Source of the DNA: Methanoculleus marisnigri JR1
GTDB taxonomy: Archaea > Halobacteriota > Methanomicrobia > Methanomicrobiales > Methanoculleaceae
Length of the DNA stretch: 64,000 bases
Assembly: GCF_000015825.1 (NCBI RefSeq)
Contig: NC_009051.1
Span: 1,172,695 to 1,236,694, forward strand
Reading direction: 5' to 3'
Shown: positions 1 to 64,000 of the stretch, piece by piece
How positions within the stretch are numbered: the stretch's first letter is position 1
Layout: each line of letters opens with the position of its first letter
Made by a program: the position numbers and the translations under genes
The notes under the pieces: model-generated
Told to the model about the DNA's origin: nothing
The model's input: the letters and a program-made list of their open reading frames with translations, nothing else
Databases searched by the model: none

Positions 1-1
1 C

Positions 2-211
2 CTCCCGATCCCCGTGAAGAACGCGATGGTGAAGAACGTCCTCGCCGTCCCCCTGAACGCCGAGGTCGGCGAATGCGCACTGAAGATGCGGCGGGCCCGG
101 GTCGACCAGCTCCCGGTGGTCAACGGGAACAAGCGGCTTGTCGCCATGCTCTTCGACCGTGAGCTGATAAAGGTGCTGCTGCCTGACCAGCAGGCCGTGC
201 GAAAGAATTAA
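2..211 (+). CDS. CBS-domain protein, C-terminal part (gene starts before the window)
   Basis: The reading frame is open to the left edge and ends at a TAA at 209-211, so this is the 3' end of a longer gene. The visible ~69 residues look like the last CBS motif: a V-x-x-V-P-L stretch, then helix residues ECALKMRRARVDQLPVV and a closing MLFDRELIKVL. CBS pairs usually bind adenine nucleotides and regulate an attached domain or partner. The partner domain lies outside the window. A GTG at 14 could be called as a start but would cut the CBS fold, so I treat the gene as truncated by the window edge. Confidence 0.7.
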   Translation, partial: LPIPVKNAMVKNVLAVPLNAEVGECALKMRRARVDQLPVVNGNKRLVAMLFDRELIKVLLPDQQAVRKN

Positions 212-270
212 GGGGCAACATTCATATAATATACAGATGCCTATCCCTGTCGTGCCGTGACCCGGTACGG

Positions 271-283
271 CGATAAATTTATG
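271..283 (+). promoter_or_regulatory. Probable TATA box upstream of psmB
   Basis: An AT-rich ataaattta stretch at 273-281 sits in an otherwise GC-rich gap between the CBS gene and psmB. It lies about 75 bases before the chosen ATG, which would leave a leader of roughly 50 bases. A purine-rich aggggtg shortly before the ATG at 357 is the likely ribosome binding site. Assigned by position and composition only. Confidence 0.4.
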
Positions 284-356
284 TTTTATGATATCGCTAT
301 ACGCTTAACCGCTTTTGAGCGAGATAAGGCGTTTTAATGGTTTTAGGGGTGCTTCA

Positions 357-1001
357 ATGCTTGATACTTCCCAGGAAATAATGAAAGGTACAACTACCGT
401 AGGACTGATCTTCGATGGCGGCGTGGTCCTTGCAACGGAGATGCGAGCGACGATGGGGAACATGATCGCAAGCAAGCGTGCGAAGAAGATCTACCAGATC
501 ACGCCGAGGATCGGCCTCACGACCGCCGGCGGCGTCGGCGACGCACAGCAGCTCGTCCGGATCCTGCAGGTCGAGTGCAACCTCTTCGAGATGCGCCGCG
601 GCAAGACCATGTCTGTCGGTGCCGCATCGACCCTGCTCTCGAACTACCTGAACCAGAACCGCTACTATCCCTACTACGTCCAGCTCCTGATGGGCGGGTT
701 CGACGACGAGGGGCCGAGCGTCTACTCCGTCGACGCCATGGGCGGGGCGACCAAGGAAGAGGATATCGTCGCCACCGGCTCGGGCTCCCCCTTCGCCTAC
801 GGCGTGCTCGAAGACCAGTATCGGGCCGGCATGAAGGAGGACGACGCGAAGGATCTCGCCGTCCGTGCCGTCAGATCGGCGATGCGTCGTGACTCCGCAT
901 CCGGCGAGGATATCATGGTGGTCGTGATCACGAAGGACAAATATGAAGAACACATCGAGAGCGGGTTGCAGAGGCCATCGGCAGCCCGCCCAACACTCTG
1001 A
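357..1001 (+). CDS. psmB: Proteasome beta subunit
   Basis: Catalytic beta subunit of the archaeal 20S proteasome. The precursor is 214 residues, normal for the family. A short propeptide ends with Gly11 and cleavage would expose Thr12, the nucleophile Thr1 (TTTVG). In mature numbering Glu17 and Lys33 of the active site are present (ATEMR and SKRAKK). The conserved GSGSP loop is near residue 165. I chose the ATG at 357, with a purine-rich site just upstream, rather than the TTG at 315, because archaeal propeptides are short. It works with the alpha subunit, encoded elsewhere, to degrade proteins in the cytoplasm. It is followed by aCPSF1 20 bases later, so the two are probably co-transcribed, linking protein and RNA turnover. 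Confidence 0.96.
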
Positions 1002-1021
1002 TATTTTTTAGGACGATTTTA

Positions 1022-2914
1022 ATGGTTATCGAAGAGAAACTCCAGGAGCTTAAGGAGCAGATCAACAAGATTGTTCCCGGTGGAATTACCATCTCGAACG
1101 TCGAGTTTGAAGGTCCCGAGCTCGTTATCTACACCGACGATCCGAAACTGTTTGCCGATCAGGCAGACCTGATAAAAATACTGGCACGCGATCTCAGAAA
1201 GCGGATCGTCGTGCGCCCGAATATCCTTGAAGACCCGGAGCGGGCCGCCCAGGAGATCCGGGCGGTCGTGCCGGAGAACGCGGGGATCACCGACCTCTTC
1301 TTCGACCCGGAGACCGGCGAGGTCCTGATCGAGGCGGAGAAGCCCGGTGTGGTCATCGGCAAGAACGGGGTAACCCTCCGGGAGATCACGAAACAGATCG
1401 GCTGGACGCCGAAGGTTGTCCGGACGCCGCCCATCGAGAGCACGACGGTGAAGCAGATCCGTACCTATCTCCGGTCGGTGAAGGACGAGCGCAAAGCATT
1501 TCTGCGGGCGATCGGCCGCCGCATCCACCGTGAGGTCACGAGCAAAGACCAGTGGCTGCGGGTCACGACGCTCGGGTGCTGCCGCGAGGTCGGCCGCGCT
1601 GCGTTCCTGATATCGACACCGGAGAGCAAGATCCTGGTCGACTGCGGCGAAAAGCCGGGCAGCACCACGAACGGGACGCCGTACCTCTATGTGCCCGAGA
1701 TCTACCCGCTCAACACGCTCGATGCAGTGGTGCTCACCCACGCGCACCTCGACCACTGCGCCCTCGTCCCGCTCCTGTATAAGTACGGTTACGAAGGCCC
1801 GGTCTACTCGACGGCGCCGACGAGGGATCTCTCGACGATGCTCCAGCTCGACTACCTGGACGTCGTCAGAAAGGAGACGGACAGGATCCCCTACACCTCG
1901 AACGAGGTGCGGACCTACATGAAACACTCCATCACCCTCAACTACGGCAGCGTGACCGACATCGCACCCGACGTCAAACTCACCTTCCATAACGCGGGGC
2001 ATATCCTCGGGTCGGCCATCGCGCACTTCCATATCGGCGAGGGGCTCTACAACATCGCGTTCACCGGCGACTTCAACTACCAGAAGTCACGGCTGTTCTC
2101 CCCGGCGGTCTCGTCCTTCCCGCGGCTCGAGGCGCTCTTCATGGAGAGCACCTACGGCGGGTCGAACGACTTCCAGCCCCAGAGGAAAGAGGCGGAGGAC
2201 AAGCTCTACGAGACGGTTTCGACGACGATCAAGCGCGGCGGCAAGGTGATCATTCCCGCGTTCGCCGTCGGGCGGTCGCAGGAGGTCATGCTCGCCCTCG
2301 AGGAGGGTATCCGGCGGCAGAAGATCCCGCCGGTCAAGATCTACCTCGACGGCATGATCAAGGAAGCGACGGCGATCCACACGACCTACCCGGAGTACCT
2401 TAACAGCGATCTCCGAAACCAGATCTTCCGCGAAGGACTGAACCCCTTCCTCTCCGAGGCGTTCGTCCAGGTGGACTCGCCGGCCATCCGTGAGAAGGTG
2501 GTAACGGGCGATCCCTGCGTCATCATCACGACGAGTGGTATGTTAAACGGCGGGCCGGTGATGGAGTACCTCAAGGCTCTCGGCCCCGACGAGCGCAACT
2601 CGCTCATCTTCGTCGGCTACCAGGCGGACGGGACGCTCGGGCGGCGCATCCAGAAGGGCTGGCGCGAGATCCCGCTCGGCTGGCGCGAGACGATCGTGAT
2701 CAACCTCGAGATCGCGACGAGCGACGGGTTCTCCGGTCACTCCGACCGCAAACAGTTGATGAACTACGTTGCTCACCTTCAGCCGCGCCCGGAGAAGATC
2801 TTCACCATCCACGGCGACGAGAACAAGACCATCGACCTTGCAAGTTCCATCTACAAGCGCCACCGTATCGAGACGCATTCTCCCATGAACCTTGAGACGT
2901 ATCGTATGATCTAG
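1022..2914 (+). CDS. aCPSF1 / FttA, KH-domain beta-CASP ribonuclease (transcription termination factor)
   Basis: 630 residues, the usual length for archaeal CPSF1. N-terminal KH region with a GxxG loop (VIGKNG, 111-116), then a metallo-beta-lactamase domain with HAHLDH at 240-245, a metal His in NAGHILGS (about 327), FTGDF at 347-351 and a beta-CASP insertion beginning near 411. The lactamase fold resumes with SGHSD (571-575) and TIHGDE (595-600). All metal ligands of an active zinc nuclease appear to be present. Members of this family cleave RNA endonucleolytically at U-rich 3' ends and terminate transcription in methanogens. It lies between psmB and an MFS gene that begins two bases after its stop codon. 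Confidence 0.95.
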
Positions 2915-2916
2915 GA

Positions 2917-3984
2917 ATGCTGCAAAAACTCCCCATCCTCCTCGGGATATTCGTGGTGATGGCGCTCTCGAACGCCGTCGTCCCGGTGCTTCCCGATTTT
3001 GCCGAGGGGGCGGCACTGCAGGGCGTGGTCTACTCCGCATACTTTTTGGGCGCGTTTCTGACGGTGCTGCCGGCGGGGCTTGCAAGCGACCGGATCGGAA
3101 GCGTGCCCCTCATCCGCACCGGGCTTCTCCTGACTCTTGCAAGCGGCGTCCTCATCCTGCTCTTTCCATCAGGCCTGCCGCTCCTCGTCTTCCGGGTGAT
3201 CGAGGGGATTGGGGCGGGGCTCTTCCTCTCGGCGGCGCTCGCGTGGGCGAACTCCCAGACTCCGGCCGGGCAGCTCAGCGGCTACGTCATGGCGGCCTTG
3301 AACCTCGGTCTGGTCGTGGGACTTCTCGCGACGGGCTGGCTCGATGCGGCCTTCGACAGCCATCTTGCGGGGATTGCCCTCTTTACGGTGCTTGCAATCC
3401 CCGCGGCCGCAATGAGCCTCGTCGTCCGGGAGAGCGAGCGCGTGGGGTTTGCGAAGGCGGATTTCGCAGGGATCGTGCGGAACTATTTCTGGCTCTTTGC
3501 AGCGGCGGTCGTTCTCGTGGGGATGACCGGGGCGGTGGCGGCCGTCTACCCCGAGTACACCGGGAACGACTCGTCGGTGCTCGCCCTGCAGCTCGCGACA
3601 ATCAACATCGCGACCGTCGTTGCCCTGCTCGTCACCCCCCGGATCAATTTCCGTCCTGCCCCGACCATCCGGGCCGCCTCGCTCCTGATGGCGGCGGCGG
3701 TGCTGGCGGGCTACTTCACGCCCTATGCCTTCCCCGCCATCGGGGCCCTGTCGGGCGTGTTCATCGTCGCGGTTCTCGCGTTCCTCGCGGAGACGAAGAT
3801 CGAGCAGGGCGTGATGACCGGGCTCTTCAACACCGCGTCCTACGCCGGGTTCACGTTCCTCTCCGCCCTTGCGGGGCTGGTGGCCGGAGGGATCGGGTTC
3901 CTGGCCGCATTCGTCCTGCTGGCCGGGATGGCGGTGGCGGTGGCCGTCCCCATCGGCAGGTGCCGGTGCGAGTATCGCGGGTGA
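2917..3984 (+). CDS. Major facilitator superfamily transporter
   Basis: 355 residues, almost entirely hydrophobic segments, consistent with 11-12 membrane helices. The A-motif-like loop between helices 2 and 3 is recognisable (GLASDRIGS, about 49-57), as is a GAGLFLS helix near residue 95. The substrate cannot be deduced. The ATG is two bases after the aCPSF1 stop, so translation may be coupled. It is slightly short for an MFS protein (usually 390-420), mainly at the C-terminus, which ends with a basic tail RCRCEYRG. The next gene (aldehyde dehydrogenase) starts 38 bases downstream. Confidence 0.85.
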   Translation: MLQKLPILLGIFVVMALSNAVVPVLPDFAEGAALQGVVYSAYFLGAFLTVLPAGLASDRIGSVPLIRTGLLLTLASGVLILLFPSGLPLLVFRVIEGIGAGLFLSAALAWANSQTPAGQLSGYVMAALNLGLVVGLLATGWLDAAFDSHLAGIALFTVLAIPAAAMSLVVRESERVGFAKADFAGIVRNYFWLFAAAVVLVGMTGAVAAVYPEYTGNDSSVLALQLATINIATVVALLVTPRINFRPAPTIRAASLLMAAAVLAGYFTPYAFPAIGALSGVFIVAVLAFLAETKIEQGVMTGLFNTASYAGFTFLSALAGLVAGGIGFLAAFVLLAGMAVAVAVPIGRCRCEYRG

Positions 3985-4022
3985 CGGAGCGCATATTACC
4001 CCTCCCGTCCATAGGATCATCC

Positions 4023-5453
4023 ATGAAGATGATGATCGGCGGCGAGCGGCGCGATTCGGTCTCCGGCAGGGTATTTCCGGTGCACAACCCCGCGACGGGC
4101 GACGTGGTCGGTGAAGCGCCGCTCGGCGGCGAGGACGATGTTTTAGCCGCGATCGAGGCCGCCGGGGAGGCGTTTCCCGACTGGGCCGCGAAGAGCCCGA
4201 GGGATCGGGCGAAGATCCTCTTCTTTGCGGCAGAAGAGGTCCGGCGCAGGAACACCGACCTTGCGGCGCTCCTGACCGCCGAACAGGGCAAGCCCATCCG
4301 CGAGGCGGTCGACGAGATCAACGGGTTTGCAAACATCCTCGAGTACTATCACGCCCTCTCGGCGGGGCTCCGGGGCGAGTTCGCGAACCTCAAGGGCTAC
4401 GGCCGGGTTACGGTCCGGAGACGCCCGCTCGGCATCTGCGGCGCGATCATCCCCTGGAATATGCCGGCGATCATCATGGGCTGGAAGATAGGTGCGGCTC
4501 TCGCGGCGGGGAACACGATGGTCTTGAAGCCCGCCCGAACCGCCCCGCTGACCTGCATGAGGCTCGCGGAGATCCTCGGGGAGGCGGGTCTCCCGCCGGG
4601 GGTCTTAAACGTCGTCACCGGGCCGGGGGAGACGGTCGGCCGGGAGATCGCGAGGAACCCAGGCGTTCGGAAGGTCTCGTTCACCGGGGAGGTCGGGACC
4701 GGGAGGCAGGTCGCCCTTGACGCCGCCCCTGCGATGAAGCGGCTGACGCTGGAACTCGGGGGGAGCGATCCGATGATCGTCTGTGACGATGCCGATATCG
4801 GAGCGGCGGTCGAGGGGGTCATCCGGGGACGTTACTACAACTGCGGCCAGGTCTGCACGGCGGTCAAAAGGCTCTACGTCTCTGACTCGATCGCGGACGA
4901 GTTTGTCCGGCGGCTGACGGCGAGGGTCGAGACGTTCGTGGTCGGGAACGGCATGGACCGCGGCGTCGGGATGGGCCCGCTGAACAACCGGGCGGGCTTA
5001 AATCGGGTCGTTAATATTGTCGATGCCGCCCGGGAGCGGGACGAGGGGAAGATCGTCGCGGGAGGGCGGGCGCCCGAAGGGGAGCAGTACAAGCGCGGCC
5101 TCTTCTTCCTGCCGACGCTCATTACCGGTGTTCCGCACGACTCCGTCCTCTTCTCCGAGGAGATCTTCGGCCCGGTGCTGCCGATCGCCGCCGTTTCCGG
5201 TCTCGACGAGGCGCTCGAGCTCGCGAACAATTCCCGTTACGGCCTCGGGGCGTCGGTATGGACCCGGAACGCGGACACGATCGCCCGGGCGACGGAAGAA
5301 CTCGAGGCGGGGATCGTCTGGGTCAACCAGCACCTGAGGATCCCGCCGGAGGTGCCGTTCGGGGGGACGAAGGCGAGCGGCATCGGCAGGGAGAACGGCA
5401 GCCGGGCGCTCGAGGAGTACACGGAGGAGAAGGCCGTGCTGGTGCGGCTGTAG
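4023..5453 (+). CDS. NAD(P)-dependent aldehyde dehydrogenase
   Basis: 476 residues, full length for the ALDH superfamily, oxidising an aldehyde to a carboxylic acid. Key residues seen: the oxyanion Asn in PWNMP (N146), Lys in the VLKP cofactor loop (about 169), the FTGEVGTG Rossmann loop (220-227), general base Glu in LELGG (E244) and nucleophile Cys in CGQVC (C278). The closest functional guesses are the succinate-semialdehyde, lactaldehyde or glyceraldehyde dehydrogenase branches, and sequence reading cannot choose among them. The frame is open far upstream, but the ATG at 4023 gives the usual N-terminus (IGGERR then PVHNPATG) and has aggat upstream. Confidence 0.92.
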   Translation: MKMMIGGERRDSVSGRVFPVHNPATGDVVGEAPLGGEDDVLAAIEAAGEAFPDWAAKSPRDRAKILFFAAEEVRRRNTDLAALLTAEQGKPIREAVDEINGFANILEYYHALSAGLRGEFANLKGYGRVTVRRRPLGICGAIIPWNMPAIIMGWKIGAALAAGNTMVLKPARTAPLTCMRLAEILGEAGLPPGVLNVVTGPGETVGREIARNPGVRKVSFTGEVGTGRQVALDAAPAMKRLTLELGGSDPMIVCDDADIGAAVEGVIRGRYYNCGQVCTAVKRLYVSDSIADEFVRRLTARVETFVVGNGMDRGVGMGPLNNRAGLNRVVNIVDAARERDEGKIVAGGRAPEGEQYKRGLFFLPTLITGVPHDSVLFSEEIFGPVLPIAAVSGLDEALELANNSRYGLGASVWTRNADTIARATEELEAGIVWVNQHLRIPPEVPFGGTKASGIGRENGSRALEEYTEEKAVLVRL

Positions 5454-5636
5454 GGGCTAAAATCGCCGGCAAGCCCCGTTGATGGCGGCACACGAGACGG
5501 AGAACCTTCCCCGGCGCGATGAGAGGTTTGCGGGTCATGCTTCGTCCGGGCGGTCGGTGTCAGGGTTCCCGGTGTATCGGAAAATATGTTTGCGATGCCT
5601 TTTGGGCAATCGGGATTTTTATTAAGAATATAGCAA

Positions 5637-5683
5637 AATTTATATAATTCAGTGCCTATCCTCACCCTCTCCCAAGGGGGGAT
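5637..5683 (+). promoter_or_regulatory. Promoter and ribosome binding site of the fasciclin gene
   Basis: TATA-like aatttatataa at 5637-5647 in an AT-rich pocket, followed about 25 bases on by a probable start point. A very strong Shine-Dalgarno (aaggggggat, 5674-5682) lies seven bases before the ATG at 5690. A similar arrangement precedes the next secreted gene at 6886. Confidence 0.55.
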
Positions 5684-5689
5684 GGTAGT

Positions 5690-6508
5690 ATGAGACGATG
5701 GATAACTCTATGCGCGTGCATTCTTGCTCTTCTTGCGATGCCGTTTGCCGTAACGGCGGCGGTAATCGGAGACGAGAATGCAACGGCGACGCCCATGGGC
5801 GAGACCGGGCAGATGGATAACCAGACGGCGAACATGACGATTGCCGCCTACATCGAGCAGGACGAGAACCTGACACGGCTGGCCGAAGCAGTCGCCGTGG
5901 CGGGGCTCTACGACACCCTGAACGGCGAGGGCCCGTACACGGTCTTTGCCCCGAGCAACGAGGCGTTCGACGCTCTCGGGAACGACACCGTGAACCAGCT
6001 CATGAACGAGACCGACAACCTGACGATGGTTCTCCAGTATCACGTCGTCGAGGGCGAGTACCTGTCGGCGAACTTCACCAACATGACCGATGAGCAGGCC
6101 GGACAGGAGAACCAGACTGCCGGAAACGAGTCCGAAGGCGGTGTGCTTGATATCTTCAGCGGGCTTCTCGGCGGCGAGAACGAGACCGCGAGCGAGAACA
6201 TGAGCACGCTCGTCACGCTTGCCGGCGAGGACCTGAACGTCTCCGCCACCGACGGCGAGGTCATGGTCGAGAACGCCACCGTCACCGTGGCGGACATCAA
6301 CACGACGAACGGCGTGATCCATATCATCGACCTGGTGCTGGTGCCGCCGGGCGTGAACCTGACGGCGGGCGGGGAGACACCGACCACGATGCCGGCCGGG
6401 GAGACGCCGACCACGCCGATGGGTGAGATGACCACGATGCCGGTCGGGGAGACACCGGCCGCGACGATGGCCGAGAACCAGAGCGCCCTGATAGGCATCG
6501 TACAGTGA
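5690..6508 (+). CDS. Secreted fasciclin (FAS1)-domain protein
   Basis: 272 residues. A Sec signal peptide covers about 1-24 (basic start, hydrophobic core LCACILALLAMPFAV, Ala-rich cleavage site). The body is one FAS1 domain, with the H1-like motif YTVFAPSNEAFDAL near residue 83, the YHVVEG strand near 120 and the H2-like GVIHIIDLVLVPP near 208. An acidic insertion of about 50 residues (AGQENQTAGNESEGG and following) interrupts the fold. The tail after residue 225 is low-complexity threonine, proline and glycine (ETPTTMPAG type). Many N-x-S/T sequons suggest N-glycosylation. Such proteins act in adhesion or as envelope components. It shares FAS1 with the product at 6886-9222. Confidence 0.9.
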   Translation: MRRWITLCACILALLAMPFAVTAAVIGDENATATPMGETGQMDNQTANMTIAAYIEQDENLTRLAEAVAVAGLYDTLNGEGPYTVFAPSNEAFDALGNDTVNQLMNETDNLTMVLQYHVVEGEYLSANFTNMTDEQAGQENQTAGNESEGGVLDIFSGLLGGENETASENMSTLVTLAGEDLNVSATDGEVMVENATVTVADINTTNGVIHIIDLVLVPPGVNLTAGGETPTTMPAGETPTTPMGEMTTMPVGETPAATMAENQSALIGIVQ

Positions 6509-6885
6509 TGTAGAGCACGGCAGAGGGCGGCAGGCGCCGCTGGTCTGCCTTCGAGGCTTCCGGACGGCACTCGAGTGCCGTTCGGCTGCAACACCTCTCT
6601 ATTTTTTTCTCTTACCACAACCTGCGGATATTGCCGGGTTGTTTCGTTTCTTTGAACAGCAGGCCGGAGCCCGGAGCGCCCGGAGTGCCCGGAGCGCGAA
6701 TCGGAGACATTCCAGAGATTGTCTTCTTCTCCTTTCGCCGATAGGGTGATGCCGCCGGGTGACGAACGTGTGGGGGGAATTGCCCCGATGCAGGCCGTGA
6801 TTTTTCCAGGTCGGCTTTTGTGGATTATTATCATAATATTTTTATATTACCACGCTCATTCCTCTGCTCGCAAGGGGGGATATGT
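6509..6885 (+). promoter_or_regulatory. Intergenic region: T-rich terminator, then promoter and RBS for the next surface-protein gene
   Basis: No gene is seen here. A pyrimidine-rich T run at 6596-6612 is a plausible archaeal terminator for the fasciclin gene. Short GC-rich repeats (cccggagcg, cccggagtg) occur near 6670-6700. An AT-rich box around 6833-6848 (cataatatttttatatta) is the likely promoter, and aagggggga at 6872-6880 is a strong ribosome binding site for the ATG at 6886. Confidence 0.5.
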
Positions 6886-9222
6886 ATGAGACGACCTGTA
6901 TTGTTCGGTTTGTGCATCATTCTCTTCCTATCAATCTCTGCTGCAAGTGTAGCGGTCTCGATTGGAGGAGGACCTGTTGAACTGAACCCTGATGAGACTG
7001 TGAACATCACACCGGTAAACAGTACCGAAACCTACGAGGTGCCGCAGACGACAGTGCTTGGAGCACTTGATGCTGCCTCGATCCTCGGATCATTCGAGTA
7101 CCAGGTTGCTGAAGACCTGCCTCTGGATGAGGAAAACCTCAGCATTCTATCGATTACCGACATTGAAAACGAGATTGTGAACGAGACTCCGAACAACTGG
7201 ACCTTCTGGGTCAACGACGAGCAGGCCACGACAGGGCCCGCGGTGACGAACCTCACCGACGGGGACAACCTGACCTTCTCCTACGGGCCCCCGTCGCACA
7301 CCCTGGAAAACGCCACGTATACCCTGATGGTGAACGTGACCGTTCTTGGGGCGGTTGTTACTCCGACGCCGACGGTGAACGTCACTCCGACGCCGGGAGC
7401 GAATGTGACGCCCTTCGTCAACGTCTCCGATCAGCCGATCGAGAACGATACGGTGATCGTTGACAACGCCACGATCAACCAGACGGGTTGGGCGGACATC
7501 CACGCGGACCTGAACGGAACGCCCGGGCCGATCATCGGCTACAGCCAGATCACCGAAGGCGTAAATGAGAACGTTTCCGTGGAGATCGAGGTCGAGAACG
7601 CCACGCCGGTGCTCTATGCCATGCTTCACATCGATGCGGGAGAGCCGGGCGTCCATGAGTTCCCGGGCCCCGACGTGCCGATCCTGGTGAACGGAAGCCC
7701 CGTCCAGCAGGCCTTCAACGTGACCGGGGGGCTGCCCGAAGAGAACGTTACGCCGACCCCAACGGTGAACGTTACGCCGAGTCCGACGGTGAACGTTACG
7801 CCGAGTCCGACGGTGAACGTTACGCCGAGTCCGACGGTGAACGTTACGCCGACACCGACGGTGAACGTTACGCCGAGTCCGACGGTGAACGTTACGCCGA
7901 GTCCGACGGTGAACGTTACGCCGAGTCCGACGGTGAACGTTACGCCGACACCGACGGTGAACGTCACGCCGACACCAACGGTGAACGTTACGCCGAGTCC
8001 GACAGTGAACGTTACGCCGAGTCCGACACCCGGTGCGAACATCACCGAACAGATCGTCGAGGGCCTTTCGGACCAGGAGAACCTGACGACGTTCGTTGAA
8101 GCGGTGAACAACTCCACTATCGGCGAGGAACTCGACGAGAACGAGAGTTACGTGATGTGCGCTCCGACCGACGATGCGTTTTCCGGGCTGGGCAACCGGA
8201 CGCTCTCGGTGATCATGGGCGACACGATGCTCTTAAACAAGATCCTCAGTTACCATGTCATCCAGGGTGATTACACGATCGAAGAGCTCGTGCAACTCTG
8301 CGAGAATTCGACCGACGGGCAGATCTCCCTGCCGACCGCTGAAGGATCGGAGGTTAATGTCTCGCTCACCGAGGACGGTCAGCTGACCATCAACAACATC
8401 ATCGTTGTGACCCAGATCCAGATCACGAACTACATCGTGGTCTACGTGATCGACGGTGTCCTGGTTCCGCCGGACACCCCGATCCCAACCCCAACACCGA
8501 CAGTGACACCAACCGCGACACCAACGGTGAACGTTACGCCGAGTCCGACGGTGAACGTTACGCCGACTCCGACGGTGAACGTTACGCCGACTCCGACGGT
8601 GAACGTTACGCCGACACCAACGGTGAACGTTACGCCGACTCCGACGGTGAACGTTACGCCGACTCCGACGGTGAACGTGACCCCGACGCCGACAACGCCG
8701 GAGGAGACCATGGATCTCCAGCTCTATGAAGGCTGGAACTTCGTCTCTATCCCGAGATCGCTCTCTGCGGGAAACGATACCGCAGCGTCGGTCTTTGCGG
8801 ACGTCGACACCGGCGGGCGGTCGATCTACACCCATACCCCGGCAGGCGGCTTCGAGCCCCTGGGCGAGAGCGAGATCCTGGAAGTCCTTGAGGGATACTG
8901 GGTCTACTCGACCGAGGAGACGACCGTGCAGCTGATGCTCAGCACCGACCCGGTGAGGGCACCCGCACTGAAGACGCTCAGCCCGGGCTGGAACGCCATC
9001 GGCTACTCCGACCTGACGGAGCGCAGTGCGGACGAGGCGCTCATATCGGTGGAAGACAACTGGGTCTACGTCGTCGGCTACGATGCAGAAGAGCAGAGTT
9101 ACCGGCCGGCGCTCATCAACAATGTGACCGGTGACCAGGGGGAGAACCAGAGACTCTCCCCGACCGAGGGTTACTGGCTGTTCGTGCGCGAGGATGGCAG
9201 ACTGGCTGCCATCAGCGCCTGA
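6886..9222 (+). CDS. Large secreted surface protein: DUF4430-like, DUF7282-like and FAS1 domains with VNVTP repeats
   Basis: 778 residues from the ATG with the strong RBS; an in-frame start 66 bases upstream would bury the signal peptide. Order: signal peptide (1-25); a DUF4430-like segment (about 40-150, with WTFWVNDEQ); a DUF7282-like segment (about 185-282, GWADIHAD and YAMLHIDAG); 11 octapeptide repeats PTVNVTP(S/T) (about 288-381); a FAS1 domain (about 385-528, VMCAPTDDAFSGL, YHVIQGDY); 7 more repeats (about 545-603); and a C-terminal domain with two GWN motifs (GWNFVSIP, GWNAIGYS). Almost every repeat carries an N-V-T sequon, so the linkers may be heavily N-glycosylated. No transmembrane anchor is visible. 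Likely an envelope or matrix adhesin. The DUF names are from memory of motif patterns. Confidence 0.85.
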   Translation: MRRPVLFGLCIILFLSISAASVAVSIGGGPVELNPDETVNITPVNSTETYEVPQTTVLGALDAASILGSFEYQVAEDLPLDEENLSILSITDIENEIVNETPNNWTFWVNDEQATTGPAVTNLTDGDNLTFSYGPPSHTLENATYTLMVNVTVLGAVVTPTPTVNVTPTPGANVTPFVNVSDQPIENDTVIVDNATINQTGWADIHADLNGTPGPIIGYSQITEGVNENVSVEIEVENATPVLYAMLHIDAGEPGVHEFPGPDVPILVNGSPVQQAFNVTGGLPEENVTPTPTVNVTPSPTVNVTPSPTVNVTPSPTVNVTPTPTVNVTPSPTVNVTPSPTVNVTPSPTVNVTPTPTVNVTPTPTVNVTPSPTVNVTPSPTPGANITEQIVEGLSDQENLTTFVEAVNNSTIGEELDENESYVMCAPTDDAFSGLGNRTLSVIMGDTMLLNKILSYHVIQGDYTIEELVQLCENSTDGQISLPTAEGSEVNVSLTEDGQLTINNIIVVTQIQITNYIVVYVIDGVLVPPDTPIPTPTPTVTPTATPTVNVTPSPTVNVTPTPTVNVTPTPTVNVTPTPTVNVTPTPTVNVTPTPTVNVTPTPTTPEETMDLQLYEGWNFVSIPRSLSAGNDTAASVFADVDTGGRSIYTHTPAGGFEPLGESEILEVLEGYWVYSTEETTVQLMLSTDPVRAPALKTLSPGWNAIGYSDLTERSADEALISVEDNWVYVVGYDAEEQSYRPALINNVTGDQGENQRLSPTEGYWLFVREDGRLAAISA
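7744..8029 (+). repeat. 24-bp tandem coding repeat, block 1 (11 units)
   Basis: Tandem 24-base units of the type ccgacggtgaacgttacgcc plus a variable last codon, encoding PTVNVTP followed by S or T. Units are nearly identical at the DNA level, including synonymous positions, which points to recent expansion by slippage or recombination. Confidence 0.95.
8521..8688 (+). repeat. 24-bp tandem coding repeat, block 2 (7 units)
   Basis: Same 24-base unit as block 1, mostly with the PT (not PS) linker variant, lying after the FAS1 domain. Near identity between the two blocks suggests exchange between them. Confidence 0.95.
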
Positions 9223-9234
9223 CCTTTTTTTTGG
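9223..9234 (+). terminator. T-run terminator after the surface-protein gene
   Basis: Eight consecutive T bases (9225-9232) directly after the stop codon, the usual archaeal U-rich termination signal. Confidence 0.55.
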
Positions 9235-9351
9235 CGGTTTTGCCTTCCGGGCAGCCAAAATCGAAGAACCGGTCTTCGGGAAGAAGCCCGGTGAGAAAAG
9301 AATCTTCCGCGGAGGAGGAATGGCGCCGGAAACCGTCCCGGTACCGGCCGC

Positions 9352-9627
9352 TTACTCCGGTGTTGCCGTATACTCCCGCATCAGTGCGTCGCCGTAGGCT
9401 TCCCTCTTCTTTGTCGGGATGTAGTTGAACTCCCCGGCTCTCCTGAGGAGCTCGGCGCGAATCGCGGCGTCGTCCGCGAGATGCAGGTCCCGCACGCCGT
9501 CGACGATGAAGTCGAGCTGGTTGACGCCGGTCTCCTTCCCGTCCACGAGGATCGTCTTGATCTTGATCGCGTCCGGCCGGACCCCGCCGCAGACGGTGCA
9601 GTAGTCGCCTTCCTTCTCGTTCGTCAC
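9352..9627 (-). CDS. Conserved 91-residue methanogen protein with a CxxC motif
   Basis: A small soluble protein starting MTNEKEGDYCTVCGG. The CTVC pair near the N-terminus could be half of a metal site. The rest is mixed alpha/beta with a conserved-looking core (GKETGVNQLDFIVDGV, YIPTKK). Relatives in methanogen genomes are often labelled NAC family transcription factor, a name I would not rely on. It starts 4 bases after the stop of the cupin gene at 9632-9967, so it is the last gene of that operon and probably shares its function. Nothing visible indicates an enzymatic role. Confidence 0.75.
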   Translation of the reverse strand: MTNEKEGDYCTVCGGVRPDAIKIKTILVDGKETGVNQLDFIVDGVRDLHLADDAAIRAELLRRAGEFNYIPTKKREAYGDALMREYTATPE

Positions 9628-9631
9628 GCTC

Positions 9632-9967
9632 TCACTCCCGTATCATCGTGAGCGACATCTTGAACCGGGTTATGGCCGAGAGGGCGTGGGGGACGTTCGC
9701 CGGGAAGATGATCGTCTCGCCCTCGCGCATCTGGTGCGTCTCGCCCGCCACCCAGACCTCGCACTCCCCGTCCAGGATCGTCACCACCGCATCGTAGGGC
9801 GCGGTGTGCTCCGAGAGCCCCTCGTCCTCGTCGAACGAGAAGAGGGTGATGCTTCCCACCGGTTTGTTGACGATCATCCTGCTTGCCACGGTCCCGTCCT
9901 GGTAGGCGACGAGATCCGCCAGCCGGAGGACCTTCCCCCGCAACTCGGCACGCTTCTCTTCAGACAC
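9632..9967 (-). CDS. Small cupin-domain protein
   Basis: 111 residues forming a single cupin barrel. The motif 1 region is HTAPYDAVVTILDGECEV, with only one of the usual two His plus Glu ligands, and motif 2 is PANVPHAL. The Met-rich end is typical of small archaeal cupins. The substrate is unknown. It lies between an NapH-like ferredoxin gene upstream (41-base gap) and a 91-residue protein downstream. The second cupin of this cluster (10798-11145) is similar in size, so the cluster contains two non-identical cupins. Possibly a metal-dependent sensor or small-molecule binder. Confidence 0.85.
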   Translation of the reverse strand: MSEEKRAELRGKVLRLADLVAYQDGTVASRMIVNKPVGSITLFSFDEDEGLSEHTAPYDAVVTILDGECEVWVAGETHQMREGETIIFPANVPHALSAITRFKMSLTMIRE

Positions 9968-10008
9968 TGTTGCACCAGCCTTTATGATACTCTGCTGCTC
10001 CTTCCTAT

Positions 10009-10791
10009 CTACCCTTCCCTTTTCGCCCTCGTGTAGACGAGCGCCCCGTCAACCGGGCAGGCGTCCGTGCACCGGCCGCAGAGGTAGCACTCGCCGGCTC
10101 CGGCGGACGGGTTCGCCGCCCCGGTCGGGCACGCCCGCTCGCATTTCCCGCAGCCGATGCAGGCCTCCGTCCTCCTGATCCGGTAGACGGCCTTTGATGC
10201 TGCGGGGGCGAGCAGTGCGCCGTAGGGACAGACGTAGCGGCAGAACGGCCGGTAGACGACGGCGGAGAGGAGGACGATCCCGAGGAAGACGAAGAACGAG
10301 ACGCTCGCGACCGCGAGGTTGAAGAAGGCCGGGAGGCCCATGAGCGCAAGAAGGTTCACCGAGAGCCCGAGGCCGGCGGCGAGGAAGACGACGAAGACGC
10401 CCGCCCTGACCGCCGTCGGGACACGGCTTTCGGCGCGGCCGCGCTTCTTCACCGGCACGAGGTACATGAATTCCTGGACGGCGCCCGCCGGGCAGACCTG
10501 CCCGCAGACGATCCGGCCGAATACGAGGGTGAGGCCGATGAAGGCGAGCAGTCCCGCGATTGCCATCGGGAGCGGCGACCCGAGCGCCGCCGCGTCCCGG
10601 AGGACGAGGGCCTGGAACTGGTAGGGGAAGACCGGCGCAAAGACCAGGAACCCGAAGAACACCGAGGCTGCGAGGAACGGCACCGCACGGCGCCGGGTGA
10701 ACCGGCCCGAGTACCAGAGCCATGCGAGGGCGGCAAACGCGATGATGCCGTAGATGAACCCTGCGGCCTTCGGGATAGATTCGATGACCAT
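10009..10791 (-). CDS. NapH-like membrane 4Fe-4S ferredoxin
   Basis: 260 residues with about five membrane helices in the first ~190 and two cysteine clusters typical of NapH/CcoG-type proteins (CGQVCPAGA near 90, CRYVCPYGA near 180). Two classical 4Fe-4S ferredoxin motifs follow (CIGCGKCERACPTG and CYLCGRCTDACPVDG). Such proteins pass electrons between the quinone or membrane pool and cytoplasmic redox proteins. Seven bases separate it from the upstream cupin. The nearby siroheme sulfite-reductase-like protein (12835-13521) could be a redox partner, but that is inference from position only. Confidence 0.9.
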   Translation of the reverse strand: MVIESIPKAAGFIYGIIAFAALAWLWYSGRFTRRRAVPFLAASVFFGFLVFAPVFPYQFQALVLRDAAALGSPLPMAIAGLLAFIGLTLVFGRIVCGQVCPAGAVQEFMYLVPVKKRGRAESRVPTAVRAGVFVVFLAAGLGLSVNLLALMGLPAFFNLAVASVSFFVFLGIVLLSAVVYRPFCRYVCPYGALLAPAASKAVYRIRRTEACIGCGKCERACPTGAANPSAGAGECYLCGRCTDACPVDGALVYTRAKREG

Positions 10792-10797
10792 CTATCC

Positions 10798-11145
10798 TCA
10801 CAGCAGCCGCGTCCCGGTCGTCGGTCGCGGGATCTTCACCACCAGCACCCGGAAGGTGCCGTCGCTCTCGTTCATCCAGCGGTGCGGGATCTTTGCCGGG
10901 CTCTCGACCAGGCGGTCCTTTCCGACCTGGGCGCGCTCGTCGCCGATCTCGACGATCCCCGTGCCCTCGAGGACGTAGAAGAAGACGTCCACCGGGGTGA
11001 TGTGTTTCTTGAGCGATTCGCCGGGGTTAAGCGTGATCACCACCGCCGTCGCGTGCTCGGTGTCGTAGACCTTCCGGGCGTCGACATGGTGCGGGTTCTC
11101 GCCGATCGGTTCCTGTGCTACATCAACGATTTTCATTGCATTCAT
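10798..11145 (-). CDS. Cupin-domain protein
   Basis: 115 residues with one cupin fold. Motif 1 is KKHITPVDVFFYVLEG with the terminal ExGDE-like strand, and motif 2 is SPAKIPHRWMN, so two or three metal ligands are present. The ATG at 11145 has gaggag upstream; a second ATG three codons later (11136) has ggag at better spacing and could be the true start. It lies 28 bases after the DUF2115 gene and 6 before the ferredoxin gene, in a five-gene minus-strand operon. Confidence 0.85.
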   Translation of the reverse strand: MNAMKIVDVAQEPIGENPHHVDARKVYDTEHATAVVITLNPGESLKKHITPVDVFFYVLEGTGIVEIGDERAQVGKDRLVESPAKIPHRWMNESDGTFRVLVVKIPRPTTGTRLL

Positions 11146-11173
11146 CTCCAGAGTCTCCTCTCTCCTGAGGTAG

Positions 11174-11956
11174 TTAACCTTTGTAGTTCGTCCAGTAGTT
11201 CGCGAGGCACTCCCGCCGCCTCCGCTCCTGCCGGCGGGCCCGCATCTCCGGGAAGGTAGGTTCCGTGCTCTGGACCGCCGGGCAGTAGGGGCAGAGGGCG
11301 AACGGTACGTCGTCGGCCAGGTCCCTGACCGGGCAGAGGTAGGTCCCCTCCCATTCGTCGACGATCTGCCCGCCGGGGAACGGGGTGCCGACGGGATGAG
11401 CGGGTTCTTCCACGACGAAGATGGTGAACGCGGAGAGGAGGTACTTCAGGTAGAGGTACTTCGGGTCCTTCTCCCGCGCTTTTGCCGTGCAGGCCTCCGC
11501 CACCATCGAGCAGTAGGCGGAGAGCGCCGGGGCGGGGGGGCCATCCAGTTCGCGGCCGCCGCTGTTCCGGGAGAGGAGAACCAGGCGGTGGTGCGCCCCG
11601 AAGATCTCTTCCCTGACGCTCGATAGAAGGCGGTCGCGGTAGTCCTCCGGGAGGTGGGCGACTTTGCGCTCGAACCGGGCGTTCATCGCCTCGAGGTCGC
11701 GGAGGTCGTATGCCGCAGTTTCGTCCGCGATGATCCGGAGGAGATCGCCCTTCGTCTTCGCCTCCTGCATCCGGCGGCACGCCGCCCGGATGGCCGCCGC
11801 CGATACTGTTTCTCCGCGTCCCGCTTCCTCGCCGCCGTCCTCGGCGAAGGTGTCGATGAGGAGGGAGCTGACCTCGTCGGGGCCGGTCCCGGAACGGGTG
11901 CCGCCTTTCCTGCCGACGAACCGCTTGATACCTTCAAGAATTGCTCTTAGCCGCAT
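11174..11956 (-). CDS. DUF2115 family protein (methanogen-specific)
   Basis: 260 residues starting MRLRAILEGIK. The reading frame continues far upstream without stops, but that part overlaps the TrmB regulator and the sulfite-reductase gene on other frames and is spurious; the ATG at 11956 leaves a normal divergent promoter gap. DUF2115 features seen are the TKGDLLRIIADE helix, YRDRLL, EIFGAHHRLVLLS, and a cysteine-containing C-terminal part (TYLCPV, FALCPYCPA) that could hold a metal. The family is found in methanogens and its function is unknown. First gene of the operon DUF2115, cupin, NapH-like, cupin, 91-residue protein. Confidence 0.85.
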   Translation of the reverse strand: MRLRAILEGIKRFVGRKGGTRSGTGPDEVSSLLIDTFAEDGGEEAGRGETVSAAAIRAACRRMQEAKTKGDLLRIIADETAAYDLRDLEAMNARFERKVAHLPEDYRDRLLSSVREEIFGAHHRLVLLSRNSGGRELDGPPAPALSAYCSMVAEACTAKAREKDPKYLYLKYLLSAFTIFVVEEPAHPVGTPFPGGQIVDEWEGTYLCPVRDLADDVPFALCPYCPAVQSTEPTFPEMRARRQERRRRECLANYWTNYKG

Positions 11957-11994
11957 GGTCGAAGATCTTAGGGAGTATGGAACGCACGAAGGTT

Positions 11995-12022
11995 TAACTC
12001 TCGTGTAACTCTCATAGTAACA
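11995..12022. promoter_or_regulatory. Direct repeats in the divergent TrmB / DUF2115 promoter region
   Basis: taactctc occurs at 11995-12002 and again at 12006-12013, 11 bases apart, with a further gtaac at 12017-12021. One-turn spacing in a 69-base divergent gap next to a TrmB-type regulator makes this a candidate operator. No experimental support. Confidence 0.35.
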
Positions 12023-12025
12023 ATT

Positions 12026-12859
12026 ATGGACGACCTGATCCGGAGCCTCACGGCGCTCGGGCTGACGGCGTACGAAGCCCGGGTCTACGCCGCCCTCGTC
12101 GGGATCGGCGAGGGGAGCGCCCGCCAGATCCACGAGGCGAGCGGCGTCCCGCGCCCCAGGGTCTACGACATCGCCGAAGGGCTTGCCGGCCGGGGTTTCA
12201 TCACCGTCCGGCGGGGGAGCCCCCACATCTACATCCCGGCCGAGCCCGCCGTCGTCATCCACCACCTGAAGAGTGCCGTGGATGCCGCGGCGACGGCGGC
12301 GGTGCAGGGTCTCGACGCCCTCTCGCTCGACGCCCGGGCGAAGAACTCGCCGATCTGGTACGTGCAGGGGGAGTGGAGCATCCGGCGCCACGCGGAGTCG
12401 CTTGCCGGCGGCGTCGTCCGCGACCTTGCCGTCGTCTGCCTGGACTACCGGGAGATCGGCGAGTTCGCCCGCCTGATCGCCGGTGCGTCGCGGGACCACC
12501 CGGTGAGCGTCCTCCTCCCGAACGGGAAGCGCGGGATCAAAAAGCCGCTCGGGGACGCGTCCCTCTACGTCCCGAAGCCCTTCTGCACCTTCTTTCAGGA
12601 GAACATCTTCGAGAAGGTCTACTGCGGCCCCATCCCGGTGGACGGGTCGGCGTTCCTGCTCGAGTACATCTTCATCGCCGACGACCGTGTCTGCATGATC
12701 GTCTACCGCCAGGACGCCGTCCGTAACGCCGTGGTGATCACCCTGCCGTTCATCACCTGCGTTCAACGGCAGTTCGTCAACCGGATGATCGCGAACGCCG
12801 ACTGCATCGGCGGCCCCCTTCCGCGAAACCCCGATCAGGCGGAGTCGAGCGGGATGTAG
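12026..12859 (+). CDS. TrmB-family transcriptional regulator
   Basis: 277 residues. An N-terminal winged helix (about 1-75) carries the TrmB signature LTAYEARVYAAL then RQIHEASGVPRPRVYDIAEGL. A linker helix follows, then a C-terminal ligand-binding-like domain (about 105-270). TrmB proteins regulate sugar or redox metabolism. It is divergent from the DUF2115/cupin operon, so it may control that operon, itself, or both. Its 3' end overlaps the convergent sulfite-reductase-like gene by 25 bases. Confidence 0.9.
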   Translation: MDDLIRSLTALGLTAYEARVYAALVGIGEGSARQIHEASGVPRPRVYDIAEGLAGRGFITVRRGSPHIYIPAEPAVVIHHLKSAVDAAATAAVQGLDALSLDARAKNSPIWYVQGEWSIRRHAESLAGGVVRDLAVVCLDYREIGEFARLIAGASRDHPVSVLLPNGKRGIKKPLGDASLYVPKPFCTFFQENIFEKVYCGPIPVDGSAFLLEYIFIADDRVCMIVYRQDAVRNAVVITLPFITCVQRQFVNRMIANADCIGGPLPRNPDQAESSGM

Positions 12860-13521
12860 GGGGCGAAGGTCAGGACGTCGCTTTTGACGGCGTCGAACCC
12901 GACCCGCTCGACGAACCGTGCGGTCCGCTCTCCCGGTTTGGCGTTCTCCCGGTAGTACTCGAGCAGCCGGCGGACCAGATCGATGGCCTGATCTTTCGTG
13001 AGGTCTTTTGCGGCGACGTCGCCGATCCGGGGGCGGCCGCCGGAGTTGCCCCCGAAGATGACCGTCCAGCCTTTTGCGTTCCCCATGAGCCCGATGTCCC
13101 GGAGGTAACTCTCGCCGCAGCACCGGGGGCACCCCGAGACTCCCATCTTGAGTTTTGCCGGCAGGTTCATGTCCTGGTAGAGTTCCTCGACCTCGAGCCC
13201 GAGGCCCAGGGAATCCTGTTTGCCGTATTTGCAGGTCACCGTCCCGGGGCATGCCTGGACGTAGTGGACGCAGGGTGCGGTCGCCTGCCCGACGGTCATC
13301 CCGAGCTCGTTCCAGATGCTCTCGACGTCCTCTTCTTTGATGCCCACGAGCACCATCCGCTGCCCCGACGTCATCTTGATGACGGGGATCTCGTAGCGCC
13401 TGACGACCTTGACGATGCTCTCCAGGTGCTCCGGGCTGACGATCCCCGCGGGGGTTCTCGGCACGATCGCGTAGGACATTTTGTCTCTCTGGAGGATTGC
13501 TCCTCTGGGTCCGTTTTCCAT
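12835..13521 (-). CDS. Small siroheme / 4Fe-4S sulfite (or nitrite) reductase-like protein
   Basis: 228 residues. An N-terminal ferredoxin-like half-domain (SPEHLESIVKVVRRYEIP, MTSGQRMVLVGI) is followed by the siroheme/Fe4S pattern: Cx5C in ACPGTVTC (about 90-97) and Cx3C in GCPRCC (about 130-135). This is the compact single-domain type found in methanogens, often called dissimilatory sulfite reductase-like protein. It could reduce sulfite, act in sulfur assimilation, or handle another siroheme substrate. aggtga sits seven bases before the ATG at 13521. Convergent with the TrmB gene. Confidence 0.88.
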   Translation of the reverse strand: MENGPRGAILQRDKMSYAIVPRTPAGIVSPEHLESIVKVVRRYEIPVIKMTSGQRMVLVGIKEEDVESIWNELGMTVGQATAPCVHYVQACPGTVTCKYGKQDSLGLGLEVEELYQDMNLPAKLKMGVSGCPRCCGESYLRDIGLMGNAKGWTVIFGGNSGGRPRIGDVAAKDLTKDQAIDLVRRLLEYYRENAKPGERTARFVERVGFDAVKSDVLTFAPYIPLDSA

Positions 13522-13621
13522 GTTCTTGTCACCTCTCCGGCAGTTTCGGGTGCGCCGGATACGATCCAGCCATCGCTGTCCGGAGGTAAAAGCATGCTGT
13601 CACCGTGCGGGGTACACCCGT

Positions 13622-13984
13622 TCAGGAACTTCTGCCGGCGATCTCTTCCTCGATATACCGTTTCAGCGCCACGGCGTTGTTGTGCTCCTCGTCCCGTGCG
13701 GCGTAGAGGAGCGTGACGGTTGCGTCAGTCGCCTCCTGCCGGAGCCGGGCGAGTTTTTCCTCTTTTCCTTCGAGTTCGGCCCGATAGCGCCGGAGAAATT
13801 CCTCCCACTTCGCCGGGTCGTGTCCGAACCACCGGCGCAGTTCGCTCGACGGTGCAAGATCCTTCTCCCACCGGTCGAGCGACGCCTTCTCTTTCGAGAC
13901 GCCTCTCGGCCATATCCGGTCGACGAGAACCCGGGTGCCGTCGTCTTTTGAGGGCTCTTTGTAGATCCTCTTTGTACGTAGCAT
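13622..13984 (-). CDS. DUF488 family protein (YeaO-like)
   Basis: 120 residues with the family hallmarks VLVDRIWPRGVSKEKA near residue 18, FGHDPAKWEEF near 53 and TLLYAARDEEHNNAVAL near 90. The biochemical function is unknown. It is on the same strand as, and 100 bases downstream of, the sulfite-reductase-like gene, so it may be read from the same transcript. Confidence 0.9.
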   Translation of the reverse strand: MLRTKRIYKEPSKDDGTRVLVDRIWPRGVSKEKASLDRWEKDLAPSSELRRWFGHDPAKWEEFLRRYRAELEGKEEKLARLRQEATDATVTLLYAARDEEHNNAVALKRYIEEEIAGRSS

Positions 13985-14046
13985 GGGCGGATGTGCGGCG
14001 GCCTCTCACTTAACCCTGTTCCTGCCTTGATGGACGGGGTCTGCGC

Positions 14047-14202
14047 GAACGCCCTGGCGGTCGAGGAGATCTTCGTGGGCGAGACCATCACCGGCCCGGC
14101 GGAGCGACCTATACCTTCATCGCGCCGGACGAGTCCGGCACGTATTTCTTCCGGTGCGACGTCCATCCGCAGCAGATGACCGGGTACTTCATCGTAAAGT
14201 GA
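14047..14202 (+). pseudogene. Frameshifted remnant of a cupredoxin (blue copper) gene
   Basis: In one frame (about 14047-14101) the peptide reads ALAVEEIFVGETITGPA. In the next frame (14104-14202) it reads ATYTFIAPDESGTYFF, then RCDVHPQQMTGYFIVK and a TGA at 14200-14202. Together these match the C-terminal half of a plastocyanin/nitrosocyanin-like cupredoxin, including the C-x2-H-x4-M copper loop. Joining them needs a shift near 14102. The N-terminal half with the first copper His is absent, so the gene is both truncated and frameshifted. Confidence 0.75.
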
Positions 14203-14345
14203 TATCTTCTCAAAATGTCTTACTCGCTTGCCGCGTTCCGGATGGGCGGGATTCAGGGGGGTCTGCGCCCTGAACGGAGGTTTCCGGCGGCAGGGACCCG
14301 AACTGAGGATAAATTATAAGTAATATGTGCGTGATGCCCCCTCCC

Positions 14346-14708
14346 ATGAGGCCAATCGCAGTACTTCTGGCGGTGCTCCTCATCCTGGGTGTGGGCATAC
14401 TGGCGGCAGGATGCACCATGCCGGGTGGAGACGGAACCCAGCAGACCCCGATGGAGACCGGGACCCCGATGGAAACGGAGACCCCGATGGAGACCGGGAC
14501 CCCGATGGAGACCGGGACCCCGATGGAAACGGAGACCCCGATGGAAACGGAGACCCCGATGGAAACGGAGACCCCGATGGAAACGGAGACCCCGATGGAA
14601 ACGGAGACCCCGATGGAAACGGAGACCCCGATGGAAACGGAGACCCCGATGGAAACGGAGACCCCGATGGAAACGGAGACCCCGATGGAGACCGGGACCC
14701 TGCCCTGA
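14346..14708 (+). CDS. Lipoprotein with 14 TPMETE/TPMETG hexapeptide repeats
   Basis: 120 residues. A hydrophobic signal (VLLAVLLILGVGIL) ends in the lipobox AAGC, so Cys23 or so would be lipid-anchored. After a short Gly/Gln linker the whole mature protein is 14 units of TPME-T-E/G, then TLP-stop. The ATG at 14346 is chosen over an upstream ATG because it gives a normal signal peptide. Mature composition is acidic with one Met per unit. Function unknown; perhaps a surface spacer. It faces the end of the giant surface protein gene at 14915. Confidence 0.7.
   Translation: MRPIAVLLAVLLILGVGILAAGCTMPGGDGTQQTPMETGTPMETETPMETGTPMETGTPMETETPMETETPMETETPMETETPMETETPMETETPMETETPMETETPMETETPMETGTLP
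14445..14696 (+). repeat. 18-bp tandem coding repeat, 14 units
   Basis: accccgatggaaacggag-type units (variant gagaccggg), 14 in exact tandem, encoding TPMETE or TPMETG. Nine consecutive units are identical at DNA level, indicating very recent expansion; copy number probably varies between strains. Confidence 0.97.
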
Positions 14709-14892
14709 GCCGGGATGACCGCAGCGGTCGGTCAGACAGGTTACCGACGCAGCCGAACAGGCCGCATTGATGGTGCGGCCCCACTTTTTTCTCACGCATT
14801 CCCGTGGAAGGAGCGTCGAGGTAATTGCAAAATTGCCTTCTGCACCGTCCGTCTTCGCAAAGCAGCCTCACAGGAGACGCGTCCGCGATGCC

Positions 14893-14909
14893 GGATCAAA
14901 AAAAGAGTT
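14893..14909 (-). terminator. T-run terminator of the 14915-18754 gene
   Basis: Minus-strand reading after the stop codon gives a run of seven T (14898-14904). The cysteine-rich paralog has the same arrangement after its stop (9 T at 19096-19104). Confidence 0.55.
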
Positions 14910-14914
14910 AGGGT

Positions 14915-17900
14915 TCAGCGCCGCTTCCTCGCCCAGAGGAGGAAGGCCAGCGGTGCGAGGAGGGGCGCGTAGACGAGCGGTGCCGTAGGTGTCGTCGCCG
15001 GCACGGTGGTCGGCTCCGTCGTTACGTTTCCGGTAACCTCAGGTGTCCCGGTAACTTCCGCTGTGATGTTCAACTCCTCCGCCGATGCGATCACGCTCAC
15101 GGGTGACGCAATGATGGCGAAGATGGAGAACCCGGGGGTGGTTGCCCGGAAGTTGTACTTGCTGTTCTCTTCGCCGATCACTTCGGTCTCCAGGGACTCC
15201 CAGATGCCGTTGACGTAGCGCATGAGGACAACGTCCTCCGCGGTCGCGTTGTGGCTTTCAAGCCAGTTGGCAGGGACGCTAAAGAATACCGTCGCGTTGC
15301 CGATCTGGTTTTGGCTCACCCATTGGGGGGTGATCTCGATGTACTCGTAGACGTCGCCAGCGGGAGGCTCCGCAGCCGAGGACGCTTTTGCCTTCTTCAC
15401 GGTCAGCATCATCTTCGGGATGGTGCTGGCTGCCGTGACGTTCACGCTGCTGACCGATGTGACGCTGATATCCGAGAAGGTGAACGTCTCGCCGCTTCTC
15501 AGGTTCTCACGTATCCCTGCGGAGAAGGAGGGAGTGCTGTCACCGCCGCCACTGCTGCCACCGCTGCCGCCGCTGCCGGGGGTGGGTTCAGGTGCAACGG
15601 TTGCCGAGACGGTGACTGCTGCTGTTTCTGCCACGTCGCCTACCGATGCCGTTACGTCCGTCGATCCCTCTGCAAACGCTCCAAAGAGGCCGGCCCGGTC
15701 GATCGTGCCGACCTCAGGGTTGGAGGACGACCAGGTTACCCTGATCCAGTCCATCTCGTTGTCGCGCTGGTCAAAGACGGTTGCCGTGAACGCTTGGGTC
15801 TCTTCGGGCAGGATCGTGGCCGTGGGCGGTTCGATCTCGATCCGCGTTGCGACCTGCGACGATTCGACGGTCACGGTCGCGGTCCCGGTCTCGTTGTCTG
15901 CAGTAGCGGTGATGGTCGCTGTGCCTTCGGTAAGCGCGCTGAAGAGTCCGTCGGCATCGATGGTGCCAACGGCCTCGTCGCTGCTTGTCCAGTTCACCGT
16001 GGGATCGGATGCGTTGTCCTGCAGGTCATATACGGTCGCGGTGAACTGCCACTCGTCCCCCAGGTCCAGGATGATCGCCGACGGGGAGACCGCAACGCCC
16101 GAGGTTGACGTGGTGACGGTTACCGCCGCGGTCCCGGTTATGTTTCCTGCCGCTGCGGTGATGGTCGTCGTGCCGTCGGCAACCGCGGAGAAGACGCCGT
16201 CCGCATCGATGGTCCCGACGGTCTCATCGCTGCCTGTCCAGTTGATCTCGACGTCGGTCATGCTGGTGCCGAACTGGTCGAAAGCGGTCGCGGTGAATGT
16301 CGCGGTGTCATTTTCGGCGAGCGTGATTGCCGATGGTGCGACAGCGATGCTGGCGAGAGCCGGCTCTTCGTCGTTGACGGTGATGGTCGCCGTCGCGGTT
16401 ACGTTCTCTGCCGTTGCGGTGACGTCCGCCGTGCCTTCGGCGAGGGCGGTGAAGGTACCGTTTGCGTCGATCGTGCCGACGGTCTCATCGCTGCTCGTCC
16501 AGGCGATCTCAACGTCGGTCATGACGGCGCCGTCCTCGTCACGAGCGGTCACGATGAACAGCTGGGTATCGCCGATCGCGAGGGTGGCCTCGGGCGGTGT
16601 GATCCGGATGCTCTCCAGGACCGGTTCAGCCGGCTCTTCTTCGTTGACGGTGACGAGCGCCGATGCGGATGCATTGCCCGCCGTTGCAGTGACGGCCGTT
16701 ATACCCGCGGCAAGGGCGGTGAAGGTACCGTTCGCGTCGATCGTGCCGATGGTCTCGTTGCTGCTCGCCCATTCGATCTCAGCCTCCGGCAGTTCGGCGT
16801 CGAACTGGTCATAGACCGTCGCGGAGAAGTTTACCGTCCCGTTGACCGTGGCGGCGGTTGTGAGCGGTGTGATCTCGATCCGCGTTGCGGTCGGATCACC
16901 CGTCGCTCCGGCGGTGACGGTGACGGTAGCTTCTCCGGTTACGTTCTCCGCCGTTGCGGTAACGTCCGCCGTACCTTCGGCGAGAGCGGTGAAAACTCCG
17001 TCCGCGTCGATCGTGCCGACGGTCTCGTTGCTGCTCGCCCATTCGACATCGATGCCGGTCATGGCGCTGCCGAACTGGTCGCGAACGGTTGCCGTGAACG
17101 CTTCAGTCTCGCCGATCGCGAGCGTGGCTGTGGTCGATGTGACCTCGATGCGATCGATGACCAGCTCTTCGGCACTGACGGTGACGGTTGCGGTTTCGGT
17201 TGCGTTGCCTGCCGTTGCCGTGACGTCTGCCGTGCCCTCAGCATGAGCGGTGAAGACACCCTCCGTACTGACCGTGCCGACGGTCTCATCGCTGCTCGCC
17301 CATTCGACCGCAACCTCCGACATTTCTTCGTCGAACTGATCAAAGACAATTGCGGAGAACTCCACCGTCCCGTTGATCGCGAGCGTGGCCGTGGTCGGTG
17401 TGATCTCGATGCGTGTTGCAGCCGGGTCGGTCGGCTCTTCGCCGTTGACCGTGACGGTAGCTTCTCCGGTTACGCCCTCCGCCGTTGCGGTGACGTCCGC
17501 CGTGCCTTCGGCGAGGGCGGTGAAGACTCCGTCCGCGTCGATCGTGCCGACGGTCTCGTTGCTGCTCGCCCATTCGACATCGATGCCGGTCATGGTCACG
17601 CCGTCCTGGTCGAGAACGGTTGCCGTGAACGCTTCAGTCTCGTCGACCGCGAGCGTGGGCGTGGTCGGTGTGACCGTGATGGTCGTTACAACCGGCTCGC
17701 TCGATTCTGACCCGTAGATGAAGATGTAGATGTTCGAGTTAATGCCCGTGCCTCTCTGCCAGACGATCGTGTTGCCGCTGGCGGCCGGGTAGAGTTGTTC
17801 ATCGTAGATATCCTCGGGCGCGAATACGGACATCTCCTCCCCGCCGGTGGCAAGGTCGTACATGTAGATGCCCCGCGGCCCATCCTGCATGTCCTCCCAG

Positions 17901-18754
17901 GCGATGATGTTCTCGCTGAGCGCCGGCGAGACCTGATAATTAGGGGCGTTTGTGATCTGCTGCTCCCCGCCGGAGGGATTATCGAGGTCCATCAGGTAGA
18001 TCTCGGGATCCTGGATGCCGGATCTGTTAAGGTAACACTCCCAGGCTATCTGGCTCCCGTAGAGCGAGGGCCAGGAGTGGCGGAGCCCGGTCCCGGACAC
18101 CTGCATCTTCGTCTCGTCCGCGATGTCGTAGTACCAGGCCCGTTCGTCCGCCTTTTCTATCCAGGCGACGTACTTCTCCGAGAGCGCGGGCTTGACCCCG
18201 GTAGCCCCGTCGGGAATCGTTGTCTTTGCGTCAGCGTCGATGGTGGCCTTCACGGCCCCGGCGGCGATGTCGTAGAGGACGATCTTCGTGTCGCCGCTAC
18301 TGTCGTCGTACCAGGCGACGTAGTTCCCGCGGACGATGGGCAGCCACTGATCGCCTGTGTCGGTGGTGAGTTGTGTCTCTTCACCCGTCGAGCGCTGATA
18401 GAGGTAGATGTCCCAGTTCCCGTTGCGGTCATCCTGCCAGACGATGTAGTCGCCCGAGATGGACGGTTTCTCCTGCGAGGCGTCATCGGATGTTATCCTC
18501 TCGCCGACGCGGGTGGTGGTTAACGGTGGTTTGTTCCGGAATTCGTCTACGGTTCCAAAGTAGATGTCTTTGTTACCGTTTCGATCGTCTTCCCAGACGA
18601 TCATGTCGCCGTCGATATCAGGACGTTCCTGCGCGTTTACGAAGGGGCGATAGATCTCCTCCCCCGACGCCGCTTCCACCGCCATAACCGGCGAGGTCAA
18701 CAGCCCGATGATAACGACTGCGCACAACAGTGCCAGATACGTGTGTTTTGTCAT
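14915..18754 (-). CDS. Giant surface protein: beta-propeller, 8 Ig-like (Big2) repeats, PGF-pre-PGF-type domain, C-terminal anchor
   Basis: 1279 residues. The ATG at 18754 follows a strong aaagggggg site. Signal peptide 1-30. A TolB-like propeller follows (about 35-365) with seven blades, each with a strand like SGDYIVWQDDRNGNWDIY. Next come eight ~88-residue Big2-type Ig-like repeats (core W-x-S-S-x-E-T-V-G-T-I-D, then GTADVTATA). A Gly/Ser linker leads to a PGF-pre-PGF-type domain (SGETFTFSDI, FRATTPGFSIFAI). A Thr/Pro stretch and the hydrophobic tail YAPLLAPLAFLLWARKRR end the protein, like archaeal surface anchors. Almost cysteine-free after the signal peptide (one Cys in a propeller blade). 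It is a tandem paralog of 19110-23195. Probably an S-layer-associated or adhesive protein. Confidence 0.88.
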   Translation of the reverse strand: MTKHTYLALLCAVVIIGLLTSPVMAVEAASGEEIYRPFVNAQERPDIDGDMIVWEDDRNGNKDIYFGTVDEFRNKPPLTTTRVGERITSDDASQEKPSISGDYIVWQDDRNGNWDIYLYQRSTGEETQLTTDTGDQWLPIVRGNYVAWYDDSSGDTKIVLYDIAAGAVKATIDADAKTTIPDGATGVKPALSEKYVAWIEKADERAWYYDIADETKMQVSGTGLRHSWPSLYGSQIAWECYLNRSGIQDPEIYLMDLDNPSGGEQQITNAPNYQVSPALSENIIAWEDMQDGPRGIYMYDLATGGEEMSVFAPEDIYDEQLYPAASGNTIVWQRGTGINSNIYIFIYGSESSEPVVTTITVTPTTPTLAVDETEAFTATVLDQDGVTMTGIDVEWASSNETVGTIDADGVFTALAEGTADVTATAEGVTGEATVTVNGEEPTDPAATRIEITPTTATLAINGTVEFSAIVFDQFDEEMSEVAVEWASSDETVGTVSTEGVFTAHAEGTADVTATAGNATETATVTVSAEELVIDRIEVTSTTATLAIGETEAFTATVRDQFGSAMTGIDVEWASSNETVGTIDADGVFTALAEGTADVTATAENVTGEATVTVTAGATGDPTATRIEITPLTTAATVNGTVNFSATVYDQFDAELPEAEIEWASSNETIGTIDANGTFTALAAGITAVTATAGNASASALVTVNEEEPAEPVLESIRITPPEATLAIGDTQLFIVTARDEDGAVMTDVEIAWTSSDETVGTIDANGTFTALAEGTADVTATAENVTATATITVNDEEPALASIAVAPSAITLAENDTATFTATAFDQFGTSMTDVEINWTGSDETVGTIDADGVFSAVADGTTTITAAAGNITGTAAVTVTTSTSGVAVSPSAIILDLGDEWQFTATVYDLQDNASDPTVNWTSSDEAVGTIDADGLFSALTEGTATITATADNETGTATVTVESSQVATRIEIEPPTATILPEETQAFTATVFDQRDNEMDWIRVTWSSSNPEVGTIDRAGLFGAFAEGSTDVTASVGDVAETAAVTVSATVAPEPTPGSGGSGGSSGGGDSTPSFSAGIRENLRSGETFTFSDISVTSVSSVNVTAASTIPKMMLTVKKAKASSAAEPPAGDVYEYIEITPQWVSQNQIGNATVFFSVPANWLESHNATAEDVVLMRYVNGIWESLETEVIGEENSKYNFRATTPGFSIFAIIASPVSVIASAEELNITAEVTGTPEVTGNVTTEPTTVPATTPTAPLVYAPLLAPLAFLLWARKRR

Positions 18755-18945
18755 TCGTTTCCCCCCTTTGCACGAATCGCTCTCCACCTGCGGGTCCGTG
18801 GGTGCCTACCTGCCGGTAGGCGCGAACGGACTGGCCAAGGCGGGCGCTTACCGGAGCACCCGACAGGTGTGCTGCGTGTTCCGATTTAAAGCCCGGTCAT
18901 AGGGTGGCCGGTGAACGGGTGAAAGGTGGTATAAATATATATCCT
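18755..18945 (-). promoter_or_regulatory. TATA box and ~175-base leader of the first giant surface-protein gene
   Basis: On the minus strand a TATA-like atatatttat lies at 18931-18942, some 180 bases before the ATG at 18754. The TATA region and much of the leader are similar to the segment upstream of the paralog at 19110-23195 (TATA 23364-23375). A long, conserved leader could be regulatory. Apart from this, nothing is seen between 18755 and 19109. Confidence 0.5.
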
Positions 18946-19095
18946 TTACGGTGATTTATTCATGGAATTTTATAATAAAAACCAGAATACTTTATCCGCC
19001 TGTATGGCCGCAGGGGGATCCGAACAGGTCCTCGTTACCATCTCGATGGAGAGAGGTGACTGGGGCAGCACCTGGCCGAACCGTCCCCGAGCGTC

Positions 19096-19109
19096 AAAAA
19101 AAAAGAGAT
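19096..19109 (-). terminator. T-run terminator of the cysteine-rich surface-protein gene
   Basis: Nine consecutive T on the minus strand (19096-19104), a few bases after the stop codon at 19110-19112. Confidence 0.55.
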
Positions 19110-22100
19110 TTAGTGGTTCTTTCTCGCCCAGAGGAGGAAGGCCAGCGGCGCGAGGAAGGGTGCGTAGACGAGCGGTGCTGCAGGCGTCGTCGTCGCTGCG
19201 ACGGGTGGTTCGGTCGTCATCGTCTCCGCCCCTTCGGGCGTCCCGGTAGCCTCCGTCGTGACGTTCGTCTCCGTCGTCATGGTCGCGTTCTCCGGCATTG
19301 CGGCGATGGCGAAGGTGGAGAACCCGGGGGTGGTCGCCTGGAAGTGGTAATTCCCGTTCTCTTCACCGATGACCTCGGTCTCCAGGATCTGCCATCCGCC
19401 GTCGACGTAGCGCATGAGCCTGACATCCTCCGGGAGCATGCCGTGCTCCTCGAGCCACTTCGCCGGGACGATGAAGGTCAACGTCGCGCCGCCGATCTGG
19501 TTCGGGTTCGCCCACGAGAGGCTGATCTCGACGTACTCGTAGGTGCTGCCGCCGGGAGGCGACGCCGGGTTGGGGCACCCCGTCTCCTTCACGGTCAGCA
19601 GCAGCTTCGGGATGTTGTCGGACGCCGTGATGGCGATGCTGCCGATCGACGTGATGTCGATACCCGAGAACGTGTGCGTCTCGCCGCCCTTCAGGTCCTC
19701 GCAGGCCCCTGCGAAGAAGGTGGGGCCGGTATCGCCGCCGCCGTCGCTTGAGGCGCTTCCGGTCGATCCGCCGTTGTTCCCTGGCGTGGGATCGATCGTG
19801 GGCGCCGCCGTGACGGTGACCGATGCCGTTTCTTCAACGCCGCCGGCACACGCCGTCACGTGCGTGAAGCCCTGCGAGAACGCTGCGAAGAGGCCGGCCC
19901 GGTCGATCGTGCCGACATCGTCGTTGGAGCACGACCAGGCTACCCTGACCCAGTCCATCTCGTTGTCGCACTGGTCGAATACCGTGGCCGTGAACTCCCG
20001 GGTTCCTCCGGCCGTGAGCGTGGCTTCAAGCGGTTCGACCTCGATGCAGGCCGGAACCGGGAGCGAGGGCAGAACGGTCACGCAGGCGGAGCCACAGACT
20101 CCGTCGGCCGATGCGATGAGTTGCACCTCGCCGTCGCAGAGCGCGGTGAAGACGCCGCACTCGTTGATGGTGCCGACGCACGGATCGCTGCTCTCCCAGG
20201 TCACATTGGCGTCCATGGGAAGACCGTACTGGTCGAATCCCCTGGCGGTGAGCGCCAGGCAGTTCCCGGCAGGGATGCAGAAGTCGGGCGGGCTGACCTC
20301 GATCCGCGTAAGTTCCGGTGCCGTCGAGCTGACGGTCACCGCCGCGGTTCCGGTCGCGGTCTCGTTCTCTCCGTCAACGGTTGCGGTGACGGACGTGGTG
20401 CCGCTGGCGAGAGCGGTGAAGAGGCCGTCTGCGTCGATCTCGCCGATCTCCGGGTCGGCGCACGACCAGGTCACGGTAGAACCTACGTTGTCCTGCAAGT
20501 CATACGCGTCTGCATTGTCCTGCAGGTCATACACGGTCGCGGTGAACTGCCACTCGTCCCCGGGATCCAGGATGATCGCCGACGGGGAGACCACGACACC
20601 TGCGGATTCATTGGTGACCTCTACGTCCGCCGTCCCGTTGACGCCGTCTGCCGAAGCGATAACGGTCGTGGTGCCCGCGGCGAGAGCCGCGAAGAACCCG
20701 GTATCGTCGATCTCGCCGACGGTCTCATCGCTGCACGACCAGTTGATCTCGATGTCGGGCATCTCGCAGCCGTCCTGGTCGAGAGCGGTCGCGGTGAACG
20801 TCGCGGTGTCATTTTCGGCGAGCGTGATTGCCGCCGGGGTGACGACGATGCTGGAGAGGACCGGGTCGTCACAGTTCACGGTGACGGTTGCGGTTCCTTC
20901 GGCACAGTCTCCGCATGCGGTGATGGTCGCCGTGCCCGCGGCGAGAGCGGTGAAGACGCCGCACTCGTTGATGGTGCCGACGCACTCGTCGCTGCACTCC
21001 CAGGTTACTCTTGCGTCCTCGACGATCTTACCGGACCGGTCGAACGCGACGGCGTCGAACTCCAGTTCGTCGCCGACCTCGAGCGTGGCCGCGGACGGCA
21101 CGACCGCGATCTTTGCGAGCGCAGGGCATTCGCTGATAGTGATGGTCGCGGCCTCGGAGAAGTCGCCTGCCGTTCCGGTTACGGTCGCCGTACCCGCGGC
21201 AAGGGCGGTGAAGCATCCGTTCGCGTCGATGGTGCCGACGCCCTCGTCGCTGCACGACCAGGCGATCTCACCGGCGGACATGGTGTTGCCGTTCTGGTCA
21301 TAGGCCGTCACGATGAATCTCTGGATGTCGTCGACGTCCAGGGTGGCCCGGGACGGCGTGACCGTGATGTTCGTGAGCACCTGTTCGCCGGGGTCATCTG
21401 TGCTGACGGTGACGCCCGCGGTTCCGGAGGCTTCCCCGGCCGTCGCGGTGACGGTTGCGGTGCCTTCGGTCTTCGCGGTGAAGAGGCCGTCCGTGTCGAT
21501 GGTGCCGACGGTCTCGTCGCTGCACGACCAGTCGACCGCAACACCGGCCATCTCGCCGCCGAACTGGTCGCGGACGGTTGCCGTGAACTGCTGTGTGGCG
21601 TCGACCTTGAGCGTGGCGGTGGGCGGTTCGATCGCGATGGTATCTGCGACCGGCGTTTCGGTGCTGACGGTGACGGCCGCCGTTCCGGTGACGTCGCCTG
21701 CGGACGCGGTGACGGTCGCGGTGCCGCTGGTGAGAGCGGTGAAGATACCGTCCGTGTCGATCTCGCCGACGGTCTCGTCGCTGCACGACCAGTCGATCGC
21801 AACGCCGGTCATCTCTTCTCCGAACTGGTCAAAAGCGGTTGCCGCGAACTGTTGCGTGCCGTTGACCGCGAGCGTGACGGTGGTCGGTTTGACCGTGATG
21901 CTCGTCAGTTCAGGCTCATCATCGATGACCGTGACGGTCGCGGTTGCGGTGATGCCGCCAGCCGACGCGACGACGGTCGTCGTGCCTGCTTCGTAAGCAA
22001 TGAAGTAGCCGCCGGAATCGACGAATCCGACGGTTCCGTTGTCGCACGACCAGGAGACCTCCAGATTGGGCATGGCTTCATCGTTCTCGTCGTAGCAGGT

Positions 22101-23195
22101 GGCGTTGAACTTCATCTCATCGCTGATATCCAGCGTAGCTTCAGACGGTTCAACCTCGATCCTCGCGACCACGCCCGGCTCTCCTTCGGGATCGTAGATG
22201 AACGCGTAGAGGTCTGAGGTGGTATCGCGGGCTTTCTGCCAGACGATCATGTTTCCGCTGGCGGCGGGGTAGAGTTGTTCGCCGCCGGCGGTGGGTACGG
22301 CCATCTCCTCACCGTCGGGGAGGTGGCTGAGGTCGTACATGTAGATGCTTCTCGGTGCGTCCCGCTTGTCCTCCCACGCGACTATCTGTCCGGTGAGCGC
22401 CGGCGCAACCTGTTCGGAGCCGTCGGAGGTGATCCTATGCTCCCCTTCGAACGGGTCGTCGAGATTGGTCATGTAGATGTCGGGGCTCGCATTCCGGTTA
22501 TCCTCCCAGGCTATGATGCCCCCGTAGAGCGAGGGCCAGGACTGAATCGCTGTGTTCGCGGATACCGGCCCTTTCATCTCACCGGCGGCGATGTCGTAGT
22601 AATGAACCCTTTCGTCTGCTTCTTCGACCCAGGCGACGTACTTCTCCGAGAGTGCGGGCTTGAACTCGGTGCTCCCGCCGGGGATCGTTGTCTTCGCGTC
22701 GCACTCGATGACATCTTTCACGCTGCCGGCGGCGATGTCGTAGAGGACGATGTTGGTATCGCCGCTGCTGTCGTCGTACCAGGCAACGTAGTTCCCGCGG
22801 ACGATCGGCAGCCACTGGTCGCCTGTGTCGTCGGTGAGTTGTGTTTCTTCACCCGTCGAGCGCTGATAGAGGTAGATATCCCAGTCCCCGTTCCGGTCGT
22901 CCTGCCAGACGATGTAGTCACCCGAGATGGACGGCCTCTCCTGCGAGGCGGGATCGCTGGTTATCCGGTCGCCGGTATAACCGGGTGTATCCGAGAAGTA
23001 GATGTCCTTGTTTCCGTTCCGGCCGTCTTCCCAGACGACCATGTTCCCGTCGACGTCGGGGTTCTCCTGCGACCCGGGGAAGACGGCAAAGGGTACCAGT
23101 TCTCCCGGAGCAATCTTTGCCGCCATAACCGGCGACGCCAGCAGCCCGACGATGACGACTGCACAAAGCAGCGTCAGATACGTGCGTTTTTTCAT
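19110..23195 (-). CDS. Giant cysteine-rich surface protein, paralog with propeller and 9 Ig-like repeats
   Basis: 1361 residues, same architecture as 14915-18754. Signal peptide (KKRTYLTLLCAVVIVGLL), seven-bladed TolB-like propeller (about 35-365), nine Big2-type Ig repeats, Gly/Ser linker, PGF-pre-PGF-type domain (FHFQATTPGFSTFAI region), Thr/Pro stretch and hydrophobic tail ending LLWARKNH. The repeats read W-S-C-S-D-E-T-V-G where the paralog has W-x-S-S. Eight of nine repeats carry this Cys, and repeats 5, 8 and 9 hold four to seven Cys each, about 30 in the mature protein. Repeat 7 also has an internal nine-residue tandem duplication (YDLQDN). The ATG at 23195 follows aaggggg. An extracellular disulfide-stabilised or metal-binding variant is plausible. 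Confidence 0.88.
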   Translation of the reverse strand: MKKRTYLTLLCAVVIVGLLASPVMAAKIAPGELVPFAVFPGSQENPDVDGNMVVWEDGRNGNKDIYFSDTPGYTGDRITSDPASQERPSISGDYIVWQDDRNGDWDIYLYQRSTGEETQLTDDTGDQWLPIVRGNYVAWYDDSSGDTNIVLYDIAAGSVKDVIECDAKTTIPGGSTEFKPALSEKYVAWVEEADERVHYYDIAAGEMKGPVSANTAIQSWPSLYGGIIAWEDNRNASPDIYMTNLDDPFEGEHRITSDGSEQVAPALTGQIVAWEDKRDAPRSIYMYDLSHLPDGEEMAVPTAGGEQLYPAASGNMIVWQKARDTTSDLYAFIYDPEGEPGVVARIEVEPSEATLDISDEMKFNATCYDENDEAMPNLEVSWSCDNGTVGFVDSGGYFIAYEAGTTTVVASAGGITATATVTVIDDEPELTSITVKPTTVTLAVNGTQQFAATAFDQFGEEMTGVAIDWSCSDETVGEIDTDGIFTALTSGTATVTASAGDVTGTAAVTVSTETPVADTIAIEPPTATLKVDATQQFTATVRDQFGGEMAGVAVDWSCSDETVGTIDTDGLFTAKTEGTATVTATAGEASGTAGVTVSTDDPGEQVLTNITVTPSRATLDVDDIQRFIVTAYDQNGNTMSAGEIAWSCSDEGVGTIDANGCFTALAAGTATVTGTAGDFSEAATITISECPALAKIAVVPSAATLEVGDELEFDAVAFDRSGKIVEDARVTWECSDECVGTINECGVFTALAAGTATITACGDCAEGTATVTVNCDDPVLSSIVVTPAAITLAENDTATFTATALDQDGCEMPDIEINWSCSDETVGEIDDTGFFAALAAGTTTVIASADGVNGTADVEVTNESAGVVVSPSAIILDPGDEWQFTATVYDLQDNADAYDLQDNVGSTVTWSCADPEIGEIDADGLFTALASGTTSVTATVDGENETATGTAAVTVSSTAPELTRIEVSPPDFCIPAGNCLALTARGFDQYGLPMDANVTWESSDPCVGTINECGVFTALCDGEVQLIASADGVCGSACVTVLPSLPVPACIEVEPLEATLTAGGTREFTATVFDQCDNEMDWVRVAWSCSNDDVGTIDRAGLFAAFSQGFTHVTACAGGVEETASVTVTAAPTIDPTPGNNGGSTGSASSDGGGDTGPTFFAGACEDLKGGETHTFSGIDITSIGSIAITASDNIPKLLLTVKETGCPNPASPPGGSTYEYVEISLSWANPNQIGGATLTFIVPAKWLEEHGMLPEDVRLMRYVDGGWQILETEVIGEENGNYHFQATTPGFSTFAIAAMPENATMTTETNVTTEATGTPEGAETMTTEPPVAATTTPAAPLVYAPFLAPLAFLLWARKNH

Positions 23196-23400
23196 TTTTT
23201 CCCCCTTGACAATCGCTCCCTGTCCGCGGACGGCGGCGCAGACCTCACGGTAGCGCAAACAGGCTGGCTAAAGCAGGTGCTCGCCGGGGCGTCCGGCAGA
23301 CGGAGAGCGAATTTCGATTTAAGACCCGGTCATATGGTAGCCGGTGAATGGGTGGATAGCGGTATAAATATATATCTTTTACGGTGATTTATTCTTAAAT
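23196..23400 (-). promoter_or_regulatory. TATA box and leader of the cysteine-rich surface-protein gene
   Basis: TATA-like sequence at 23364-23375 (minus strand), inside a ~60-base block nearly identical to 18915-18975. The leader between TATA and ATG (about 170 bases) is recognisably related to that of the paralog. Nothing gene-like is seen from 23400 to 23652. Confidence 0.5.
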
Positions 23401-23652
23401 TTTTATAATAAAAAAAGGGATCTCTCAGGCGTCCTTACGGGCAGAGGGGGATCCGGAAGGGGCCTTCTCCGGCTGTTGTCTGACGGATCGCGGGGAGGTA
23501 GCCCGGGGCGTGTATTCGCCCTGGAATCGATAAGGCCGGTAATTTTTCACCCAAATCCCCGCAGAAGAACCGGCGGCCGTATCCGGTCGGCGCATGCGGG
23601 GGTTACAGACGCCGCACTCCGGGAGGAGTATGAGAATGCCAACCCCCTGTTC

Positions 23653-23991
23653 TCAGAGCGGGAAGATCGCGTACTGGATGTACCAGATGTGCTGCACCGC
23701 GGGTATCCAGAAGTGATAGCCCTCCCAGCAGCCGGTGGCGAACCGGAAGTCGACGACGAGTTCCCACGCGAGCGGAAAGAGCATCAGCACCGGGACGGCG
23801 TAGGCGAAGAGGCGGGGGGAGGCCCGGCGGGCGAGCACGGCGGCATAGAGCGCCGCAACACCGGGCAGGGAAATAACGGTAGATACTACGGACCACAGCA
23901 ACTTCCAGAGGATTGTGATCGGGAGCCACCGTTGCAGGCAGACCTTCAGGATCTGCCTTTTGGTGACCTGAACTTCTGTTTTGTTCCGCAT
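23653..23991 (-). pseudogene. 3' fragment of a multi-helix membrane protein gene (copy 1)
   Basis: The last ~80 codons (YAAVLARRASPRLFAYAV, then FPLAWELVVDFRFATG and WYIQYAIFPL-stop) are nearly identical to the end of the gene at 24993-25757. Upstream of about 23890 the similarity fades into unrelated sequence (MRNKTEVQVTKRQ). As it stands it could encode 112 residues with two or three helices, but it looks like a truncated duplicate. The family resembles archaeal polytopic glycosyltransferase-like membrane proteins, which I cannot confirm. Confidence 0.7.
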
Positions 23992-24114
23992 TTCAACCGT
24001 CCAGTCTGGAAACAATCGTAAAGAGTTTAATTGTTGAAACACCAGTATTTTTACAGAATTCGTATCTTCGGCAGCCCACGGCCGTTTTCTGAGGTGATAA
24101 TTATACCAGAGATC

Positions 24115-24792
24115 ATGCCCTCCCCCAGGGGAGTTAATATCTACATCGACGAATCCGGGGATCTTGGATTTACTGGAGAGCTCTCTCCCTACTTTATCAT
24201 CGCAGCAATAATCGCACAGGGCCCGGAACAGGTTCAAAAATGTAGGACCTGTATGAAACGAACCATGAGAAAACTCCCAAAGAAGTACAAAAATATTGCA
24301 GAACTCAAATATCACAATACAGATGATACGTACAGGAGGCGTATTTTAGAGGATTTTTCAAAAACAGAGATTGAAATTGCATATGTGGTTCTCAGGAAAG
24401 AACAGGTTTACGATAATCTAAGGAATAACCGTCAGATATTGTATAATTATCTCACAGGCTCGCTTGTTGCAAATATAATCTCGAAATACGGATTTTCCCA
24501 TGAAATTAATGTGATCATAGATAAGTCTCTTGATGGAGTGAGCCGGGAAGAGTTCGACAAATACCTTATATATCGCTCTCTGGATCGAGACAATTCGTAT
24601 CACACGGGAAACTATCAATTAGAAGTAACCCATGTTGATTCGAAACAGAACCTCTGCGTACAGGCAGTTGATTTCATAGCAGGAGCGATCCATAGACATT
24701 ATAGAGGACATGCGCCCATGGCAGATCACTATCACATCATCGAAGGAAATATAACGGTTGTCCTTGATTATTTCAAAGGCCGTCAAAAGTAG
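24115..24792 (+). CDS. DUF3800 family protein
   Basis: 225 residues from the ATG at 24115, which puts the family motif NIYIDESGDLGF near the N-terminus as usual. A TTG at 24031 would add 28 residues. DUF3800 features present: the DESGD acidic motif, FIIAAII strand, KRTMRKLPKKY, INVIIDKS and the C-terminal QAVDFIAGAIHRHY. The fold is related to RNase H-like enzymes and members often sit in mobile or defence regions. AT-rich compared with flanking genes, with different codon use (many aaa, ata, aga), so probably acquired. It lies between two partial copies of one membrane gene. A small hairpin (24825-24838, ccgcct/aggcgg) follows. Confidence 0.85.
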   Translation: MPSPRGVNIYIDESGDLGFTGELSPYFIIAAIIAQGPEQVQKCRTCMKRTMRKLPKKYKNIAELKYHNTDDTYRRRILEDFSKTEIEIAYVVLRKEQVYDNLRNNRQILYNYLTGSLVANIISKYGFSHEINVIIDKSLDGVSREEFDKYLIYRSLDRDNSYHTGNYQLEVTHVDSKQNLCVQAVDFIAGAIHRHYRGHAPMADHYHIIEGNITVVLDYFKGRQK

Positions 24793-24992
24793 AAAATAGT
24801 GACCCCTTCCTTACTTTGTCCCACCCGCCTCAAGGCGGCCTCATCCTTTTCAGGAAGGATTTACTCACTACGGTGCATGGTATGTATGTATGACATATAA
24901 GCTTATCGAGGAGTTGCTTCTGTCCTTTCGGCGGGGTTTTCCAGAACGCCCCCAACGAAATGAGAGGCAAACCTATTAGGGATTTTCATCCT

Positions 24993-25757
24993 TCACAGCG
25001 GGAAGAGCGCGTACTGGATGTACCAGATGTGCTGCACCGCGGGTATCCAGAAGTGGTAGCCCTCCCAGCAGCTGGTGGCGAACCGGAAGTCGACGACGAC
25101 CTCCCAGGCAAGCGGGAAGAGCATCACCACCGGGACGGCGTAGGCGAGAAGGCGGGGGGAGGCTCGGCGGGCGAGGACGGCGACATACAGCACCGCGGCT
25201 CCGGCGAGGAAGATGCAGGTGAGGGTCGTGACGAACGTGACCTGCCCCGCGTGGTTCTGGCTGGCGATGACCTGGAGGACGATGAAGATGAGCGGGAGGT
25301 CGATGACCGCGAGCCAGAAGAGGGTCTTGAGGGATTCCCGCACCTCGTCGCCATCCATCCCGGCGTGCTTCAGGGCATAGACCCCGATGACGAGCATGGG
25401 AAGATAGGCCGGGGAGAGGTAACGCATGTCGGGGATGATACCGGGGCTTGCCGACATTCCGGGGATGGAGCGGGCGTAGGTGAGCACCACCAGGACGGCG
25501 GCGAGGGCGAAGAAGGCGAGGAGCCGAGCGTCCCGTGAGTCGATCCCGGTCGATCTCCGGCGGATGATGGCGTAGCCGATTACTCCGGCGAGGAGGAGGG
25601 CGAAGAACGAGACCGGCGAGACCTGGAAGAACGCGGCGGATCCGGCACGGGGCGTTTGAGGTACGTGTTGTACCCGACATGGGTTGTGGTCGTGGGGAGG
25701 TTCGTCGGGAACGAGTCGTGAATATTGTTTGATAGGACGGTTTGAGGGGGTTGATTA
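24993..25757 (-). pseudogene. Truncated, probably frameshifted multi-helix membrane protein gene (copy 2)
   Basis: The frame ending at 24993 encodes about five membrane helices (SFFALLLAGVIGYAII, LLAFFALAAVLVVLTYARS, PMLVIGVYAL, LPLIFIVLQVIAS, LTCIFLAGAAVLYVAVL) and ends WYIQYALFPL. Near 25640 the plausible upstream coding, NIHDSFPTNLPTTTTHVGYN followed by TYLKRPV, lies in a different frame, so a one-base shift separates the parts. Homology-like coding stops near 25757. A GTG at 25490 could still start a 165-residue protein. I read it as a decayed C-terminal part of a larger polytopic membrane protein. Confidence 0.6.
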
Positions 25758-26192
25758 CTTTTTTTCTGGTGTGGGGGCTCCCCTGCCCGCTGTTGGTTCC
25801 CTGTGACCTGTGTTTTTTAATAGCGGAGGATTGAGAGAGGAGGCTTGTGCTTCATCAGCGCAAACGATTCTCGGCCTCCGCCCAGTCGCCCTCCCATGCA
25901 CAGATTTTGGGTGGATATCGCCATTGGGGGAGGGGCTGACGGGGAGGGGGGAGCATCCCCCCTCCCCTGTCTCCAACTCGTATCTACGATGCTCACGCTC
26001 TACGCTTCAGCCAATTGTTCCCTCACGAGTTGATAGCCGCAAGCCCCACCCCTCCCGGCCTCCGGCCTCCTCCCCCGCCCCTTGGGGCGGGGGCAGTGCG
26101 TGGCGATAGCCGATGGAAAGCCGTGCAAGAGTCTGTGTGACCGATAAGTGTGTGAGCACCGTTAAAGAGATTCAACCAGAATAAAGGGATGA
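25758..26192. other. Gene-free GC-rich region with two perfect hairpins
   Basis: No convincing coding sequence. It contains a perfect 12-bp inverted repeat at 25941-25967 (ggggagggggga, loop gca, tccccccctcccc-type arm) and a perfect 10-bp one at 26072-26093 (cccccgcccc, loop tt, ggggcggggg). A T-rich tract lies at 25757-25765. Either hairpin could stabilise a transcript end or be part of a dispersed repeat. Confidence 0.5.
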
Positions 26193-26714
26193 TTACTGTT
26201 CCTCTTCCATCTCTTCCCCGTAGTCTTCTTCTTCTTCATACCCCGATTCATCGTCGTCCTCCACCTTCAGGATATACCCCGCGACGCCGAGGAGGAGCGG
26301 CACCCCGACCGGGACGGCGAACCCCGCCGGGCCGTGGAGGGTGGGGCCGTACTGGGCGACGCAGGAGAGGAGGTAGGCGACGGCGCCGCCGGAGACGAGG
26401 AGGGCGAGGGGTTTTCTGAACGTCTCAGAGTCATCCTCCCGCCTGACGGCGAAGTAGGCGATTGCGGCGACGAGGAGGGCGGTGCCGAGGACCCAGATGA
26501 GGATCGAGACGGCCGACCGGCCGCCGATGGTGCCGGATGTGACATAGGAGATCTCCTGCCAGACCGGGATCAGGGAGGCGCCGTAGGTGGTATCCTGGTA
26601 CAGGAACAGGGGGAAGCGGAGGCCTGCGCCTATCCCGTCGCCAATCGCGAAGATAGAGAGAGGGGCGATGAGGATGGCGGCGAGGAGGGTGAGTGTGCGT
26701 GTGAATGCGTTCAT
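26193..26714 (-). CDS. Membrane protein with acidic C-terminal tail
   Basis: 173 residues. Four predicted helices (TLTLLAAILIAPLSIFAIG at the start, ILIWVLGTALLVAAIAYF near 78, LALLVSGGAVAYLLSCV near 104, VGVPLLLGVAGYIL near 136), then a cytoplasmic or external tail of about 25 mostly Glu/Asp residues. The second extracytoplasmic loop is long. No recognised family. It is followed on the same strand by nothing obvious and preceded by the pilin gene (about 145 bases upstream). Confidence 0.7.
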   Translation of the reverse strand: MNAFTRTLTLLAAILIAPLSIFAIGDGIGAGLRFPLFLYQDTTYGASLIPVWQEISYVTSGTIGGRSAVSILIWVLGTALLVAAIAYFAVRREDDSETFRKPLALLVSGGAVAYLLSCVAQYGPTLHGPAGFAVPVGVPLLLGVAGYILKVEDDDESGYEEEEDYGEEMEEEQ

Positions 26715-26845
26715 GGTTTCTCCAGATCGTATGAATGTCTTGAAAATGAGCTCTTTGATGCATCATGCAGAGCAGGGCGATGATGGGCGGTCATGGCGAC
26801 CGTCAGATAACAGCCATGACCTGCGAGAATTCAGGCCCATGGCTC

Positions 26846-26858
26846 ATAAAAAAAGGGG
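26846..26858 (-). terminator. T-run terminator of the pilin gene
   Basis: Seven T on the minus strand (26848-26854), immediately after the pilin stop codon. Confidence 0.5.
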
Positions 26859-27323
26859 TTAGACGTAGGTGTCCAGAATGACCTGGTCCGCACCGTCGCT
26901 GAAGTGGGCGGTCACAACAACGTGGTCTCTCCCCGTCCATTCCTCAGTATCAGTGTCGTCATAGTGCAGAGTCATCGTTGCACCTACAGCGGGGGCCTTC
27001 TCATCCGTTAGGGCGGTTGTGTCCACGTCATCGATTACGAGCTTACCGGTGCCATCATCATAGGTTCGGAATACAGTGCCGTTTGGTGCGGTTATACCTA
27101 ACCACTCTACGTCCGGCGCGTCTGCCCCGCCCTGGTAGGTGATGACAATCTTGTCGCTGCCCTGCTGGGTTGCCGTTGCCGCAACGTTCTTCGTCGTACC
27201 GACATTCCCTGCCATTCCGAACACGAACGCCGCAATAACCGCGGCGAGGATCACCGTGATGGCGACCATCAGGATAACGCCGATAACCGGCGACACTGCT
27301 TCTTCATTCTTGAAATTCATCAT
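26859..27323 (-). CDS. Archaeal type IV pilin-like protein
   Basis: 154 residues. Starts with a class III signal: a short charged leader (MMNFKNEEA), then VSPVIGVILMVAITVILAAV, the hydrophobic helix that is the conserved N-terminal domain of euryarchaeal pilins. Leader cleavage is by a prepilin peptidase. The remaining ~115 residues form a beta-rich head (DVEWLGITAPNGTVF, TMTLHYDDTDTEEW). Two adjacent ATG codons, 27323 and 27320, are possible starts; gaggtg spacing slightly favours 27320. A TATA-like gatatttatagat lies at 27386-27398. Acts outside the cell in adhesion. Confidence 0.88.
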   Translation of the reverse strand: MMNFKNEEAVSPVIGVILMVAITVILAAVIAAFVFGMAGNVGTTKNVAATATQQGSDKIVITYQGGADAPDVEWLGITAPNGTVFRTYDDGTGKLVIDDVDTTALTDEKAPAVGATMTLHYDDTDTEEWTGRDHVVVTAHFSDGADQVILDTYV

Positions 27324-27398
27324 ACACACCTCTAGACTCCGAGCCCCGATAGGGCAGGCAGTCGATAAAACAAACTGATTTTGCATGATATTTATAGA

Positions 27399-28226
27399 TA
27401 TCGTAGTGATCCTTTCCGGAATGATTTAATATCCCTGCCATCGGCTGTGCGAAAGAATCTTTCATACCATAAATGGTTTGCCGAAAAGAACCAACGGGCT
27501 TGAAATGCCGTTTCGAGGATAATACGAATTCATCGCTTCATATATATAAAAAGAACCCCTCCGATGCGCTCCGCGGGTGCGGCAGGTGGGGGCGTTATAG
27601 TGGTTCGAGCGGGCCGGATCCGGGGCGGCGCGCACGCGCAACGCCCGCGGGAGGGATATCCGAGCGCCGCGGGGCGCAACGGCGGCATGGATCGCGCCGG
27701 CCGCCGCCCCGGGCGTTGCAGGACGGAGATGGCTACCGGTAAGGAGCGGGGATATGCCCAAACCCCAAACTCGCCGGCAAGAAACGCCCCGGGTGCCCGG
27801 ACGGTTATCCCCGGCAGCAGTTCCTCGATCCGGTCACGGTTGCTCGGGATAGGTGTCGGTGAAAGCAGACCTCTTCCCGGCTCCGGTAAATCCGCAGGAA
27901 GTACGAGTCCGGCACCACAGGGAACCCGGGGCGTTCTCCTCTCTCAGTACTCCGCTAAAATGGCTGAGGTAGTTTTCAAGAGGTCAACCCATCGACTTCC
28001 CTAAGTCCGGTCTCCGAGTGCTGCCAACTCCTCGTTTCCGTATTGTACGAGGCCGCATTGCTCAGTCTCGGGTGCCGAAACGAGTGAAGTACTGTCTCCC
28101 GGGGACATGGACATCGCAGTCCCCAGGGGCGGCAGGTGTGGCGGAGGGCCGGAGCGGCGGGGTCGTCCGTGTTCTTAACGGTAGATGCTGCTCCGGTGTC
28201 CTGCCTCGACCACAATCCGGAGCCGC
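27399..28226. other. 830-base region with no supported gene
   Basis: AT-rich around 27530-27555 (a TATA-like catatatataaaaag), then GC-rich sequence with arginine- and glycine-rich open frames that lack any family resemblance, ribosome binding site or codon bias on either strand. I see no RNA gene. It may be decayed DNA next to the broken HEPN gene. Confidence 0.5.
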
Positions 28227-28420
28227 TACTCCTTAGTCAAGGACAGGAGTTGTCTTTTCAGCGCCGGCAGGTCATCTTCGACCACGTTCCAGACCGCGTC
28301 CCGGTCGATTCCAAAATAGTGGTGGATAAGGATGTTCCTCATCGCGATGATAGGAGATGAGTGGATCGCCCCGGACGCACAAAGCGATCCCGAACTTCAT
28401 CCGATATCCTCTTATTTCCG
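28227..28420 (-). pseudogene. C-terminal remnant of a HEPN (DUF86 / HepT-like) gene
   Basis: Minus-strand coding from about 28360 to the stop at 28227 reads IIAMRNILIHHYFGID then RDAVWNVVEDDLPALKRQLL, the HEPN active site R-x4-H and C-terminus of the HepT family. Before it, in another frame, ISDEVRDRFVRPG resembles the preceding helix, so a shift lies near 28370 (run of four G). The N-terminal two thirds are missing; the sequence beyond is occupied by the end of the DUF1016 gene at 28423. No longer a functional toxin. Confidence 0.75.
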
Positions 28421-28422
28421 TC

Positions 28423-29577
28423 TCAAAGTCCGGAACGTATTTGTTCTTCAATAAAAACCTGCATTTCATCTTTTCCCGGCAATTTTAGCAGATACCTGGA
28501 GACGAAGAGATTGTTGTCCATGCCTGCCAGAGCGTATTCCACCAGCGCCTGATTTTTGTGGGTGCAGAGCAGGATGCCCACCGGCGGGTTATCTCCCTCA
28601 GTCATCACGTTCTCTCTATACCAGCTCACGTAGGTGTTAAGTTGGCCAATGTTTTCATGACTGAAACCATCCAGTTTCATCTCCACCAGTACATGGCATT
28701 TGAGAATACGGTGGTAAAAAACCAGGTCCACAAAAAAATGCTCGCCGCCAATGAGTATGCGTTTCTGCCGGGCTTCGAAACAGAATCCGTGGCCTAACTC
28801 GAGAAGAAATGCTTCCAACCTCTTGAGGAGTTGACTTTCCAGATGTGATTCGCTCATTACTTCTTCAGGCTTGAGTCCCAGAAATTCGAAAATGTAGGGG
28901 TCACGGATAGCCAGATTAGGCTTGGCCTGCTCTGCATTCTGCTGTGCCAGCTCTGAAAGTTTCTTTTTATCGGTCGAGAGCCCGGAGCGTTCATAATATA
29001 GACTGTTGATCTGACGTTTCAACTCGCGCACCGACCAATTGCCGCGAATGCACTCGACTTCATAAAAAGCGCGCCTGGTTTCGTCCTCCAGATTGATGAG
29101 CTCCGCGAGATGGGTAAAGGAGAGTCTGGAGATCAATATCTTCCCTGCAATGCGGGATTGTGGAGTCGCTGACTCCACAATCAGAGATCTGCTATCCTGG
29201 AAGTCAATCCCCGATCCAGCGAAAAGTCTCTGCCGAACCGATGCATTCAGGAACTGCGTCAATTGTGGAGGCAGTGCCCCCACAATCTGTGGATAGGTGA
29301 GATAGAACCGCCGATATCGGTACAACTCCCGACGGTCGCAACGTGATATCTCCTGAGCCGTCAGAATTTCTGCAAGCCTGTCCATCAGCCTGTCTCCATA
29401 ATCCGCACGATCAATGCCGGAACGCTCGTATTCCTCAATGTAGCAACCAATGAGCCAGTTTCTGAGCGTCAGGCTGTTATTGACCGCACGACTGGCCTGA
29501 GTAACCAGTTCATCATGAAAGTGATGGATAGACCCTACCAGTCCATCAAAATTGAATATCGGCTCTTCCGTACTCAT
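28423..29577 (-). CDS. DUF1016 (YhcG-like) PD-(D/E)xK nuclease family protein
   Basis: 384 residues, close to the family norm. The N-terminal half (about 1-180) has the DUF1016 N-domain (NSLTLRNWLIGCYIEEYER, REL-YRYRRFYLTYP, SFTHLAELI). The C-terminal PDDEXK half carries FEFLGL (about 222), LELGHGFCFEARQKRI, then FFVDLVFYHR and HVLVEMK, giving the D and E-x-K of the catalytic core. Then GQLNTYVSWYRENV and GILLCTHKNQALVEYAL. Relatives are found in restriction/defence islands and are thought to act on DNA. AT-richer than neighbours. It sits between the two halves of a broken MNT/HEPN pair, suggesting insertion there. Confidence 0.9.
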   Translation of the reverse strand: MSTEEPIFNFDGLVGSIHHFHDELVTQASRAVNNSLTLRNWLIGCYIEEYERSGIDRADYGDRLMDRLAEILTAQEISRCDRRELYRYRRFYLTYPQIVGALPPQLTQFLNASVRQRLFAGSGIDFQDSRSLIVESATPQSRIAGKILISRLSFTHLAELINLEDETRRAFYEVECIRGNWSVRELKRQINSLYYERSGLSTDKKKLSELAQQNAEQAKPNLAIRDPYIFEFLGLKPEEVMSESHLESQLLKRLEAFLLELGHGFCFEARQKRILIGGEHFFVDLVFYHRILKCHVLVEMKLDGFSHENIGQLNTYVSWYRENVMTEGDNPPVGILLCTHKNQALVEYALAGMDNNLFVSRYLLKLPGKDEMQVFIEEQIRSGL

Positions 29578-29833
29578 CTGTAGTGCCTCATAACCTTAGA
29601 TCATCCCCTGCAGATGATCGTTGAATCGCATGACGGGGAAGAGTCGCTCTTATGAATCCTCCCATCTCCTCATCTGTTCATATTTGCGTAGGATTACATA
29701 ATTCATTTGATTAGCCAGCCTGGAGAACCGGATAAGATATTGGCAGGATCTCCTCGATCCGGCCGCGTTTGCCCTGGATATGGGTGGTGTCAGTGGTGAC
29801 GAAGCATGTGGATCAGATAAAGTCGGGCATCCT

Positions 29834-30124
29834 TCACAGCGGCACGGCATCCGGAGAGATGCGGTCCCTGATGTACCAGTGCAGTCCTCCCTCGGTCACC
29901 ACGTCGACCTCGCGGCCGAGCAGGTCTTTTTAGTCCTGAGCAAGAGCAATGTGATCGAGGAGACTCCTCCCCGGCTCGAACTCGACGAGGAGGTCGAGGT
30001 CGCTCTCCGGGGTCTCCTCGTCCCGGGCCACCGACCAAAAGACCCTGACCCTGCGGGCGCCGTGTCCGGCTGCGACTCCAGGGATCTCTTCCCGCCGCTC
30101 AGGCAGATCGGCACAGAGGCTCAA
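29834..30124 (-). pseudogene. Broken MNT-type nucleotidyltransferase (MntA-like antitoxin)
   Basis: Starts near the TTG at 30124 (SLCADLPERREEIPGVAA). The catalytic block reads VFWSVARDEETPESDLDLLV, where the invariant Gly of the GS motif has become Trp. After SLLDHIALAQD there is an in-frame TAA at 29930-29932; beyond it the frame still encodes the normal end, KDLLGREVDVVTEGG and the terminal SPDAVPL with a stop at 29834. So it has one missense in the active site and one nonsense mutation. The intact homolog is 34699-34992. Confidence 0.85.
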
Positions 30125-30205
30125 TCTCCCCCTCTCCCGTATCGATCGTATGGACCGGGGGATATTAGAGTTCTCCCGGAACCCGGTTGGACGGGAGGAC
30201 CGCCC

Positions 30206-30733
30206 CTACTCCTGCCACCGCGGCAGCGTCGAGAGGTACTGGCCGACCATCTCCTTCGCCTTCTCGATGGGCATCCCGAGGTTCTCGGCCATCATCGGCG
30301 CGTACTGCTCGACCGCCTGCTCCCGGGTAAGATCGGGTTCAATGAGCCCCCCGTCCCGGTAGCAGTAGGTGCAGTACCGCGTGCTCCGCGACCCGTCCGC
30401 CTCCGTCCCGGCGTCCTCGTCGCGGAGAAGGGGCATCCCGCAGCTCTCGCAGAGCGCGATCTCCCTCCCTGCCCATCGCTTCAGGCACGAGAGTTGCTCC
30501 CTCATGAACGCCTCCGCCTTTTCGGGGGGGATCGCATACATCTGCGATAGCATCCCCCCGCCAAGCTTCGCCATCTCGTCGATGGTGATCCCGGGGTTCG
30601 TAAAGGCCCCGTCCCGGTAGCAGTAGGTGCAGTAGTTCTTCGAGAATGTGCCGTCCGCTTCCGTCCCGAACTGCTCCTTCTCGCTCATCGGCATCCCGCA
30701 GCTCTGGCACGTACGTATCCCGTCCGTCTTCAT
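30206..30733 (-). CDS. Protein with two zinc-ribbon-like repeats (PF12674-like)
   Basis: 175 residues made of two similar halves. Each has CQSCGMPM or CESCGMPL followed by GTEADG and a second pair in YCTYCYRDG, giving four Cys per half for one zinc each. A helical segment follows each half (MLSQMYAIPPEKAEAFM, MMAENLGMPIEKAKEMV). Such proteins are annotated putative zinc ribbon and have no proven role. The ATG at 30733 has aaggtga upstream; a start 39 bases earlier would lack a site. Stands alone. Confidence 0.88.
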   Translation of the reverse strand: MKTDGIRTCQSCGMPMSEKEQFGTEADGTFSKNYCTYCYRDGAFTNPGITIDEMAKLGGGMLSQMYAIPPEKAEAFMREQLSCLKRWAGREIALCESCGMPLLRDEDAGTEADGSRSTRYCTYCYRDGGLIEPDLTREQAVEQYAPMMAENLGMPIEKAKEMVGQYLSTLPRWQE

Positions 30734-30864
30734 ACAATCACCTTGTAGCAATGAAATGCTGTAAATAAGCAAACCGACCGCTCAAGATATAACTATTTGC
30801 AAAAAACCCCGTTAAACGATGCGGCTGCACCCGCCGGCGGCCCGGCCGAAGAACGAGCCGCCGC

Positions 30865-31317
30865 CTACTCGCCGCGGGGCGGGAACAGGATCGTCATCCT
30901 GCCGCCTGCGCCGCGATCGAGCACCGCGTCGCGCTGGAGCGCCCGGGCGTAGCCGGCGAGGTAGGGTTCGGCCACCCGGACGTCCGCGAAGGCTTCCCGG
31001 ACCGCCGTAGCCGCGCCGTCGACGACGATAGCCACGCCCCCGTCGTCGCCGTCCGTGGACTCGCAGGGGATCCCCCACGTCAGGAGGAGCCCCTCCATCA
31101 GGGTCGGGGGATCGAGCCGTTCCTCAGCGTGGGTGACGAGTTCCGTTCCGTTCTCTTCGCCGAGCCGCCTGGCGATGGCGGCGATCCGCTCCGTGAGCCC
31201 GGCCGGAGCGTCCGCAAGGAGCTTCTGCAGGAGCGATCCGGTGACATCGTGCCGCTGCAGCGACCGTGCCACCTTGATCAGCTGCCAGTCCCGGGCAAAC
31301 GAAGTACCGGTACGCAT
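30865..31317 (-). CDS. Uncharacterised 150-residue methanogen protein
   Basis: Soluble, alpha/beta, starting MRTGTSFARDWQLIKVARSL. No family recognised. An N-terminal helical half (SLQRHDVTGSLLQKLLADAP, RIAAIARRLGEENG) is followed by a beta-rich half ending MTILFPPRGE. It is the third gene of a minus-strand operon: Lrp-type regulator, small membrane protein, this protein, with the start one base after the preceding stop, so translation is probably coupled. Confidence 0.7.
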   Translation of the reverse strand: MRTGTSFARDWQLIKVARSLQRHDVTGSLLQKLLADAPAGLTERIAAIARRLGEENGTELVTHAEERLDPPTLMEGLLLTWGIPCESTDGDDGGVAIVVDGAATAVREAFADVRVAEPYLAGYARALQRDAVLDRGAGGRMTILFPPRGE

Positions 31318-31318
31318 A

Positions 31319-31606
31319 TTACCCTCTCATGATACCGTACGCCATCACGCCGAGGCCGAGGACCACCACGATGCGGGAGAAGACCGCCGACCAGGCGATG
31401 ATGAATTCATCGGGCGTGAAGACGCTCACGAGATCGGCGAACGTGATCCCCACGACCAGCGTAAACAGCCCATAGATGAAGAGGAGCAGGGTCGGCTGCC
31501 TCACGATCCGGTAGGCGTTGAAGATGATGCCGATGAGGAGCACTCCGAGAAGGAGCGTCACGATCGCAAGCATCTGCTGTATGGTTTCTATCTGCAATCC
31601 GTTCAT
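31319..31606 (-). CDS. Small three-helix membrane protein
   Basis: 95 residues with three hydrophobic segments (MLAIVTLLLGVLLIGIIFNA, LLLFIYGLFTLVVGITFA and VVVLGLGVMAYGIM). No known family; a conserved-hypothetical type seen in methanogens. Its start overlaps the stop of the Lrp-family regulator gene by four bases (ATGA), which points to a common function with it. Confidence 0.75.
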   Translation of the reverse strand: MNGLQIETIQQMLAIVTLLLGVLLIGIIFNAYRIVRQPTLLLFIYGLFTLVVGITFADLVSVFTPDEFIIAWSAVFSRIVVVLGLGVMAYGIMRG

Positions 31607-32034
31607 GTCTGTTCCTTGACTTTCCTCACCGAGATGATCGTCTGGATATCCCTCACCGCCGGAAGGCCGGAGAGGGGGACGAGCACGCTCCGTTTCAACT
31701 CGGATATGTTCTGCACCCGGACCTTGACGAAGAAGTCCCCGGGTTCGAGCACTTCGTAGAGTTCAAGAATGCTCGGGAGAGCCTGCATGAACTCCTCGAC
31801 CTCCGATTTCCCGTCGGGGTGAACCCTGACGTTCAGAAAAGCGACCAGCGTATGCTCGAAACACTTCTGGTTGATGACGATCGTAAAACGTTCGAGGATG
31901 CCGGCGTTCTTCAGTTTCTCGATCCGTTTAAAGACCGTCGACGGTGCGATACCCAGCATTGAGCCGAGTTCTGCCATAGACATTCGCCCGTCTCTCTGCA
32001 GCTCCCGAAGGATCGCATCGTCGATCTCGTCCAT
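31603..32034 (-). CDS. Lrp/AsnC-family transcriptional regulator
   Basis: 143 residues. N-terminal winged helix (about 1-60: DDAILRELQRDGRMSMAELG, GIAPSTVFKRIEKL) followed by a RAM-type effector domain (about 65-140, VAFLNVRVHPDGK, YEVLEPGDFFVKVRV). Archaeal Lrp proteins act as octameric or dimeric repressors or activators of amino-acid and energy metabolism. AT-rich sequence just upstream of the ATG at 32034 (ttttagttataaaaatt) is a likely promoter. Heads the operon with the two small genes below. Confidence 0.92.
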   Translation of the reverse strand: MDEIDDAILRELQRDGRMSMAELGSMLGIAPSTVFKRIEKLKNAGILERFTIVINQKCFEHTLVAFLNVRVHPDGKSEVEEFMQALPSILELYEVLEPGDFFVKVRVQNISELKRSVLVPLSGLPAVRDIQTIISVRKVKEQT

Positions 32035-32226
32035 TCATACAGTAGTTACAAGTTTTTAGTTATAAAAATTCCGCATTTGTTTTTATAACATGAGTGGATT
32101 ATTTTTCGTTTCTGTCGGATAATGAGGGGGATAAGGGGGTTTTGCCGGAGTTCCGTCCGGTGATTAAATGCATGTTTCTCGAGAAAAACAGGAAATAATA
32201 CTCAAATGGGTGCGAGATGCGGAAAA

Positions 32227-32251
32227 AATATTTCACAACCTGTGAAATATT
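32227..32251 (-). terminator. Hairpin terminator overlapping the thiD stop codon
   Basis: Perfect 10-bp inverted repeat aatatttcac / gtgaaatatt with a five-base loop. The thiD stop codon (32233-32235) lies inside one arm. On the minus strand the hairpin is followed directly by a six-T run, giving the classic intrinsic terminator shape, unusual for archaea, where plain T runs are normal. Confidence 0.65.
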
Positions 32252-33033
32252 ATTCCTCCGGGGTTGACCGCCCAGACCGGCCCGGGACCCCCCGCTGCTT
32301 CCCGGATGGCCGTGTCGATGAACTCCCTGGAGGCGGCGAATGCACCGCGCGCGTGCATCCCCCGGGCAAGGCATGCCGTGAGCGCCGCCGAGAAGCAGCA
32401 CCCCGATCCGTGCACCGAATAGGGATACCGCTCGCCGGAGAGGCGCATCTCCCCCTCCCGGTCGACCAGGATGTCGACCGCCGCGCCGCCGGGGAGGTGC
32501 CCGCCCTTCACCACCACGGCACGGGCACCGAGATCGAGGATCCGCCGGCCGGCGTCAGCCATATCCTCGACGGTCGCGACGTTCATCCGGCTGAGCACCT
32601 CCGCCTCCGGGATGTTCGGGGTGACGACCGCCGCCCGGGGGATGAGCAGTTCCGCGAGATCCCTGACCGCATCCTCCGCAAGCAGCCGGTGGCCCGACGT
32701 CGAGACCATCACCGGGTCGATCACGAGCGCGGCCTCCTCCGGCAGGGCCTCCGCGACCGCCCGGATGATCGGGGCGTTCCCGAGCATCCCGGTCTTCCAC
32801 GCCCCGATGAAGAAGTCGTCGGCGACCGCTTCCATCTGCGCCCGCACCGCGTCGGGGGGGAGCATCCAGGTCCCCCGCACCTCGCGGGTGTTCTGGGCGG
32901 TCACCGCCGTAACGACCGTCAGCCCCCAGATCCCGAGCGCTACAAAAGTCTTCAGGTCCGCCTGGACGCCCGCCCCTCCCCCCGAATCGGAACCGGCGAC
33001 GGAGCAGGCGGCGATCATCTCTCCATCCCTCAT
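32233..33033 (-). CDS. thiD: Hydroxymethylpyrimidine / phosphomethylpyrimidine kinase
   Basis: 266 residues, a single-domain ThiD of the ribokinase fold. N-terminal [20 protein letters not shown] gives the substrate loop; [13 protein letters not shown] follows. Near 105-140 come [13 protein letters not shown] and [10 protein letters not shown], and the anion hole/catalytic region is [20 protein letters not shown], with the catalytic Cys-rich GSGC loop in place of the usual GTGC. It phosphorylates HMP twice on the way to thiamine pyrophosphate. Divergent from the AIR-synthase relative, 86 bases apart. Confidence 0.93.
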
Positions 33034-33119
33034 CCATCAGGTGTCGGCCGGGATCTGCTTGAATCTTTGCTTCTCCCCCGCCATTCCCTTTATCACGTTC
33101 TGCACCGACCACTCTTACA

Positions 33120-34448
33120 ATGGATGTAGAAGAGATCAGCCGCCGGCACCTCGCCGCCGGCGCCCCTGACGACGAGATCGTGCGCCTTCTCGCCCGGGAT
33201 ATCCTCTCGATCAAGCATCACCGCGTAACCCCCGCCTACGCCGAGGCATTCGCCCGGGCGGTCCTTACCGAAGCGAAGAACTCGACCGGGCTCTCCGGCG
33301 ACCTCTTCACGTTCGAGTCCTCCGGCTCGACCATGGGCGAGTTCGGCGTCGGCTCGCGGGGGTCCGGCGACTTCTTCGCCCACCGGCAGCTCGCCCGGAT
33401 CATCGGCCGGACAGAAGCCGCGGTCGGCGTCGACGAGATGGACGACGCCGGCGCCGTCCGTGCCGGCGGGGACTACATCATCACCACCGTCGACGGGATG
33501 CACTCCCGCCTCTCCGACTTCCCCTTCCTTGCCGGGTTCCACGTCACCCGGGCGACGCTCCGCGACGTCTACGTCATGGGGGCAAAACCCGTCGCGCTCC
33601 TCTCCGATATCCACGTCGCCGACGACGGCGACGTCGCGAAGATATTCGACTACACGGCGGGCGTCTCCGCCGTCGGCGAGGCGATGGACGTCCCGCTCGT
33701 CACCGGCTCCACCCTCCGCATCGGCGGGGATATGGTGCTCGGCTCCCGGATGACCGGGTGCGTCGGCGCCGTCGGCGTCGCCCGTCACCTCACCGCCAGG
33801 AAATCGATCAGCCCCGGCGACGTCCTCCTCATGACCGAGGGGGCAGGCGGCGGGACGATCGCCACCGCCGCGATCTACTCCGGGTTCCCGGATGTTGTCG
33901 AGGAGACGATCAACCTCCACTTCCTCAAAGCCTGCGAGGCGCTCCTTGCAAGCGACGTCCTCGACGGCATCCACGCCATGACCGACGTCACGAACGGCGG
34001 GCTCCGGGGCGACGCCTACGAGATGGCCGAGACCGCCAATTGTCGGATCGTCGTCGTCGAGGACGAACTCCGCACCCTCGTCCAGCCGAACGTGCTCAGG
34101 ATGCTCGACGCGCTCGAGATCGACTACCTCGGCGTATCGCTCGACGCCCTCCTGGTCGTCGCACCGCCGGAGGCTGCGCCGGAGATCCGGCGGGTCGTCG
34201 AGTCCGCCGGCGTCGCGATGAAAGAGGTCGGCTACGTCGAGGAAGGAAAGCCCGAATCCGTCCTCTCGGTCGGCGGCGAGATTCGGGACTTTACCCCCCG
34301 GTTCCGGGAGTCGGCCTACACCCCGGTCAAGAAGGTCGTGGACGAAGACAAACGGGACTTCGAGGAGATGAAGGCCGGGGTCGAGCGGGCGGCGGAGGCG
34401 GCGCTTGCAAAGAAGCTCCGGATCCTCTCCCGGCTCCGGTCTTCGTGA
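33120..34448 (+). CDS. AIR synthase-related protein (HypE/SelD/PurM superfamily)
   Basis: 442 residues. An N-terminal helical extension (about 1-70) precedes a PurM-like ATP-binding fold: [10 protein letters not shown], then TTVDGMHSR (Asp for Mg-ATP) near 122, [20 protein letters not shown] near 142, and [20 protein letters not shown] near 236. The second half has [17 protein letters not shown] typical of the family. Specific substrate unknown; members methylate or phosphorylate cofactor intermediates. A 50-residue charged tail follows the core. Possibly involved in methanogenesis cofactor maturation. Confidence 0.87.
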
Positions 34449-34657
34449 GGAGAATGGTGTATTCTCTAACACAGCATCTTTGCGACTCTTGTCAGCGGCC
34501 TTTGCCCCACCCCGCCCATGCTCTGGTTTCCTGCAGGGGCATGCCGGTCGGTTGAGAGGGTGTTTGCCCGACGCTATCGGGGAGGGCATGACGGCCGTTC
34601 CCATAGTGAGGGCTTGCCCTGCCTGAGGTTTTTTTGACGATGCGGTCATCGGGGGCA

Positions 34658-34667
34658 AATTTATATC
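34658..34667 (+). promoter_or_regulatory. TATA box of the MNT/HEPN operon
   Basis: aaatttatat at 34658-34667, 32 bases before the ATG at 34699. That distance implies a very short or absent leader. The rest of the 250-base gap (34449-34657) holds no visible gene. Confidence 0.55.
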
Positions 34668-34698
34668 TCCAGCTCCCGATAGAAGATATTGAACAGCA

Positions 34699-34992
34699 AT
34701 GCCCGTCACACAGGATCTGATCCGGGAGAAGCGGTCCAGGATTCTCGCAATAGCCAGGCGGCACGGTGCCAGGAATCTGCGGGTCTTCGGGTCGGTCGCC
34801 CGGGACGAGGCGGGCCCGGAGAGCGATCTCGACCTTCTGGTGGAGTTGGAGCAGGGCAGGAGCCTCCTCGACCATATCGCGCTCATCCAGGACCTGGAGG
34901 AGGCCCTTGGGTGCCGGGTGGACGTGGTGACGGAAACGGCGCTCAAGGAGCGGTACAAAAAGCGGATCCTCAAAGAGGCAGTACCGTTATGA
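34699..34992 (+). CDS. MNT-type nucleotidyltransferase antitoxin (MntA-like)
   Basis: 97 residues, minimal nucleotidyltransferase. The catalytic motif is intact: VFGSVARDEAGPESDLDLLV with GS and the D-x-D pair near residues 31-47. MntA-type antitoxins AMPylate the partner HEPN toxin. The stop codon overlaps the HEPN start by four bases (ATGA), a standard toxin/antitoxin arrangement. Close in sequence to the broken copy at 29834-30124, from which it differs in the active site. Confidence 0.93.
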   Translation: MPVTQDLIREKRSRILAIARRHGARNLRVFGSVARDEAGPESDLDLLVELEQGRSLLDHIALIQDLEEALGCRVDVVTETALKERYKKRILKEAVPL

Positions 34993-35342
34993 GGGACGGG
35001 ATCGACCGGCTCCTCGACATCCTGGAAGCAATCGAGGGGATTGAGCGGTATACGGTCCGGGGCAGAGATGCTTTTTTGCAAGATGAACTGGTGCAGGTCT
35101 GGATGGTGCATCACCTCCAGATCATCGGGGAAGCAGCCTCACGTCTCCCCTCGAACCTGCGAAACACTTCTCCCGGGGTTCCCTGGAAACAGGTAATCGG
35201 TCTTCGAAATATCCTGGTTCACGCATACTTCCGCGTGGACCCTGAGGAGGTCTGGGCGGTCGTGGACCACGATATCCCCGCACTCAGGGCGGAAGTCGTG
35301 GCGCTCCTCTCTTTGCTCGGCGGCACAGGAGGCGCCGGGTAG
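34989..35342 (+). CDS. HEPN-domain toxin (DUF86 / HepT-like)
   Basis: 117 residues, all helical. The HEPN ribonuclease motif R-x4-H is present in RNILVHAYF (about residues 74-82), preceded by GEAASRLPSNLR and VPWKQVIGLRN. Partner of the MNT protein above, with overlapping start and stop codons, so the pair is co-translated. Probably an RNase toxin neutralised by AMPylation. The C-terminal Gly-rich tail (GGTGGAG) is longer than usual. Confidence 0.93.
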   Translation: MRDGIDRLLDILEAIEGIERYTVRGRDAFLQDELVQVWMVHHLQIIGEAASRLPSNLRNTSPGVPWKQVIGLRNILVHAYFRVDPEEVWAVVDHDIPALRAEVVALLSLLGGTGGAG

Positions 35343-35406
35343 AACGCCGCCTCTCCTCCGATATCCGTTGACAACGGAGGGGAACAGCCCCTTCCCGTCC
35401 CCCCCT

Positions 35407-36654
35407 TCACGTGCCTTCGGGGTTGACGACCCTCCCCATGAAGAGGATCGCGCCTGAATCCTTCTCAGTGATGAGGAAGATAAACGGGTGGTCCGCACGG
35501 AAGACGGGTGCCACACCTCCCCCCACCATAACGCCGGTCGCCGCCGCGGCCTCGGTGCCCTCCTCGTTCACGTCGATGAATGCCTTATGGAAGACCCCGG
35601 TGACGAAGAGGTCTCTCGTGCCGTCCATCCCCGAGAGGTCGGCGTCGTCGGTAAACGCCGTCGGCATCCCCATCGCCGCAAGCACCCCCGGAAGAGGATA
35701 CCCCGTCTCCAGCGTGAACTTCGGGAAGAAGACCCTGACGTTCTGCGAGACCAGGGACTCCCGCAGGCCGGCAAGCCTCTCCGCGTCCAGGGCCTCTTCC
35801 GCAGCCGTCAGGTTGTCTTCTTTGGGGAGAAGGACGAGCATCGCGAGTTCGGTTTCGTTCCCGTGCGCGTACGGCATCTCGAGCACCTGGAGGGCCTCGG
35901 TCTCCGCGTACGGATAGACGGCATTCCCGTGCATCATCGGGACAGTCACCGTCGCGTTCGGTCCAACCCGGAACTCCTCATCCGTTGTCTCGTTCACGTC
36001 GAACTGTTCGACCCAGGTGCCTTTGAAGTAGATCGCGTTCGTGATCACGAGCCGGGTGAGGTCGTCGATCGAGCCGGGCGGCAGGAGGTCGCGGATCTTC
36101 TCTTCGGTCTCTCCCTCCACCCACCGGTTGATCGTCTCCCGCGACCCCCCGGGGTCATTGATGAAGTCAAGGTTCGTGACGTTCGCCCCGTACCAGCGGG
36201 TGGCCGTGTCGATGTACTCCGGGAGGAACGGGTAGGTTTCCTCCGCCCAGAGGGCGTTTGCGGTGCGGAGGGTGTAGTTGCCGCTTCCGCTATTCAGGGC
36301 GGCATTGAGGTCGGCAAACCCCTCCCGCCGGAGGGTCTCGTTTGTTGGGAGGTGCAGCACCGATTCGATCTCGTCGGCGGTCGTGCCTCTGGCGCCCTCG
36401 CAGGTGATCGCGAGGGCCGAGGTGATGCTGTAGGGCGAGAAGAAGAGGTTGTCTCTCGCATGCGCCGGTTCGGCCGCGAGGCGCCGGTAGAGGTCGAACG
36501 CAAACCGGTTGTTCCCGGCCGCCACACTATCGTCGGCTACGGATTCACCGGAGACTGAAGTCGTGCTCAGAGGTACGGTCCCGCAGACAGCCAGTCCTGC
36601 AACAATGAGCGCCAGAACCAGGATGCCTATTCCGGAGATCAATAGTCTTTTCAT
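35407..36654 (-). CDS. Secreted serpin (serine protease inhibitor)
   Basis: 415 residues, full serpin length. The ATG at 36654 gives a signal peptide or membrane helix (LLISGIGILVLALIVAGLAV) ending at a Cys, which could be a lipid anchor. Serpin features: NLFFSPYSITSALAI near 92, ARGTTADEI, YFKGTWVEQFD near 240, the PKFTLE strand, and the reactive-centre hinge NEEGTEAAAATGVMVGGG with the small-residue pattern needed for loop insertion, so it should be inhibitory. The loop appears about two residues shorter than in alpha-1-antitrypsin and is Gly-rich at P1-P3. Upstream lies an HTH membrane regulator. Confidence 0.93.
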   Translation of the reverse strand: MKRLLISGIGILVLALIVAGLAVCGTVPLSTTSVSGESVADDSVAAGNNRFAFDLYRRLAAEPAHARDNLFFSPYSITSALAITCEGARGTTADEIESVLHLPTNETLRREGFADLNAALNSGSGNYTLRTANALWAEETYPFLPEYIDTATRWYGANVTNLDFINDPGGSRETINRWVEGETEEKIRDLLPPGSIDDLTRLVITNAIYFKGTWVEQFDVNETTDEEFRVGPNATVTVPMMHGNAVYPYAETEALQVLEMPYAHGNETELAMLVLLPKEDNLTAAEEALDAERLAGLRESLVSQNVRVFFPKFTLETGYPLPGVLAAMGMPTAFTDDADLSGMDGTRDLFVTGVFHKAFIDVNEEGTEAAAATGVMVGGGVAPVFRADHPFIFLITEKDSGAILFMGRVVNPEGT

Positions 36655-36803
36655 CGCTCTCTCCCGTGGATGGCTTCGAGGTGGCCGGTGATCCGCGAAC
36701 CGGGTAGCTTCCGGACATCCACACGGAGTCTTTCTGCAGGAAGACGATAATACCGGCGAAAACGTTCGATCCCGGTCGAACGGGTTCAAAAATTATATGT
36801 CGG

Positions 36804-37352
36804 TCACGTAACTTCCTCACTCGCAGGATCGGGGAACTGCGTCGCCGCACATGTGTTCCGCCACCGGACACAGGCATACGTCACGAGGAAAAACCCGATC
36901 ACCATGAGCGCGATCCCGGCAACGAGCAGTTCCACGGGAGCCCCCTCCGGGACCGGGATGCCTCCCCCTCCCGCAAGCGGGGGCACCGGCTCCTCCCGGA
37001 CCGGCGCGGTCAGGAAGGCCGCGAGGGCACAGACCCCTCCGGCGAGGCTTGCCAGTCCCGCAGCCAGGAGGATCCTGATCCGGGCACCGCCGTGCGGCTG
37101 CAGGAGGGCGCGCCCCTCCGGCGTGAGCGCGTAGTACACCCAGGCATGCCCGTCGTCCCCGGCGGCGACAAAACCGGCGTCGGCCAACCTCTGCAGGTGG
37201 TGGTGAACCGTGGATTTTGCCAGGTTGAGGTTATCCGCGAGTTCCGTGATCGTCATCCTGCGTGTGGTTAAAGTCTTTAAAATATCAAGCCGGGTTTCGG
37301 ATGCGAGAACCTCGAACGTATCCTTCGTCAGGATGATATCGGCCGGCTCCAT
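36804..37352 (-). CDS. ArsR-type winged-helix regulator with C-terminal membrane helices
   Basis: 182 residues. The N-terminal DNA-binding wHTH (about 10-80: ASETRLDILKTLTTRRMTIT, NLAKSTVHHHLQRLADAGFV) is followed by two membrane helices (ILLAAGLASLAGGVCALAAF near 97; LLVAGIALMVIGFFLVTYA near 145) separated by a Pro/Gly-rich outside loop. A membrane-anchored regulator can sense an envelope signal. It is 150 bases before the serpin gene on the same strand and may control it. Confidence 0.85.
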   Translation of the reverse strand: MEPADIILTKDTFEVLASETRLDILKTLTTRRMTITELADNLNLAKSTVHHHLQRLADAGFVAAGDDGHAWVYYALTPEGRALLQPHGGARIRILLAAGLASLAGGVCALAAFLTAPVREEPVPPLAGGGGIPVPEGAPVELLVAGIALMVIGFFLVTYACVRWRNTCAATQFPDPASEEVT

Positions 37353-37480
37353 AGGGGAGTAGTTCGGAAAGACGGGATATAACTATTCCGTTATCCCCAC
37401 ATCGCAAAAAAGAAGCCTCCTCATGCGGCCGGGTCGAGTGAGAGCAGGGAACGGCCCGTGCGTCCCCTCACAGACGTGAC

Positions 37481-38197
37481 TTAACTCTCCGGTTTCTTCC
37501 CCGCCGCGCAGACGTTATACGCCAGGTACGGCAGTTTCTCCTCGACGATCGGCTCCACCTTCCGTGCGAGGTTGAAGACCGGATCGGCGAGGTTCAGGTG
37601 CGCAAACGAGCACCGGCCGACCGAGACGTCCGTAAACCCGGCCTCGCGGAAGAGCCCCGCGATCTCGGAGTTGGTGTAGTAGTGCTCGTCGAAGTGCCCG
37701 ACGCCCACCTTCTTCAGGCCCACCTTCTCCCCCACCTGGTAGGCGATAGGGACGATGCTCGTGAAGACCGTCCTTGATAAGGTGCAGACGGCGATTCTGC
37801 CGCCGGGTTTCAAGACCCGGTAGCACTCCCGGAGCATCCCCTCCGGGTCGGGAACGTAACTGAAGGCGAGCAGGCTCGCGAGGGCGTCGAAAGTGCCGTC
37901 CTTGAACGGTAGGACGTCTGCCGTACCGACGCAGAACCCGCTCTCCGGGCACCGCTGCCGCCCGTGCCGAACCATCCCCGGGCTGATGTCGAGCCCGAAG
38001 GCCCGGCCGCCTTCCGCGACGTAGCGCTGCACGAAGAGCCCGGTTCCGCACCCGATGTCGAGGAGGAACCCCCCCTTCGGGAGTTCGCTCATCACGTGTT
38101 CGGAGATGTGCCCGTGGTAATACTTCCCGCGGCTACCGTCGTAGCGCTCGTCGTAGATATCCGCGACCTCGTCATAATGTTGCTGTACTTTCTTCAC
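37481..38197 (-). CDS. Class I SAM-dependent methyltransferase
   Basis: 238 residues. Motif I LLDIGCGTGLFVQRY near 46, followed by the acidic GLDISPGM (motif II) near 69, GTADVLPFKDGTFDALAS (motif III/IV) near 92 and VLKPGGRIAVCTL near 129. Resembles the UbiE/Coq5-like or DREV group; the substrate is unknown. The start overlaps the stop region of the RFC-like gene by 26 bases, so it is the last gene of the long minus-strand operon. Confidence 0.9.
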   Translation of the reverse strand: MKKVQQHYDEVADIYDERYDGSRGKYYHGHISEHVMSELPKGGFLLDIGCGTGLFVQRYVAEGGRAFGLDISPGMVRHGRQRCPESGFCVGTADVLPFKDGTFDALASLLAFSYVPDPEGMLRECYRVLKPGGRIAVCTLSRTVFTSIVPIAYQVGEKVGLKKVGVGHFDEHYYTNSEIAGLFREAGFTDVSVGRCSFAHLNLADPVFNLARKVEPIVEEKLPYLAYNVCAAGKKPES

Positions 38198-39182
38198 TGA
38201 ACACCTCCCGGGCTATCCGGGCAAGTAGTGCATTGATCTGCACAAAATCGTTTGCGTTGTGGGAGAGCCGGAGATCCGCGTCGGCGAGCGCGACGGCAAG
38301 GGCCGGGTGGTTGTACTCGCGCCGGGCCACCTGCCGGAGTTCGCCGACGACCTCCCGCGCCGAGAGTCCGTACTCGATCATCAGCGACTCGGCGATCCGG
38401 CGGGCGGCGTCGAAGTTGCCGTCCCGGAGGGCGACGAACGCCGACGTAGCGACGTTTGTGGTCTCGGAGCGCGAGATCTCCGCAAGATCGAACTCCTGCT
38501 CCGCTCTTGCGGCGATCTGCAGGTACATGATCGCACGCCGCAGGTCTCCCTGCGCGGCATACACGATCAGGTCGATGTCGTCGGCCGGAACCGCCGCCCC
38601 TTCCGCGGCCAGGATCTCCTCGAGCCGGGTCAGGACGAGACTGCTCTCGACCGGGGCGAAGAAGAGCGGCAGGCAGCGCGACGCGATGGCAGGGATGATC
38701 GCCGAGGGGCGGACGGTGACGAAGATGAACCGGCAGGTGGCGCTGTAGCGCTCCATCGTCCGGCGCAGGGCCTGCTGCGCCTCGAACGTCAGGCCGTGCG
38801 CGTCCTCGAAGACCATCAGCTTGAAGTCGGCGTCGAGCGGGCGCATCGAGGCGTACCACTTCACGATCTGCTTGAAGTTGACGATCAGGCTCCGGTCTTT
38901 GCGGTAGATCATGCTGAACCGCTCGTCCGTCTCGAGCGCGCTCCTTCCCCTCCCGAGAAGGTCGGTCGCGCTGAAGACGGTCGTGTTCGCCTTCCAGTTC
39001 TCACCGTAGAGCCTTTTTGCCAGGCACTCGACGGCCGCGGTCTTCCCGGTGCCGTGCGGGCCGGAGATAAGCATGTGGGGCACGCTGCCGGAGTCCGAAA
39101 ACGCCGTTAAATGGCGAACGACCTCGTCCTGTCCGATGATATCATCGCACCGCCTCGGGCGGTAGACCTCACTCCAGAGCAT
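38172..39182 (-). CDS. RFC small-subunit paralog, AAA+ clamp-loader ATPase
   Basis: 336 residues. Walker A GPHGTGKTAA at about 44-53, then an atypical Walker B, LMVFEDAHGL, where RFC proteins have DEA(D), a sensor-1 like FIFVTVRPS and the SRC arginine motif ASRCLPLFF. A C-terminal collar domain follows (ATSAFVALRDGNFDAARRI). A second, canonical rfcS is at 51348-52322. The start overlaps the 4-phosphopantoate-beta-alanine ligase gene by 14 bases. It could be an alternative clamp-loader subunit or a regulatory one. Confidence 0.85.
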   Translation of the reverse strand: MLWSEVYRPRRCDDIIGQDEVVRHLTAFSDSGSVPHMLISGPHGTGKTAAVECLAKRLYGENWKANTTVFSATDLLGRGRSALETDERFSMIYRKDRSLIVNFKQIVKWYASMRPLDADFKLMVFEDAHGLTFEAQQALRRTMERYSATCRFIFVTVRPSAIIPAIASRCLPLFFAPVESSLVLTRLEEILAAEGAAVPADDIDLIVYAAQGDLRRAIMYLQIAARAEQEFDLAEISRSETTNVATSAFVALRDGNFDAARRIAESLMIEYGLSAREVVGELRQVARREYNHPALAVALADADLRLSHNANDFVQINALLARIAREVFSEESTATL

Positions 39183-39900
39183 GGGCCAGTCTCTCTCTCA
39201 TCTCATCTATTGCCGCCCGGAGGAGATAGGTATTGTCAAGCGACGCTATCAGGCGTTCACCCTCGCCGGGCTCGAGGGAGGCACACGCCGCGGCGATGGC
39301 CGGAATGGCGCGCGTCACCTCGTCGACGATCGTGAGGCTCGCCGTGCGGGCTGTCCGGGAGAGCGGGTTTAGGTCGACGGTGATGACCGCTTTGCCCATC
39401 TCGCGGAGCGCGGCGCACCGGTCCCCGTCCTCGAGCGGCACGAGCACCACGTCGGCGTCCCCAATCCCCTCCGGCAGCGAGAGCGCCCGGTCGTGGGAGA
39501 GCGGGACGATCCGCTCCGGCGTTCCCGTAAGAACCCTGACCCCGTGCTCCGTAAGAAGCCGGGTGATCCGCTCGATCCGCTCCTGTGTCCGGTGGAAGAG
39601 GTTCACCTCGACGTCGGCGCCGCTCGCCCGCTGGAGCGCCGCGATCTCCGCCGCCGCAAGCGCCGCCGTGTTGCCGTTCACCGATATCACCGCGTGCCGT
39701 GCGGCGAGAAGCATCGCGGCGGCCGTCCGCTCGGCGAGGGCGGCGCTTTCGGTCGTCTTCTCGCCGAGCAGGTAATCGAACGCCTCCCCGCGCCCGTGGG
39801 CGGCGAGCCCTTCCGGTGCGACGATACCCTCGCGGGCGCACCGGGCCAGCTGTTCGCGGGCGACAAGGGATCGGTAGCGTGGATGGTCTTTTGGAATCAT
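39169..39900 (-). CDS. 4-phosphopantoate-beta-alanine ligase (archaeal phosphopantothenate synthetase)
   Basis: 243 residues, the archaeal COG1701 enzyme. Features seen: HPRYRSLVAREQLARCAREG at the start, AFDYLLGEKTTESA, the nucleotide-binding VISVNGNTAALAA (about 72-84), NLFHRTQERIERI, and the terminal GEGERLIASLDNTYLLRAAI. It joins phosphopantoate with beta-alanine, replacing the bacterial PanC order. The ATG at 39900 overlaps the pantoate kinase stop (ATGA). The frame runs much further upstream but that is a shadow of the kinase gene. Confidence 0.93.
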   Translation of the reverse strand: MIPKDHPRYRSLVAREQLARCAREGIVAPEGLAAHGRGEAFDYLLGEKTTESAALAERTAAAMLLAARHAVISVNGNTAALAAAEIAALQRASGADVEVNLFHRTQERIERITRLLTEHGVRVLTGTPERIVPLSHDRALSLPEGIGDADVVLVPLEDGDRCAALREMGKAVITVDLNPLSRTARTASLTIVDEVTRAIPAIAAACASLEPGEGERLIASLDNTYLLRAAIDEMRERLAHALE

Positions 39901-40739
39901 GGTTTCACCTCGATCAGGTATGCGCCGCGGCGGGCGACGCGGAGACGGTAGACCTCCCCGAACAAAGAGAGCACCTGCTCCGCCCCATCTCCTGCGGCAA
40001 AGACGCCGTTTCCAAGCATCGTCATGCTCGCCGGGACCCTCTCGGCGTCGCAGGCAACGAGCACCTGCCGCACCTCCGGTGCGATGAGCCCGCTCTTCTC
40101 GGCGAACCCCCGCGAGAGGAGGCAGAAGTCGGGGAGGTCGCGGGGGCAGCGGTCCGGGAACGCGGCGGCTATCCGTGCCATCGCCGCCGGGGACGAGAGA
40201 ACCGAGGCGGTCGGGAGCGCCCCGAGGCTCACGGCGTAGAGCGGCTCTTGTGGGTAGATGCGGGTGATATCCCCGTGGATACCCGCCCCCGTCCGGCAGA
40301 CGATCCCGCCGGACATACTCGCGGCGACGTCCCCGAGCCCGGTGCGGTGGAGGACCTCGGCCTCGTGCGCCCGTGCGGCCACCTCGTCCGGGGAGAGACC
40401 AAGCTCGAAGAGGCGGTTTATGGCCGTGAGCGTCGCAAGCAGTGCCGCCGCCGAGAGGCCGAACCCGGCGCCGATGGGGAGCCGGCACTCCGTCGTGACG
40501 CGGGCGGTGATTCCCAGCCGTTCGAGGGCGTACTCGACCGGCGGCGACCCGGCGCTCGCGTGGCCCTGCCGGACCACCCGGACGCCTGTCTCGCGGGCCT
40601 CCTCTACCGTCGAGCGCACCCCTTCACTGATGACCACGCCGGCCCCGACGCTCCCGGTATCTTCCGGCCCGATTCCTTCGACGCGCCGGAAGTAGCCGGA
40701 GATGTGTCCGGGGGAGAAGGCTACAGCAGTTCTGACCAT
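39897..40739 (-). CDS. Pantoate kinase (archaeal GHMP-type)
   Basis: 280 residues of the GHMP kinase fold. N-terminal AFSPGHISGYFRRVEG, the ATP loop CRLPIGAGFGLSAAALLATL (about 83-102) and a third motif region further on. With the ligase downstream it converts pantoate to phosphopantothenate, the archaeal pathway. Its start overlaps the coaBC stop by 19 bases and its own stop overlaps the ligase gene, so it is translationally coupled both ways. Confidence 0.93.
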   Translation of the reverse strand: MVRTAVAFSPGHISGYFRRVEGIGPEDTGSVGAGVVISEGVRSTVEEARETGVRVVRQGHASAGSPPVEYALERLGITARVTTECRLPIGAGFGLSAAALLATLTAINRLFELGLSPDEVAARAHEAEVLHRTGLGDVAASMSGGIVCRTGAGIHGDITRIYPQEPLYAVSLGALPTASVLSSPAAMARIAAAFPDRCPRDLPDFCLLSRGFAEKSGLIAPEVRQVLVACDAERVPASMTMLGNGVFAAGDGAEQVLSLFGEVYRLRVARRGAYLIEVKP

Positions 40740-41851
40740 ATCGCCCTGGCGACCTCCTCTTTGCTCCCGGAGACGTCGCGCGTCCCGCCGGCGGTCATGA
40801 TCCGGAACGATCCTTCGGCCGCGCCCATCGTCGGGGGAGCGTTCACGACGACAACGCTTGCGCCCTCTTCAAGCATCGCTCGCGCCCGCTCCTCCTCGTC
40901 CCAGCCCAGTTTGAACGCTACCGTCACGGGACTGCATGCCGCCGCCACCGCGCCGATCACCTTCGGGAGGGGTTCGAGCCGGACGGTCAGCGGCGAACCG
41001 CTCGGGATCTTCCCCTCGTGCCGTTCGGGGGCAAAGTCCGATATCGCGGCCGCGCTGACGTAGATGTCGACCCCGGCGTCGCGGCAGACCGAGAGAACCG
41101 CATCCTGCATCCCGGCCGCGGTCGTCGCACGGACGTTTCGGACGCAGGGGAACGATCCCGCGTGCACCACCGTCACGTCCGCCCCGAGCCGGAAGGCCTC
41201 GAGCGCGATCTCTCTCCCCATCCGCCCGGTCGACCGGGTGGTGAGAACCCGGACGTCGTCGAGGGGCTCCGCGCACGCCCCGCTCGTGATCAGCACCCGT
41301 TTCCCCGCGAGCGGCCGGCCCGAGACCGCACGCTCCGCGTGGAGGACGATCGTATCGGTATCGGCGATCTTCGCCTTCTCCTCCTCGATCCGGGGGTCGA
41401 TGACGTCGATGCCCCAGGAGCGGAGCCGTCCGAGGTTCTCCGCGACCCCCGGGTGGCGGTACATGCTCTCGTGCATCGCCGGGACGACCACCACCGGCAT
41501 CCCCCGGCCGAGCGCCGTCGTCGCGAAGGTCGTGACCGTTGTATCGTCGATCCCGCAGGCGATCTTACCGATAGTATTCGCCGTAGCGGGCGCGACGAGC
41601 AGGAGGTCGGCCTCCCCGCCCTCCCCGCAGTAGAGGACGTGCTCCACCAGGCCGGTGATCCGGCTGATCGCCGGCCGCCCCGTCGCGTAGGTCAGGGCGT
41701 CGGGGTGGACGATCCCGGCTGCTGCCGCAGTCATCACCGCCTGCACCGTCGCGCCCCTGCGACGCAGGGCGTGCGCGAGTTTCACCGTCTCGACGGCTGC
41801 GATGCTCCCCGTCACGGCAAGCACCACCGTCTTTCCCGAAAGCGTCTTCAC
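40721..41851 (-). CDS. coaBC: Bifunctional phosphopantothenoylcysteine decarboxylase / phosphopantothenate-cysteine ligase
   Basis: 376 residues. The CoaC half (about 1-170) is a flavin decarboxylase with VVLAVTGSIAAVETVKLAHA, the LLVAPATANTIGKIACGIDD flavin motif and MHESMYRHP. The CoaB half (about 185-376) has VLITSGACAEPLDDVRVLTT, SAAAISDFAPE and KLGWDEEE. It makes phosphopantothenoylcysteine and decarboxylates it to phosphopantetheine. I use the GTG at 41851, which overlaps the taw2 stop (GTGA), rather than an upstream ATG at 41881, since it gives the usual MKTLxGK-type N-terminus. Confidence 0.95.
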   Translation of the reverse strand: MKTLSGKTVVLAVTGSIAAVETVKLAHALRRRGATVQAVMTAAAAGIVHPDALTYATGRPAISRITGLVEHVLYCGEGGEADLLLVAPATANTIGKIACGIDDTTVTTFATTALGRGMPVVVVPAMHESMYRHPGVAENLGRLRSWGIDVIDPRIEEEKAKIADTDTIVLHAERAVSGRPLAGKRVLITSGACAEPLDDVRVLTTRSTGRMGREIALEAFRLGADVTVVHAGSFPCVRNVRATTAAGMQDAVLSVCRDAGVDIYVSAAAISDFAPERHEGKIPSGSPLTVRLEPLPKVIGAVAAACSPVTVAFKLGWDEEERARAMLEEGASVVVVNAPPTMGAAEGSFRIMTAGGTRDVSGSKEEVARAIWSELL

Positions 41852-42717
41852 GATATCGTCACATCCTGCACCATATGCCACGCGTGCGGGCCGTACTTCT
41901 TCACCCGGCGGGAGGCTACCGCCGCCGAAAACCCGGCGCCCGCAACCTCTTTTTGGATCGTCTCGTTCACGTCCCCGATGCTGTGGACGTGGAGCACGCT
42001 CCCCTCCCGGACGTGGGCGAGGGCGTCGGCGAGCATCGATGGTGCGTCGAAGTGGCCCATCAGGACCCGGTCGTAGACCCCGGCAAGGAGGTCACGGCAG
42101 TCCCCCAACTCTGCCGTGACCCGATCTGCAACGTGGTTTGCCATAATGTTACGTTGCAGGTATTCAAAGGCTATTGGGTTGATCTCCATCGCGTGGACCC
42201 GTGCACCGCTCATGGCCGCCGGTATGGTGAAGTAGCCGATCCCGGCGAACATATCGGCGACCCGTTCGCCGGGCCGGACGAGGGCGGCGATCCTCGCCTT
42301 CTCGTTGCGGTTGCCCTGCGAAAACATCACCCTCGTCGGGTCGAGGATGAAGGTGTAGCCCTGCTCGCGGTGCCGCACCTCGCCTGCGGTGCCGTAGAGA
42401 ACCTCAATGTCCGGGATGCGCATCGCGTCGATAAACCCCTTCACCCGGACAACGCCCCGGGGACGGCAGTGCTCCACGATTGCGGCAAGTTCCTCATCCG
42501 TCGGCGCGTCGCCGTGGACGACCGCGACGTCGCCGAGGAGGTGGTAGCCGCGGCCGCGGTAGGTCTCCCGCTCGGGGAGGTCCGCGTCGGCAGAATAGCC
42601 CTCCCTGACCGGAACCCAGGCGATGCCGCCCTCGACGTACGGCCGTCGGGAGGGGTCCACCCACTCCTCGTCCGCGATATCGGCGAGGGCGGCCGCCGGC
42701 ACCTTCCGCGCATGCAT
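41848..42717 (-). CDS. taw2: tRNA wybutosine-synthesising aminocarboxypropyltransferase (Taw2-like)
   Basis: 289 residues. SAM-dependent fold with VADMFAGIGYFTIPAA (motif I, about 170) and MEINPIAFEYL. Two points favour Taw2 over the Trm5 methyltransferases: the motif at the substrate site reads DRVLMGHF instead of NLP(K), and the end reads HVHSIGD, then YGPHAWHMVQDV, like archaeal Taw2. It transfers the aminocarboxypropyl group to tRNA-Phe position 37. The ATG at 42717 gives MHARKVPA; a GTG at 42729, overlapping the nmd3 stop, is an alternative start. Confidence 0.88.
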   Translation of the reverse strand: MHARKVPAAALADIADEEWVDPSRRPYVEGGIAWVPVREGYSADADLPERETYRGRGYHLLGDVAVVHGDAPTDEELAAIVEHCRPRGVVRVKGFIDAMRIPDIEVLYGTAGEVRHREQGYTFILDPTRVMFSQGNRNEKARIAALVRPGERVADMFAGIGYFTIPAAMSGARVHAMEINPIAFEYLQRNIMANHVADRVTAELGDCRDLLAGVYDRVLMGHFDAPSMLADALAHVREGSVLHVHSIGDVNETIQKEVAGAGFSAAVASRRVKKYGPHAWHMVQDVTIS

Positions 42718-42725
42718 GGCAGAAC

Positions 42726-43769
42726 TCACCCGACGATGACCAGCCGGTCCTGCTCCTCGTCGCGGAGCACCCGGATCGGCTCCCCCTCTACCGGGAACGT
42801 CCACGAGACCATATTGAGTTCCCGCGTCCGGTAGGTCTTCGGGTCCATCAGCCCCACGACGCCCGGTTGCGTGAAGACGACGAGCGCGGACTCGGCCTCG
42901 CGGACGTTCCCGAGAAGGCGCTCGATCTCGCCCTCGGGAAGCGTCCGGGCAACGCCGGCCGTGAGATCGAAGACCCGGAGACGGTGCCCGTCGATATCGC
43001 GCACCTCGAAGTAGTTGCCATGAGAGACCACCACGTCGCCTTTCTGGTAGAACGGCAGCCGGAGAGAGTAGGTGATCCGGTAGAGTGCTTTTCCTTCCTT
43101 CTCGCCGACCAGCTTCGGGTGGGTCGTGAACCGCCCGCCGAGCGCCCCCGTGATCGTCCTCGCGATCTCCTGGCCGAGGTGCTGCGTCCCGACGGTGATA
43201 TCGACGCCGTCCTTCGTGTCATCGAGATCCGATATGAACGAGAAACGGTCGCCCGACTGCTGGAGCGACTCTTCGGCCTGCTGTGCAAGGTTCACGGCGA
43301 CCTCGCGCTCGTAGGCGTTGATCTTTCTATTGGTCGCCCGCACCTGGACGATCCCCTCGTAGTAGCCACCCGAGATGCGGCTGCACCGGTCACAGGACTC
43401 CCTCTGCCAGCGGATCTCGGTCTTGCAGGTCTCCCGGACAGGGACACCGTACAGGCTCGCCTCCACCTCGACGGTGCAGGCCGTCCTGTTCGACGCGATC
43501 TCTTCGGCGCGGACGGTGACCCGGACATCCTTCGCGTCCTCGTGGATGTTGACCGCCGATACCGCCAGCTCGGTGACGAGATCCTCTCGCGGCATCTGCA
43601 GGTCGGACCAGGTCTTGCCGCGCTTCTGCGACTCGCAGACCGGACAGTAGATGGTGGTCACGTACGGTTCGCAGGTCAGCAGCCGCACGTCCGCGGCCCG
43701 GCACTCCGGGCAGAGTCCCTCCTCGCTCGGCTTCCCGCAACGGGGGCAGATGCTCGTCTGGATGGTCAT
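42726..43769 (-). CDS. nmd3: NMD3-family ribosome-associated protein
   Basis: 347 residues, archaeal NMD3. N-terminal Cys-rich part: SICPRCGKPSEEGLCPEC then YCPVCESQ (zinc-binding ribbons). The middle domain (QRESCDRCSRISGGYYEGIV) has a further CxxC, then an OB/SH3-like C-terminal part (VVSHGNYFEVRDIDGHRLRV). In eukaryotes NMD3 exports 60S subunits; in archaea a role in 50S biogenesis or translation is assumed. The gene starts three bases after the DUF424 stop. Confidence 0.93.
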   Translation of the reverse strand: MTIQTSICPRCGKPSEEGLCPECRAADVRLLTCEPYVTTIYCPVCESQKRGKTWSDLQMPREDLVTELAVSAVNIHEDAKDVRVTVRAEEIASNRTACTVEVEASLYGVPVRETCKTEIRWQRESCDRCSRISGGYYEGIVQVRATNRKINAYEREVAVNLAQQAEESLQQSGDRFSFISDLDDTKDGVDITVGTQHLGQEIARTITGALGGRFTTHPKLVGEKEGKALYRITYSLRLPFYQKGDVVVSHGNYFEVRDIDGHRLRVFDLTAGVARTLPEGEIERLLGNVREAESALVVFTQPGVVGLMDPKTYRTRELNMVSWTFPVEGEPIRVLRDEEQDRLVIVG

Positions 43770-43772
43770 GGG

Positions 43773-44066
43773 TCAGATCCTGAATATCTGGGCGTGGGGG
43801 ACGTCGCCGATCATGATACACTCGTTCTCGGCGACGAGTCCCATGGCGACGGCGAGGGCTACGACGCGCCTGCCGATGATATTGGCGTTCTCCGCGCCCG
43901 CGAGCGCTCCCCGGACGTCCTCTTCGCCGGCACGCTCGGTGCCGTAAAAACCCCCGGTGATGCAGATCTCGACGTCTCCGTGTATCAGGGTGGCGTCCAT
44001 GAGCTCGGCGTCGCAGGCGGCCACCACTTCACCGGCGCCCGGTATGCGGTGCACTTTCAGGTACAT
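43773..44066 (-). CDS. DUF424 family protein
   Basis: 97 residues from the ATG at 44066, which gives the family start MYLKVHRIPGAGEVVAACD. A few extra residues upstream are possible but are not family-like. Contains ITGGFYGTERAGEEDV and the end NECIMIGDVPHAQIF. DUF424 occurs across archaea next to translation genes such as nmd3, and it is the immediate upstream neighbour here with a three-base gap. Confidence 0.88.
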   Translation of the reverse strand: MYLKVHRIPGAGEVVAACDAELMDATLIHGDVEICITGGFYGTERAGEEDVRGALAGAENANIIGRRVVALAVAMGLVAENECIMIGDVPHAQIFRI

Positions 44067-44110
44067 CACATACCGTTTGACGGGAGTCGTCAAAAAGGTG
44101 CGCAGTTCCG

Positions 44111-44941
44111 TTAAGGAAGCGCGATATCCACGCCGTAGGTGCGCGACGGCGTCTCTTGATGGATGCGCCAGGCGTCCTCTTCGGTGATGAGTCCCTCCTC
44201 GAAGTACCGGCGCGTGAACCGCGGCACCGACTTCGGCCCGATGACCGCGCCGGGCCGGGAGTTCTCGTCCATGTAGTCGCTCTCCATCGTGAACCGCCGG
44301 CCCGACCGGGCGAGCGCGGGGATCTCCTCGTGCCGCGCGATGAACGAGGGCATCAGGGGTGTGTCGGGCGTCGCGAAGTGCTTGACGACCTTCTCAACCG
44401 GGATACCGGCCCGCCGTGCCATCTCAACGACGTCGGTGCACGGCCCGCTCTCGGCGTGGAGCTGGACGGCGCAGCCGCAGTCGGCCCCGAGTTCGAGGGC
44501 GTGGAAGAGGACTGCGTTCGAGGCGGCAAGCACCTCCGGCGCGACCTCGTAGTGGGGCCGCCCGCTCTTGAGGGCGACGGCCTGTCCGCCCTCGACGTAG
44601 CGGGCGGCGAGGTCGAGCCCGGCCGTCATCACGCCGGCGGCCGCTTCAAGGCTCATCCGCGCCGTAAGCCGGCCTATCTCCGCGGGGTGGACGCCGAGGA
44701 CCGGGTAGACGACGAGTCCGGTCTCCCGGACCATCTCCGCCACCCGGAGCGTCGCTTCAAAGACCTCGCGGTAGTCTTCTCCGGTGGACGGCTCGACCGA
44801 AAGCGACCAGGAGGGTTTTGAGACCAGGAAGATGTGCGTCCCCCCGCTGCGGCGAAAGTCCTTCGCGGCCTCGATCCCCCGGCCGTTTACCGGGTCGATG
44901 TGGATATGGTCGTCAGTGATCGGTATCGCGGGTGGTTTCAT
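44111..44941 (-). CDS. TatD/COG1831-type metal-dependent hydrolase
   Basis: 276 residues with a TIM-barrel metal site. N-terminal DDHIHID (H-x-H) at about 10-16, PVLGVHPAEIGRLTA near 81, KSGRPHYEV near 126, AVQLHAESGP near 157, VVKHFATPDTPL near 189, and ESDYMDENSRPGAV near 222 giving the final acidic ligand. Substrate unknown. The start overlaps the mptD gene by 29 bases, so it is co-translated with it. Members occur next to methanopterin or tRNA genes. Confidence 0.88.
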   Translation of the reverse strand: MKPPAIPITDDHIHIDPVNGRGIEAAKDFRRSGGTHIFLVSKPSWSLSVEPSTGEDYREVFEATLRVAEMVRETGLVVYPVLGVHPAEIGRLTARMSLEAAAGVMTAGLDLAARYVEGGQAVALKSGRPHYEVAPEVLAASNAVLFHALELGADCGCAVQLHAESGPCTDVVEMARRAGIPVEKVVKHFATPDTPLMPSFIARHEEIPALARSGRRFTMESDYMDENSRPGAVIGPKSVPRFTRRYFEEGLITEEDAWRIHQETPSRTYGVDIALP

Positions 44942-45266
44942 GGAACTCGACGATCTCCATCATGGGGTAGTCGTCCTCGAGGCGCATCCGGGCGCGGCAG
45001 ACGGCCGTCCCGACCTCGGTCGTGATAGCGGCATCGAACATCTTCCCGGCAAGTTCCGAGTAGCCGAACCGGTTCGAGACCATCATATCGCGGTTCAGCC
45101 GGACGGTGATGCCGGTCACGTAGGGCTGCAGCCCGACGGCCTGCTCGATGGCGGCTTCGACGGCCGCGGCGGTCTCGCGGGCGATCGGCGTCCCGACGAA
45201 CTGGTGGTAGAGGGCGCCGAGTTTGATACCGGCTTCGAACGCCGCCCTCTCGCGGTCGGTGATCAT
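44913..45266 (-). CDS. mptD: Archaeal dihydroneopterin aldolase (methanopterin pathway)
   Basis: 117 residues, unlike bacterial FolB and matching the archaeal MptD family: FEAGIKLGALYHQFVGTPIA near 10, LQPYVTGITVRLNRDMM near 46, GYSELAGKMFDAAI near 70. It releases glycolaldehyde from 7,8-dihydroneopterin to give the pterin branch of tetrahydromethanopterin (or tetrahydrosarcinapterin). First gene of the ten-gene minus-strand run ending at 37481. Its ATG has no strong upstream site in view. Confidence 0.9.
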   Translation of the reverse strand: MITDRERAAFEAGIKLGALYHQFVGTPIARETAAAVEAAIEQAVGLQPYVTGITVRLNRDMMVSNRFGYSELAGKMFDAAITTEVGTAVCRARMRLEDDYPMMEIVEFHETTRDTDH

Positions 45267-45423
45267 GGTTAGTAGGTTTGTGGGTACGGGAGTAAGAAGG
45301 TGCGCCCCGCGATGGGGGAGCGCTGGTAACTGGTCTTCACGTGAGTTGATTGCGCAGGATAGTGATACAGTCTCACGCGAAGCCGCGAAGAACGGGAAAT
45401 CCAGTGTAGTTACCTGTAACTCC

Positions 45424-45515
45424 CTTCACACCTAACGTTGCTCGAACTTCGGTCCTTCGGTTCGTCGTTCTTCACACCTGACGGTGCTCAAGCTCGTTGC
45501 GCTCGCACTTCACGT
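45424..45515. repeat. Two imperfect 46-base repeats in the 45267-45587 gap
   Basis: cttcacacctaacgttgctcg at 45424 (shortened here) and cttcacacctgacggtgctc at 45470 start two units of about 46 bases, with arms rich in ttcggtccttcggttcg and gttgcgctcgcac. The gap between mptD and the HicB-like gene otherwise shows no gene. Likely copies of a genome-wide dispersed element. Confidence 0.55.
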
Positions 45516-45587
45516 GAGCCAGCGGGAGATGGAGAGATCCAGGAGAAGAGCGTGCAGCATGAACATGTCGTTGGTAACCACACGGCA

Positions 45588-45809
45588 TTAGATCTGGATG
45601 CCGACTTCGGTGACGAAGATCTCCCTAACATCGTTGTCCTCGAACGCCTCGTCTCCGAAGGTCTCGATGTGAAACTGTATGGCGGATCTCACCTCGCGAA
45701 GCGCCTCTTTGCAGGTGTCCCCCTCCGCGACGACGATATCCTTCAGACCCAGGGGATAGGCGACATAGCTGTCCGGGTGTTTCTCGACGATGATTTTCAA
45801 GGTCTTCAT
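45588..45809 (-). CDS. HicB-like antitoxin-type protein without partner
   Basis: 73 residues from the ATG at 45809 with ggagag upstream. HicB-like fold, starting MKTLKIIVEKHPDSYVAYPL, then GDTCKEALREVRSAIQFHIE, close to the HicB pattern in the true hicB at 47609. No HicA gene lies next to it, so it is a solitary member or an orphan antitoxin. A start 54 bases upstream would add a nonmatching leader. Confidence 0.75.
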   Translation of the reverse strand: MKTLKIIVEKHPDSYVAYPLGLKDIVVAEGDTCKEALREVRSAIQFHIETFGDEAFEDNDVREIFVTEVGIQI

Positions 45810-45963
45810 GGGCTTATCTCTCCTGCATTTGATCGGAGTAGAGGCGATCGGTCTGATATTCAACTCGTCTGGCGATATACTTTAGCCCGGTTTCTTCGCC
45901 GGCGAAGGTTGTTGATTCATCTTTCGTTTTCGGTATTGATGGTGCTTCTTCCTGTTGCCGGGT

Positions 45964-46404
45964 TCACACTCCCCGGCTCCAGGTTTTCCAGAAGAACACT
46001 CCGAGAATCAGCATGACGACGTAGCCCCCGGCGACGTAATAGGGATACTCCACGGCAACCCCGGAAACCTCCAGAGCCGCCAGCACGAGGAGCCAGAGGA
46101 GGAAACCCGAGGCCGAGGCGGCAAGCACCGTTCTGCCCAAAAGGCGTTCCGCTTCAGGCATCGTATCGCGGGCAAACAGGTGGTAGCCGAGGATGATGAA
46201 GACCGGCAGCATTCCGGCGTTAAGCCAGATCTGCACCATCTGCGGGAATTTGACTATGAATGCTCCCATGGCGTTCGGTTCCGCGAAGAACGTGAAGAGG
46301 ATCGCCATGAGCACGGCGATCCAGACGTAATACAGGAATACGCCGAAGAGCGCGCCCAGAACGCCCACGGTCCTGTCCGGCTTTTTCTCTGTTTCTGTGG
46401 TCAT
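45964..46404 (-). CDS. Four-helix membrane protein
   Basis: 146 residues with four hydrophobic segments (VLGALFGVFLYYVWIAVLMA, MLPVFIILGYHLF, ASASGFLLWLLVLAALEV, YYVAGGYVVMLILGVFFW). No named family. A decayed relative of its first half is at 47405-47527, so the family was once present twice here. Starts with an acidic-basic tail (MTTETEKKPDR) inside the cell. Confidence 0.7.
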   Translation of the reverse strand: MTTETEKKPDRTVGVLGALFGVFLYYVWIAVLMAILFTFFAEPNAMGAFIVKFPQMVQIWLNAGMLPVFIILGYHLFARDTMPEAERLLGRTVLAASASGFLLWLLVLAALEVSGVAVEYPYYVAGGYVVMLILGVFFWKTWSRGV

Positions 46405-46470
46405 TCCATGTTACCCTCTTCTCCGGTGTTCGGGCGGCGCGATTTGTTTCCTCTCTGTGATATCCGCCGA

Positions 46471-47067
46471 TTAACAGGCGATCGACCGCGCCACCCGGAC
46501 CAATTCGTCGCGGTCAAGCGACCCGCGCACGTAGTATGTAGCGTTCCCGGCCGCCGTCCAGGCGATCAGCCGTTCCGATTCGGTTTCGTAGATCCGCCCC
46601 CCATACCCCCTGATATCAACGGGTTTTGGTTCTCTGTTAACGATCTGATCGTTTGCGTAGGGGCTATACCCATAACTGCTCCAGGTGATTTCGAGCAGCG
46701 TCATATCGGTAGTCCACGATGCGTTCTGCATTGTGTCGTTGCGTGCGTAGCGCAGGGTCTCGCCGATCGTCGTGTAGTGGCCGTAGGACTCGTTCCAGAC
46801 AGTGGCTATCAGGAGGCCGTAGAGAGTATACTCCCCGGGGATGTATGACGGCGGGGAGAAACCCGTGTATTCGGCGGGGTCCTCCCATTCCTCGATCCTG
46901 ATGAAGGCTGAATCACGGAGTGATGGTGCATTATCGGGGGGGAGTTCGGTTGTGGCGTCCATTGTGGGTGGCGGCGTAATTCCTGCGGGATCGGTGGCCA
47001 CGGGCTCGATGCACCCCGCGGTGAGGAGAATAAACGAGAGTATTACCATGATATAGTGAGGCTTCAC
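46471..47067 (-). CDS. Lipoprotein of unknown function
   Basis: 198 residues from a GTG at 47067 that has a perfect ggagg eight bases upstream. Signal peptide ends in the lipobox ILLTAGC, so Cys18 or so is lipidated. The mature part begins with a Thr/Pro linker (TDPAGITPPPTMDATTELPP), then a globular domain of about 130 residues containing SYIPGEYTLYGLLIAT and YYVRGSLDRDELVRVA. No family recognised. A longer reading frame exists upstream of the GTG but lacks a ribosome site. Confidence 0.8.
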   Translation of the reverse strand: MKPHYIMVILSFILLTAGCIEPVATDPAGITPPPTMDATTELPPDNAPSLRDSAFIRIEEWEDPAEYTGFSPPSYIPGEYTLYGLLIATVWNESYGHYTTIGETLRYARNDTMQNASWTTDMTLLEITWSSYGYSPYANDQIVNREPKPVDIRGYGGRIYETESERLIAWTAAGNATYYVRGSLDRDELVRVARSIAC

Positions 47068-47404
47068 GTGATTTTTCCTCCTGTAACATCCCCGGAGGCA
47101 AACGAGGTTCAACCTTAAGCACATGGAATGCGAACCACGCTTTCGCCTGAGAGCAGTGGGGGGTTCATCCGGCCGTGGAGGGATGGGGTGAGCCTCCGCC
47201 GTTTTGCGAGCGCGTTCCGGGCATCCGCACAAGGAGATAGACCCGGGTCTATATAGCATTTCTCTCACAATCATCTACGCGTCCGGGGGCTGATTGCAAT
47301 AATGGGGTTTTTGATCCTGCTCTGGGGGGCCGGGGACAGGAGAGAGAGACCGTTCTCACGGCGAAGCAGATCATGCGGGGTACGCTATTCTCCGTCAACC
47401 AGGC
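47068..47404. other. Gene-free spacer
   Basis: No coding region, RNA gene or strong hairpin seen. The sequence from 47405 on holds the membrane-gene remnant described separately. AT-rich promoter-like sequence for hicB (attacaattaagtatac) appears around 47571-47587. Confidence 0.5.
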
Positions 47405-47527
47405 ACTCGTACGGCACCGCTGACCCGCCATTGGCGGCGATGTGACCGTGAGTGCCCCAATGGCTTTGATTCTGCGAAGAACCTGACCAGGATCGTCGTA
47501 AGCACGGCGAACCAGAGGTAGTTTGAT
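47405..47527 (-). pseudogene. Frameshifted remnant of the four-helix membrane protein family
   Basis: On the minus strand, YLWFAVLTTILVRFFAES matches YVWIAVLMAILFTFFAEP of the gene at 45964-46404. Then, after a frameshift, AIGALTVTSPPMA matches AMGAFIVKFPQMV of the same gene. A stop codon sits just upstream, so it is a dead piece of a duplicate of that gene, about 40 codons long. Confidence 0.6.
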
Positions 47528-47608
47528 CAGATCCGGCGGATTCAATCAATGCCGCGGAATGTCGTACGGTATTACAATTAAGTATACGCCTGCTGGATAG
47601 GTTAAGAT

Positions 47609-47812
47609 ATGAGACTGCGTGTAGTGCTCGAACCCAGTGAGGAAGGGGGATATACGGTCTATGTACCAAGCCTGCCCGGCTGTATCAGCGAAGGCGATAC
47701 GAGGGACGAAGCATTGGAAAACATCAGGGAAGCCATTGAGCTGTACCTTGAAACCGTTGAGGATGATCTCGTTTGTAGCGAAACAGCCGAACAGGTTGAG
47801 ATTGCCGTATGA
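47609..47812 (+). CDS. hicB: HicB-type antitoxin
   Basis: 67 residues, the classic HicB pattern: RVVLEPSEEGGYTVYVPSLP, then GCISEGDTRDEALENIREAI and a closing helix. Binds and blocks HicA, and usually binds its own promoter. Promoter-like AT-rich sequence precedes it. The stop overlaps the hicA start by four bases (ATGA). Note the order here is hicB then hicA, the reverse of the commonest order. Confidence 0.93.
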   Translation: MRLRVVLEPSEEGGYTVYVPSLPGCISEGDTRDEALENIREAIELYLETVEDDLVCSETAEQVEIAV

Positions 47813-48036
47813 GCAAGGTGCCTGTTCTTGATTACGACAGGATCGTCATCGCTCTTCAAAGAGACGGGTGGGTTGTCGTCCGCACGCGCGGCAGCCACAT
47901 TCGACTGCATAAGCATCTGCCGGCTAAAACACTGAAACTGACAGTCCCTATGCACAAACCGCTTAAGCGCTCAACACTTTCGCACATTTTAAAACAGGCC
48001 GATATGACGGTAGAAGATCTAAACAATCTCCTCTGA
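47809..48036 (+). CDS. hicA: HicA-type mRNA interferase toxin
   Basis: 75 residues, double-stranded-RNA-binding-like fold. Start VLDYDRIVIALQRDGWVVVR, then TRGSHIRLHKH with the catalytic His region, and LTVPMHKPLKRSTLSHILKQ. Partner of HicB above. The pair lies alone between the lipoprotein region and the mcm gene. Confidence 0.93.
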   Translation: MSKVPVLDYDRIVIALQRDGWVVVRTRGSHIRLHKHLPAKTLKLTVPMHKPLKRSTLSHILKQADMTVEDLNNLL

Positions 48037-48157
48037 GCCGGTGCATGTGAGCGTCAACTCCGGCGGGCTACGTTGACCGACATTCGATCTCCATGAGACC
48101 AGGTCTCCCTCCTGGGGAATCTGGGCTGCCCTTCGCGAAAAAGGGTACCTCCTCCCC

Positions 48158-51100
48158 CTACCCGATCAACTTCACCAGCCCGTGCCGGGGCTCGAGCACC
48201 TCGCCGCCCCGTTTCAGCTGCTCGAGGGTGTGCTCGATCTTGTCGCGGGAGAATCCCTGCTGCAGCAGGATCTCGATAACCTCGTCGACCCGTGCCTGGC
48301 CGCCGGAGTCGCCGGAGACGTTCCGGATAGCCTCCTTGACCGACCGGATGATGTCGCGCTGCGACTTCGTGACCCCGGTCACGAGTTTGTCGATGTCGAA
48401 ACTCCCGCTCTCGGCGTCGTAGGCGACCTGCCGGAGACAGGCGTCGACGATCTTCAGGATCCGGTCGGTATCCTCCGTATCGACGGTGTTCGAGAGCCGC
48501 ATCCGTGCGCTCGCCTCTGCAAGCCGCACCAGCGCCTCGAGCTGCCGTGCGGTGACCGGGACGGGCTTGTTCCCGCTCGCGAGGTTCCGCAGGCGCATAT
48601 AGTAGGCGATCAGCGCCTCCTTTGCCCCGTCGGAGAGGATGGGGAAGCACGTCCGTTTCGCGTAGGCGATGTACTTCCGCAGAAGCGTCGGGTCGATGTC
48701 GGGGATGACCGGCGCAAGCGCCCGCTCGATGTACGCGTCGTCGACGTCCGGCAGCGGCTCGTACTCGTGCTGCTTGATCAGCTCGCCCACGCTGTGGGTC
48801 TTGATGATGTGCTGCGCAATCGCCCCGTCCCGCTGAACCTCCGGCTGATCGGTCATCACGAAGATGAGGTCGAACCGGGAGAGGAGCGACGGCGGCATGT
48901 TGATCTGCTCGCCGATCGGGACGAACTGGTCGAACCGCCCGAGCTTCGGGTTCGCCGCGCCGAGGAGGGCGCACCGGGACTTCAGGGTCGCGGTGATGCC
49001 GGCTTTTGCGACCGAGATCGAGTTGCCGCACCAGACCGGGATGCCGCTTCGCCGGACGTAGAGGGTGTGATTCGGGACCTCGAGGCAGTAGATCGTGCCC
49101 TTATACGGCCGCTTCTCGATATGCTGCTTTCCGTTTGTGTTGATGTTCGGCTCGTTCTGGCCGTCGCGGATGAAGGTCACCTGGAAGATGTCGTGGGTCG
49201 CCGTCGAGGTCCCGCCCCGCGGGTTTGCGGCGACGGTTCCTGCCTCCCGCCTGAGGTAGACGTTCCCTGACAATCCCTTCTTCAGCAGGAGCTCGGTGAC
49301 GTCGTCGGCCAGTCTCCTCGACGAGGTGGTGTATATCGAGACCCCGGTCGTCTTGTTGATGTAGCCGTCCCCGAGCATGAGCGCGTCGAGGAGTATCCCG
49401 ATCTGCTCCGGGGGGAGGCTCTTCGCGTAGTCGGGGACGTACTTCTCGTGACATTTGCCGAACGGTGCGAGGTGTTCGGCAAGCTGCTTTGCGTTGATCG
49501 AGAAGTTCTTGCCGTCATAGGAGAAGCGGAACGGCAGTCGTTCGAGGCACTGCCGGATCGTTTCGGCAGACTCCGGGTTCGTCTGCGATATGATCACGCG
49601 ATAAGGAACCCCGGTCTGGTGGTGCCGCTGAACCGACCCCTCGGAGAGGAAGTAGCCCAGGAACTCAAGCCAGTCGTCCATCCCGACCGTGATGGGGTCG
49701 GTGAGTTTCCCTTCGGCGTTCTGGTTCGCGAACTTGACGACGGGCGGTATCCAATGGGTCTCGTGTCGCTCCCCTGTCCATGCGGCGTTCTTCTTGAACC
49801 GCATCCGCTTGTGGATGGGGAGTTCGTCCATGCGGATGAGCCGGAACCCTTCCCACTCGTCGGCACGCCGATTCAGGTTGACGTACATCCGGTGGTTCGG
49901 CGTGACCGCGAGGTCGACCTGCCGCGACTTGACATAGTACATCTCTCCGTCATACTCCGATGCCACGAAGTTGGACGGGGGTGCGTACTCGAGCCTGCCA
50001 TCGGCAGAGAGTGTCGCGACACGGTCATCCGCGGTCACGTCGCGGAAGAGCTTCCACCCGCTCTCCGTGAGGACCTCGGTCTCGTCGTCGTAGCACTGCT
50101 GCTCCATTGCCTCGTGCAGCGCGCTCCGGTCCTCTTTCTGCATCTTGTCCATCTCATCGACGGCGGCGATCCCCATATCCGCGAGGACCAGCGCACCGGC
50201 CTCGAGCGTCCACCGCCCGTCGCCGAACTCGTCCTTGACCGCCGTTGCCGTCAACCCGGCGGAGGTCGACGACTTGCCGCTCGTGTAGATCCCGCGGGGC
50301 GAGAGTTTCACGACGTAGCGCAGGATCTGACTCTTTGCGATACCCGGGTCGCCGACCAGCAGGACGTGGACGTCGCCGCGGAGACGGGAGCCGTCCGGCA
50401 TATCTTTCGCGATACCGCCGAAGAGCTGGAGCGCGATCGCCTCCTTCACGTCGTCGGTACCGTAGATCGTCGGCGCGATCGACCGGGCGATCTTCTTGTA
50501 GACCATGGGGTCGCGGGCGAGCGCCATGATATTCGCCTCGTCCTCCTCGGAGATCGAGACCTCCTCGAACTCCTTCTCGGCGACCTCGATGGAGTTGCAC
50601 TCCAGGTAGATGTCAAAGAGCGTGCTCTTCTGGCCGTAGTTGACCCTCTGCACCGACCGGAGGATGCCGTTCACCACCACCCGGTCGCCCGGCGAGACCA
50701 TGCCGGTCAGGTCGTCGGTGACGTCGATATCGAGCGTCTGGGGCTGCTCGCCGCCCCGGAGGCCTTCCGGGGACTCCTGGATCCGGAGTTTCTGGGCGTC
50801 GACGAACCGGCACCGGTTCATCACCAGGTCGAGACGGGTCTTCCTCTCGCAGTTCGGGCAGAAATCGGGCTCGTCGAACCGCCCGTAACCCTGCGGAACC
50901 GGGTCGGTGTTCTTGTTGCAGGTGCGGCACCGGAAGACCGCGCTGACGATCCTGGGGCGCACCTCGGTGGTCTTTCGGAGGATCCCCTCGAGGCTGACGA
51001 AGGTGTTGATCTGGTCGGCCCGGATGTCGCGGACGTTCGTCTTCTGCGGCAGGTTCGTGAACCGGATGTTGACCAGGTCGGGGTCCTGGCCGTCCTTCAG

Positions 51101-51337
51101 CTTGAGGAGTTTGTTCTGGACGATCGCGTCCCGGATATCCCCGAGAACCTTTCCGGGGCTCCTCAGGAGCTCGAACGCGAGTTTGTTATTCAGGATCTTG
51201 CGGTAATCGATGAGGAGCGAATGGTTGTGGGGGTACTCGCGGGAGAGTTCGGCAAGCTCGCGCTTGTACTGCTTCTTCAGGAACTTCGTCCACTCACCGA
51301 CGTTGTCGGTAACTTCGACGGTTATCTCTTCAGTCAA
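48158..51337 (-). CDS. mcm: MCM replicative helicase, interrupted by an intein
   Basis: 1059 residues before splicing, about 701 after. N-terminal zinc motif (CRTC near 137, CPNC near 160), Walker A GDPGIAKS (about 329-336), Walker B LADMGIAAVDEMDKM (D394, E395), the arginine finger LSRFDLIF, and a C-terminal winged-helix region. The intein (49022-50095) splits HEAMEQQ from SISVAKAGI, the conserved MCM segment just after Walker B. The MCM hexamer unwinds DNA at the fork. Starts 11 bases after the rfcS stop, so the two form an operon. Confidence 0.96.
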   Translation of the reverse strand: MTEEITVEVTDNVGEWTKFLKKQYKRELAELSREYPHNHSLLIDYRKILNNKLAFELLRSPGKVLGDIRDAIVQNKLLKLKDGQDPDLVNIRFTNLPQKTNVRDIRADQINTFVSLEGILRKTTEVRPRIVSAVFRCRTCNKNTDPVPQGYGRFDEPDFCPNCERKTRLDLVMNRCRFVDAQKLRIQESPEGLRGGEQPQTLDIDVTDDLTGMVSPGDRVVVNGILRSVQRVNYGQKSTLFDIYLECNSIEVAEKEFEEVSISEEDEANIMALARDPMVYKKIARSIAPTIYGTDDVKEAIALQLFGGIAKDMPDGSRLRGDVHVLLVGDPGIAKSQILRYVVKLSPRGIYTSGKSSTSAGLTATAVKDEFGDGRWTLEAGALVLADMGIAAVDEMDKMQKEDRSALHEAMEQQCYDDETEVLTESGWKLFRDVTADDRVATLSADGRLEYAPPSNFVASEYDGEMYYVKSRQVDLAVTPNHRMYVNLNRRADEWEGFRLIRMDELPIHKRMRFKKNAAWTGERHETHWIPPVVKFANQNAEGKLTDPITVGMDDWLEFLGYFLSEGSVQRHHQTGVPYRVIISQTNPESAETIRQCLERLPFRFSYDGKNFSINAKQLAEHLAPFGKCHEKYVPDYAKSLPPEQIGILLDALMLGDGYINKTTGVSIYTTSSRRLADDVTELLLKKGLSGNVYLRREAGTVAANPRGGTSTATHDIFQVTFIRDGQNEPNINTNGKQHIEKRPYKGTIYCLEVPNHTLYVRRSGIPVWCGNSISVAKAGITATLKSRCALLGAANPKLGRFDQFVPIGEQINMPPSLLSRFDLIFVMTDQPEVQRDGAIAQHIIKTHSVGELIKQHEYEPLPDVDDAYIERALAPVIPDIDPTLLRKYIAYAKRTCFPILSDGAKEALIAYYMRLRNLASGNKPVPVTARQLEALVRLAEASARMRLSNTVDTEDTDRILKIVDACLRQVAYDAESGSFDIDKLVTGVTKSQRDIIRSVKEAIRNVSGDSGGQARVDEVIEILLQQGFSRDKIEHTLEQLKRGGEVLEPRHGLVKLIG
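49022..50095 (-). mobile_element. MCM intein (358 residues) with LAGLIDADG-type endonuclease
   Basis: Residues 415-772 of the mcm product. Cys1 (CYDDETEVLT) follows EQQ, the B-block-like TPNHRMYVN is near 480, LAGLIDADG motif 1 is LGYFLSEGS (about 560) and motif 2 is LDALMLGDG (about 650). The intein ends IPVWCGN followed by extein Ser773. Both endonuclease motifs keep an acidic residue (E or D) at the catalytic position, so homing activity is possible. The penultimate residue is Gly rather than the common His, a known but rare variant. Confidence 0.93.
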
Positions 51338-51347
51338 GACAGAATCC

Positions 51348-52322
51348 TCAGCGGTGCTGCTCTGCGGCGAGGACGAACCGTGCGAGCAGCGCCTCCATCT
51401 GGATATCGCTGCTCGCCCCTTCCGAGAGGCGGAAATCGGTCTCGCCGAGGGCGTCGATCAGTTTCACTTTGAGCGTCCGGTCGATATCGCGCTGGACCAG
51501 CGCCCGGTAGCACTGGTTGATCAGCTCGTTCGGGGCGATGCCCCGGACATGGGTCAGTTCCAGGAGCGCCTGCTCCGCCTCGTCGAACCTCCCCCCTATC
51601 GAGAGGTCGAGGAGTTCGTCGATCTCCTCCGGGCGGGCGGTCGCGGTGATCTCGAAGATAGTCTCCTCGTCGATATCCGTCCTGAGGATGGCGGCACCCT
51701 GCAGGGCGTTGATCGCCTTCCTCATGTCCCCCGAGGCGACGTAGACGATGGCATCGAGCGCCCCCTCCGTGACCGTGAGCCCTTCGGCCGCGGCGATCCT
51801 CCGGGTCTCCTCGATGACCGCTTCCCGGTCAAGCGGCCTGAACCGGTAGATGGCGCACCGGCTCTGGATGGGATCGATGATCTTCGATGAGTAGTTGCAC
51901 GAGAGGATGAACCGGCAGGTGCGGGCGTAGGTCTCCATCGTCCGCCGGAGAGCCGCCTGCGCGTCCGTCGTCAGCGCGTCCGCTTCGTCGAGGAAGAGGA
52001 TCTTGAACGTCGCCCCGGCAAGCGGCGACGTCCGGGCGAACTCCTTGATCTGGTTTCTGACAACGTCGATACCCCGCTCGTCGGAGGCGTTCATCTCCCG
52101 GAAGTTCGTCTGCCAGGAGTCGCCGAAGAACTCCCGGGCGAGCGCCACGGCGGCGGTGGTCTTCCCGATCCCCGCGCTGCCCGTGAAGAGGAGGTGCGGC
52201 AGGTTGCCGGTCTTCACGTAGGACTGGAGGCGCACCACGATATCCTTCTGTCCGACCATCTCGTCGAGTCTTCTGGGCCGATACTTCTCTATCCAGATGG
52301 TGTGGTTGCCGTCCATTTGCAT
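51348..52322 (-). CDS. rfcS: Replication factor C small subunit
   Basis: 324 residues, canonical archaeal RFC small subunit: [15 protein letters not shown] at the start, Walker [13 protein letters not shown] (about 47-58), Walker [11 protein letters not shown] (about 113), sensor/arginine motif QSRCAIYRF and a collar domain. With a large subunit elsewhere it loads PCNA. Heads the rfcS-mcm operon. The upstream gap to 52502 is shared with a divergent RPA-associated gene and contains an inverted repeat (aaggatc/gatcctt) near 52350-52377. Confidence 0.95.
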
Positions 52323-52501
52323 AGGTGTTGGTGCTCGTCCATCGTAAAAGGATCGTCATCCGTTCCGGTGATCCTTTTTAGAGGATTGAGGGTGAACAGA
52401 TACGTACGGATACGTATGGAAATACCGGGAGTTCGCGTGGAGATCCGGCCGGGTCTCCCACCCCGGCATATCCGCACCCCATTCCTCGAACGGACGGATT
52501 T

Positions 52502-53260
52502 ATGGAACCTGCAGAACGGGTATTTGCGCAGGACTTCTCCGCCGCGCGGCACACGGCGGACGCCGGCGACGGCCGGAACGGCTCGTACGTGGTGACGCCG
52601 GGGGCCGCCTGGTGCCGCCGCCTCTTCATCGTCGGCGCCCTTACCGAGAAGAGGGGGAGCGGCGACGTCATGCAGGCCCGGCTTGCCGATCCCACCGGCG
52701 CGTTCCAGGTCTCGGTCGACTGGCAGAGCCCGGACGCGGTCGAGACGCTGGGCTACATCGAACCGCCCGCGTTCGTCGCCGTCACCGGCCGGGCGGCGCT
52801 GACCGGATCCAGTGAGAGGGCATGCGCGACGGTGGAGGCCGAGGCGCTCTCTGTGGTGAACCGCACCGCCCGCGACCTCTGGGTGCTTGAGACCGCCGGC
52901 GCGACCCTCGACCGGCTCGAATCGCTCCGGGACGGCGGCGACGAACGGATCGAAGCCGCCCGCCGCCTCTACGGGATCACGGACGAGGATATCCGCGGGA
53001 TGGCCGCGATGGTGAGTACAGCCCTTGCAACCGTCCGCACGGATATCGCCGTCGGCGCGATCGCGCCCCTTGTCGCCCGCGACCTCCTCCTCGATGCCCT
53101 TGAGGGAGAAGGCGGCGCCCGGGGCACCGGGTTTGAAGACGCCGTCGCCATCGGGGTGCGCTCGGGCCTCTCCGCCCGGGAGGCACGCGCCGCGCTCGAG
53201 GAACTCCTCGCCGCAGGGGAATGCTACCAGCCCGCATCGGGCATGATAAAACTGATCTGA
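52502..53260 (+). CDS. RPA-associated protein (archaeal RPA41/COG3390 type)
   Basis: 252 residues. An OB-fold-like N-terminal part (WCRRLFIVGALTEKR, ARLADPTGAFQVSVDW, AFVAVTGRAALTG) is followed by helical segments and a C-terminal winged-helix-like part (LSAREARAALEELLAAGECY, then PASGMIKLI). This family sits next to RPA or replication genes and binds RPA or single-stranded DNA. It is divergent from rfcS and leads a plus-strand trio with the phosphoesterase and Lhr genes. Confidence 0.85.
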   Translation: MEPAERVFAQDFSAARHTADAGDGRNGSYVVTPGAAWCRRLFIVGALTEKRGSGDVMQARLADPTGAFQVSVDWQSPDAVETLGYIEPPAFVAVTGRAALTGSSERACATVEAEALSVVNRTARDLWVLETAGATLDRLESLRDGGDERIEAARRLYGITDEDIRGMAAMVSTALATVRTDIAVGAIAPLVARDLLLDALEGEGGARGTGFEDAVAIGVRSGLSAREARAALEELLAAGECYQPASGMIKLI

Positions 53261-53267
53261 CACGATA

Positions 53268-54002
53268 ATGCACCTTCATTTCATCGAGAACGGCCCTGCC
53301 CTCCTGGTCGAGAGCGACCGGCGGGTGCTGGTCGTCGCCGACCTGCACATGGGCATCGAATCGGGCCTCGAACGTCACGGCGTCCACATCGCGAGCCGGA
53401 GCGCCGCCCGGGCCGATCGGGTGATCGCCTGCATCGAGGAGGCAGAGCCCGACCTCCTCCTCCTCCTCGGGGACGTCAAGCACAACGTCCCGGTGACGAG
53501 CAGGCAGGAGTACCGGGAACTCCCCGCCGTACTCCGGTCGTTTAGGGACCACGTGCCGATCGCCGTCGCCCCGGGCAACCACGACGGCGGCATCGGGCGG
53601 TTCCTCGAGCCCGGTGAGCTCCTCCCCGCCGAGGGCACGCTCATCGACGGCATCGGCTACCTGCACGGCCACACGCATCCCGCCCCCGAACTCCACGGCC
53701 ACCTCGTCGTCGTCGGCCACCACCACCCGGTCGTCTCGCTCGTGGATACCGTCGGGTGCGCCGCACGCGCCCGGCCGGCCTACCTCTACTCGGGGTTCGA
53801 GGAGCCGTCCGGGGAGCGCACCCGGCTCCTCTTCGTCCCGACCTTCAACGAGTTCGCGGGCGGGATCGACGTCGGGCGGCTGCGGGAGAGCGGGCTCGGC
53901 CCCCTCTCCCGGTGCATAGACAAAAATTCCGCGGAGGTGTACCTCGCAGATGGCACGTACGTCGGCTCCCCGGCCACGCTCTGCCCCGCAGACGACGCCT
54001 GA
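53268..54002 (+). CDS. Metallophosphoesterase (COG1407 type)
   Basis: 244 residues with all five motifs: VVADLHMG, LLLLGDVKHN, APGNHDG, LHGHTHP and VVGHHHPVV. COG1407 enzymes are linked by neighbourhood to Lhr helicases and DNA repair, consistent with the Lhr gene that follows, whose start overlaps its end by 53 bases. Gap of seven bases to the RPA-associated gene. Substrate likely a nucleic acid or nucleotide phosphodiester. Confidence 0.92.
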   Translation: MHLHFIENGPALLVESDRRVLVVADLHMGIESGLERHGVHIASRSAARADRVIACIEEAEPDLLLLLGDVKHNVPVTSRQEYRELPAVLRSFRDHVPIAVAPGNHDGGIGRFLEPGELLPAEGTLIDGIGYLHGHTHPAPELHGHLVVVGHHHPVVSLVDTVGCAARARPAYLYSGFEEPSGERTRLLFVPTFNEFAGGIDVGRLRESGLGPLSRCIDKNSAEVYLADGTYVGSPATLCPADDA

Positions 54003-56679
54003 CCTCCTCGACCCCCGGGTGCAGGAGGTCGTCAGGAAGCGCGGATTCACCGGATTCTCGGCAGCGCAGGAGCAGGCCATCCCGCGGCTTCTTGCGGGGG
54101 AGAACCTTGTCCTGGTGGCGCCGACCGGCACGGGGAAGACCGAGAGCGCGATGCTCCCGGTCTTCGACCGGCTCCTCAAGACAACCGGCTCCGGGTTCAA
54201 GGCGCTCTACATCACGCCCCTCCGGTCCCTGAACCGCGACATCCTCAACCGGATGGAGTGGTGGTGCCGCGAACTCGGCCTCTCGGTCGGCGTCCGGCAC
54301 GGGGACACCCCGCAGAACGAGCGGCGAAAACAGGCGCTCAACCCCCCCGACCTCCTCATCACCACCCCGGAGTCGCTGCAGGCGCTCTTCATGGGCAAAC
54401 GCCTCCGCGAGCACCTCAAGAACGTGAAGTACGTCGTCGTCGACGAGATCCACGAGCTCGCCGACAGCAAACGGGGAGCCCAGCTCGCGGTGGCGCTCGA
54501 ACGCCTGGCCGCATACGCGGGAGAGTTTCAGCGGATCGGCCTCTCGGCGACCGTCGGGAACCCGGACGATATCGGCCGGTTCCTCGCCGGCCACCGTCCG
54601 TTCTCGCTCGTCGAGGTGCCGGTCGCGAGCAGCCTCGATATCGGCGTCCTGTTCGCCGGGGAAGACTTCGGCGCCCAGGCGCGCGCGGTCGGGAAATGCC
54701 TGGACTCCCCCGGCTCCACCCTCGTCTTCGTCAACACCCGGGTGACCGCCGAGGCGCTCGGCCACCGGCTCTACTCCCGCGGCGACGTCGAGGTCCACCA
54801 CGGCTCGCTCTCGCGAGACGTCAGGGTCGATGCCGAGGAGCGGTTCAGGAAGGGCGAGGTCCGGACGCTGATCGCCACATCCTCGATGGAACTCGGTATC
54901 GACATCGGCCACATCGAGCACGTCGTCCAGTTCGGCTCCCCCCGGCAGGTCTCGCGCCTGGTGCAGCGGGTCGGCCGGGCCGGCCACCGTCTCGACGCCA
55001 TCTCGCGCGGCACCGTCCTTGCAACGGGGTTTGACGACCTGTTAGAGTCGCTCGTGATCGCCCGGCGGGCGAAGGCGAACGAGTGCGAGCGGATCGTCCC
55101 GCCCGCCGGCGCCGCCGACGTCCTCGCGAACCAGGTGGCGGCGATCGCGGTCGAGTACGGCGAGATCGAGGTCTCCCGCGTCCGGGAGATGATCGAACGC
55201 TCGAACGTCTTTGACGGATGCGGGCCGCTCCTCGACGACGTCTGCCGCCAGATGGCGGAGCACCGGCTGATCCGGCTTGACGGAACCCGGATCATCAGGA
55301 CGGGCCGGGCGCGGCGCTACCTCATCGAGAACCTCTCGATGATCCACGACGAGAAGAAGATGGAGATCTTCGACATGGTCTCGCGCCGCACGGTCGGGAC
55401 GCTCGACGAGTCGTTCGTCCTCGGGTGGATGCACACCGGCGCGGTCTTCATCACCAAGGGCCAGCTCTGGCGGGTGCTCGAGATCGAGGGCACGCGGATC
55501 ACGGTCGAGCCGGCGACCCGGGCGAAAGGAGAGGTCCCGTCGTGGGAAGGAGAGCAGATCCCGGTGCCGTTCGCCGTCGCCCGGGAGGTCGGGGCGCTCC
55601 GGCGGACCCGGGCGTTCGGCCGCTATTCCGATACCCCTGCGGCGATCGCCTACGCGGAGCGGTTCATGGGCCGGATGGACGAGGGGAACTACCCGGTCCC
55701 CACCGACCGCCTCGTCACCCTCGAGAACGCGGACGAGGGCGTGGTCTGCAACGTCTGCGGCGGGCACAAGGCGAACGAGGCGCTGGCCCGGGCTCTCTCG
55801 GTCCTCCTCTCGGCCCGCTACGGGACGAGCGTCGGGATCGAGGTCGGTGCCTACCGGTTCCTCCTCCGCCTGCCCGACAACGTCCGGGCACTGGAGGTGC
55901 AGGAGACCCTCGCGGCGCTCGAACCCGACCACCTCCCCGGGATCCTGAAGCTCGCCCTGAAGCGGACGGCGCTCTTCAAGTGGAAACTCGTGCAGGTGGC
56001 GAAGAAGTTCGGCGCCATCGACGCGGACGCCGACTACGAGCGGTTCAGCATCCACCGGCTCATCGATCTCTTCGACGGGACGGTCATCGCGGCCGAGGCC
56101 TACCGCGAGCTCTTCAGCATCTCCATGGACATGGACGCGGCGCAGGAGATCCTCGCTGCCGTCCATGACGGCCGCATCGCCGTCGCCACGGGACGGTTGA
56201 GCCCGCTCGGGAGCGATGTGCTCTCCTCCTCGCGGGACATGATCCCGCCGCCGATGGTCGACCAGGCGGTGATCGGGACGCTCGCGCGCCGCCTCGAGAA
56301 GGAGGACGTCGTCCTCTTCTGCATGAACTGCCGGAAGTGGAAGAGCCGGACGGTCGTCGAGCGCGTCCCCGATAAGCCGCAGTGCCCCCTCTGCAGCGCC
56401 CGGCTCATCGCGGCGCTGAAACCCTGGGACGAAGACCTCATCCCGGCGGTGAAGAAGAAGAACAAGTCCGAGGAGGAACGGGCGATCGAGGTCCGGTTCC
56501 TCCGGAACGCAAACATCGTCCTCTCCAGCGGGAAGAAAGCGGTGACAGCCCTCGCGGCCAAGGGCGTCGGCCCGGAGGTCGCCTCAAGGATCCTCGCGAC
56601 CCTCTCCGAAGGGGACGCCTTCTACAAGGAGATTTTGAAGGCCGAGCGGAACTACGTGAAGACGCATCGGTATTGGTAA
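53950..56679 (+). CDS. lhr: Lhr-family large helicase (superfamily 2)
   Basis: 909 residues. RecA-like domain 1 has the Q-motif region, Walker A APTGTGKT (57-64), DEIH (165-168) and SATVGN (about 193). Domain 2 has FVNTRVTAEAL, SSMELGIDIG and QRVGRAGHR. Then winged-helix and Lhr-core domains, and near 785-808 a four-Cys zinc ribbon (CMNC, CPLC). A helical lysine-rich tail ends the protein. Lhr helicases unwind RNA:DNA or branched DNA and are tied to mutagenesis and repair. Start 53 bases inside the phosphoesterase gene, in another frame. Confidence 0.93.
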   Translation: MARTSAPRPRSAPQTTPDLLDPRVQEVVRKRGFTGFSAAQEQAIPRLLAGENLVLVAPTGTGKTESAMLPVFDRLLKTTGSGFKALYITPLRSLNRDILNRMEWWCRELGLSVGVRHGDTPQNERRKQALNPPDLLITTPESLQALFMGKRLREHLKNVKYVVVDEIHELADSKRGAQLAVALERLAAYAGEFQRIGLSATVGNPDDIGRFLAGHRPFSLVEVPVASSLDIGVLFAGEDFGAQARAVGKCLDSPGSTLVFVNTRVTAEALGHRLYSRGDVEVHHGSLSRDVRVDAEERFRKGEVRTLIATSSMELGIDIGHIEHVVQFGSPRQVSRLVQRVGRAGHRLDAISRGTVLATGFDDLLESLVIARRAKANECERIVPPAGAADVLANQVAAIAVEYGEIEVSRVREMIERSNVFDGCGPLLDDVCRQMAEHRLIRLDGTRIIRTGRARRYLIENLSMIHDEKKMEIFDMVSRRTVGTLDESFVLGWMHTGAVFITKGQLWRVLEIEGTRITVEPATRAKGEVPSWEGEQIPVPFAVAREVGALRRTRAFGRYSDTPAAIAYAERFMGRMDEGNYPVPTDRLVTLENADEGVVCNVCGGHKANEALARALSVLLSARYGTSVGIEVGAYRFLLRLPDNVRALEVQETLAALEPDHLPGILKLALKRTALFKWKLVQVAKKFGAIDADADYERFSIHRLIDLFDGTVIAAEAYRELFSISMDMDAAQEILAAVHDGRIAVATGRLSPLGSDVLSSSRDMIPPPMVDQAVIGTLARRLEKEDVVLFCMNCRKWKSRTVVERVPDKPQCPLCSARLIAALKPWDEDLIPAVKKKNKSEEERAIEVRFLRNANIVLSSGKKAVTALAAKGVGPEVASRILATLSEGDAFYKEILKAERNYVKTHRYW

Positions 56680-56731
56680 GCGACGTTCCGTTAGGAACGG
56701 AGCTCGAGAAAACGCGACGCGTTTTCGAAGG

Positions 56732-57127
56732 GCGACGGGCCGAAGGGCCGGAGTTTGAGCGCCGCAGGTGCGATGGCGACGGGCCGAAGGGCCGGAGTTT
56801 GAGCGCCGCAGGTGCGATGGCGACGGGCCGAAGGGCCGGAGTTTGAGCGCCGCAGGTGCGATGGCGACGGGCCGAAGGGCCGGAGTTTGAGCGCCGCAGG
56901 TGCGATGGCGACGGGCCGAAGGGCCGGAGTTTGAGCGCCGCAGGTGCGATGGCGACGGGCCGAAGGGCCGGAGTTTGAGCGCCGCAGGTGCGATGGCGAC
57001 GGGCCGAAGGGCCGGAGTTTGAGCGCCGCAGGTGCGATGGCGACGGGCCGAAGGGCCGGAGTTTGAGCGCCGCAGGTGCGATGGCGACGGGCCGCCAGGA
57101 ACGGAGATTAAGCGCCGCAGCACGAGC
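56732..57127. repeat. 44-bp tandem array, eight near-perfect units plus a degenerate ninth
   Basis: Unit gcgacgggccgaagggccgg (first 20 of 44) repeats every 44 bases from 56732, 56776, 56820 and so on to 57040; the unit from 57084 diverges. Flanked by short inverted repeats of related sequence: gaaaacgcgacgcgttttc near 56707-56725 and gaaaacgcttcgcgttttc near 57225-57243. The bases in between (56680-57301) hold no gene; a reverse copy of part of the unit lies around 57247-57270. Confidence 0.95.
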
Positions 57128-57301
57128 GCGATCAGATCCAAGCAACAAGCCTTCTTCTGTCCTGAAGAAATCGGCGGGTTTATGCAACCCAGATTACCCG
57201 TGCCAGGCGAACTGTTGCCACTCGAAAACGCTTCGCGTTTTCTCAGGCTCCGGCCCTGCGGCCCGTCGCCCGGCAAAAAGAACGTAACGGAAAAAACGGG
57301 A

Positions 57302-57856
57302 TTACATTATGGTTTCGAGCCGCTGCTCCAGGAAATCAAGTCCTCTCTTGATATCCTCGACGGTCTTCCCGCCGGTCAGGATGATCTTGCCGGAGCTGAA
57401 GAGAAGGGCGACGATCTTCGGGTCCTCGATGCGGTAGACGAGCCCCGGGAACTGCTCGGGTTCGTACTCGATGTTCTCGAGGTTGAGGGTGATGACCACC
57501 TTGTTCAGGTTGATGTACTTGCCCATGTCGTACGAACAGACGATGTTCGTGACCGCGACCTGCGGCTCGTCGTAGGTATTGACCCCGGCATCGCGGAGCG
57601 ACTGCATGATGATACCGAGGCCTTCATGCAGGTCCTGGTTGTTCCTGATACCGGTGAGCACCACTTTTCCCGAGGAAAATATCAGGGATGCGATCTTGGG
57701 TTTCTCGATGCGGTAGACCGCCCCGGGGAACCTCTTCGTATTCAGTTCGCAGTTTTTTATTTTATCAGATACGTTTTCGAGGTCGATCGCGTCGGCAATC
57801 ACCCCGGAGGCAACGATGTTCTCAATTTTCAGTGACTCGTATCCCTTCTCATCCAT
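57302..57856 (-). CDS. tbp: TATA-binding protein
   Basis: 184 residues from the ATG at 57856, giving the usual start MDEKGYESLKIENIVASG. Upstream in-frame ATGs at 57871 and 57883 are possible. Two direct repeats of the saddle fold: first with KRFPGAVYRIEKPKIASLI near 42-60 and second with EQFPGLVYRIEDPKIVALL near 133-151, and each ends in FSSGK plus V/I-LTG. Binds the TATA box with TFB. Divergent from the acyl-CoA synthetase, with the 44-bp array 170 bases downstream. Confidence 0.95.
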   Translation of the reverse strand: MDEKGYESLKIENIVASGVIADAIDLENVSDKIKNCELNTKRFPGAVYRIEKPKIASLIFSSGKVVLTGIRNNQDLHEGLGIIMQSLRDAGVNTYDEPQVAVTNIVCSYDMGKYINLNKVVITLNLENIEYEPEQFPGLVYRIEDPKIVALLFSSGKIILTGGKTVEDIKRGLDFLEQRLETIM

Positions 57857-57984
57857 CGATATGAGTATCATTTTTTGAACCATAATACTAATGGGTAATC
57901 TTTATGCTCATTCCGGATACGAAGCGCGCTTCAACTTCGTGAATGCTTTAAACCATAAACGCGCAACTTTTTATTGATCGCGTT

Positions 57985-59688
57985 ATGGCAGATGAAGTGC
58001 AAAAACCACCGTCCTACGAGGACCTAGGCGCCAATTTCAAGATAGAAGTTCCTGAATACTATAACTTCGGCTTCGACGTGATCGACGCATGGGCGAAGAA
58101 AGACCGGAACAAACTGGCGATGATCTGGGTCGACCAGAACGGAACCGAGAAGAAATATACGTTCTTCGACCTCATGCGCCTCTCTAATCAGGCCGTCAAC
58201 ATCTGCCTGAAATACGGTATCAAGAAGGGCGACCGGGTCATGCTGATGCTCCCCCGGACACCCGAATGGTGGATCTTCACCATCGCCCTGATCAAACTCG
58301 GCGCGGTCTACTGCCCCGCGACGACGATGCTGACCCCGAAAGACCTGAAATACCGCATCCAGGCGGCCGATATCAGGATGATCATCACCATGGCCGAGCA
58401 CGCCGATAAGGTCGAGGAGATCCGCGAAGAGTGCCCCACGCTCGCCGTCCGGCTCATGATCGACGGCGTGCGGGACGGGTGGGTCAGCTACCCCGTCGAG
58501 CTCGACTACCCCGCGCCCTGCTCGCACAAACTGGTGAACCTCCCCGGCATGCACCGGACGAAATCGACCGACCCGCTGCTGATCTTCTTCACCTCCGGCA
58601 CCACCGGCGAGCCGAAGATGGTGGTCCACGCCCACTCCTACCCGCTCGGGCACATCGTCACCGCGCAGCTGTGGCACGACCTGCGCCCGAACGACCTGCA
58701 CCTCACGATCTCCGATACCGGCTGGGGGAAGAGCGCGTGGGGGAAACTCTACGGCCAATGGATCGTCGGCGCCTGCATCTTTGTCTACGACATCCGGGGC
58801 CGGTTCCACGCCACCGAGATCCTCCCCCTGCTGGAGAAGTACGGGGTCACGACGTTCTGCTGCCCCCCGACCATCTACCGGATGCTCATCCTCGCCGACC
58901 TCGACAAGTTCGATCTGGCCGACATGCGCCACTGCTGCAGCGCCGGCGAAGCCCTCAACCCCGAGGTGATCCGGGCATGGCAGGAGGGGACCGGGCAGAC
59001 CATTTACGAGGGCTACGGCCAGACCGAGACGGTGCTCTGCATCGGGACGCTTCCCGGCATGAAGATCAAACCCGGCTCCATGGGAAGGCCCATGCCGGGC
59101 TGGCAGATCGAACTCCACGACGACGACGGGAACCTGGCCGGCGTCGGGGAGGAAGGGCGGATCGCGATCAAACTCGATCCCCGGCCGGTCGGGCTCTTCT
59201 CCGGTTACCTGAATAACGGCGAAGAGAACCACAAAGTCTTCTCGAACGGGTTCTACTACACCGGTGACAAGGCCTACATGGACGAGGACGGCTACTTCTG
59301 GTTCATCGGGCGCGACGACGACGTCATCAAGTCCTCCGGCTACCGGATCGGGCCGTTCGAGGTCGAGAGCGCTCTCATGGAGCACCCGGCCGTCCAGGAG
59401 GCAGCGGTCGTCGGGTCGCCCGACGTGCTCCGCGGGCTGGTCGTCAAGGCCTTCATCGTCCTGAAACCCGGGTACCGGCCCACGGAGTCGCTCGTCAAGG
59501 ACATCCAGAAGCAGGTCAAGCGGGTGACGGCGCCCTACAAATATCCCCGCCTCATCGAGTTCGTGGAGTCGCTCCCGAAGACCATCTCCGGCAAGATCAA
59601 GCGGCACGAACTGCGTGAACTGGAGATGAAGCGGTTTATGGACAATAACTCCCACGACTCTCCCGGCATCGGAGAGGGCGGGGAGTAA
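57985..59688 (+). CDS. AMP-forming acyl-CoA synthetase (medium-chain type)
   Basis: 567 residues. Motifs of the adenylate-forming superfamily: P-loop IFFTSGTTGEPKMV (about 196-209), YGQTET near 347, YTGDKAYMDEDGYFWFIGRD (about 427-446) with DDVIKSSGYRIGP, and the A10 lysine region PKTISGKIKRHEL near 531. The archaeal ACSM-like branch is often called acetyl- or propionyl-CoA synthetase; the substrate cannot be fixed from sequence. Upstream AT-rich sequence (aaactttttattgatcgcg) may be its promoter. Confidence 0.93.
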   Translation: MADEVQKPPSYEDLGANFKIEVPEYYNFGFDVIDAWAKKDRNKLAMIWVDQNGTEKKYTFFDLMRLSNQAVNICLKYGIKKGDRVMLMLPRTPEWWIFTIALIKLGAVYCPATTMLTPKDLKYRIQAADIRMIITMAEHADKVEEIREECPTLAVRLMIDGVRDGWVSYPVELDYPAPCSHKLVNLPGMHRTKSTDPLLIFFTSGTTGEPKMVVHAHSYPLGHIVTAQLWHDLRPNDLHLTISDTGWGKSAWGKLYGQWIVGACIFVYDIRGRFHATEILPLLEKYGVTTFCCPPTIYRMLILADLDKFDLADMRHCCSAGEALNPEVIRAWQEGTGQTIYEGYGQTETVLCIGTLPGMKIKPGSMGRPMPGWQIELHDDDGNLAGVGEEGRIAIKLDPRPVGLFSGYLNNGEENHKVFSNGFYYTGDKAYMDEDGYFWFIGRDDDVIKSSGYRIGPFEVESALMEHPAVQEAAVVGSPDVLRGLVVKAFIVLKPGYRPTESLVKDIQKQVKRVTAPYKYPRLIEFVESLPKTISGKIKRHELRELEMKRFMDNNSHDSPGIGEGGE

Positions 59689-59773
59689 TTACCTTTATTT
59701 TGTTGGAGATGCTACAGTATTAGGCGCGAGGAACGCCGGGGCACGCCAACGGCGGAGGTTCGCCGACATTCGC

Positions 59774-59858
59774 GCGAGAGTTGCCAAGCCAGGTCAAAGG
59801 CGCCAGGTTCAGGGCCTGGTCTCGTAGGAGTTCGCCGGTTCGAATCCGGCCTCTCGCA
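59774..59858 (+). tRNA. tRNA-Leu (anticodon CAG)
   Basis: Seven-base acceptor gcgagag pairs with ctctcgc at 59851-59857. D-arm gcc/ggc, anticodon stem ccagg/cctgg enclosing the loop ttcaggg (anticodon CAG), long variable arm tctcgtaggagttc, and T-arm gccgg-ttcgaat-ccggc. 85 bases, no encoded CCA. The long variable arm is right for leucine. Confidence 0.95.
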
Positions 59859-59910
59859 TGCGCTTTTTTGGGATCGTTTCAATCACGGGATACGTTCAGC
59901 GTCCGGCCGC

Positions 59911-60036
59911 TCAATAAACGATTCCATCGTCCGGTTTCGGCTCGTCCTTTTCCCGCTTCCTTGTGATGATGAGATCGTCCGCGTCCCAGCAGAACCTGTC
60001 CGCAGGGTTCGGTTTCTTTCTCTTCTCTTCTGTCAT
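59911..60036 (-). CDS. Small basic/acidic 41-residue protein
   Basis: ATG at 60036 with gggag about ten bases before it. Reads MTEEKRKKPNPADRFCWDA, then DDLIITRKREKDEPKPDDG and a short end. Too small for domain calls; one Cys and two charged clusters. The good ribosome binding site and codon use suggest it is real, and it resembles short conserved methanogen proteins. Lies antisense between the tRNA and trmO. Confidence 0.55.
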   Translation of the reverse strand: MTEEKRKKPNPADRFCWDADDLIITRKREKDEPKPDDGIVY

Positions 60037-60262
60037 GGCTTTTACTTCTCCCACATGTGGTTCAGGTGTCCACGTTGAGGCGTTAGGCGCTCCTCCATTA
60101 TAGTCTCATGGAAAAACCGCTCCGGCAGCAGGGGGGTGACGGCCTGGACGGTATCGCAACCCTGCCCCAGGGCAGACTCGTGCCCTTTTAGTCCTCCTGC
60201 GCCGACACCTGACCAAGCGGTACGATACCCGTCCGGGATCGTGCCGGGGAAAGGCTACCGTT

Positions 60263-60751
60263 ATGAATACGCGCACATTCACCGCAAAACCGGTCGGCAC
60301 CGTGCATGCCGACAACGAATCGTTCTTGATCGAGATTGCCGGGCCGTTCCGGCCGGCACTCCAGGGGCTCGACGGGTTCAGCCACCTCGTCGTGCTCTGG
60401 TGGGGCGACCGGGTCGATACGCCGGAGTGCCGGAGCGAGACGGTCTGTCAAAAACCGTACACGAGAGGCCCGGAGACGATCGGGATCTTCGCCACCCGGT
60501 CACCCGCCCGGCCGAACCCGATCGCCCTCTCGGTGGTTCCGGTCATCGATATCGATAGCGCATCGGGCATCGTCAGGGTCGCGTATATCGATGCCGACGA
60601 CGGCACGCCGGTGCTGGACATCAAGCCCTACCTCCCGGCCACCGAGCGGGTTCGGGATGTGAACATGCCTGCATGGTCCTCCCACTGGCCGCAGTGGTAC
60701 GAAGACAACCAGGGGTTCGACTGGGCGGCGGAGTTCACCTTCGAGGAATGA
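60263..60751 (+). CDS. trmO: tRNA (N6-threonylcarbamoyladenosine37-N6)-methyltransferase
   Basis: 162 residues, TrmO/YaeB-type single beta-barrel. Conserved parts seen: KPVGTVHA near 9, LDGFSHLVVLWWGDR near 36, FATRSPARPNPIALSVV (about 76-92, the SAM site) and LDIKPYLP near 118. Methylates t6A37 in tRNAs. Convergent with the DUF2795 gene. A clear aaaggctacc lies upstream of the ATG. Confidence 0.92.
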   Translation: MNTRTFTAKPVGTVHADNESFLIEIAGPFRPALQGLDGFSHLVVLWWGDRVDTPECRSETVCQKPYTRGPETIGIFATRSPARPNPIALSVVPVIDIDSASGIVRVAYIDADDGTPVLDIKPYLPATERVRDVNMPAWSSHWPQWYEDNQGFDWAAEFTFEE

Positions 60752-60793
60752 GGGCGATGCTCGGGATTGCGGCAGTACCAAAAAGAGGCAGGG

Positions 60794-61048
60794 TTATTTG
60801 ACCCTGCCGAACTCCTGGCTCACGTCTGCTGCGGACTGGAAAGATTTGTCCTGGAACATCTCGATGACCTGGATCACCGCGTCGGGTGCATTGTTCTTCC
60901 TGGCGTGGCTGATCAGGTCCTGCTTGCCGGCGGGGTAATCCATACCGCTGAGGAACTTCTGGAATGCGGATGCACTCAGTTCCTGGACGGAAGACGCCTG
61001 TGCTGCAGAGGCCATTCCGCCTTTAACTGAAGGTCTCTCTTCTGCCAT
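60794..61048 (-). CDS. DUF2795 family protein
   Basis: 84 residues from the ATG at 61048 with ggtggtgagag upstream. Family core SAFQKFLSGMDYPAGKQDLI then SHARKNNAPDAVIQVIEMFQ. DUF2795 proteins are small helical proteins of unknown function found in bacteria and archaea, perhaps DNA-associated. An upstream in-frame start at 61138 would add a hydrophobic stretch unlike the family. Confidence 0.87.
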   Translation of the reverse strand: MAEERPSVKGGMASAAQASSVQELSASAFQKFLSGMDYPAGKQDLISHARKNNAPDAVIQVIEMFQDKSFQSAADVSQEFGRVK

Positions 61049-61221
61049 ATCTCTCACCACCTTTTTTGTCTGCATCCCGCATCGCGAGACACAGGCCGCC
61101 ACCGTAGCTCCGATCAAATAAAAACGTTGCTGTCGCATTTTGAGAAAATACCTGCAATTCAGCGAGAGAACGTTTCGGACCGGAGGTGGTGACGGCTGCG
61201 CCGGGCGGGCAGGTCACCCGG

Positions 61222-61245
61222 TCTCCCGCACTATCCTGCGGGAGA
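61222..61245. other. Perfect 9-bp hairpin in the DUF2795 / RRM spacer
   Basis: tctcccgca, six-base loop, tgcgggaga. It lies in the 377-base spacer (61049-61425), where no other gene is seen. On the minus strand it is upstream of the DUF2795 gene and could be regulatory, or part of a transcript end for the RRM gene. Confidence 0.45.
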
Positions 61246-61425
61246 TAGCCTCCTGATGATAGAGGCGGCGTCTCGGGGCCGGGTTCGGTCGCGTGCGACG
61301 GAACGGCTGCAAAGACAGGAACCAGTAGCGGAGTTGTCTATACCGGACAATCAGAGGTGAGGTTCGCATGAACCCCGACTCTTCAAAAATGTGGGATATT
61401 CGGAATACTGTTCTCCGGGGTCCGC

Positions 61426-61686
61426 TTAGAACCGCCGGAAGTCGTTTCTCGGTCTCGGGGGCCGTGCCTCGTCGATCTTCAGGGTACGGCCTTCGAATAC
61501 AGTGTCGTTCAGGGCTTCCTTTGCTGCTTCAGCCTCTTCAGGGCTGGACATCTCGACAAACCCGAAGCCTTTGCGCTCGATGACTCTGACGTCGTTTACC
61601 GTCCCGTACTGGCTGAATAATTCTTTCAGTTGTTCCTCATTTACCGAGTAGGTGAGGTTGCCGACGTACAGCTTGTTGCTTTCCAT
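61426..61686 (-). CDS. RNA-recognition-motif (RRM) protein
   Basis: 86 residues, a single RRM with RNP2 LYVGNL at about 6-11 and RNP1 KGFGFVEM near 39-46, plus a short basic tail (RPPRPRNDFRRF). A typical small archaeal or cyanobacterial-style RRM protein, probably RNA chaperone or cold-related. agaggat lies eight bases before the ATG. Confidence 0.92.
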   Translation of the reverse strand: MESNKLYVGNLTYSVNEEQLKELFSQYGTVNDVRVIERKGFGFVEMSSPEEAEAAKEALNDTVFEGRTLKIDEARPPRPRNDFRRF

Positions 61687-61718
61687 TCAAAGATCCTCTT
61701 CACACATGTACGCTCAAA

Positions 61719-61730
61719 CCTTAATTATTC
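61719..61730 (-). promoter_or_regulatory. TATA box of the RRM gene
   Basis: gaataattaagg on the minus strand at 61719-61730, 33-44 bases before the ATG at 61686, a typical archaeal promoter position with a very short leader. The 61731-62023 part of the divergent gap holds the aIF1A promoter and no gene. Confidence 0.5.
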
Positions 61731-62023
61731 TTCGGAAGAAAAACCCGGGAGCGGTTTGGGGTCGACTCCCCCGGTGCGGGAACAAACCCGCTGCCGGGGT
61801 CGTGCCTGGTAAAGTTGCGGCGTTCCAGAAACCGGCTCGCGTCGAGCGGGTTCCCGGTGCCGATCCCCCGGAACACCCCGCACATTCCAATTTCCTCCCG
61901 CGCGATCACGGTCGTGCGGATCCTCCCCGGGACAGATACTTTAATGGTGGCCCGGATCATTGATATACACCTCTAGTAGATATTCGGGCGGCCCTCACCG
62001 TCGCCTATTACGGAGTTGATTAA

Positions 62024-62338
62024 CTGGCGAATACACGAGGAACACAGAACAACAGTGGAGAGATCGTACGAGTACGGTTACCGAAGAAGAGAAATCGGGA
62101 GATCTTCGGCCGGGCCGACCTGATGCTCGGGGCAAACCACATCCGCGTCCGCTGTGAGGACGGCGTCACGCGCACGGGAAGGATCAAGGGCAAGATCAAA
62201 AAGCGGCTCTGGATACGCGAAGGCGACCTTCTGATCATCGTTCCCTGGAGTTTCCAGGACGAGAAGTGCGATATCATCTACCGGTACATCAAACCCCAGG
62301 TAGACTGGCTCAAGAAGCACAACTATCTCAGTCAATAA
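62024..62338 (+). CDS. eif1a: Translation initiation factor aIF1A, apparently with a CTG start
   Basis: 104 residues, archaeal aIF1A/eIF1A OB-fold: NTRGTQNNSGEIVRVRLPKK, NREIFGRADLMLGANHIRVR, CEDGVTRTGRIKGKIKKRLW, then DIIYRYIKPQVDWL. No ATG, GTG or TTG occurs between the upstream in-frame TAA at 62021 and the conserved N-terminus. The CTG at 62024 is preceded by ggag with eight-base spacing and gives LANTRGT, matching the usual (M)ANTRGT start. The first ATG (62123) would remove a third of the OB fold. Promoter candidates lie near 61937-61963. Confidence 0.85.
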   Translation: MANTRGTQNNSGEIVRVRLPKKRNREIFGRADLMLGANHIRVRCEDGVTRTGRIKGKIKKRLWIREGDLLIIVPWSFQDEKCDIIYRYIKPQVDWLKKHNYLSQ

Positions 62339-62415
62339 CTTCCGCATTTTGCGCGCCGGGGTTGAGGCGTCGTCGCCTGCCTCCGGCAGGGCCCCGCGCC
62401 TGATCGGGGATGAAC

Positions 62416-63009
62416 TCAATCCGGGTTTTGTTCTTTTCGAGAATCGTTAGCGATAGCGGCCGGGACATCCGCCGCGATATCGGTATGCACCAGTACGAAC
62501 GTTCTGCTCACCGACGCCGTTACGCTTGCCGCTATCTGCATGGTGAGCATGATGAGACGCAGGGCATCCTGGATCGTTCCCCCTTCCCACATCCCCTGGA
62601 TGCACTGGTTGGCAACCTCTTTCGTGGTATCGTTTCCCAGCACCACGAAGTTGCTCGCCTGCCCCTTTTGCATCACCCGCAGCCGGGAATCGACGATCTC
62701 GGCAATCACGTAACTTCCTTTCGTAGCGTAGAGCCTTTTTCTCGAGGTCTTCGCCCCCTCCGTCTCGGTCACCTCGCCGACGAGCACCCCGTCCCGCTGC
62801 GAGACCTTGGTTTTGTCGTCCCTGAGCTGGATCGTCACCCCGATCTCGTCTGCCCGTTTTGCGAGGTCGCTGTCGGAGGCGATCGAGCCGCCGTAGAGTT
62901 CGCGCTCCAGGTCTTCGATGGAGGAATCGTCCCCTCCGAATGCGATCTCCCGCATATCCCCCGCCATCACGGCGCCCTGTTTTCCGATAAAGGCGATCAC
63001 AAGCGTCAT
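62416..63009 (-). CDS. DUF2121 family protein (methanogen-specific)
   Basis: 197 residues from the ATG at 63009, with gagggg upstream. Starts MTLVIAFIGKQGAVMAGD, then MREIAFGGD, and later EVTETEGAKTSRKRLYATKG, VVLGNDTTKEVANQ. The opening strand and turn resemble the first strand pair of proteasome beta subunits (compare [19 protein letters not shown] of psmB), with a Thr directly after Met. DUF2121 function is unknown. Convergent with the aIF1A gene. Confidence 0.88.
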   Translation of the reverse strand: MTLVIAFIGKQGAVMAGDMREIAFGGDDSSIEDLERELYGGSIASDSDLAKRADEIGVTIQLRDDKTKVSQRDGVLVGEVTETEGAKTSRKRLYATKGSYVIAEIVDSRLRVMQKGQASNFVVLGNDTTKEVANQCIQGMWEGGTIQDALRLIMLTMQIAASVTASVSRTFVLVHTDIAADVPAAIANDSRKEQNPD

Positions 63010-63405
63010 ACCATGACCCCTCAACCTCCGGCACGGGGCGGGAAGTTGCGCTCACCCCAACTCTTCCATGCCCGTATCAATCTGTCGATGCCCTTTCGGA
63101 TAGCTGTTTCACGCCGACCTTTTACAGTCCGAAGAGCGTCCCTCCGGCAGGATGCCGGGCACACCTGTGCGTGAAAAACATTCACGAATTGCAGTAGGTG
63201 TATGAACGATTTTCACCGGTACATATATACCGAACTTCACAGACACCGTGGTTTTCGGGATTTCCGGATATTATGTTTAAAGGTGCATAAAAATACCTGA
63301 AATCGTTTATTGACTATTTAGATCCATTAGAATTTGATATTTTACCCTGACATCACTTTTTGGTAAAGAATAACTTCATATACTAAAGTGAGAAAATACT
63401 CTCTC
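63010..63405. promoter_or_regulatory. AT-rich spacer with promoter for the HAMP gene
   Basis: No gene. Contains a near-palindrome at 63219-63232 (ggtacatatatacc) and a TATA-like ttcatatacta at 63374-63384, about 21 bases before the ATG, suggesting a leaderless or nearly leaderless transcript. Confidence 0.45.
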
Positions 63406-63834
63406 ATGGCTGAATCTTTCTCGCAAGAAATCGGGGTGTTCCAGGACGGCCTCACCGTCCAGATCCCAATGTTCTACAAACTCATGGCGAGCATGCTCAC
63501 CGTTGCAGTCATCCCCATCTTCCTGCTGGGAATCGTCTCGGCGGGGGACACCGGGAGCATCGTCGCCACGCTCGGCCTGCAGAACAGCATCATCGTCATG
63601 ACCCTGCTCACGGTCTTCGTGGTTTTCATGTGGAGTTTCTTCCTTGCGAAGAGCATCACGGATCCTGTCGAGCAGCTCTCGCAAGCCGCGACCAGTGCAA
63701 GCCAGGGGGATCTCGCAAACGTCGAGATCACGGTGACGAGCAACGATGAGATCGGCGAACTCGCAGTCGCGTTCAACCGCCTGATCAACTCCTACAGGAT
63801 CCTCGACACCCTTGCCAAGGACGACGCCGAGTAA
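63406..63834 (+). CDS. HAMP-domain membrane protein
   Basis: 142 residues from the ATG at 63406. Two hydrophobic segments (MLTVAVIPIFLLGIVSAG, IIVMTLLTVFVVFMWSFFLA) then a HAMP domain: KSITDPVEQLSQAATSASQG with the DEIGELAVAFNRLINSYRIL second helix. It lacks an extracellular sensor of any size and any output domain such as a kinase, so it may relay signals to a separate partner, maybe the gene after it. Confidence 0.9.
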   Translation: MAESFSQEIGVFQDGLTVQIPMFYKLMASMLTVAVIPIFLLGIVSAGDTGSIVATLGLQNSIIVMTLLTVFVVFMWSFFLAKSITDPVEQLSQAATSASQGDLANVEITVTSNDEIGELAVAFNRLINSYRILDTLAKDDAE

Positions 63835-63896
63835 GAGAAACGGGCGGTGAAGACGCTTGTTTTCGACACATTGGATGCAGTCGGGCAGGGTTGCGA

Positions 63897-64000
63897 ATGA
63901 CGGATAAATTACCGGAAGGGAAGGTCATCGGGGAGATGCAGGCACCGCTCCAGTGGATCTTCTCTCACACGACCAGGTTTTCCGGGGCGGTGCGGATCAC
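63897..64000 (+). CDS. Gene truncated by the window edge, function unknown
   Basis: ATG at 63897 after gggcagggttgcga; reads MTDKLPEGKVIGEMQAPLQW then IFSHTTRFSGAVRI and runs off the right edge. Too little to assign. A 17-codon frame from GTG at 63847 ends in an ATGA overlap with this start and could be a leader peptide, or chance. It is on the same strand as, and 62 bases after, the HAMP gene, suggesting a signalling operon. Confidence 0.6.
   Translation, partial: MTDKLPEGKVIGEMQAPLQWIFSHTTRFSGAVRI

Follow-up and report, generated by a model that had tools for sequence, protein, structure and literature searches.

A cysteine-rich predicted surface protein and its cysteine-poor tandem paralogue in the strict anaerobe Methanoculleus marisnigri

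Obligate anaerobes have been reported to exclude cysteine from their exported proteins (PMC12453122). A stretch of 64,000 nucleotides from Methanoculleus marisnigri JR1 (hereafter the window) raises the question of what some 30 cysteines are doing in a large predicted surface protein of a strict anaerobe, directly beside a paralogue that is almost free of them. The two genes lie in tandem on the minus strand, with the gene for the Cys-rich protein, P0002, upstream and that for the Cys-poor protein, P0001, downstream; their coordinates and reading frames were confirmed (Table 1).

The tandem pair and its cysteine load

Each product begins with a signal peptide, followed by a TIGR04275 propeller and an array of Big_2 Ig domains; a PGF-pre-PGF domain then precedes the membrane segment at the C-terminus, a hydrophobic stretch with a basic end. 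All three domain families score above their cut-offs: Big_2 (PF02368; cut-off 22.8 bits) finds eight domains with 288 bits in P0001 and nine with 230 bits in P0002, TIGR04275 (cut-off 85) reaches 190 bits over six stretches and 239 bits over seven, and TIGR04213 (cut-off 28) gives 123 and 106 bits, respectively. AlphaFold2 models the P0002 array as nine well-formed beta-sandwiches (mean pLDDT 85) and the P0001 array as eight (mean pLDDT 84), and the pair constitutes the only Big_2 genes of the whole genome. The C-terminal tail of the family reads APLVYAPxLAPLAFLLW; no PGF-CTERM model appeared among the NCBIfam matches up to E = 10, a search whose filters may drop short models. Both proteins are presumably located at the cell surface.

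Table 1. Features of the gene pair, in window coordinates
Feature	Coordinates	Strand	Remarks
P0002, Cys-rich predicted surface protein, 1361 aa	19110..23195	-	30 mature Cys
P0002 propeller, seven TIGR04275 repeats, one Cys (C165)	22194..23117	-	domain match
P0002 array, nine Big_2 Ig domains, 27 Cys	19791..22193	-	domain HMM and AlphaFold2
P0002 candidate local disulfide 1, C775 (linker before Ig6) and C810 (Ig6 BC loop)	20766..20873	-	kept 80% and 85%
P0002 candidate local disulfide 2, C1050 (Ig9 strand A) and C1076 (Ig9 strand B end)	19968..20048	-	each kept 85%
P0002 PGF-pre-PGF domain (TIGR04213)	19302..19694	-	C1207 inside, C1165 just N-terminal
P0002 C-terminal hydrophobic segment and basic tail APLVYAPFLAPLAFLLWARKNH, family-conserved	19113..19193	-	no PGF-CTERM match
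P0001, Cys-poor paralogue, 1279 aa	14915..18754	-	one mature Cys (C240)
P0001 propeller (TIGR04275)	17720..18682	-	domain match
P0001 array, eight Big_2 Ig domains, zero Cys	15605..17689	-	domain match and AlphaFold2
P0001 PGF-pre-PGF domain	15107..15508	-	domain match

P0002 contains 31 cysteines, one of them in the signal peptide, and P0001 contains two, C11 in the signal peptide and C240 in the propeller. As a preliminary description of this DNA had proposed, the same architecture thus occurs side by side without and with a cysteine load (1 vs 30 mature Cys). From Ig1 to Ig9, the domain HMM counts 2, 1, 1, 3, 7, 3, 1, 7 and 4 cysteines in P0002, where a linker cysteine is possibly counted twice because adjacent domain matches can overlap by one or two residues; the clusters noticed earlier in repeats 5, 8 and 9 are hereby recovered with 7, 7 and 4. 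The repeat motifs have to be stated more narrowly. The core W-x-C-S, ascribed at first to eight of the nine P0002 repeats, is complete in only six, even though W-x-C itself does occur in eight: Ig1 has W-S-C-D and Ig7 W-S-C-A, and Ig8 reads W-E-S-S. Similarly, the W-x-S-S core described for P0001 holds for seven of its eight repeats, but the remaining one is W-T-G-S.

Cysteine makes up 2.2% of mature P0002 (30 of about 1335 residues). In 464 kb sampled from this genome (the window and a further 20 stretches of 20 kb each), with a crude gene caller and signal-peptide rule, the mean is 0.54% for 46 exported and 1.40% for 247 soluble proteins, and 25 of the 46 exported proteins have no cysteine at all. 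The sampled genome obeys the exclusion rule for exported proteins; P0001 represents the ordinary form and P0002 the exception. Chance does not account for the load of P0002, which exceeds both means and is encountered again in Cys-rich orthologs of other Methanoculleus genomes. The same census bears on the idea that all cysteines are free thiols, with cysteine serving as a mere small residue in a reducing habitat, under relaxed constraint and with little or no covalent chemistry: the sampled exported proteins are so poor in cysteine that it is evidently not freely tolerated outside the cell.

Two inherited forms at a single locus

Across 35 Methanoculleus genomes, one syntenic locus carries the rich form, the poor form, or rich followed by poor. 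Where visible, its flanks are constant: DUF488 lies on one side, and the opposite side carries P24993, which is a family of small membrane proteins, together with P26193 and a type IV pilin. The rich form stands alone in about 19 genomes, some of the genes being fragmentary, and the orthologs of these rich-only genomes hold 12 to 30 cysteines from the first Ig domain onward. The tandem occurs, always in the same order, in four genomes (M. marisnigri JR1, G005, G008 and G017); the poor form alone is clear in two (G028 and G034), and two drafts (G015 and G018) show the poor form only. Constant co-occurrence of the two forms, which had been suggested for checking, is therefore not what the genus displays.

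Rich and poor orthologs constitute separate clades, both in the unrooted propeller tree (99/92) and in the C-terminal tree (99/98). In the first outgroup-rooted propeller tree, the poor clade (98/95) was nested inside the rich clade, which would make loss of cysteine the direction of change. Once propeller rows that are possibly recombinant or long-branched were removed, however, a single rich clade was not rejected (p-AU 0.38), and this direction was not upheld. As such, the initial view that one protein had been converted to a Cys-rich form gives way to one of two separate clades. An order-wide search returned other Big_2 proteins, with no full-length relative outside Methanoculleus among the matches listed, and a scan of viral contigs gave no match. 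Judged from the sequences, the rich and poor clades appear confined to Methanoculleus, and cysteine richness is an inherited property of a clade and not a one-off; in the reading preferred below, the Cys-rich form represents an old stalk lineage in the genus.

Core-type and surface-type cysteines and their possible pairing

The Ig domains were numbered in 96 columns over 284 unique family domains, which places the cysteine of W-x-C in column 51. Cysteine occupies this column in 135 of the 284 domains and is the sole cysteine in 44. Depending on the domain, W-x-C is retained in 60-90% of the Cys-rich orthologs and is otherwise mostly replaced by Ser; purifying selection on this single repeat position, as postulated earlier, is difficult to reconcile with this degree of retention and with the 44 domains in which the residue stands alone. 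Cysteine is mostly single in 151 further Big_2 domains from the order, where it favours core-type columns such as 34, 51 and 79. Since column 51 lies two residues past the core Trp, it should face the core. The column-51 cysteine most likely stays unpaired, as a buried thiol that would fill the core position held by Ser in ordinary Big_2 domains. The classical Ig disulfide links a cysteine pair on strands B and F that flanks the Trp of strand C (PMC12051499); neither of the F-strand core columns 75 and 77 carries cysteine in at least two of the 284 domains, and this bond is absent from the family.

Surface-type cysteines, by comparison, occupy positions at which the consensus is mostly polar (columns 5 or 7, 12, 38, 40, 55, 62, 78, 21 and 87) and are concentrated mainly in Ig5, 6, 8 and 9. 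Retention differs markedly between individual cysteines: C775, C810, C1013, C1038, C1050 and C1076, which belong to the surface type, are found in 80-100% of the rich orthologs, with C1038 in 20 of 20, but C690 and C764 are confined to P0002, and C661, C979, C1020 and C1034 are shared by a quarter of the orthologs or fewer. The likeliest local disulfides are C775-C810 and C1050-C1076, since these pairs are the best conserved and have in part disappeared jointly, the former from orthologs L068 and L050 and the latter from L062 and L063. Ig topology places both pairs at the domain end that faces the preceding domain, and columns 11-37, which adjoin those of C1050 and C1076, are weakly coupled in a coevolution analysis with an effective depth of 194. 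Both pairs are also found broken, with C775 lacking C810 in L052 and the reverse in L079 and L073, and with C1050 lacking C1076 in L064 and the reverse in L079.

If pairing extended to nearly all 30 cysteines, within or between neighbouring domains, the array would be a fully stabilised, rigid and protease-resistant stalk. The clusters in Ig5, 8 and 9 are compatible with this, as are the excess of even over odd counts among domains with at least two cysteines (83 vs 44) and the precedent of Deinococcus HPI, where HPI2 contains a conserved disulfide and a putative second one links HPI5 and HPI6 (PMC10120038). Yet domains with a lone column-51 cysteine are common, and across the orthologs the mature total is an odd number about as frequently as an even one. 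Covariation within domains is not clearly stronger than between them: the best-correlated partner lies in the same domain in 13 of 39 cases against 12% expected, which favours local pairing, but on average correlations within domains do not significantly exceed those between domains (permutation p 0.16), and a tree-based analysis of co-change detected few changes and, once corrected for 1176 tests, no convincing signal within pairs; both results also count against the two candidate pairs. Co-occurrence may in part reflect shared ancestry or segment swaps; raw counts are strong, but ancestry and segment linkage confound them, and as a guide to pairing they were used for the two best-kept pairs only. 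Furthermore, mean-field coevolution, computed on 434 Big_2 domains with an effective depth of 194 sequences and hence weak evidence, suggests that strand C pairs with F, with column 47 meeting 77 and 51 meeting 73, and that column 57 meets 65, which implies that columns 51 and 78 as well as 55 and 62 are not neighbours, while 12 and 38 could be. Searches for DsbA (PF01323) and VKOR (PF07884), finally, gave zero matches in 35 of 35 Methanoculleus genomes, with control genomes positive; the known Dsb pathway was not found by these two models, leaving no known oxidant, for the two candidate pairs either. Blanket disulfides, which the preliminary description had considered, are thus unlikely.

The lack of DsbA and VKOR matches in the 35 genomes speaks, conversely, for free thiols throughout. 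So do the single step from AGC to TGC, the interchange of W-x-C and W-x-S among orthologs, the lone core cysteines seen elsewhere among the order's Big_2 domains, and the six poorly kept or P0002-specific cysteines listed above. However, in addition to the scarcity of cysteine in exported proteins, the invariance of C1038 and the 80-90% retention of several others count against relaxed constraint, and we consider it rather improbable that free thiols account for the whole set.

Metal binding by the clusters of Ig5 and Ig8, be it of Zn, Fe-S or another kind, would draw on the presence of several cysteines in the same domain; Ig5, for instance, contains WECSDEC and a CGDC motif. But C764, the second cysteine of CGDC, is unique to P0002, columns 51, 55, 62 and 78 are assigned to different ends of the sandwich (by Ig topology and the weak coevolution map), and the domain searches matched no metal-site family. 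No motif was seen that would support a metal or thioester site, and metal binding is very unlikely. Much the same applies to cross-links between molecules, in which a sheath would arise from surface cysteines that tie stalks to their neighbours or to other envelope proteins. The position of the surface-type cysteines in the membrane-near half, odd totals that leave a cysteine unpaired and a fold resembling S-layer arrays would fit, but several genomes live with the Cys-free form at the same locus, and we regard such a sheath as highly improbable.

A proposed surface stalk with a few staples, and its relation to known systems

The available data are compatible with a model in which both proteins are exported and anchored C-terminally, with the propeller borne on a long Big_2 Ig stalk that would end in the PGF-pre-PGF domain at the membrane. 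The cysteines of P0002 would then play two roles, as unpaired core thiols and as surface-type residues, the latter (in Ig5, 6, 8 and 9) most likely forming a few local covalent staples at the domain ends that meet in a joint. Such staples, C775-C810 and C1050-C1076 foremost, would stiffen the membrane-near half of the stalk. The reading as a whole, a surface stalk that combines unpaired column-51 thiols with a few local surface-Cys disulfides, is offered tentatively, somewhat short of being probable. A bolder version, in which the Ig stalk is disulfide-reinforced under strict anaerobiosis by an unknown oxidant other than DsbA or VKOR and the Cys-free twin serves as the alternative for other redox conditions, is doubtful.

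Surface proteins built as Ig arrays are already known, and disulfides are known for some of these (PMC10120038, PMC8416519). The unusual features here are the cysteine load in a strict anaerobe with no DsbA or VKOR match, its concentration in four domains and the presence of a Cys-free twin at the same locus across the genus; among open-licence papers, none on this gene pair was found. A Cys-loaded exported protein that is kept genus-wide without the usual enzymes of oxidative folding is a clear exception to cysteine exclusion. The Cys-free tandem twin provides a ready-made control, which makes the pair a natural test of the role of extracellular cysteine without oxygen. Specifically, it renders the formation of extracellular disulfides in a strict anaerobe, and the route to them, directly testable.

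Within Methanoculleus, a comparison is offered by the propeller-PKD surface proteins (e.g. G000:C1:610156-611688), which are exported and share a related propeller. This example differs, however, in having PKD-like domains (by reading) instead of Big_2, another C-terminal region and eight cysteines in the whole frame. Leptospira Lig proteins likewise display tandem Big_2 domains on the surface, and the sequence matches include solved Lig domains, but the partner domains and anchor of Lig are different. To our knowledge, Lig proteins carry no comparable cysteine load. The Ig-array S-layer proteins (SbsC, Sap, EA1 and Deinococcus HPI) are also large surface proteins with consecutive Ig-like domains, and the array of the pair matches SbsC by sequence and fold and Sap and EA1 by fold. 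In contrast to these, the Methanoculleus pair combines a propeller with a PGF-pre-PGF domain, 30 cysteines and a Cys-free twin in a strict anaerobe; the likeness is one of fold and sequence. The Thermococcales VARTIG proteins (arCOG07710), finally, are surface Ig arrays whose conserved cysteines have been discussed as possible disulfides or covalent links (PMC8416519). Whereas VARTIG has two conserved cysteines in its most distal Ig domain, P0002 distributes about 30 across the array, at another locus and in the company of other domains.

Possible gene transfer and recombination around the stalk locus

The DUF3800 gene, which is flanked on both sides by copies of the small membrane-protein family P24993, is 99-100% identical to its counterparts at L060 and L064, two stalk loci of other Methanoculleus genomes. 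Because the adjoining stalk proteins (propeller, Ig array and PGF-pre-PGF domain) are far less alike in the same comparison, this identity suggests that the DUF3800 gene was recently transferred. The L060 counterpart of the YhcG-family gene is 94-100% identical. P24993, which has no Pfam match, accompanies the stalk gene genus-wide in one to three copies (window; L060, L062, L064, L071, L077), and both may belong to the same module.

The stalk genes L074 (genome G031) and L075 (G009) combine a divergent propeller with a C-terminal part that falls within the Cys-rich clade and, in L074, is nearly identical to that of L077. Their propellers were likely replaced through recombination.

Features in the window
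Feature	Position	Strand
Surface protein	6820-9222	plus
Small lipoprotein (predicted)	14325-14708	plus
Conserved tail (example)	19110-19193	
P24993 copy	about 23603-24315	minus
DUF3800 gene	24031-24792	
P24993 copy	24993-25490	minus
YhcG-family gene	28423-29577	
44-bp tandem array	56731-57120	

Other repeats and surface proteins of the window

Directly past the 3' end of the Cys-poor paralogue P0001, the predicted lipoprotein consists mainly of METETP units, about 14 in tandem, each encoded by 18 bp. In the surface protein, a middle domain that looks like a fasciclin domain has an NVTPTPT/NVTPSPT tract on either side; these tracts are encoded by 24-bp repeats, with 11.9 copies in one and 7.4 in the other. 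The 44-bp array comprises 8.8 copies with 98% match.

C-terminal tail of the stalk family

The genome holds one exosortase-family gene (L183), and the stalk-family C-terminal tail lacks a PGF-CTERM match. All family members end in a conserved APLVYAPxLAPLAFLLW followed by basic residues, possibly a so far undescribed sorting signal.
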